Part shown: in pieces, positions 1 to 21,034 of the stretch
Layout: the number at the start of each line of letters is the position of its first letter
How positions within the stretch are numbered: the first letter of the stretch is position 1
IMG/VR virus record: IMGVR_UViG_3300005529_000109
Span: 1 to 21,034 of that record
Length of the DNA stretch: 21,034 nucleotides
Source of the DNA: a virus
Strand: one strand, 5' to 3'
Translations under genes and position numbers: made by a program
Notes under the pieces: model-generated
What the model was told of the DNA's origin: nothing
Database searches by the model: none
What the model saw: the letters and a program-made list of their open reading frames with translations, nothing else

Positions 1-6
1 GACCCC

Positions 7-357
7 ATGAGCGCCATCAAGGCCGTGTACGAGGCAGCCCTCGCCGACCTGCACAACGCCGCCGCCAAGCTCGAGCAGATCGACCACGACGGCTGGGCTC
101 GCGTCAAGGACATCGCCCGCGAGCTGGAGGGTGACGAGCCGGTGCTCGCGGCCGAAGCCGAGAAGGACGCCGCGGACGTGGTGCACACCGCCGAGACCGA
201 GGGCGTGATTCCGGCCGAGCAGGAAGCCGTCGCCGACGGCACCGCGCTGCTCGTCGAGGCCGGGCACGACGTGGCCACCGCCGTCGAGGACAGCGGCAAC
301 ACCGCGCCGGCCGAGAGCGTCCCGGCGAGCGAGCCGACCGCACCGCCGGCCGCCTGA
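7..357 (+). CDS. Small acidic hypothetical phage protein (116 aa)
   Basis: I do not recognise a family. The 116-residue product has a helical-looking first third (Ala/Glu/Lys/His-rich, with AAAKLEQID), then an Ala/Glu/Val-rich acidic middle, and ends in a Pro/Ala/Ser-rich tail (residues about 98-116) that looks disordered. No signal peptide, membrane segment or cysteine is present. The ATG lies six bases from the window edge, so its ribosome binding site and any earlier in-frame start cannot be examined. Third positions are almost all G or C, as in the neighbouring genes. Its stop overlaps the start of the next gene as TGATG, which suggests translational coupling. It could be a minor structural or accessory protein; no function is assigned. 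Confidence 0.7.
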   Translation: MSAIKAVYEAALADLHNAAAKLEQIDHDGWARVKDIARELEGDEPVLAAEAEKDAADVVHTAETEGVIPAEQEAVADGTALLVEAGHDVATAVEDSGNTAPAESVPASEPTAPPAA

Positions 358-521
358 TGCTCGCGATCCTCGCCGCGATCCTGTTCGGAGTCGGCTTCGT
401 CCTGAGCGGCAACGGCGACCACACCAACACCTGGTTCTCCCCCACCAGCCTCATGCTCGCCGGACTCACCTGCCTCGCCCTACACCTCGCCGGAATCGGC
501 ACATGGACGCGCAAACCCTGA
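357..521 (+). CDS. Small two-helix membrane protein, holin-like candidate (54 aa)
   Basis: The 54-residue product has two hydrophobic stretches: residues 1-17, beginning MLAILAAILFGVGF, and residues about 31-48, containing LMLAGLTCLALHLAGIG. A short polar loop (SGNGDHTNTWFSPT) joins them, and a basic tail TWTRKP ends the protein. This hairpin-like membrane topology is what small phage holins look like. The gene lies two small genes upstream of a cysteine hydrolase that could be the cell-wall lysin. The ATG overlaps the upstream stop (TGATG), so it is probably coupled to that gene. The membrane character is read from the sequence; the holin role is inferred from size, topology and neighbourhood only. 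It could equally be an unrelated small membrane protein of the phage. Confidence 0.65.
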   Translation: MLAILAAILFGVGFVLSGNGDHTNTWFSPTSLMLAGLTCLALHLAGIGTWTRKP

Positions 522-646
522 CCCGCCGCACCTGCTGCTGCCCCCTGTTCATCAGCGAAAGCGACGCGCGAGTCCGGCACCTCGACTGCTGCCCCACCCA
601 CGGAACGGCGGGTGACAGCCATGACGCCGACACCTCAACCCGGTGA
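503..646 (+). CDS. Small cysteine-rich protein overlapping both neighbours (47 aa)
   Basis: This short reading frame starts at an ATG inside the end of the membrane protein gene (19-base overlap) and stops inside the start of the hydrolase gene (35-base overlap). It translates to 47 residues with two cysteine clusters: TCCC at residues 10-13 and HLDCCPTHG at residues 26-34. Together these could hold one zinc ion. Codons in the non-overlapping part keep strong G/C third positions. No convincing Shine-Dalgarno sequence precedes it, only a weak GGAA, so translation would depend on coupling. Several other short Cys-rich proteins occur in this window. It fills an otherwise 90-base gap. Real coding is plausible but not certain, and no function can be assigned. 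Confidence 0.45.
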   Translation: MDAQTLTRRTCCCPLFISESDARVRHLDCCPTHGTAGDSHDADTSTR

Positions 647-1181
647 CTACTTCGTCACCCGCACCGCAGGCCCCTGGTACGACCGCCTCGCCGCCTGGGC
701 CATCCGCTGGGGAACCGCACGCCGCATCGACGGACGCTGGCACAACGCCCAGTACAACCACGCCGGCCTCTACACCGGAGACGGCGTCATCGTCGAAGCC
801 GTCGGCCGCATCCGCTACAACACTTTGGACGCCTACCCCGACGCCGTCTGGTCCACCGGCCGCCTGCCCGCACACCTGGCCCCCGACCCCGAGCAGCGCC
901 GCCTGATCGTCAACAAGGCCCACGACCTGATCGGCACCCCGTACTCGTGGCTCGACCTGCTCGCCATCGGGCTGGCGCAAAAGCGCGCCGGCGCGCACGT
1001 GAACTCGGACACGTGGTGGGCGCGGCGGATCAACAGCGACGGGCATCTGTTGTGCAGTCAAGCGGTGGACGTCGAATACGCCGCAGGGGAGATCGCACTG
1101 TTCGACGACGGGCGACTGCCGGGGTTGGTCTCGCCGCAGGACCTCGGGGATCTGCTGCTGCCGGTGCAGGCTGGGGCGTGA
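612..1181 (+). CDS. Permuted NlpC/P60-like (papain-fold) cysteine hydrolase, possible endolysin
   Basis: The 189-residue product reads as a circularly permuted NlpC/P60 or YiiX-like papain-fold hydrolase. The histidine motif comes first (YNHAGLYTGDGVIVEAVG, His50, with Glu62 following). A GTPYSWLDL segment (residues 108-116) follows, and the candidate nucleophile comes last in HLLCSQAVD (Cys148). An N-terminal PQPGDYF motif is typical of such enzymes. The family cleaves peptidoglycan peptide bonds or other amide or thioester bonds. There is no signal peptide, so wall access would need a holin, and a two-helix membrane protein lies just upstream. GTG at 612 is chosen because of the preceding GGAACGG; ATG at 621 is an equally readable alternative. 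The fold is well supported. The lysin role, as opposed to a virion-associated one, is inference. Confidence 0.75.
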   Translation: MTAMTPTPQPGDYFVTRTAGPWYDRLAAWAIRWGTARRIDGRWHNAQYNHAGLYTGDGVIVEAVGRIRYNTLDAYPDAVWSTGRLPAHLAPDPEQRRLIVNKAHDLIGTPYSWLDLLAIGLAQKRAGAHVNSDTWWARRINSDGHLLCSQAVDVEYAAGEIALFDDGRLPGLVSPQDLGDLLLPVQAGA

Positions 1182-1399
1182 GCGTGCACTCCGCCGACAT
1201 ACCCGCCGACGCCGAACTACACCTCACGATCATCCGCGCCGACGGCACCCGCATCCCCCTCGGCCGCGCCGCCGTCATCACCCGCAACCCGATCAAACGC
1301 GCCTGGTGGTCGCTCATCGGCACCCGCCTCGCCTCGCGCCGCATCCACGCCGCCAACCGGGACGCCGCCCGACGCGCCGCCCCCACCCAGGAGGGCTGA
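1178..1399 (+). CDS. Small basic hypothetical protein (73 aa)
   Basis: The frame opens with a GTG that overlaps the stop of the hydrolase gene as GTGA, so it is probably translated by coupling. The 73-residue product has a short beta-like first half (ELHLTIIRADGTRIPLGRAAVIT) and a strongly basic, probably helical second half containing KRAWWSLIGTRLASRRIHA and RDAARRAAP. The Trp-Trp pair in a basic helix could sit at a membrane or nucleic-acid surface, but nothing decides this. The next gene begins three bases after its stop, and the Shine-Dalgarno of that gene (AGGAGGG, 1389-1395) lies inside this one. No family is recognised. Confidence 0.65.
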   Translation: MSVHSADIPADAELHLTIIRADGTRIPLGRAAVITRNPIKRAWWSLIGTRLASRRIHAANRDAARRAAPTQEG

Positions 1400-1402
1400 C
1401 CA

Positions 1403-2041
1403 GTGGCAACAGTCGTCGTCTACACCTACCGGGCCCGGGACCTCATCACCTCCTGGATCAACGGCGGCACCCCGACCATCCCCAAAGCCGTCGGCTGGGG
1501 CATCAACGCCACCAACCCGACCGCAGCCGCCTCGGACGTCGCCCCCTTCCAGGAAGCCGCCGAAGCCCGCGTCTCCGGCACCAACACCGTCGTCACGACC
1601 ACCACCACCAACGACACCTACCAGGTCGTCGGCACCATCACGAGCGCGTCCGGGCAGACCATCAACGAGTCGATCCTCGCCCTGACCACAACCAAGCCAC
1701 AGTCCACGACCCTCTCGGCGGCGATCACCACCACCGGGCAGACCTCGATCAGCGTCACCTCCGCGTCCGGGTTCCCCGGCTCCGGGAACTACCAGATCCA
1801 GATCGACGGCGAGGTGCTCACCGTCACCGGCGGCCAGGGCACCACGACGTGGACGGTGACGCGCGGCCAGAACGGCTCGGCCGCGGCGACGCACAGCAAC
1901 GGGGCGACGATCACCGGGGGTAACGCGCCCGGGTCGAGCGCCGTGACCAACGGTGATCTCTTCATGCACGCCAGCTACACGGGGTTGGCGCTCAGCACCG
2001 GCGACGCGTTGCAGGCAACCTGGAAGCTGACGCTGGCCTGA
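1403..2041 (+). CDS. Phage structural protein, fibre-like (212 aa)
   Basis: Two beta-rich parts are visible. Residues about 1-100 resemble the phage structural domain that starts with a WINGG/GWGINATNPT segment and runs into repeated Thr strands (NDTYQVVGTITSASG) and INESILAL. Residues about 105-185 match a small sandwich common in phage head and tail proteins: TSISVTSASGFP, YQIQIDGEVLTVTGG, TWTVTRGQNG and THSNGATI. The C-terminal strand is LQATWKLTLA. The GTG start is fixed by AGGAGGG at 1389-1395 with 7-base spacing. Its neighbours downstream are other fibre- or decoration-like proteins, so a virion surface or tail tip location is likely. The exact position in the particle cannot be read from sequence. 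Confidence 0.7.
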   Translation: MATVVVYTYRARDLITSWINGGTPTIPKAVGWGINATNPTAAASDVAPFQEAAEARVSGTNTVVTTTTTNDTYQVVGTITSASGQTINESILALTTTKPQSTTLSAAITTTGQTSISVTSASGFPGSGNYQIQIDGEVLTVTGGQGTTTWTVTRGQNGSAAATHSNGATITGGNAPGSSAVTNGDLFMHASYTGLALSTGDALQATWKLTLA

Positions 2042-2086
2042 CCTGCGCAAACATATCTCAGGTCATGGAGAATCCGCTGGCCTGAC
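2031..2086 (+). repeat. 12-bp direct repeat at the end of the structural gene
   Basis: CGCTGGCCTGAC occurs at 2031-2042, covering the last codons and stop of the preceding gene, and again at 2075-2086 in the intergenic gap. Bases before both copies are also partly similar (CTGGAAG against ATGGAGAA). Between them lies an AT-richer patch with a short inverted repeat (GACCTG 2040-2045, CAGGTC 2059-2064). This looks like a remnant of a duplicated or recombined gene end. A regulatory role is not shown. Confidence 0.5.
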
Positions 2087-2143
2087 ACCCCCCCACGGAC
2101 GGCGACTGGGCCGCCCAGCCGCAATCGATCGGAGGACGGTCCC

Positions 2144-2473
2144 ATGGCTGTCGGCTTCCCCGCCGGAATCACCTCCCAGTACGTCGTCAACAACGCCCAG
2201 GCCCGCCTCGCCGCGCTACGCAACGCCCTCGAGGCGTGCCACGACTTCAGGCAGTGGCTCAGCGCGTACTCGGCGGCCGACCTCGAGGCGGCGCCCGTCA
2301 GCCTGGACACCGTCAGCGCCCCCGCGATCTTCAGCGCGTTCGCCGACGCCGACGCCCTCTACCAGCTCTACACCACCGGCGCCCTGACCTCCCCGCCGTC
2401 CGGCTACACCACACCGGGCACGTACATCTTCGGCGCGTCTCAGCGCGTCGTCATCGGCCCGCTCTCCGGCTGA
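2144..2473 (+). CDS. Hypothetical phage structural-module protein (109 aa)
   Basis: The ATG is preceded by GGAGG about seven bases upstream (in GATCGGAGGACGGTCCC), which gives a clear start. The first 50 residues look helical (NNAQARLAALRNALEACHDFRQWL, then SAADLEA). Residues 55-80 are a second helical segment (APAIFSAFADADALYQLY), and the end is a beta-like, Gly/Tyr/Pro-rich stretch (PSGYTTPGTYIFGASQRVVIGPLSG). I recall the same architecture from unnamed proteins next to fibre genes in actinobacteriophages, but no function is established. Its position between two fibre-like genes suggests a minor virion protein or an assembly factor. There is no membrane segment or export signal. Confidence 0.7.
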   Translation: MAVGFPAGITSQYVVNNAQARLAALRNALEACHDFRQWLSAYSAADLEAAPVSLDTVSAPAIFSAFADADALYQLYTTGALTSPPSGYTTPGTYIFGASQRVVIGPLSG

Positions 2474-2529
2474 ACCCCACCCGACCGCAGGACACGAAAC
2501 CGAGTCTCTGACCTAACCGGGGGCGGGCC

Positions 2530-4473
2530 ATGGCCTGGTCAGTCCTGCAATCCAACAGCTTCACCAAAACCAGCGCCTCCACCTCCATCCCCGTCACCTA
2601 CACCAGCAACCTGACCACGGGCACGGTGCTGCTCGTCGCCATCGGCCAATCCGGCGGCGGCACGATCAGCAGCGTCAAGGACGGCGCGCTCAACACGTTC
2701 ACGCAGGTCGGGGTCGTCAACCTCGGCAACTCCAACGCCCACGGCGAATGCGCCCTCTACGCCCTGGCCACCCCCTCCGGGGACGTCGGCACCAAACCCA
2801 CGATCACCGTCACGTTCTCCGCGTCGGTGGTCGGCAGCGTGTGGATCGGCGAGGTCTCCGGCATCCAGGCCGTCACCGACGGCAGCGCGGCCACCGCGTT
2901 CGGGTCAGCCGGCGCGTGCACACCCACCTACTCCGACACCGCGGGCAGCGAGTTCTTCCTGACCGTGTTCGCCGACGACGGCGGACCGGAGACATCCTCC
3001 GTCACCGGCGGCTGGAGCGTCGACGGCAAGTCCGTCAACAACAACAACGACGCGAACATCGTCGTCGCGTACGGCAACTCCACCGGCGGCACCGAAACCA
3101 ACGCGTGGAGCTCGACCGGATCGACGACGTTCTGCGGCGCGGTCGCGGTCGCGTTCAAACTGGCCGGCGGCGCACACACCGCGACCCTCGCCGCGACAGC
3201 CACCGGCACGGCGTCACTGGGGCGGCAGGCGGCGCGCCCGCTCCCCGCGTCCGCCGCGCCCGCGGCGCTACTCGCACGCACCGTCACGCGGACGGCAGTC
3301 GCGGCAGCCACCGCAGCCGGCGTGCTGACGCGGCGACCGGTCAAGGCTCTGCCCGCGACCGGCGCAGGCTCGCCCACCACGGTCCGCTCGCTCGCGGCCG
3401 GGTACCGCGCCACGGGCACCGCGACACCCACGATCGGGCGCACCCCCGCCCGGACGCTCGCCGCCACAGCGACGGCAGTCCCGAGCATCGCCCCGGCCCG
3501 GATCCTCGCCCGCGCCCTCACCGCGGCCGCGACCGGCGCTGCGAGCATCGGGCGGCTCGCCCAGCGTGCCCTCACGGCTGCCGCGACCGGAACCGGGACC
3601 GTCGTCCCCGCGTTCGTCCACACTCTGGTCCTCGCCGCGACGGGCACCGCGACTGCGGCCCTGGGGCGGCTGACCGGCCGGCAGTTCTCGCGCACCGCGA
3701 CCGGCACACCCACGCTCACCCGCACCGGCAACCGCACCCTGGCGTCGACTACAGCCGGCGGCCCGGCGCTGGCCCGCGCCCTTAACCGCACCCACGCCAC
3801 GACCGCCGCCGCGAGCGCCGGGTTCGCGGCGTTGCGGGCGCGCCTGATCCAGCTCGTCACCACCGCGACCGCCACTGGCGGCTTCCAGCGCGCCATGGCC
3901 AAGACCACGGCGGCGACCTCCCTCGGGTCGCCGACACTGACCCGCAGCGCGGCGCGTCCCCTCGCCACGCCCGCGACCGGCAGCGCCGCCCTCACGCGAT
4001 CCGCCGTGCGGCCGCTCACCACCAGCGCCACCGGCCATGCCGCGCTCACCCCGCAACGGGTCCTTTTCCGCGCACTGAACGCCACTGCCACCGTAGCCAG
4101 CGCGCTGGCTACGGCCGCCACCCGCGCCACACGGTTCGCGGCCACCGCGGCCGGGACCACGACCCTCGCCCGCACGACGGCCCGCGCCCTGCCGGCCACC
4201 GCCAACACCGCCCCGACGCTCACCCGGGCCGTCACGGCGCGGCTCTCCGCGACAGCGACCGCCGCCGCCGCGCTCGGCCGGACCGTCGCCCGCACCCTGG
4301 CCCGCGCCGCGACCGCAGCCGTGTCGATCGTCGTCGCGCAAGCGCAACCGGGACGGATCCTCGCGCTCACTGCCGCCCGCGCCGCCGTGCGCTGGACCGC
4401 CACCGAAGGCCCCGCACGCTGGGCCGTCAGGGCCGCGACACGCTGGTCCAGCCGCGAGGGAGGCAACAGGTGA
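2530..4473 (+). CDS. Fibre-like structural protein with long 18-residue repeat array (647 aa)
   Basis: Residues 1 to about 212 form a beta-rich globular domain. It contains TGTVLLVAIGQ, VKDGALNTFTQVG and WIGEVSGI, the arrangement of a jelly-roll-like domain seen in many phage and secreted proteins. From about residue 215 to 605 the chain is a degenerate array of 18-residue units with consensus L-x-A-T-A-T-G-x-A-x-L-x-R-x-x-x-R-x. The last 35 residues are Trp/Arg-rich (RWTATEGPARW, then AATRWSSREG). The product is extremely rich in Ala, Thr and Arg and nearly lacks Cys. Translation probably starts at ATG 2530 behind GGGGGCGGG. The array probably forms an extended fibre or stalk with the N-terminal domain at one end. 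That is inference; the repeat itself is plainly visible. Confidence 0.75.
   Translation: MAWSVLQSNSFTKTSASTSIPVTYTSNLTTGTVLLVAIGQSGGGTISSVKDGALNTFTQVGVVNLGNSNAHGECALYALATPSGDVGTKPTITVTFSASVVGSVWIGEVSGIQAVTDGSAATAFGSAGACTPTYSDTAGSEFFLTVFADDGGPETSSVTGGWSVDGKSVNNNNDANIVVAYGNSTGGTETNAWSSTGSTTFCGAVAVAFKLAGGAHTATLAATATGTASLGRQAARPLPASAAPAALLARTVTRTAVAAATAAGVLTRRPVKALPATGAGSPTTVRSLAAGYRATGTATPTIGRTPARTLAATATAVPSIAPARILARALTAAATGAASIGRLAQRALTAAATGTGTVVPAFVHTLVLAATGTATAALGRLTGRQFSRTATGTPTLTRTGNRTLASTTAGGPALARALNRTHATTAAASAGFAALRARLIQLVTTATATGGFQRAMAKTTAATSLGSPTLTRSAARPLATPATGSAALTRSAVRPLTTSATGHAALTPQRVLFRALNATATVASALATAATRATRFAATAAGTTTLARTTARALPATANTAPTLTRAVTARLSATATAAAALGRTVARTLARAATAAVSIVVAQAQPGRILALTAARAAVRWTATEGPARWAVRAATRWSSREGGNR
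3174..4345 (+). repeat. Degenerate 54-bp / 18-aa tandem repeat array (about 20 copies)
   Basis: Successive units line up at 18 residues: LTAAATGAASIGRLAQRA, FSRTATGTPTLTRTGNRT, LASTTAGGPALARALNRT, LATPATGSAALTRSAVRP, LSATATAAAALGRTVART and others, with occasional 16- to 22-residue units. Positions 3-6 (A-T-A-T), 7 (G), 11 (hydrophobic), 13 (R) and 17 (R) are best kept. The DNA copies are diverged, so the array is old or under selection at protein level rather than a fresh expansion. Eighteen residues equal five alpha-helical turns or one left-handed beta-helix coil, so the period alone does not decide the fold. Confidence 0.8.
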
Positions 4474-4778
4474 CCAACCAGCTCGCCGCCAGCCTCATGT
4501 ACGTCACCGCCATCGTCACCTGCCTCAAAGGCAACCCCACCAGCGACACCGTGCAGATGGCGTTCATCACCCCCGGCACCGACCCGCAACCCACCGACTG
4601 GAAAGCGGCGTCGTGGGACACCACCGTCACTCTCGGCGCGAACCAGTACATGGCGCAATGCCTGATCGGCCCGGGCGGCACCGTGCAGCTGCCGGTGGGC
4701 AGCTACCAGTACTTCGTCAAAGTCACCGACAACCCGGAGATCCCGATCCTGCCGGTCGGGATGATCACCATCTACTGA
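4470..4778 (+). CDS. Small beta-rich structural protein (102 aa)
   Basis: The GTG start overlaps the stop of the repeat protein as GTGA, so the two are probably translationally coupled. The 102 residues look entirely beta: LAASLMYVTAIVTC, TVQMAFITPG, DTTVTLGANQYMAQCLIGPGG, GSYQYFVKVTDNPEIPILPVGMITIY. The VKVTDNPE-x-P-x-LPVG ending is a pattern I associate with unnamed virion-surface proteins of actinobacteriophages. The coupling to the fibre-like gene suggests that the two products assemble together, perhaps as a cap or base of the fibre. The function is not known. Confidence 0.65.
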   Translation: MTNQLAASLMYVTAIVTCLKGNPTSDTVQMAFITPGTDPQPTDWKAASWDTTVTLGANQYMAQCLIGPGGTVQLPVGSYQYFVKVTDNPEIPILPVGMITIY

Positions 4779-4790
4779 CGGGAGGCGAAC

Positions 4791-5429
4791 GTGACCGCGA
4801 CCGTGGACGTGTGCCCGTGCGGCGCCCCCGTGGAGGCCGCCTACCAGCGGCACCTGACGCAGGCCGAGTACGACGCGCTGCCCGAAGGACTCAAGCCGAT
4901 CGACGGGTACGCCACCATCGCGGTATGGGCGTGCGGGGACTGCCACCCCGGCCCGATCTGCCAGCACCCCGCCGCCGAACCGGCGGCATGTCCAACCTGC
5001 AATGCGCAGCCCGGCGAGCAGTGCGTCAAAGCCGACGGCACCGTGCGCCCGCACGAGCACCCCGCGCGCCAGGACGCCCAACCCGTCCCCGACACGTGCA
5101 CGCACGCGCACCGCGAGACCTGCACCGATCCGCGCACCTGCCAGTGCACCGGCCAAGACGAGCCGCCGGGCCGCCTCCCCCGCGTCGTGCTGCCCCCCAC
5201 CGTGCAGGCCTCGCTCGCCGACCTCGGCGTACCCCCCGCGATGCTCCCCCATGCTGCACAGTGGGCAGCCGAGCGCGGCATCGACATCGCCAGGGTTCGC
5301 GGCGGATTACGGTCGGGACTCACGCAGGACAACCGCCCGGCGCTGCTGTTCGACTACGCCACCGGCATCGACGCCCACGGCCGCGAACAGACCGAACTGC
5401 GCATCGAACCCATCGAGACACCCCAGTGA
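4791..5429 (+). CDS. Cysteine-rich zinc-binding hypothetical protein (212 aa)
   Basis: The first 120 residues carry twelve cysteines in several clusters. They are C8-P-C10, C48-x2-C51-x5-C57, C67-x2-C70-x7-C78 followed by His88/His90, and C103...C111...C117-x-C119. The third cluster (CPTCNAQPGEQC, then a short basic segment and H-x-H-P-A-R) matches a small zinc finger frequent in actinobacterial and phage proteins. The remaining 90 residues have no cysteine and include a PPAMLPHAAQWAAERGIDIARVRGG helical pair and a beta-like C-terminus. The GTG start follows GGGAGG at suitable spacing. The stop overlaps the next start (GTGA), tying it to the packaging genes. It contains the only leucine TTA codon I found in the window (5307-5309). 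A nucleic-acid-binding role is inferred. Confidence 0.65.
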   Translation: MTATVDVCPCGAPVEAAYQRHLTQAEYDALPEGLKPIDGYATIAVWACGDCHPGPICQHPAAEPAACPTCNAQPGEQCVKADGTVRPHEHPARQDAQPVPDTCTHAHRETCTDPRTCQCTGQDEPPGRLPRVVLPPTVQASLADLGVPPAMLPHAAQWAAERGIDIARVRGGLRSGLTQDNRPALLFDYATGIDAHGREQTELRIEPIETPQ

Positions 5430-6160
5430 CCCACGCCAACCGCGACGAACCACGCTGCACCGGCATCTGGGCGGTCAGCGGCAACCCGTGCAAGCACCGG
5501 CCGCTCCCCGGCAGCGACACCTGCGCCGCCCACGACCCCGCCGGAGACCAACGCCGACCCCCGCCACCGATCGAGAAGCGCTGCGCCGCCACCAGCAAAG
5601 AAACCGGCGAACAGTGCCGCTACACCCACCCGCCCGGCGGCACCGTGTGCACCCGCTTCCACGGCGGCGCGGCCAAACAGGTCAAAGCCAAAGCGGCCGC
5701 CCGGTACACCGAACGGGAGGCGAGGATCATGGCCGAAACCTACGGGCTGCCGATCGAGATCAGCCCCGAGCGGGCCATCATCGCCGAAGTGCACCGCACC
5801 GCCGGGCACGTCGCGTGGCTTGAGGCGCAGATCCGCGAGCTCGACCCGAGCGACCTGATCTGGGGCGTCACCAAGGTCAAAGAGGGCGGCGAGGACCGCG
5901 GCACGACGCAAGAGAGCGTCCCGCACGCGTTCCTCAAGCTCTACCAGCAGGAACGTGCGCACCTGGCGAAGGTGTGCGCGGACGCGATCCGCGTCGGCAT
6001 CGAAGCCCGGCAGGTCAAGTTGGCCGAAGAGCAAGGAATCATGGTCGCTCGGGCGGTGCGGGCGATCCTCGCCGACCTGAAACTCACCGCGGCGCAGCAG
6101 GCACTCGTGAGCACCGTCGTGCCGCAGCACCTGCGCGCGCTCGCCGCGCTCACCAACTGA
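5426..6160 (+). CDS. Terminase small-subunit-like protein with tandem zinc fingers (244 aa)
   Basis: It sits immediately upstream of the large terminase and starts at a GTG overlapping the previous stop (GTGA). Residues 1-80 contain two tandem modules with nearly identical spacing. The first is Cys11-x10-Cys22-x10-Cys33-x2-His36. The second is Cys53-x10-Cys64-x10-Cys75-x3-His79 and ends in HGG, a motif known from many actinophage small-terminase-like proteins. Residues 95-244 are helical, with LKLYQQERAHLAKVCADAIRVGIEARQVKLAEEQG typical of that group. A small subunit would recognise phage DNA and regulate the motor. The family call rests on the HGG finger, the helical C-terminus and the position; pac or cos binding is not shown. 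A long upstream extension of this frame is only a shadow of the previous gene. Confidence 0.7.
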   Translation: MTHANRDEPRCTGIWAVSGNPCKHRPLPGSDTCAAHDPAGDQRRPPPPIEKRCAATSKETGEQCRYTHPPGGTVCTRFHGGAAKQVKAKAAARYTEREARIMAETYGLPIEISPERAIIAEVHRTAGHVAWLEAQIRELDPSDLIWGVTKVKEGGEDRGTTQESVPHAFLKLYQQERAHLAKVCADAIRVGIEARQVKLAEEQGIMVARAVRAILADLKLTAAQQALVSTVVPQHLRALAALTN

Positions 6161-6173
6161 CCGAGGGGGCGGT

Positions 6174-7643
6174 GTGACCGCCACCCTCGACTGGGCCGAA
6201 TACGCCGCCCGCGAATTCGAAGACCGCACCGCGTACTACCGAAACGACCCGGCAGCCTGGGCGCGAGACAAACTCGGCGAACACCTGTGGTCAAAACAAA
6301 TCGACATCGCCGAGTCCGTGCGAGACCACCGCCGAACCGCCGTACAGTCCTGCCACGGCGTCGGGAAAAGCTGGTCAGCCTCACGCCTCACCGCATGGTG
6401 GCTCGACACCCACCCCGTCGGCGAGGCCCGCGTGGTGACCACCGCGCCCACCGGGGACCAGGTCGCCGCCATCCTCTGGTCCGAGATCAACGGAGCGTTC
6501 GCGAAAGCCGAGGCGCGAGGCAACCCCTTCCCTGGCCGCATCAACGAGACCGACTGGAAACTCGGAAAACAACTCGTCGCGTTCGGCCGCAAGCCATCCG
6601 ACTACAACCCGCACGCGTTCCAAGGCATCCACGCCAAGTACGTGCTCGTCATCATCGACGAAGCGTGCGGCGTCGCGAAACAGTTCTGGACCGCCGCCAA
6701 CTCGATCGCCACAGGAGAGCACTGCCGCATCCTCGCGATCGGCAACCCCGACGACCCCGGCTCCTACTTCGCGCAGGTCTGCGCCCGTGGCCGTTGGAAC
6801 ACGTTGCGGATATCCGCGTTCGACTCCCCGAACTTCACCGGCGAACCCGTCCCCGATGACGTCGCGTCGATGCTCGTCGGGCAGTCCTACGTCGATGAGA
6901 TGGCGCAGGAATACGGCGAACAGTCCCCGGTGTACATCTCCAAGGTCCTGGGCTTGTTCCCGTCCGACGCCGAGGACGGCGTGGTGCGCCTCTCGGCACT
7001 GCGCGCCTGCGCCCAGCCGCGCGAGACACCGCTCGCACCCGAGCAACTCCTGCCGGTCGAACTCGGCGTGGACCTCGGCGCGGGCGGCGACGAGACCTGC
7101 ATCCGTGAACGCCGCGGCATCCAAGTGGGCCGGGAGTGGCGCACCCGCGGCCGCGACCCGATCAAGGTCGCGAACCTGATCGTCGAGTCGATCCGCACCA
7201 CGGGCGCCACCGCCGTGAAGGTCGACTCGATCGGCATCGGCTGGGGCATCGTCGGCACGCTTCGCGAACGCCGCGAGCAAGGCGCACACAGCGCCGAGGT
7301 GCTCGGCGTGAACGTCGGCACCGCCTCCGCGCAGCCGCAGCGTTTCCCGCGGCTTCGTTCGCAGATCTGGTGGGAGATCGGCCGGCAGCTCTCGGAAGAC
7401 CGCGGCTGGGACCTCTCAGGGCTGGACGCGGACGACCGTGAGCGCCTGATCTCGCAGCTGACCGCGCCGAAGTACGCGCACGACTCCTCGCGGCGGATCG
7501 TGGTGGAGAAGAAGGAAGACACCAAGAAGCGGATCGGGCGGTCGCCGGACAACGCGGACGCGCTGCTGTTGGCGTTCTATGCGGCCCCGGGCGGATACGA
7601 CCAGGCGATGGGCTGGCTGGCCGGGATGCGCGCGACCGCGTGA
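6174..7643 (+). CDS. terL: Terminase large subunit (489 aa)
   Basis: This is the ATP-driven DNA packaging motor and genome-end nuclease. The ATPase domain has a Walker A-like SCHGVGKS at residues 59-66, a TTAPTGDQV segment at 89-97, Walker B VIIDEA at 159-164 with the catalytic Glu163, and a coupling-like AIGNPDDP at 188-195. The C-terminal RNase H-like nuclease shows its acidic residues: Asp300 in ELGVDLGAGGDE, Asp351 in VKVDSIGIGWG, and Asp459/Asp462 in SPDNADALLLAFY. The length is normal for the family and both activities look intact. GTG at 6174 follows GAGGGGGC. Packaging partners are the small subunit upstream and the portal downstream. Confidence 0.95.
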   Translation: MTATLDWAEYAAREFEDRTAYYRNDPAAWARDKLGEHLWSKQIDIAESVRDHRRTAVQSCHGVGKSWSASRLTAWWLDTHPVGEARVVTTAPTGDQVAAILWSEINGAFAKAEARGNPFPGRINETDWKLGKQLVAFGRKPSDYNPHAFQGIHAKYVLVIIDEACGVAKQFWTAANSIATGEHCRILAIGNPDDPGSYFAQVCARGRWNTLRISAFDSPNFTGEPVPDDVASMLVGQSYVDEMAQEYGEQSPVYISKVLGLFPSDAEDGVVRLSALRACAQPRETPLAPEQLLPVELGVDLGAGGDETCIRERRGIQVGREWRTRGRDPIKVANLIVESIRTTGATAVKVDSIGIGWGIVGTLRERREQGAHSAEVLGVNVGTASAQPQRFPRLRSQIWWEIGRQLSEDRGWDLSGLDADDRERLISQLTAPKYAHDSSRRIVVEKKEDTKKRIGRSPDNADALLLAFYAAPGGYDQAMGWLAGMRATA

Positions 7644-7653
7644 GGGGTGTCTG

Positions 7654-7857
7654 ATGCTTGCTCCCCGTCGCCTGGGTGGCAGTTTCGGTGCGAGCAACGG
7701 CCTGTTCCGGGTCCTGCTGTGCCGCCAGGGCCACCGGTTCTGCGGGGCGCACTGGACGGCGAACGATTCACATCAACTCGCGGGCTGCCTGCGTGAGCGC
7801 GGGGCGCACGAGGCGATCTGCGCGAGCGGCGCCCTCAACGGCGTCCCAGTCACCTGA
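7654..7857 (+). CDS. Small Cys/His-rich hypothetical protein (67 aa)
   Basis: The ATG follows the terminase stop by ten bases and is preceded by GAGGGGTGT, a usable Shine-Dalgarno. The 67-residue product has a compact Cys/His set: LLCRQGHRFCGAHW (Cys23, His27, Cys30, His33), then a second half with HQLAGCLRERGAHEAICASG. That spacing could bind one zinc ion. The in-frame extension further upstream overlaps the terminase and is unlikely to be used. It lies between the terminase and portal genes, where actinophages often carry small proteins of unknown role. It could be a packaging accessory or an anti-host factor; nothing in the sequence decides between them. Confidence 0.55.
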   Translation: MLAPRRLGGSFGASNGLFRVLLCRQGHRFCGAHWTANDSHQLAGCLRERGAHEAICASGALNGVPVT

Positions 7858-7919
7858 CCGCCTCGCGCCTCACGCACAGCACGCCGGAACCGACGTCCAT
7901 CGAGGGGGTCGAGTAGCCG

Positions 7920-10715
7920 GTGTCGCGCCGCAACCGCAACCGCCGCCCCAACGGCCAGCACTACCAGGTACGCCGCTCCACCGACGCCGAAATGGCCAAA
8001 GCCGCCACCCCCGGCGTCGGACCCGGCGCCACCCTCTACACCGCGCAGCAAGTCGCCGCCCTCGTCGCGGCCGGCGTCAACCCGCAAACCAGCGGCGCGT
8101 TCAACCCGCTGCCCCGCCTCGACCCGCAAGTCGCCTTCGGCCCCGGCCTGCCGCTGCTACCCGCCGCGATCGACCCCACCCGCCGCGACACCGGACGCCC
8201 CGAACCCCGCTTCACCGAATACCAGGTCTCCAGCAACCTGCCCGGTGTCACCGACCGGCTCGTCCCCTGGAAGGTCCTGCGCGACGCCGCAGCCGCCGGC
8301 GGCATCCCGCGCCGCTGCATCCAGATCCGCAAAGACGAGATCACCACCCTCGAGTGGACCATCACGATCTCCAAGGACGCGGTCGCGAAAGCCGAGGCCG
8401 CCAGCCCCGGGTCCTCGCGCGCCGACGTGGAAGCCGACCTGCGTAAGCGCCTGGGCCCCGAGATCGCCCGCTGCACCGCGTTCTGGGAGCGTCCCGACCC
8501 AGGGCAGGACGAGGACTGGCCCGACTGGATCGGCAAACTCCTCGAAGAGCACCTGGTGTTGGACGCGGTGGCGATCTATCCGCGGCGCACCTACGGCGGC
8601 GACCTGCACTCCCTGGAGATCATCGACGGGACCACGGTCAAAGTCCTGCGGGACTATCGTGGCGGCAAACCCCTGCCGCCCAACCCCGCCTACCAGCAGA
8701 TGCTGTGGGGTTTCCCCCGCGGCGAATACGTCGCCGACGTCGACGACGAAGGCCGCATCCTCAACGCGTACGCCCCCGACACGCTGATCTACAAGCGGCG
8801 CAACGTGCGCGCCGAGACCCTCTACGGGCACTCCGCCGTCGAGCAGTGCCTCGAAGACCTTGACGTGTGGCTGCGTCGGCGCGCCTGGATCCGCGCGGAG
8901 TTCACCGACGGCACCGTGCCCGCGGGGCTGCTGCGCAACACGGGCGCGAACTCGTGGACGCCGCAGCAGGTCCTGGAGTACGAGACGGCGTTGAACGACG
9001 CCTGGTCGGGTCAGACGCTGGAGCGGCACCGGATGCGGATCCTGCCGCCCGGGTTCGAACTGGAGTCGACGCCGGATGTCGCGGAACGCTACAAGCCCGA
9101 GTACGACCTGTTCCTGCTCAAGCAGCTCGCGGCGCATTTCTCCACGACGATCGCGGAACTGAACTTCACCGAGACCGGCGGCATCGGTAGCAGCGGGTAC
9201 CACGAGGGTCAGGCGGACATCAAGGAACGCATCGCGACGATGCCGACCTACCGGTGGATCCAGGGCCTGATCACGGGTATCTCGCGGCGGCACCTGGGGA
9301 TGCCCGGCGAGCTGGAGTTCAAGATCCTCGGCTTGGAGGATGAGGACGAGGCTGCGGCGGACGAGGTCGCGGGCAACCGGGTCAAGTCGGGGCGGATGAC
9401 GTACAACGAGGACCGCGACCGGCTGGGGCTGCCGCGGTACCCGTTCGCTGAGGCGGACATGCCGATCGTGGAGACCAGCCGCGGCGTGATCTTCCTGGAG
9501 GGTGCGAGCAAACTCGCGCCGCCGGGCGAGACCGTCACGCCGCTCGAAGCACCGCCGAACAAGGACGCCGACGCCGACGGCATCCCGGATCAGGACGAGG
9601 CCGCTGACGGCGAGCAAACCGCCGACAGCGCACCCGGCCGGCCGGACACGCAGGCCGTCAAAGCGGAGATCGCCGCGTACCGCAACTGGGCGCGCCGCAA
9701 CCCCAAGCCAGGCCGTGCCTTCCGCACCGAGATCCTCACGAAAACCGACGCGCCCGGCGACATGGCCGCCGACCCGCGCGTCACCTTCGCCGCGGCAGGC
9801 GGTGACCGGGCCGCCCCAAAAGAGCGTGACCCGGACCGGCCGCACTGGCCGGGCTGGGACCGCGACAAGGCCACCGCCGCCGTGTGGGCGCCACGCATCC
9901 GCAAAGCCATGCGCGGCGCCGTGGACACCCGGGCGCTCGCCGAGGCATGGCTCGCCGCCCGGCACCCGGCGCTCACCAAAGCCGACGAAGCAGACCTGCC
10001 CGACGGCTACGACGATGACCCCGACGGGCCGGACATCTACGGCCAGGACTCCGCCACGTGGCTCGCCGAATACGGCATCGACCTCACGACCGCGCTCGCG
10101 GCCCTGATCGTCGGACTGTGGACCGAGGGCTACGCGATCGGCGACCTGTCCGCGACCGCGGTCCTGGCCGGGATCGCGCACATCGACTGGTCGCGGTGGA
10201 CTCCCGGGGACGCCGACGCGGCGCGCCTCGTGCTCGACGAGAACGGCCGTAACGGGCTCGCGCTACTACTCGATCAAGCCGGGATCAGCATCAACTCGAT
10301 CGCCGCGAACCGGCTCGACAAGCTCGCGAAGGCGCTCGCGGACGCGCTCGCGCGCGGCGATTCCTCCGGGACGCTGGCCGGCGTGCTGCGCGGCATCCTG
10401 GACGACCCGCAGTGGGCCGACATGGTCGCGATCACGGAGTTGGCGCGGGCGACGAGCGTCGCGGCGATGAACACCTACCGCGCGAACGGCATCGAGGCCA
10501 CGTACTGGGCCACGGCGGACGACGACAGGGTCTGCAGCGCGGTCTGTGAGCCGAACGAAGCGCAGGGCGCGGTGCCGCTCGGCGCGGCGTTTCAGAGCGG
10601 CGACACAGAGCCGCCAGGGCGCCCGGTATGTCGATGCGCTCCCATACCGGCATTGACATCGCTGGCCGATATCGACCCGTCCGACCTGGCCGGAGCCGAC
10701 GCGGCAAACGGCTGA
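7920..10715 (+). CDS. Portal protein fused to MuF-like minor head domain (931 aa)
   Basis: Residues about 60-520 read as an HK97-type portal, the dodecameric ring through which DNA enters the head. Features are VPWKVLRDAAAAGGIPRRCIQIRKDEI, the ETLYGHSAVEQCLEDLDVWLRR helix, and the C-terminal ATMPTYRWIQGLI region. A charged linker follows (residues 540-700, with EIAAYRNWARRNPK), and then a MuF-type domain (about 715-931). The latter includes VAITELARATSVAAMNTYR and WATADDDRVCSAVCEPNE and ends PPGRPVCRC, the Cys/Arg signature of Mu gpF-like minor head proteins. The fused form is about twice the length of a plain portal. The histidine usual before P-x-C-R-C is Arg here. GTG 7920 follows GAGGGGG about ten bases upstream. 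Capsid genes follow. Confidence 0.9.
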   Translation: MSRRNRNRRPNGQHYQVRRSTDAEMAKAATPGVGPGATLYTAQQVAALVAAGVNPQTSGAFNPLPRLDPQVAFGPGLPLLPAAIDPTRRDTGRPEPRFTEYQVSSNLPGVTDRLVPWKVLRDAAAAGGIPRRCIQIRKDEITTLEWTITISKDAVAKAEAASPGSSRADVEADLRKRLGPEIARCTAFWERPDPGQDEDWPDWIGKLLEEHLVLDAVAIYPRRTYGGDLHSLEIIDGTTVKVLRDYRGGKPLPPNPAYQQMLWGFPRGEYVADVDDEGRILNAYAPDTLIYKRRNVRAETLYGHSAVEQCLEDLDVWLRRRAWIRAEFTDGTVPAGLLRNTGANSWTPQQVLEYETALNDAWSGQTLERHRMRILPPGFELESTPDVAERYKPEYDLFLLKQLAAHFSTTIAELNFTETGGIGSSGYHEGQADIKERIATMPTYRWIQGLITGISRRHLGMPGELEFKILGLEDEDEAAADEVAGNRVKSGRMTYNEDRDRLGLPRYPFAEADMPIVETSRGVIFLEGASKLAPPGETVTPLEAPPNKDADADGIPDQDEAADGEQTADSAPGRPDTQAVKAEIAAYRNWARRNPKPGRAFRTEILTKTDAPGDMAADPRVTFAAAGGDRAAPKERDPDRPHWPGWDRDKATAAVWAPRIRKAMRGAVDTRALAEAWLAARHPALTKADEADLPDGYDDDPDGPDIYGQDSATWLAEYGIDLTTALAALIVGLWTEGYAIGDLSATAVLAGIAHIDWSRWTPGDADAARLVLDENGRNGLALLLDQAGISINSIAANRLDKLAKALADALARGDSSGTLAGVLRGILDDPQWADMVAITELARATSVAAMNTYRANGIEATYWATADDDRVCSAVCEPNEAQGAVPLGAAFQSGDTEPPGRPVCRCAPIPALTSLADIDPSDLAGADAANG

Positions 10716-10733
10716 TCCACCACATCGATGACG

Positions 10734-10761
10734 AAGGGCCACACCGAGCGGTGCGGCCCTT
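10734..10761 (+). terminator. GC-rich hairpin between portal and protease genes
   Basis: AAGGGCCACACC (10734-10745) pairs with GGTGCGGCCCTT (10750-10761) across a four-base loop, with one A-C mismatch. A short T run follows. The hairpin ends about a dozen bases before the AAGGAGG of the protease gene. It resembles a Rho-independent terminator or attenuator that would let only part of transcription into the capsid genes. It could also be an mRNA-stabilising structure. The structure is seen; the function is inferred. Confidence 0.6.
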
Positions 10762-10772
10762 TCGCATGTCCG

Positions 10773-10779
10773 AAGGAGG
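10773..10779 (+). promoter_or_regulatory. Strong Shine-Dalgarno AAGGAGG that fixes the protease start
   Basis: AAGGAGG at 10773-10779 is followed after four bases by GTG at 10784. The reading frame is open back to 10628 and has an ATG at 10766, but those starts overlap the portal gene or fall in the hairpin region and lack such a site. The GTG at 10784 also places the conserved protease sequence close to the N-terminus. Confidence 0.75.
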
Positions 10780-10783
10780 CGAC

Positions 10784-12778
10784 GTGACCGCCCTAGACGT
10801 GCGCGAGGTCTACGTCCCGATCACGAAGAAGGACCGCGACCCGCAGACCGGACACCTGTACGTCTACGGCAAGATCACCGGCCCGGATCTGGACAACGAC
10901 CAGCAGCGCATGGACCCCGCGTGGCTCAAGACCGCAGTGCCCGACTGGTTCAAGCGCGGCAACATCCGCGAACAGCACGACGCCAAACGGGCCATCGGCA
11001 AGGCGATCGAACTCGAGGAGAAGGCCGACGGCTGGTACATCGGCGCGAAGATCGTCGACAAAGACGCGATCGACAAGGTTGAGGAGGAAGTCCTCAACGG
11101 CTTCTCCATCGGGATCCGCAACTGGCGCCTGGACCACACCAAGGCCGACGCGCCCGCCGGGACCGTCGTGGCCGGCCGCATCTTCGAGACCAGCGTGGTC
11201 GACGCCCCCTGCCTGGGCAGCGCCACCATCAACGACCACTGGCGGCTGCCGCTCGCCAAAGCCGACGGCGCCGGGAACCTGCAACTGCTCGACGAGCCCG
11301 CTCTGATCCGTGCGGAGTCCGCCACCTTCGGGTTGCCCGCCGAGCTGTTCGACCGGCTCGCGGCGCCCGTCAAGCAGGCTCTCGCGGACCTCGCCTCAGC
11401 TGGTGCCGAGGTGTCCGCCGCAGCCGAACAGGACGCGCCGGCGGCCAAGGCCGACACGGCACTCGCGCCGGTCGTGGTCAACGTAACGGTCTCCGGGAGT
11501 GTCATGGGCGAGCAAGCGCTGACGGACGCGGTACGCGAGGCGGCCGCCGCCTACAAGGCGGACACCTACGCGTCGCTCGACAAGGCGTACACGGCGGAGC
11601 AGAAGAGGCAGGCGCTCGCGGCGGGCCAGGCGATGCCCAACGCGAAGGGCGAACCCTCCTATGTGATCAAGACGAAGGCCGACCTGCGGCGCGCAATCAA
11701 GGCCGTGGGACGCGGCAACGCCGATCACGACGACGTGAGAAAGCACATCCTGACCCGGGCCAAGGCCCTCGGATTGGAGAGCATGGTGCCCGACAACTGG
11801 AACGCCGACGGCAGCCTCAAGGACGCCACCAAGGCCGACGCGGCCACCGTCGAGAAGGCCGAGGCGCTGCTGCGTGACGTGCGCGCCCTCGTCCCCGAAC
11901 TGGCCAAGGCCGACGACGGCGACGACGGGGAAGACGACGGCGAGGACGAGACCGCGGACATCGCCGGCGCGCAGGAAGCGATCGCCGCGATCGCGAAGCT
12001 CATCGTCTCCGAGGCCGAGTCCCTCGCCATGGGCAACCTCAACGAGGCGTGCGACATCGCGCTGCTGCTCGACGCGGTGCGGGCCCTGAAGTGGTTCCAG
12101 GCCAACGAGCGGGCCGAGCAGTCCGGCGACACCGACACGGTGATGATGCTCGCCGACGCCCCGGCCGGGGACAGTGACCTGCTCAAGGCCGACGGCAAGA
12201 ACGGCGGGAACCTCGCGCCCCCGTTCAAGAAGAAGCCCAACAGCGGCGAGGACGCGGCTGACAGGGAAGACGACGGCGAGGGCGACGCGGACTCCGAGGG
12301 CGGCGAGAAGAAGAAGACCGCCACCAAGGCCGACAGCGACGAGCACCTGCTCACCAAGGCCGAAGCAGCCGACCTGGTCAAGGCCGCCGTCGCCGCGGCC
12401 CTCACCGAACCCGGCGACACCCCGAGCACTGCGGCCGACACGCCGCAGACCGTGACCAAGACCGAACTCGCGCACATGGTCAAGAGCGCAGTGGCAGAGG
12501 CCAGGGCCGCCGACGAGGAGCGCATCGCCGCGCTCACGGCCGACCTGACGAAGGCCCAAGGCGATCTGGACGCCATCAAGGCGCTTCCGGTCCCCGGCGG
12601 ACCGGTGCTCACCCGCACCGCCGCCCAGCAGGAGTCCGCGATGAAGAGCGACTCCGAGGCGCTGCACGCCCAAGCGGCCGCGCTCCTGGCGAAGGCGGAC
12701 GCCTACTCCGCGAACCGGGACCTGGCCGAGGGCTACCGGCAGCGCGCCAAGGCGCTACTCGCCAAGGCGGCCGCCTGA
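10784..12778 (+). CDS. Prohead protease fused to scaffold-like region (664 aa)
   Basis: Residues 5-155 resemble the XkdF/HK97-type serine protease that matures phage proheads. They show GHLYVYGKITGPDLDND (24-39), a candidate catalytic His65 in IREQHDAKRAIGKA, the WYIGAKIVDKDAIDKV strand-helix, and a candidate Ser108 in NGFSIGI. After a linker, residues 280-337 form a small helical domain (SYVIKTKADLRRAIKAVGRG, then RKHILTRAKALGLESMVP), a type found in other actinophage proteins. The rest is acidic and coiled-coil-like (390-445, 515-600) with Asp/Glu-rich linkers, ending in an Ala/Lys helix. That is what a scaffold looks like. Eleven Lys-Ala-Asp tripeptides are scattered along the chain and may be processing sites. 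It lies just before the capsid gene, as expected. The protease call is likely; the scaffold role is inferred. Confidence 0.8.
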   Translation: MTALDVREVYVPITKKDRDPQTGHLYVYGKITGPDLDNDQQRMDPAWLKTAVPDWFKRGNIREQHDAKRAIGKAIELEEKADGWYIGAKIVDKDAIDKVEEEVLNGFSIGIRNWRLDHTKADAPAGTVVAGRIFETSVVDAPCLGSATINDHWRLPLAKADGAGNLQLLDEPALIRAESATFGLPAELFDRLAAPVKQALADLASAGAEVSAAAEQDAPAAKADTALAPVVVNVTVSGSVMGEQALTDAVREAAAAYKADTYASLDKAYTAEQKRQALAAGQAMPNAKGEPSYVIKTKADLRRAIKAVGRGNADHDDVRKHILTRAKALGLESMVPDNWNADGSLKDATKADAATVEKAEALLRDVRALVPELAKADDGDDGEDDGEDETADIAGAQEAIAAIAKLIVSEAESLAMGNLNEACDIALLLDAVRALKWFQANERAEQSGDTDTVMMLADAPAGDSDLLKADGKNGGNLAPPFKKKPNSGEDAADREDDGEGDADSEGGEKKKTATKADSDEHLLTKAEAADLVKAAVAAALTEPGDTPSTAADTPQTVTKTELAHMVKSAVAEARAADEERIAALTADLTKAQGDLDAIKALPVPGGPVLTRTAAQQESAMKSDSEALHAQAAALLAKADAYSANRDLAEGYRQRAKALLAKAAA

Positions 12779-12809
12779 CCCTGCGCACCACCCCCAACGA
12801 CCATCCCCG

Positions 12810-12828
12810 GGCCCCGCTGTGCGGGGCC
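12810..12828 (+). terminator. GC hairpin just upstream of the major capsid gene
   Basis: GGCCCCGC (12810-12817) pairs perfectly with GCGGGGCC (12821-12828) around a TGT loop. TTCC follows, then the AAGGAG (12839-12844) of the capsid gene. It may attenuate transcription, or protect the 5' end of a processed capsid mRNA. The true T-tract of a strong terminator is missing. The function is inferred. Confidence 0.55.
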
Positions 12829-12851
12829 TTCCGCATGGAAGGAGCAGGGCC

Positions 12852-14597
12852 GTGGCTCTGCCCGCGAACCTCGAACTGCTCTTCGGCGAGTCGCCGGAAG
12901 CCCCGAAGCTGTCGAAGGCGGAAGTCTCCGAGCGCTTCGACGACCTGATCAAGTCCATCGGTGACATGCCCGAGCGGGAACTGTCCCGCGAGGAGATCGT
13001 CACCTCGTTCCGCGGCGGCCAGCCGATCGACTTCTCCAGCCGGCCCACGAACGCCTACCAGTACGTTCAGAAGGCGCTCGGCGCGCCGGAACTGAACAAG
13101 GCGATCTCCCCGGACACCGTCGCCTCGGTGATGGCGGCCCTCGACGGGCTCAAGTCGCAGCAGCCGGACTTGGTCAAGGACATCAACCTGACCTCCCCGG
13201 TCGGCACCGGCCTGGTCGCGTTCGACCTGGAGGCCCCGGCGAAGATCCTGGCGCCGCGCCCGACGCCGCTGCGCAACTCGATCCCGCGGATCAAGGGCAA
13301 CGGCACGAGCCACCGGTTCAAGGTGATCTCCGGGTTCACCGGCTCCGGGACCGGCGGTGTCGGCAACATCCACCCCGGCATCCTGGACACCACGCAGAAC
13401 AACTTCGCGCCCTCGGGCTCCAGCAACTCGCTGTACTACGCGCGCGGCCCGAAGATCTCCTACGCCGGTTACGACGTGGTGCTGCCCTACTCGCAGTTCA
13501 GCATGAGCGACGAGGTGACCTGGTCGGCGCAGTACGGCGGACAGGGCTACCAGGACATCCGGCAGCTCTCGCGCACCAGCCTGCTGTACGCCAGCATGCT
13601 CATGGAGGAGCGGATGCTGCTGATGGGCCGCGGCACCGCGTCCGGGTACGCAGGAGCGCTCGCGGCCCCGACCGGCACGTCCCTGGTGGACAACACGCTG
13701 GGCACGGGGCAGGTCGCGCTGACCGGGTACACCACGAACATCTACGTGTACGTCACCGCGGACGCGGGCGCGTTCGGCGAGTCCGTGGTGTCCACGGTGG
13801 CCACGATCGCGCCGACCGCCGGGCACAACGTGGTGCTGCGCCTGACCGACGTCCCGCAGGCCCTGGGCTACAAGGTGTACATCGGCACCGGCGCGTCGCA
13901 GCCGGCGAACTCGTCATTCTTTTTCTACGGCCGGTTCCCGAACCAGGCCGCGAACGGCGGCGGCGCGGGCGGCACGGGCATCGTGCTGCAGGGTGCGATC
14001 CCGACCTCGGGCGCGAACCCGCCCACCGCAGACTCCTCGGCGTACGCGGCGGGTTACGACGGGATCCTCGCGTGGGCGATGGGCACCTCGTCCGGCTACA
14101 ACGTGAAGATCAACTCGACGTTCTCGACGAGCAACCCGGGCAGCGAGTTCCAGACCGCGTTCGCGAGCCTCTACAACAGCGTGAAGGCCGACCCGGACCG
14201 GATCCTGTTCAACGGCGCCGACCGCAAGCAGCAGTCCGACACGCTCAAGGCGGGAAGCAGCAACAACTACTTCCTGCAGATCACGCAGGACGAGGTGCGG
14301 GGCGTCGCCCTCGGCTCCGTCGCCGTGGCGATCATGAACGAGACGACCGGCAAGCGCGTCGAGATGGAAGTCAACCCCTGGCTCCCGCAGGGCGTGTGCC
14401 CGATCCTCTCGGACACCCTGCCGATCCCGGACACGCAGGTCTCCAACGTGTGGTCCGTGGTCAACGTGCAGGACCTGATGGGCATCGACTGGCCCGTCAC
14501 GCAGTTCGCCTACGAGTCCAGCTCGTACTGGTTCGGTTCTTTCATCTGCTACGCCCCGGCGTGGAACGGCTGCGTCTCCGGCGTCACCGCCGCCTGA
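12852..14597 (+). CDS. Major capsid protein, HK97 fold with apparent Ig-like insertion (581 aa)
   Basis: This is the shell protein, judged from its position directly after the protease, its size and HK97-like segments. It has a helical N-terminal arm (residues 18-110, with LSKAEVSERFDDLIKSIGDM). The body begins near ILAPRPTPLRNSIPRIKG (132-149). A spine-helix-like DIRQLSRTSLLYASMLMEERMLLMG spans 235-259. The C-terminal half has FQTAFASLYNSVKADPDRILFNG (433-455). Residues about 272-395 look like an inserted beta sandwich (IYVYVTADAGAFGESV, ALGYKVYIGTG, SSFFFYGRF) and make the protein longer than a basic HK97 subunit. GTG 12852 is fixed by AAGGAG at 12839-12844 with 7-base spacing. A 17-bp hairpin follows the stop. 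Whether the arm is cleaved cannot be seen. Confidence 0.88.
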   Translation: MALPANLELLFGESPEAPKLSKAEVSERFDDLIKSIGDMPERELSREEIVTSFRGGQPIDFSSRPTNAYQYVQKALGAPELNKAISPDTVASVMAALDGLKSQQPDLVKDINLTSPVGTGLVAFDLEAPAKILAPRPTPLRNSIPRIKGNGTSHRFKVISGFTGSGTGGVGNIHPGILDTTQNNFAPSGSSNSLYYARGPKISYAGYDVVLPYSQFSMSDEVTWSAQYGGQGYQDIRQLSRTSLLYASMLMEERMLLMGRGTASGYAGALAAPTGTSLVDNTLGTGQVALTGYTTNIYVYVTADAGAFGESVVSTVATIAPTAGHNVVLRLTDVPQALGYKVYIGTGASQPANSSFFFYGRFPNQAANGGGAGGTGIVLQGAIPTSGANPPTADSSAYAAGYDGILAWAMGTSSGYNVKINSTFSTSNPGSEFQTAFASLYNSVKADPDRILFNGADRKQQSDTLKAGSSNNYFLQITQDEVRGVALGSVAVAIMNETTGKRVEMEVNPWLPQGVCPILSDTLPIPDTQVSNVWSVVNVQDLMGIDWPVTQFAYESSSYWFGSFICYAPAWNGCVSGVTAA

Positions 14598-14607
14598 TCC
14601 AGCTCCA

Positions 14608-14644
14608 CCCGGCGCCCGCGCAGGCAGCCTGCGCGGGCGCCGGG
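14608..14644 (+). terminator. Perfect 17-bp hairpin after the major capsid gene
   Basis: CCCGGCGCCCGCGCAGG (14608-14624) and CCTGCGCGGGCGCCGGG (14628-14644) are perfect inverted repeats with a three-base CAG loop. This is the strongest hairpin noticed in the window. It fills the short gap between the capsid stop and the next gene. Actinobacterial terminators often lack a T-tract, so it is a good terminator or attenuator candidate that would lower expression of downstream genes. It could also protect the capsid mRNA from 3' exonucleases. Confidence 0.75.
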
Positions 14645-14663
14645 CCCGCCCGGAAGGAACCCC

Positions 14664-14927
14664 ATGCGCATCGCAGCACCCGACGGCGCCGTCGCCGGGA
14701 TGGAAGTCAAAGGCGCCTACACCGGCCGCGTCACCCGCTACAACGGCCGGATCATGGACGTCGAGAACCCGGCACACGCCAAGGCCCTGATCGCCGAGGG
14801 CGCGTTCCCGGTGTCGCTCACAGGCCGCACCCGGGCCGACCTCGGCTACCGCTGCCCCGCGTGCGGACACGGATCGTTCTTCGTCCGCTGCGGCAAGTGC
14901 GGCGGCCAGTGTGAGAGGGAGAGCTGA
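14664..14927 (+). CDS. Small zinc-ribbon protein following the capsid gene (87 aa)
   Basis: Residues 1-55 are a small beta domain (VKGAYTGRVTRYNGRIMDVENPAHAKALIAEGAFP) of a kind often found right after actinophage capsid genes. Residues 62-83 form a zinc ribbon: RCPACGHGSFFVRCGKCGGQC, with Cys64, Cys67, Cys76 and Cys79 in the C-x2-C...C-x2-C arrangement and an extra Cys83. GGAAGG about seven bases before the ATG gives a clear start. The stop overlaps the next start (TGATG). It probably belongs to the head or neck, but its role is not established. Lying beyond the hairpin, it should be expressed less than the capsid protein. Confidence 0.7.
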   Translation: MRIAAPDGAVAGMEVKGAYTGRVTRYNGRIMDVENPAHAKALIAEGAFPVSLTGRTRADLGYRCPACGHGSFFVRCGKCGGQCERES

Positions 14928-15313
14928 TGCCTCCACGCACCCGCAAGACAGCCGCTCCGGCGCCGTCGCTCGAGGACGCCGCAGCTGGCGTTTCCGAGAC
15001 CGTCGAGGAGTCCGCGCCGCCGAGCCCGGCCCAGTCCGACGCGACCGCCCCCGAGGACACGCCCACGCCCGACACCGCCGTCGCCGCCGGCGCCGCTCAA
15101 GAAACCACCACCGAGGGCGAGGCCGCGCAGGTCCCGTCCGAGCCGGCTCCCGCCGCAGAGGTCCAGCCAGCGACGCCCACCTTCCACTGGGAGTCGGTCA
15201 AGAACGACGGCACCGAACCGTGCCGGCTCTGCCCGCCCGGCACACCCCCCGATGGCGCAGGCTCCTACGGCTGCCCGCACGGTCAATGGGTGCGCGTCCA
15301 GGACTCCGACTGA
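14927..15313 (+). CDS. Disordered Ala/Pro/Glu-rich protein with C-terminal Cys motif (128 aa)
   Basis: Residues 1-84 are low-complexity Ala, Pro, Glu, Thr and Ser with a short basic start (PPRTRKT), and are probably disordered. The last 45 residues contain a compact motif: HWES at 87-90, Cys99-x2-Cys102, and Cys116-P-His118, followed by WVRVQD. This could bind zinc. It is coupled to both neighbours (TGATG at each end). No family is recognised. The layout of a flexible linker with a small metal-binding head resembles a tether or a minor head decoration protein, but this is only inference. Confidence 0.6.
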   Translation: MPPRTRKTAAPAPSLEDAAAGVSETVEESAPPSPAQSDATAPEDTPTPDTAVAAGAAQETTTEGEAAQVPSEPAPAAEVQPATPTFHWESVKNDGTEPCRLCPPGTPPDGAGSYGCPHGQWVRVQDSD

Positions 15314-15771
15314 TGGCGAAGATCGTACGTGGCAACGCGTCCGCCGCGGTGACCCAAACCACCACCGGCCAGGACTACCCGGCCGCACAAGCCGTAGCCA
15401 TCACCGACGGCGACGGCGGGCTGATGACGCTCACGGGCGGAACACTGCCGGTCTCCAGCGGCTCCGGCCCCTCCACCTCACTGAACGCCGCCACCGCGAC
15501 CGGCCCCGGCGCCGTCATCGACCTAGGTGTCGTCCGCTCCAGCCACACCCTGCAGACCACGGTGACGGGATCGCCGACGGGCGTCACGGTCAACCTCGAA
15601 GGTTCACTCACCGCCACCGGCCCATGGACGACGCTGGCTACATCCACCTCCACCACCGGGGACGTGCAGACCGCCACCGGCAAGGCCGTGCGGTACGTGC
15701 GCGCCAACCTCACCGTCCTGACCGCCGGGACGTCTCCCACGGTCACCGCTCTGATTGCGTCCGCGCAGTAA
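15313..15771 (+). CDS. Beta-rich minor structural protein (152 aa)
   Basis: The product has an N-terminal segment (MAKIVRGNASAAVTQTT) and a single beta-sandwich-like region from about residue 50 to the end. Readable strands are GAVIDLGVVRSSHTLQTTVTG, GVTVNLEGSLTATGPWTTLATS and AVRYVRANLTVL. The pattern of an LGVVRSSHTLQ strand, a VNLEGS strand and a GPWTTLATSTS strand occurs in phage decoration-type proteins, and in my reading resembles carbohydrate-binding sandwiches. The ATG overlaps the preceding stop (TGATG), and its own stop overlaps the next start (TAATG). A capsid decoration or neck protein is the most likely role. No catalytic residues are visible. Confidence 0.65.
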   Translation: MAKIVRGNASAAVTQTTTGQDYPAAQAVAITDGDGGLMTLTGGTLPVSSGSGPSTSLNAATATGPGAVIDLGVVRSSHTLQTTVTGSPTGVTVNLEGSLTATGPWTTLATSTSTTGDVQTATGKAVRYVRANLTVLTAGTSPTVTALIASAQ

Positions 15772-15950
15772 TGCCCGCGGTCATCACCACTGGCGGTCCT
15801 CGCGGACCCGAGAAGCACACCCACGAGGAAGCCGCCGACCTGGGCGTCGACGAAGGCGGAACGCTGATCGTCACCGCCCGCAAGGACAAGGGCGAATGGG
15901 TCATCGCCGTCTACGCCGCAGGCGCATGGCTGCACGCCGAGATCACCTGA
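15771..15950 (+). CDS. Small hypothetical protein (59 aa)
   Basis: The ATG overlaps the stop of the preceding gene as TAATG. The 59-residue product has a charged start (GGPRGPEKHTHEEAADLGVDEGG) followed by two or three beta strands (TLIVTARKDKGEWVIAVYAAGAWLHAEI). It has no cysteine, membrane segment or repeat. Coupled translation, a strong G/C third-position bias, and position between a structural protein and the connector argue that it is real. I do not recognise it. A small neck or head accessory protein is possible. Confidence 0.6.
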   Translation: MPAVITTGGPRGPEKHTHEEAADLGVDEGGTLIVTARKDKGEWVIAVYAAGAWLHAEIT

Positions 15951-15975
15951 CCGCCGGGTCCTACGGAGGTAAGCC

Positions 15976-16857
15976 GTGATCACCCCGTACGTGTCCGCCG
16001 CGTCGTTCCGCGCCCATCCGACCTACCTGGACCTCGACGACCTGCGCTACAACGACCCATCCTCGCTCGACCAGACCGCACAGTTGAACGATCTTCTGCT
16101 GATGTCCTCGGCGTGGGCCGACGGGTACTGCGAGCAACCCCTCGCGGCGCACCAGAACGTGCAGAACCTGCGCACCCGCTTCACCCGCGACGGAACCCTG
16201 AAAGTCCACCCGGACCACACCCCGGTCATCACGGTCACCTCGGTCGGCTACGGCTACACACCCACGTCGCTGACGACGTTCACGAACCCGGCCGTGTGGA
16301 GCGAGGACGGCCGCAACCTGGTCGTCACGATCGGCAGTGGTGGGCCGTGGACCGGGTCCTTGCAGTTCGGCGTCCCCGGCGCAGGCGCGCAGGTGTACAC
16401 GCAGCTCGTCTACACGGCCGGGTTCGTCGCCACGGTCCTGTCGGCCGGCGCCTCGGCAGGCGCGATGTCGCTGAGCGTCACGGACCCTACGGGCATCGAG
16501 CCCGGCGGCGTCTACCGGATCTGGGAGCCGGGCGCGGAGGAAAGCGTCACCGTGTCCTCCGCGTTCACACCCCCGGCATTTAGCGTGCCGCCGGTCCCCA
16601 CGGCCGTGCCGCTCGCGGCCCCGACGCTGTTCGCGCACACCGCGGCCCAGGACTTCACGAACATGGAGCACGACATGCGGCTCGGGATCGTGAACTACAC
16701 GGTCGCGCAGCTACTGCGCCCGGACACCGCCGCTGAGGACGCCTACCCGGACTCGCGCATGGCGTCGGGGACCCGGCAGACCGACTCACGCAAGGACGGT
16801 TCGGGCCTGATCGACGAGGCCGAGCGGCTGCTGGAGCGCTTCCGCAGGGTTCGCTGA
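15976..16857 (+). CDS. Head-tail connector protein with inserted beta domain (293 aa)
   Basis: The N-terminal half begins with a helical pair typical of gp6/gp15-like head-tail connectors (SAASFRAHPTYLDLDDL, QTAQLNDLLLMSSAWADGYC). It is followed by strands (TRFTRDGTLKVHPDHTPVITVTSVGYG) and a QLVYTAGF stretch. Residues about 150-215 look like an inserted beta domain (AGAMSLSVTDPTGIEPGGVYRIWEPGAEESVTV). The C-terminal helices (FTNMEHDMRLGIVNYTVAQLL, then GLIDEAERLLERFRRV) resume the connector pattern. The GTG follows GGAGGTAA six bases upstream. Such proteins form the ring beneath the portal. The assignment rests on helical pattern and gene order. Confidence 0.7.
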   Translation: MITPYVSAASFRAHPTYLDLDDLRYNDPSSLDQTAQLNDLLLMSSAWADGYCEQPLAAHQNVQNLRTRFTRDGTLKVHPDHTPVITVTSVGYGYTPTSLTTFTNPAVWSEDGRNLVVTIGSGGPWTGSLQFGVPGAGAQVYTQLVYTAGFVATVLSAGASAGAMSLSVTDPTGIEPGGVYRIWEPGAEESVTVSSAFTPPAFSVPPVPTAVPLAAPTLFAHTAAQDFTNMEHDMRLGIVNYTVAQLLRPDTAAEDAYPDSRMASGTRQTDSRKDGSGLIDEAERLLERFRRVR

Positions 16858-16914
16858 CGGCACCGCGCCGCCGTATCGGGTTGTTGGCTTCGTGATGCCG
16901 GATGGGGGTCGCCG

Positions 16915-17445
16915 GTGTCGATTCAGAACGTGCTGGACGGGATCTGCCAGTACTTCGGCGGCCCGTTCGACGCCCAGACGCGCACTTACCGCTCTTCGCT
17001 GGTGGACGGCGTCGGCGTGGTGCGCCGCGCCTGGGCGAAACGCGACAACCACGCCGACTACTTCAACGGCATGCCGCCCGGCACCCGCACCGGCAGCCAG
17101 ATCGTCGTGCACATAGCGCACCAGCGCGAGACCCGCAAAGCGGTCGGCGGAGCCACCAGCGGCGTCAAACGAGTGACGTACACGGTGGTGCTGCACTGCT
17201 ACATCCGCTCCAACACCCCGTTCGCGGAGGACGCGCAGGACGACGTGTACGCGCTGCGCGACAACCTGGTCGCGCGGCTGCGGCAGGACCGCACGCTCGG
17301 CGGCGCGGTGTTCCAGGCCGGTGAGGCCGTGGACGGCGAACTGTCCTGGATCGAGTTCGAGTACGGGCAGGCCGAAACCAAGGACGAGTTGACCAAGAAC
17401 TACCTGTCCATGCAGTTCCCCGTCACCGAGTACGTGTTCGCCTAA
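16915..17445 (+). CDS. Probable tail terminator / neck protein (176 aa)
   Basis: The protein starts with a short helix (IQNVLDGICQYFGG), continues with strands (TYTVVLHCYIRSNTPF, then a long helix AEDAQDDVYALRDNLVARLRQDRTLGG), and ends with a strand pattern LSWIEFEYGQAETKDELTKNYLSMQFPVTEY. The helix-strand-helix order and the LR-x-D-x4-GG segment fit tail-terminator-like proteins that cap the tail tube. It lies between the connector and the tail tube protein. The GTG follows GATGGGGGT. The family call is by pattern and position, so confidence is moderate; a stopper protein is the alternative. A short A-G spacer separates its stop from the next ATG. Confidence 0.6.
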   Translation: MSIQNVLDGICQYFGGPFDAQTRTYRSSLVDGVGVVRRAWAKRDNHADYFNGMPPGTRTGSQIVVHIAHQRETRKAVGGATSGVKRVTYTVVLHCYIRSNTPFAEDAQDDVYALRDNLVARLRQDRTLGGAVFQAGEAVDGELSWIEFEYGQAETKDELTKNYLSMQFPVTEYVFA

Positions 17446-17446
17446 G

Positions 17447-17887
17447 ATGGCCGGCCGCGGTCGCAGGCACGGTGCGCGACGGCACCAGGCCCGCAGGCAC
17501 GAGTCCGCGGCCGCCCGCAAGCGGCTCTCGGCACGGGAGAAGGGCCACAAGCACCCGCACAAGGGCAGCCACGCGCACCGCCGCCACACCGGGCACCGGC
17601 ACCCGGCGCGACGGCACACCGCGCACCGCCGCAAGGGGCTGAAACACCCGCACCGCGGGCCACACACCAAGCACACCCAGCGGCGCAAGGCGACCCGGCA
17701 CCGCCGCACGGTACATCGCGCGACACGCCACCACGCCACGCCGCATATCCGGCGTGAACGCATCCGCCCTGCTCGGTTCGCCCGCGGCCACACCCGCCTG
17801 CCCTCACGGTTCCGCAAAGGCCGACGCATCCGCGGCATGCGCTCCCCGTTCACCGCCGGGCGCCGGCACACCCGCGCCTGGCGCTGA
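17447..17887 (+). CDS. Extremely Arg/His-rich basic protein (146 aa)
   Basis: I count 42 Arg, 24 His and 9 Lys in 146 residues (51%) against three acidic residues (Glu). The centre repeats a histidine motif: GHKHPHKGSHAHRRHTGHRHP, followed by GLKHPHRGPHTKHTQRR. The C-terminal third is Arg-rich with few His (RRERIRPARFARG, RFRKGRRIRGMR). It opens one base after the previous stop (TAAGATGG), keeps about nine in ten third positions G or C, and fills what would be a 485-base gap. Caution: out-of-frame readings of GC-rich genes also look Arg/His-rich, but no competing open frame covers this region on either strand. It might condense or neutralise nucleic acid like a protamine, or bind metal through histidines. 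No family is recognised. Confidence 0.65.
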   Translation: MAGRGRRHGARRHQARRHESAAARKRLSAREKGHKHPHKGSHAHRRHTGHRHPARRHTAHRRKGLKHPHRGPHTKHTQRRKATRHRRTVHRATRHHATPHIRRERIRPARFARGHTRLPSRFRKGRRIRGMRSPFTAGRRHTRAWR

Positions 17888-17930
17888 TCGCCCCCTTCCC
17901 GCCCCGCCAGCCCGAGAGGGAGGCCGCCGC

Positions 17931-18215
17931 ATGCCCCCGCGCACCCGAACACCCAGCCCGCCGCAAACCGAGACCCGAGCGCCCGACGGCGAGCAGCCCG
18001 AACCGGACCACGGCGGATGGTTCCGCAACACCGGCGCCACCTCGCTCACGGTCCTCGGCGACGGCGTCACCGCCGTACTCGCGCCCGGCCGCATCGCCGC
18101 CCTGAACCGCACCCCCACGCACCGGGACCTGACGCCCGCCACTGAGGCGGACTTCCTCGCGCAGCAGGCCGCCGACACGGCGTCCGAGGCCAGCACCGAC
18201 GAGACGGAGGCGTAA
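17931..18215 (+). CDS. Small acidic hypothetical protein upstream of the tail tube gene (94 aa)
   Basis: GAGGGAGG upstream fixes the ATG. The 94-residue protein has a Pro/Glu/Arg-rich disordered start (MPPRTRTPSPPQTE...), a small beta core (GWFRNTGATSLTVLGDGVTAVLAPGRIAAL) and an acidic helical end (ATEADFLAQQAADTASEASTDETEA). The core pattern W-x-RNTG...LxPG appears in small phage proteins next to tail tube genes. The acidic tail contrasts with the basic protein just upstream, and the two might interact, which is speculative. The stop is six bases before the tail tube start, and GGAGG within its last codons serves that gene. Confidence 0.6.
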   Translation: MPPRTRTPSPPQTETRAPDGEQPEPDHGGWFRNTGATSLTVLGDGVTAVLAPGRIAALNRTPTHRDLTPATEADFLAQQAADTASEASTDETEA

Positions 18216-18221
18216 CCAGCC

Positions 18222-19238
18222 ATGGCCGGCCCCACCACCTTTCCCTCCGTCAAGCGGTTCATCGGCTTCGCGAAGGAAACCACACCCGGCACCCCGGTCG
18301 CCCCGGTCGCGTACATGCCGGTGACGAAGTTCGACTGGAACGACAAGCCGACGTGGCTGGATGACAAAGGCCTGCGCGGCGTGATGGCGGACGACTCGTT
18401 CAACGTCATCCAGGGCGTGCAACTCGGGGAGATCGACTTCGAAGGGCCGGTGTTCGCCGACGAACTGGGCTACCTGATCGGCAACATCATGGGCGCCGAC
18501 GACACCACCGGCGCGTCCGCCCCGTTCACGCACAAGTTCTCGCTGCTCAACACCGGCGGCGGCCAGCCGACGACGCACACCGTCACCCAGTACTACATGG
18601 CCGAGCCGACGCACCAGGCCCGGCAGTTCTCCGGCACGTGCGTCTCGGAAGTCGGGTTCAAGTTCAACGCCGAGTCCGAGCTGCTCACGTACACGGCGAA
18701 GGCCGCCTCCTGGGTCAGCAACGTGGCCGCCGCGACGCCGACGGCGACGTTCACCACGGCCAAGCCGCTGCCCTCCTGGCAGTCGGTGCTGGGTATCGCC
18801 GGCCCGGCGTCGGGCGGCACGCAGGTGCTCACGGTCGCGTCGGGCGAGTTCAACTTCAAGCGCTCACTCAAGCCGTACTTCACCGCGCAGAACTCACAGA
18901 ACCCGTACATCATCCAGCGCGGCGGCCTGACCGCGGACTGGAAGTTGTCGTTCGTCGCCGCCGACGAGACGCCGCTGACGTACATGCGCAACAACACCCA
19001 GCCGCAAATCCAGTTCATCCTCAACAACGGCCTCACGCTCGCCAACGCCCTCGTGGTGCAGGTGGACATGGCGCAGGCGGCGTTCACCGAGGCCAAGCCG
19101 AACTTCGGCAGCGAGGCCGTCATGTTCGACTGCACCGGGCGGTGCGTGCTGAACACCACGAACATCGGCACGTCGGGCGGGTACGGCCCGGCGACGATCA
19201 CGCTGCAGAACGCCATCGCCGCATCGACGTACGTGTAA
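18222..19238 (+). CDS. Major tail tube protein (338 aa)
   Basis: The sequence reads as a siphovirus tail tube protein: RFIGFAKETTPGTPVAPVAYMPVTKFDWNDKP at the N-terminus, a REG-type core (MADDSFNVIQGVQLGEIDFEGPVFADELGYLIGNIMG), then strands (SEVGFKFNAESELLTYTAKAASW, VASGEFNFKRSLKPYFTAQNSQNPY). It ends with a VMFDCTGRCVLNTTNIG segment. Length and gene order, ahead of the tail chaperone and tape measure genes, match. The product forms the hexameric tail tube through which DNA passes. The start ATG is preceded by GGAGG a few bases upstream, overlapping the previous gene end. It is probably the most abundant protein of the tail. Confidence 0.85.
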   Translation: MAGPTTFPSVKRFIGFAKETTPGTPVAPVAYMPVTKFDWNDKPTWLDDKGLRGVMADDSFNVIQGVQLGEIDFEGPVFADELGYLIGNIMGADDTTGASAPFTHKFSLLNTGGGQPTTHTVTQYYMAEPTHQARQFSGTCVSEVGFKFNAESELLTYTAKAASWVSNVAAATPTATFTTAKPLPSWQSVLGIAGPASGGTQVLTVASGEFNFKRSLKPYFTAQNSQNPYIIQRGGLTADWKLSFVAADETPLTYMRNNTQPQIQFILNNGLTLANALVVQVDMAQAAFTEAKPNFGSEAVMFDCTGRCVLNTTNIGTSGGYGPATITLQNAIAASTYV

Positions 19239-19254
19239 CCGGTAAGGACCCCGC

Positions 19255-19752
19255 ATGAAGATCGACCTCCCGTCCGGGGCGTGGGCGGACCTGCTCGCCC
19301 CGGACAAACTCAAGGCCAAGCACCAGCGCGCCGTGATGCGCGCGGTCACCGCCCAAGACCAGCGGGAAGGCGGCATGGCCGTCGACCTGACCGACGGTGT
19401 GATCGCCATCATCATCCAGGACTGGAACGTCACCGGCGACAACGGTGAACTGCTGCCGCTGCCCAGCGAGAAGTTCGCGTCCCTCGACGAACTCACGATC
19501 GAGGACTACGAGACGCTGCTGGGCCACGAGTACGTGGTGCAGGTCGCCACGCGGCTGATGAAGCTGCGCGGCGAACGCGTCTCCCCGGACGACTGGGACG
19601 ACCCCGAGTCCCCTTCCGTGCCCTCAGCCGCATCCGGGCCCGGCTCGAGGGCGGAGAGATCCCCGAGCACAAGAACGTCCGCACGGAGTGGGACGAAGAC
19701 GAAATCTACGCCCGGTTCGCGGAGCGCTGGGGCTGGCCGCCGCAAGTCGTAG
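19255..19752 (+). CDS. Tail assembly chaperone, G-type product (165 aa)
   Basis: The first ~120 residues (IDLPSGAWADLLAPDKLKAKHQRAVMRAVTAQDQREGG..., FASLDELTIEDYETLLGHEYVVQVATRLMKLRGERVSPDDWDDPES) look like a tail assembly chaperone. Such proteins guide the tape measure protein before tube formation. The gene lies between the tail tube and tape measure genes. Beyond codon 120 the 0-frame becomes Ser/Thr/Arg/Pro-rich (SPSTRTSARSGTKTKSTPGSRSAG), a typical out-of-frame reading. In the -1 frame a well-formed sequence continues to 19847. The AAGGA before the ATG fixes the start. Two products, short and frameshifted, are expected; the 0-frame tail may be a by-product. Confidence 0.7.
   Translation: MKIDLPSGAWADLLAPDKLKAKHQRAVMRAVTAQDQREGGMAVDLTDGVIAIIIQDWNVTGDNGELLPLPSEKFASLDELTIEDYETLLGHEYVVQVATRLMKLRGERVSPDDWDDPESPSVPSAASGPGSRAERSPSTRTSARSGTKTKSTPGSRSAGAGRRKS
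19602..19614 (+). other. Candidate -1 ribosomal frameshift region
   Basis: The chaperone frame (codon starts at 19255+3n) and the real coding downstream (codon starts one base earlier) overlap here. The 0-frame codons are CCC GAG TCC CCT TCC from 19603. A slip at C-CCC (19602-19605), where the tRNA-Pro can re-pair perfectly, or at CCT/CCC (19611-19614) would join the frames. No textbook slippery heptamer is seen, so the exact site is uncertain. A sequencing indel is the alternative. Confidence 0.5.
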
Positions 19753-19847
19753 ACGAGATCCCCGTCGGCCCGTTCAACCATCTGCTGCCGATCGCGCAGG
19801 TTTTCGACGAAGTGCGCGCCGAACGCGAGAACAGGCGGTGGAACTGA
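19614..19847 (+). CDS. Frameshift extension of the tail assembly chaperone (T-type part)
   Basis: In the -1 frame relative to the chaperone gene, the region encodes FRALSRIRARLEGGEIPEHK, then WDEDEIYARFAERWGWPPQVV and a C-terminus DEIPVGPFNHLLPIAQVFDEVRAERENRRWN ending at TGA 19845-19847. The sequence has a balanced composition, unlike the 0-frame tail, and lacks an own start or ribosome binding site, so it should be made as an extension. The fused product would be about 197 residues. It overlaps the next gene as TGATG. Phage T-type extensions bind the tail tube protein and tape measure; that role is assumed from the family. Confidence 0.65.
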   Translation, partial: FRALSRIRARLEGGEIPEHKNVRTEWDEDEIYARFAERWGWPPQVVDEIPVGPFNHLLPIAQVFDEVRAERENRRWN

Positions 19848-20299
19848 TGAGCGTGATCCTGGTGGGCGTCCCGCAGTTCACGGCGGCTCTCGACGCGCTG
19901 GTGGCCGCAGCCGGCGAAGCCACGAAGATAGCGGTGATCAAGGGCGGTCACCTGATACAGGCGGAAACCCAGAAGAAGCTCACCACGTCCTCGCACAAGA
20001 AGGGCACGCCCACGCCCTCACAGCCGGGCGAGCCGCCGTCTCTGGTGACCGGGCAGCTGCGCCGATCCATCCGCACAGATCACCCCAATCGCGGTGGTGA
20101 CGGGATCTGGTCGACGCGGATCGGCCCGACCGCCGCGTACGGGCGCATCCAGGAACTCGGCGGGGTTACCGGGCGCGGGCATGCGACGACACTGCCCGCA
20201 CGCCCGTATCTCGCGCCAGCGCTGGAGGCCGCGATCTCCTCGGGCCGTCTGGGCGAGGTGTTCGACGAGGCATGGCGTGTAGCACTCGGCCACCTGTGA
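19847..20299 (+). CDS. HK97 gp10-like neck/tail-completion protein (150 aa)
   Basis: The pattern is that of HK97 gp10-like proteins: an N-terminal helix (PQFTAALDALVAAAGEATKIAVIKGGHLIQAETQKKL), a loop with PGEPPSLVTGQLRRSI, strands with IWSTRIGPTAAYGRIQELGG, and the hallmark LPARPYLAPALEAAI. Such proteins usually sit at the head-tail junction or help tail completion. The ATG overlaps the stop of the chaperone extension (TGATG), which confirms the extension as coding. Its place directly before the tape measure, instead of before the tail tube gene, is less common. The C-terminal helix ends with FDEAWRVALGHL. Confidence 0.8.
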   Translation: MSVILVGVPQFTAALDALVAAAGEATKIAVIKGGHLIQAETQKKLTTSSHKKGTPTPSQPGEPPSLVTGQLRRSIRTDHPNRGGDGIWSTRIGPTAAYGRIQELGGVTGRGHATTLPARPYLAPALEAAISSGRLGEVFDEAWRVALGHL

Positions 20300-20360
20300 C
20301 ACCCGCCTGAGCATTCCCTGCCCGTAGCCCGCTTCCGTTCACCGCCGGGGGTGGGTGTCA

Positions 20361-21034
20361 ATGGCTGGTTTTCTGCCGCCGACCGTGGCCTACCTGCTCG
20401 GGAACATCACGGACTACAAGGCGAAGATGGACGAGGCCGGGGTCAAGGCCGAGGAAACCGACGCCAAGATGAAGGGCTTGGGCGCGGGATCCAGCGCCAT
20501 GTTCCTCGGCCTCGGCGCCGCCGTGCTCGGCGTCGGCTACGAGTCGGTGAAGATGGCCTCCGGATTCGACCAGGCCATGGAGATGGTCCACACCCAGGCC
20601 GGCGCGTCCCAGGCCGAGGTCGACAAACTCAAAGGCTCCGTGCTCGCGCTCGCCCCCGCGGTCGGCATGGGCCCCGAGGAACTGGCCACCGGCCTCTACC
20701 ACATCGAGTCCGCGGGGTTCCGCGGCGCGCAGGCCATGGACATCCTCACGGCGTCCGCGAAGCTCGCGCAGATCGGCCAGTCCGATTTCGAGACGACCGC
20801 GCAGGCCGTGGTCGGCGTGATGGCCTCCCAGATCAAGGGCGTCAAGGACGCCGCCGACGCGGGGAACCTGCTGAACACCACGGTCGGCATGGGCGACATG
20901 AAGATGCAGCAGCTCGCGGAGGCGATCGGCACCGGGATCCTGCCGAAAGCCGCCGCCGCGGGGCTCAGCTTCGAGGACGTGGGCGCGGCGCTGGCGACCC
21001 TCACCGACAACGTGACCCCCGCGAACGAGGCCGC
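20361..21034 (+). CDS. Tape measure protein, N-terminal part (cut by the window end)
   Basis: About 224 codons are visible before the window ends, with no stop. The start has a LLGNITDYKAKMDEAGVKAEETDAKMKG segment, a hydrophobic stretch (SSAMFLGLGAAVLGVGYESV), then the TP901-type tape measure core (FDQAMEMVHTQAGASQAEVDKLKGSVLALAPAVGMGPEELATGLYHIESAGFRGAQAMDIL, and further TTVGMGDMKMQQLAEAIGTGILPKAAAAGLSFEDVGAALATLTDN). The protein sets tail length and is later extruded with DNA. An in-frame GTG at 20355 could be an alternative start, with GGGGGTGGG upstream of either. A 61-base gap before it shows nothing notable. Confidence 0.88.
   Translation, partial: MAGFLPPTVAYLLGNITDYKAKMDEAGVKAEETDAKMKGLGAGSSAMFLGLGAAVLGVGYESVKMASGFDQAMEMVHTQAGASQAEVDKLKGSVLALAPAVGMGPEELATGLYHIESAGFRGAQAMDILTASAKLAQIGQSDFETTAQAVVGVMASQIKGVKDAADAGNLLNTTVGMGDMKMQQLAEAIGTGILPKAAAAGLSFEDVGAALATLTDNVTPANEA

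Follow-up and report, generated by a model that had tools for sequence, protein, structure and literature searches.

Is an open reading frame whose product consists to one half of Arg, His and Lys a genuine phage gene and, if so, what might such a product do between the neck and the tail of a phage? This question is raised by the ORF located at positions 17447-17887 of the window, i.e., the whole stretch of DNA that we have analyzed, 21,034 bases long and taken from an IMG/VR virus record. A sequence-only reading had proposed that this ORF encodes a protamine-like protein of the head-tail module, and we have examined here its coding status, its distribution, and its putative function.

Organization of the basic gene and its neighborhood

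The window carries the structural module of a tailed phage, with genes that encode the terminase large subunit (6174-7643), a portal fused to a Mu-F-like domain (7920-10715), and a head-to-tail adaptor (15976-16857). A 592-aa protein encoded at 12819-14597 matches PHROG 13692, of unknown function (E 7e-85), and is found near the position expected for the major capsid protein. The adaptor gene is followed by a tail terminator gene (16915..17445, + strand), whose AlphaFold model (11 relatives, pLDDT 78) folds like a terminator, with lambda gpU, T5 p142, and the R4C terminator ranking high in the PDB comparison. Downstream of the basic gene there is a small gene (17931..18215, + strand), which has no family match in Pfam or PHROG and is retained by relatives whether they carry the basic gene or lack it, and then the genes for the tail tube protein (18222..19238, + strand; PF18906, E 4e-18; phrog_290) and for a Neck1/tail completion match (19688-20299). 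The proposed placement between neck and tail tube genes is thus correct, the flanks being the tail terminator, recognized by its fold, and the tail tube side.

The polybasic protein gene (17447..17887, + strand) starts with an ATG and encodes 146 aa, in agreement with the ORF list and the translation, and its start codon is found one base after the terminator TAA, which ends at 17445. The product contains 42 Arg, 24 His, and 9 Lys residues, i.e., 75 of 146 (51%), no Asp, and three Glu, giving a net charge of about +48 when His is not counted. The G+C content by codon position is 0.75/0.66/0.88, and the value at the third position bears out the G/C preference described previously. The repeats GHKHPHKG and GLKHPHRG are both present in the translation. 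The second one (KGLKHPHRG; 17633..17659, + strand) is shared, as KGLKHPHKG, with a second lineage described below, and the HPH repeats are conserved among the window-lineage proteins (alignment A6). This alignment also delimits a conserved N-terminal block, ESAAARKRLSAREKGHKHPHKGSH (17501..17572, + strand), and the most conserved segment of the protein, the C-terminal block RERIRPxxFxxGxTRLxSRFxKGxRIRGxRSPxxAGRRHxxAW(R/K) (17753..17884, + strand). Protamine and the adenovirus core proteins are Arg-rich polycations; the window protein is like them in its Arg-rich composition, with no sequence match. The term protamine-like is right as far as composition goes, and no further.

The basic ORF is a protein-coding gene

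The sequence-only reading had stated that no other frame is open over the region, which is not the case: an antisense ORF at 16786-17952 (388 aa) covers the whole basic gene, and two further antisense ORFs (17423-17791 and 17442-17807) overlap most of it. These overlaps are what would be expected if there were no gene here but merely GC-rich DNA read in the wrong frame, a worry already expressed in that reading, but this explanation can practically be dismissed in view of the in-frame homologues, the dN/dS ratios, and the stops that interrupt the competing frames in the relatives. Long minus-strand ORFs lie over coding genes elsewhere in the window as well (2928-5252 and 8157-10181, in addition to 16786-17952), a typical property of GC-rich DNA that would mislead a simple ORF caller.

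In-frame homologues were found in IMG/VR records, with best segment identities of 67% (L002), 64% (L003), and 68% (L004, a fragment), and another one (L009) was found via its terminator. Thus, four divergent phages, i.e., the window, L002, L003, and L009, keep the basic frame at the equal position. The competing frames are interrupted by stops in the homologues and the basic frame is uninterrupted; in particular, the antisense phase of 16786-17952, assigned by hand, has 5 stops in L009 and 1-3 in L017. Pairwise comparison of the window, L008 (=L002), L009, and L017 (=L003) yielded dN values of 0.22-0.33 and dS values of 0.58-0.87, with a ratio of about 0.27-0.47, and most of the substitutions fall at third codon positions. 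Both checks, which had been suggested from the sequence, point to purifying selection.

To follow the basic composition under neutrality, the window gene (Arg/His/Lys fraction of 0.51) was evolved to 68% identity in 2000 simulated runs. The simulated fraction fell to 0.39 +/- 0.03, versus 0.50-0.52 in the relatives, and none of the 2000 simulations was as high. The extreme basic content is held by selection, as is looked for in a protamine-like or internal virion protein. A simple net charge without His is less decisive than the Arg/His/Lys fraction: it was reached in 1, 33, and 89 of the 2000 simulations for L017, L008, and L009, respectively, so that L009 is less exceptional. We have also considered a frameshift extension of the terminator, for which we found no support, since in every member a new start codon directly adjoins the stop codon of the terminator. 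Taken together, these results support well that the ORF 17447-17887 is a genuine protein-coding gene for a strongly basic product of the head-tail module.

Two lineages occupy the same slot

A second lineage of polybasic genes is located in the identical slot in the records L005, L007, and L126 and in the cultured Arthrobacter phage Mufasa8 (gp10), the latter being reached through the similarity of its tail tube. The proteins of L005 (181 aa) and L007 (210 aa) are built of RKGLKHPHKG, KGYHVHRKKG, and related repeats, whereas Mufasa8 gp10 (157 aa; MN586027 10173-10646), annotated as a hypothetical protein, is made of RKKPVYTHP repeats. The L126 gene, added by a scan for a GL(K/H)HPH(K/R)GxxH-like DNA pattern, is directly behind the terminator with a TGA-G-ATG spacing. 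In the 7 genes compared by script, the offset between the terminator stop and the start codon ranges from -1 to +2 bases. The lineages differ in their ends: SASSYLSMF in L005 and L007, STSSYITMFS in Mufasa8, and SPASYLSMF in L126, i.e., (S/A)SY(L/I)(S/T)MF, versus GRRHxxAW(R/K) in the window lineage.

Mufasa8 gp10 shares with the window gene the slot behind the tail terminator, here with a 1-base overlap between start and terminator stop, the polybasic repeats, and the absence of Asp, but it differs in its repeat unit (RKKPVYTHP instead of RKGLKHPHKG) and in its C-terminus. When local alignments were compared with composition-matched shuffles, the window-L005 pair gave a z of 6.2 (0/500 shuffles as high) and the L005-Mufasa8 pair a z of 9.3, but the window-Mufasa8 pair just a z of 2.6, so that gp10 resembles the window protein weakly and connects to it through L005. 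The case for common descent of the two lineages is thus built on their repeats and their shared slot, and these alignments leave room for convergence or transfer.

Several searches did not extend the family. A tblastn search of named phages with the window and L007 proteins gave no match with the BLAST low-complexity filter on, scans of genome contigs provided no confirmed relative, and a DNA pattern scan for the SSYLSMF tail returned L005 and L007 and otherwise unrelated short ORFs. In L019 (Sonali), an unannotated 51-aa ORF at about 4567-4722 occupies the matching slot; it is not strongly basic, and its end, STSYASNF, recalls the SSYLSMF ends seen in L005, L007, and Mufasa8. Shuffling does not support it as a homologue (z < 0), the slot and the STSYASNF end alone being suggestive.

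The basic gene is accessory

The basic gene is missing from most relatives, and thus, it is an accessory gene that is not required for this tail type. In the census of the terminator relatives fetched, the distance between terminator and tube is mostly 170-440 bases, which fits the small gene alone. When 21 whole records were searched with a profile, the basic gene turned up in the known carriers only, and the non-carriers had no copy elsewhere; the two overlapping matches in the L007 record correspond to one gene. In the terminator tree, the carriers are located in two separate places and three state changes are needed.

Gaps of ~780-840 bases between the terminator and the small gene, with reverse-strand ORFs inside, are observed in L054, L056, and L078. 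The gap ORF of L054 is membrane-like (MASYSDVQKAVRVEKFRIW...), that of L078 is similar, and that of L056 is apparently exported, as judged by eye. Since these ORFs differ, the junction takes different accessory genes, and it looks like an insertion site for them.

Predicted structure and resemblance to NUMOD3

The window protein has no significant match in Pfam, PHROG, or the PDB sequences, in keeping with the earlier statement that it belongs to no known family. No Pfam match to the known nucleoid proteins HU, H-NS, and Lsr2 appeared at E values up to 1 or 10. PHROG and Pfam gave no match to tail completion, tape measure, or stopper proteins either, and the model is disordered: AlphaFold, with 4 sequences only, predicts a disordered protein (mean pLDDT 54, pTM 0.13). 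The sole predicted helix, residues 21-27, lies within the conserved block HESAAARKRLSAREKGHKHPHKGSH, inside the N-terminal region at 17501..17572.

NUMOD3 (PF07460) is a DNA-binding motif of GIY-YIG and HNH homing endonucleases. The corresponding block of the L003/L017 homologue, RPESAATRKKLSAREKGRKHPHKG, matches NUMOD3 with an E value of 0.011 and 18.5 bits on the record search. This is the best score obtained and it is below the Pfam cut-off of 20.4 bits; the window protein gives no match, and NUMOD3 was called in 1 of the 7 members of the basic family. Eight shuffles and one reversed copy gave no NUMOD3 match. A matrix made from seven T4 NUMOD3 copies scored best at the N-terminal block in 4/4 members, with shuffle p values of 30/4000, 40/4000, 48/4000, and 0/4000 in these related, not independent members. 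Profile-profile comparison of the basic family with NUMOD3 by hhalign was weak (E 0.026, probability 2%). The register S-x-x-x-R-K-x-L-S-x-x-x-K-G agrees with the T4 copies, and the bit score is within the range of single copies in T4 (15.6-25.8 bits), but the block is below the cut-off, comes without a nuclease domain, and is Arg/His-rich rather than mixed-charge. Since the matrix was built once the Pfam match was known and the four members are related, the resemblance is to be taken as a lead, short of membership in the family, and a link of the N-terminal block with NUMOD3 may be proposed from the sequence comparison. No GIY-YIG or HNH nuclease domain was found in the window protein by Pfam or PHROG; one homologue matched phrog_314 with an E value of 5.1.

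Proposed function and alternatives

We propose, with about an even chance of being right, that the product is a disordered accessory polycation that binds nucleic acid during head-tail assembly and is probably carried in the virion. The gene would be accessory and expressed late, and its translation would probably be coupled to that of the upstream terminator gene. The disordered chain would bind nucleic acid non-specifically through its Arg/His/Lys repeats, the single short NUMOD3-like helix being a possible DNA contact, most likely in or around the neck and tail during assembly. There, it may hold or shield the DNA end or enter the cell alongside the DNA, and docking would likely fall to the conserved C-terminal segment, which is RAWR-type in the window lineage and SYLSMF-type in the second. 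Neutralization or binding of DNA, as suggested by the sequence-only reading, is plausible for this putative DNA-binding protein, and that reading of a basic, DNA-neutralizing product has gained partial support. By our own arithmetic, a few dozen copies at +48 cannot neutralize a genome of ~100 kb, as bulk neutralization of ~200,000 phosphates means thousands of copies at +48 per chain. Therefore, unless its copy number is very high, the protein more likely acts locally.

Known phage systems offer partial parallels. The neck of phage 80alpha has an acidic inner lining and a basic tape measure, and its tail completion protein presents a basic surface to the end of the DNA (PMC11661146); by analogy, such electrostatically matched conduit interiors may be counted for nucleic acid binding. 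The T4 internal proteins are small and non-essential; they enter the particle as it is assembled and leave it together with the DNA at ejection (PMC9026906). IPI-IPIII, packaged and then ejected, can serve as a working comparison, but they have an N-terminal capsid-targeting peptide and reside in the head core, whereas the basic gene belongs to the tail module. The N-terminal segment of P1 Ref is disordered, positively charged, and DNA-binding (PMC4330346), and by this description it can be set beside the basic protein, but it is fused to an HNH nuclease and 25 of its 76 residues are positively charged.

An electrostatic assembly factor without DNA binding, acting as a lining or plug in the acidic lumen of terminator and tube or as an aid to tape-measure packing, and possibly lost from the mature particle, is unlikely but deserves consideration. 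A gene that sits between those for terminator and tube, at near-zero spacing, agrees with this, and so does the negative neck and tail interior of 80alpha occupied by the basic tape measure (PMC11661146). However, the basic gene is lacking in most relatives that have a homologous terminator and tube, and a NUMOD3-like block would be unexpected in such a factor.

It is rather doubtful that the gene is a domesticated remnant of a homing endonuclease, i.e., a NUMOD3-type DNA-binding tail inserted intergenically that has lost its nuclease and is kept as a DNA-binding protein or a neutral passenger. The NUMOD3-like block of the window lineage, the unrelated accessory genes that the slot holds in other relatives, and an HPHKG-repeat ORF of L120 close to an ORF that by eye looks like an HNH endonuclease are consistent with this origin. 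On the other side, Pfam and PHROG detect no nuclease domain, the NUMOD3 score is below the cut-off and confined to one lineage, and decay would fit neither the purifying selection nor the maintained basic content. The L120 ORF (7114-7347), on another viral contig, has 78 aa from stop to stop and 45% Arg/His/Lys, overlaps the end of the HNH-looking ORF (6815-7201), and adjoins no recognizable terminator.

A bolder possibility, to which we give slightly less credit than to the remnant, is that a disordered polycation of homing-endonuclease-type DNA-binding repeats, docked to the tail or neck by a C-terminal SYLSMF-type peptide, clamps or escorts the genome end; the repeats would be free to vary as long as the charge and the docking tail persist, and this would be a new phage protein class. 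A host-directed protein, made late or injected, with the DNA, RNA, or ribosomes of the host as binding partners and a part in host take-over, is improbable: the accessory, lineage-specific distribution would suit it, but nothing ties the protein to the host and the tail-module position suggests assembly. A metal-binding role, as also suggested for the His residues, is very improbable in spite of the 24 His and the conserved HPH repeats, as the His lie within repeats that are Arg/Lys-rich and offer neither Cys nor acidic ligands, most Mufasa8 RKKPVYTHP units have a single His, and nothing except the His content supports metal chelation.

Significance

No paper evidently describing the basic protein was found in the literature, as judged by titles and abstracts; the only paper found naming Mufasa8 reportedly deals with a starter culture. 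The gene studied here is a previously unclassified, real accessory gene in a group of soil bacteriophages. Thus, a GC-rich ORF of apparently low complexity, which an annotator might have dropped, proves to be a selected gene, and an unclassified polybasic protein family becomes defined at one constant position in the tail modules of siphophages. Since this family has a cultured member, Mufasa8 gp10, its putative role at the neck/tail DNA interface is directly testable.
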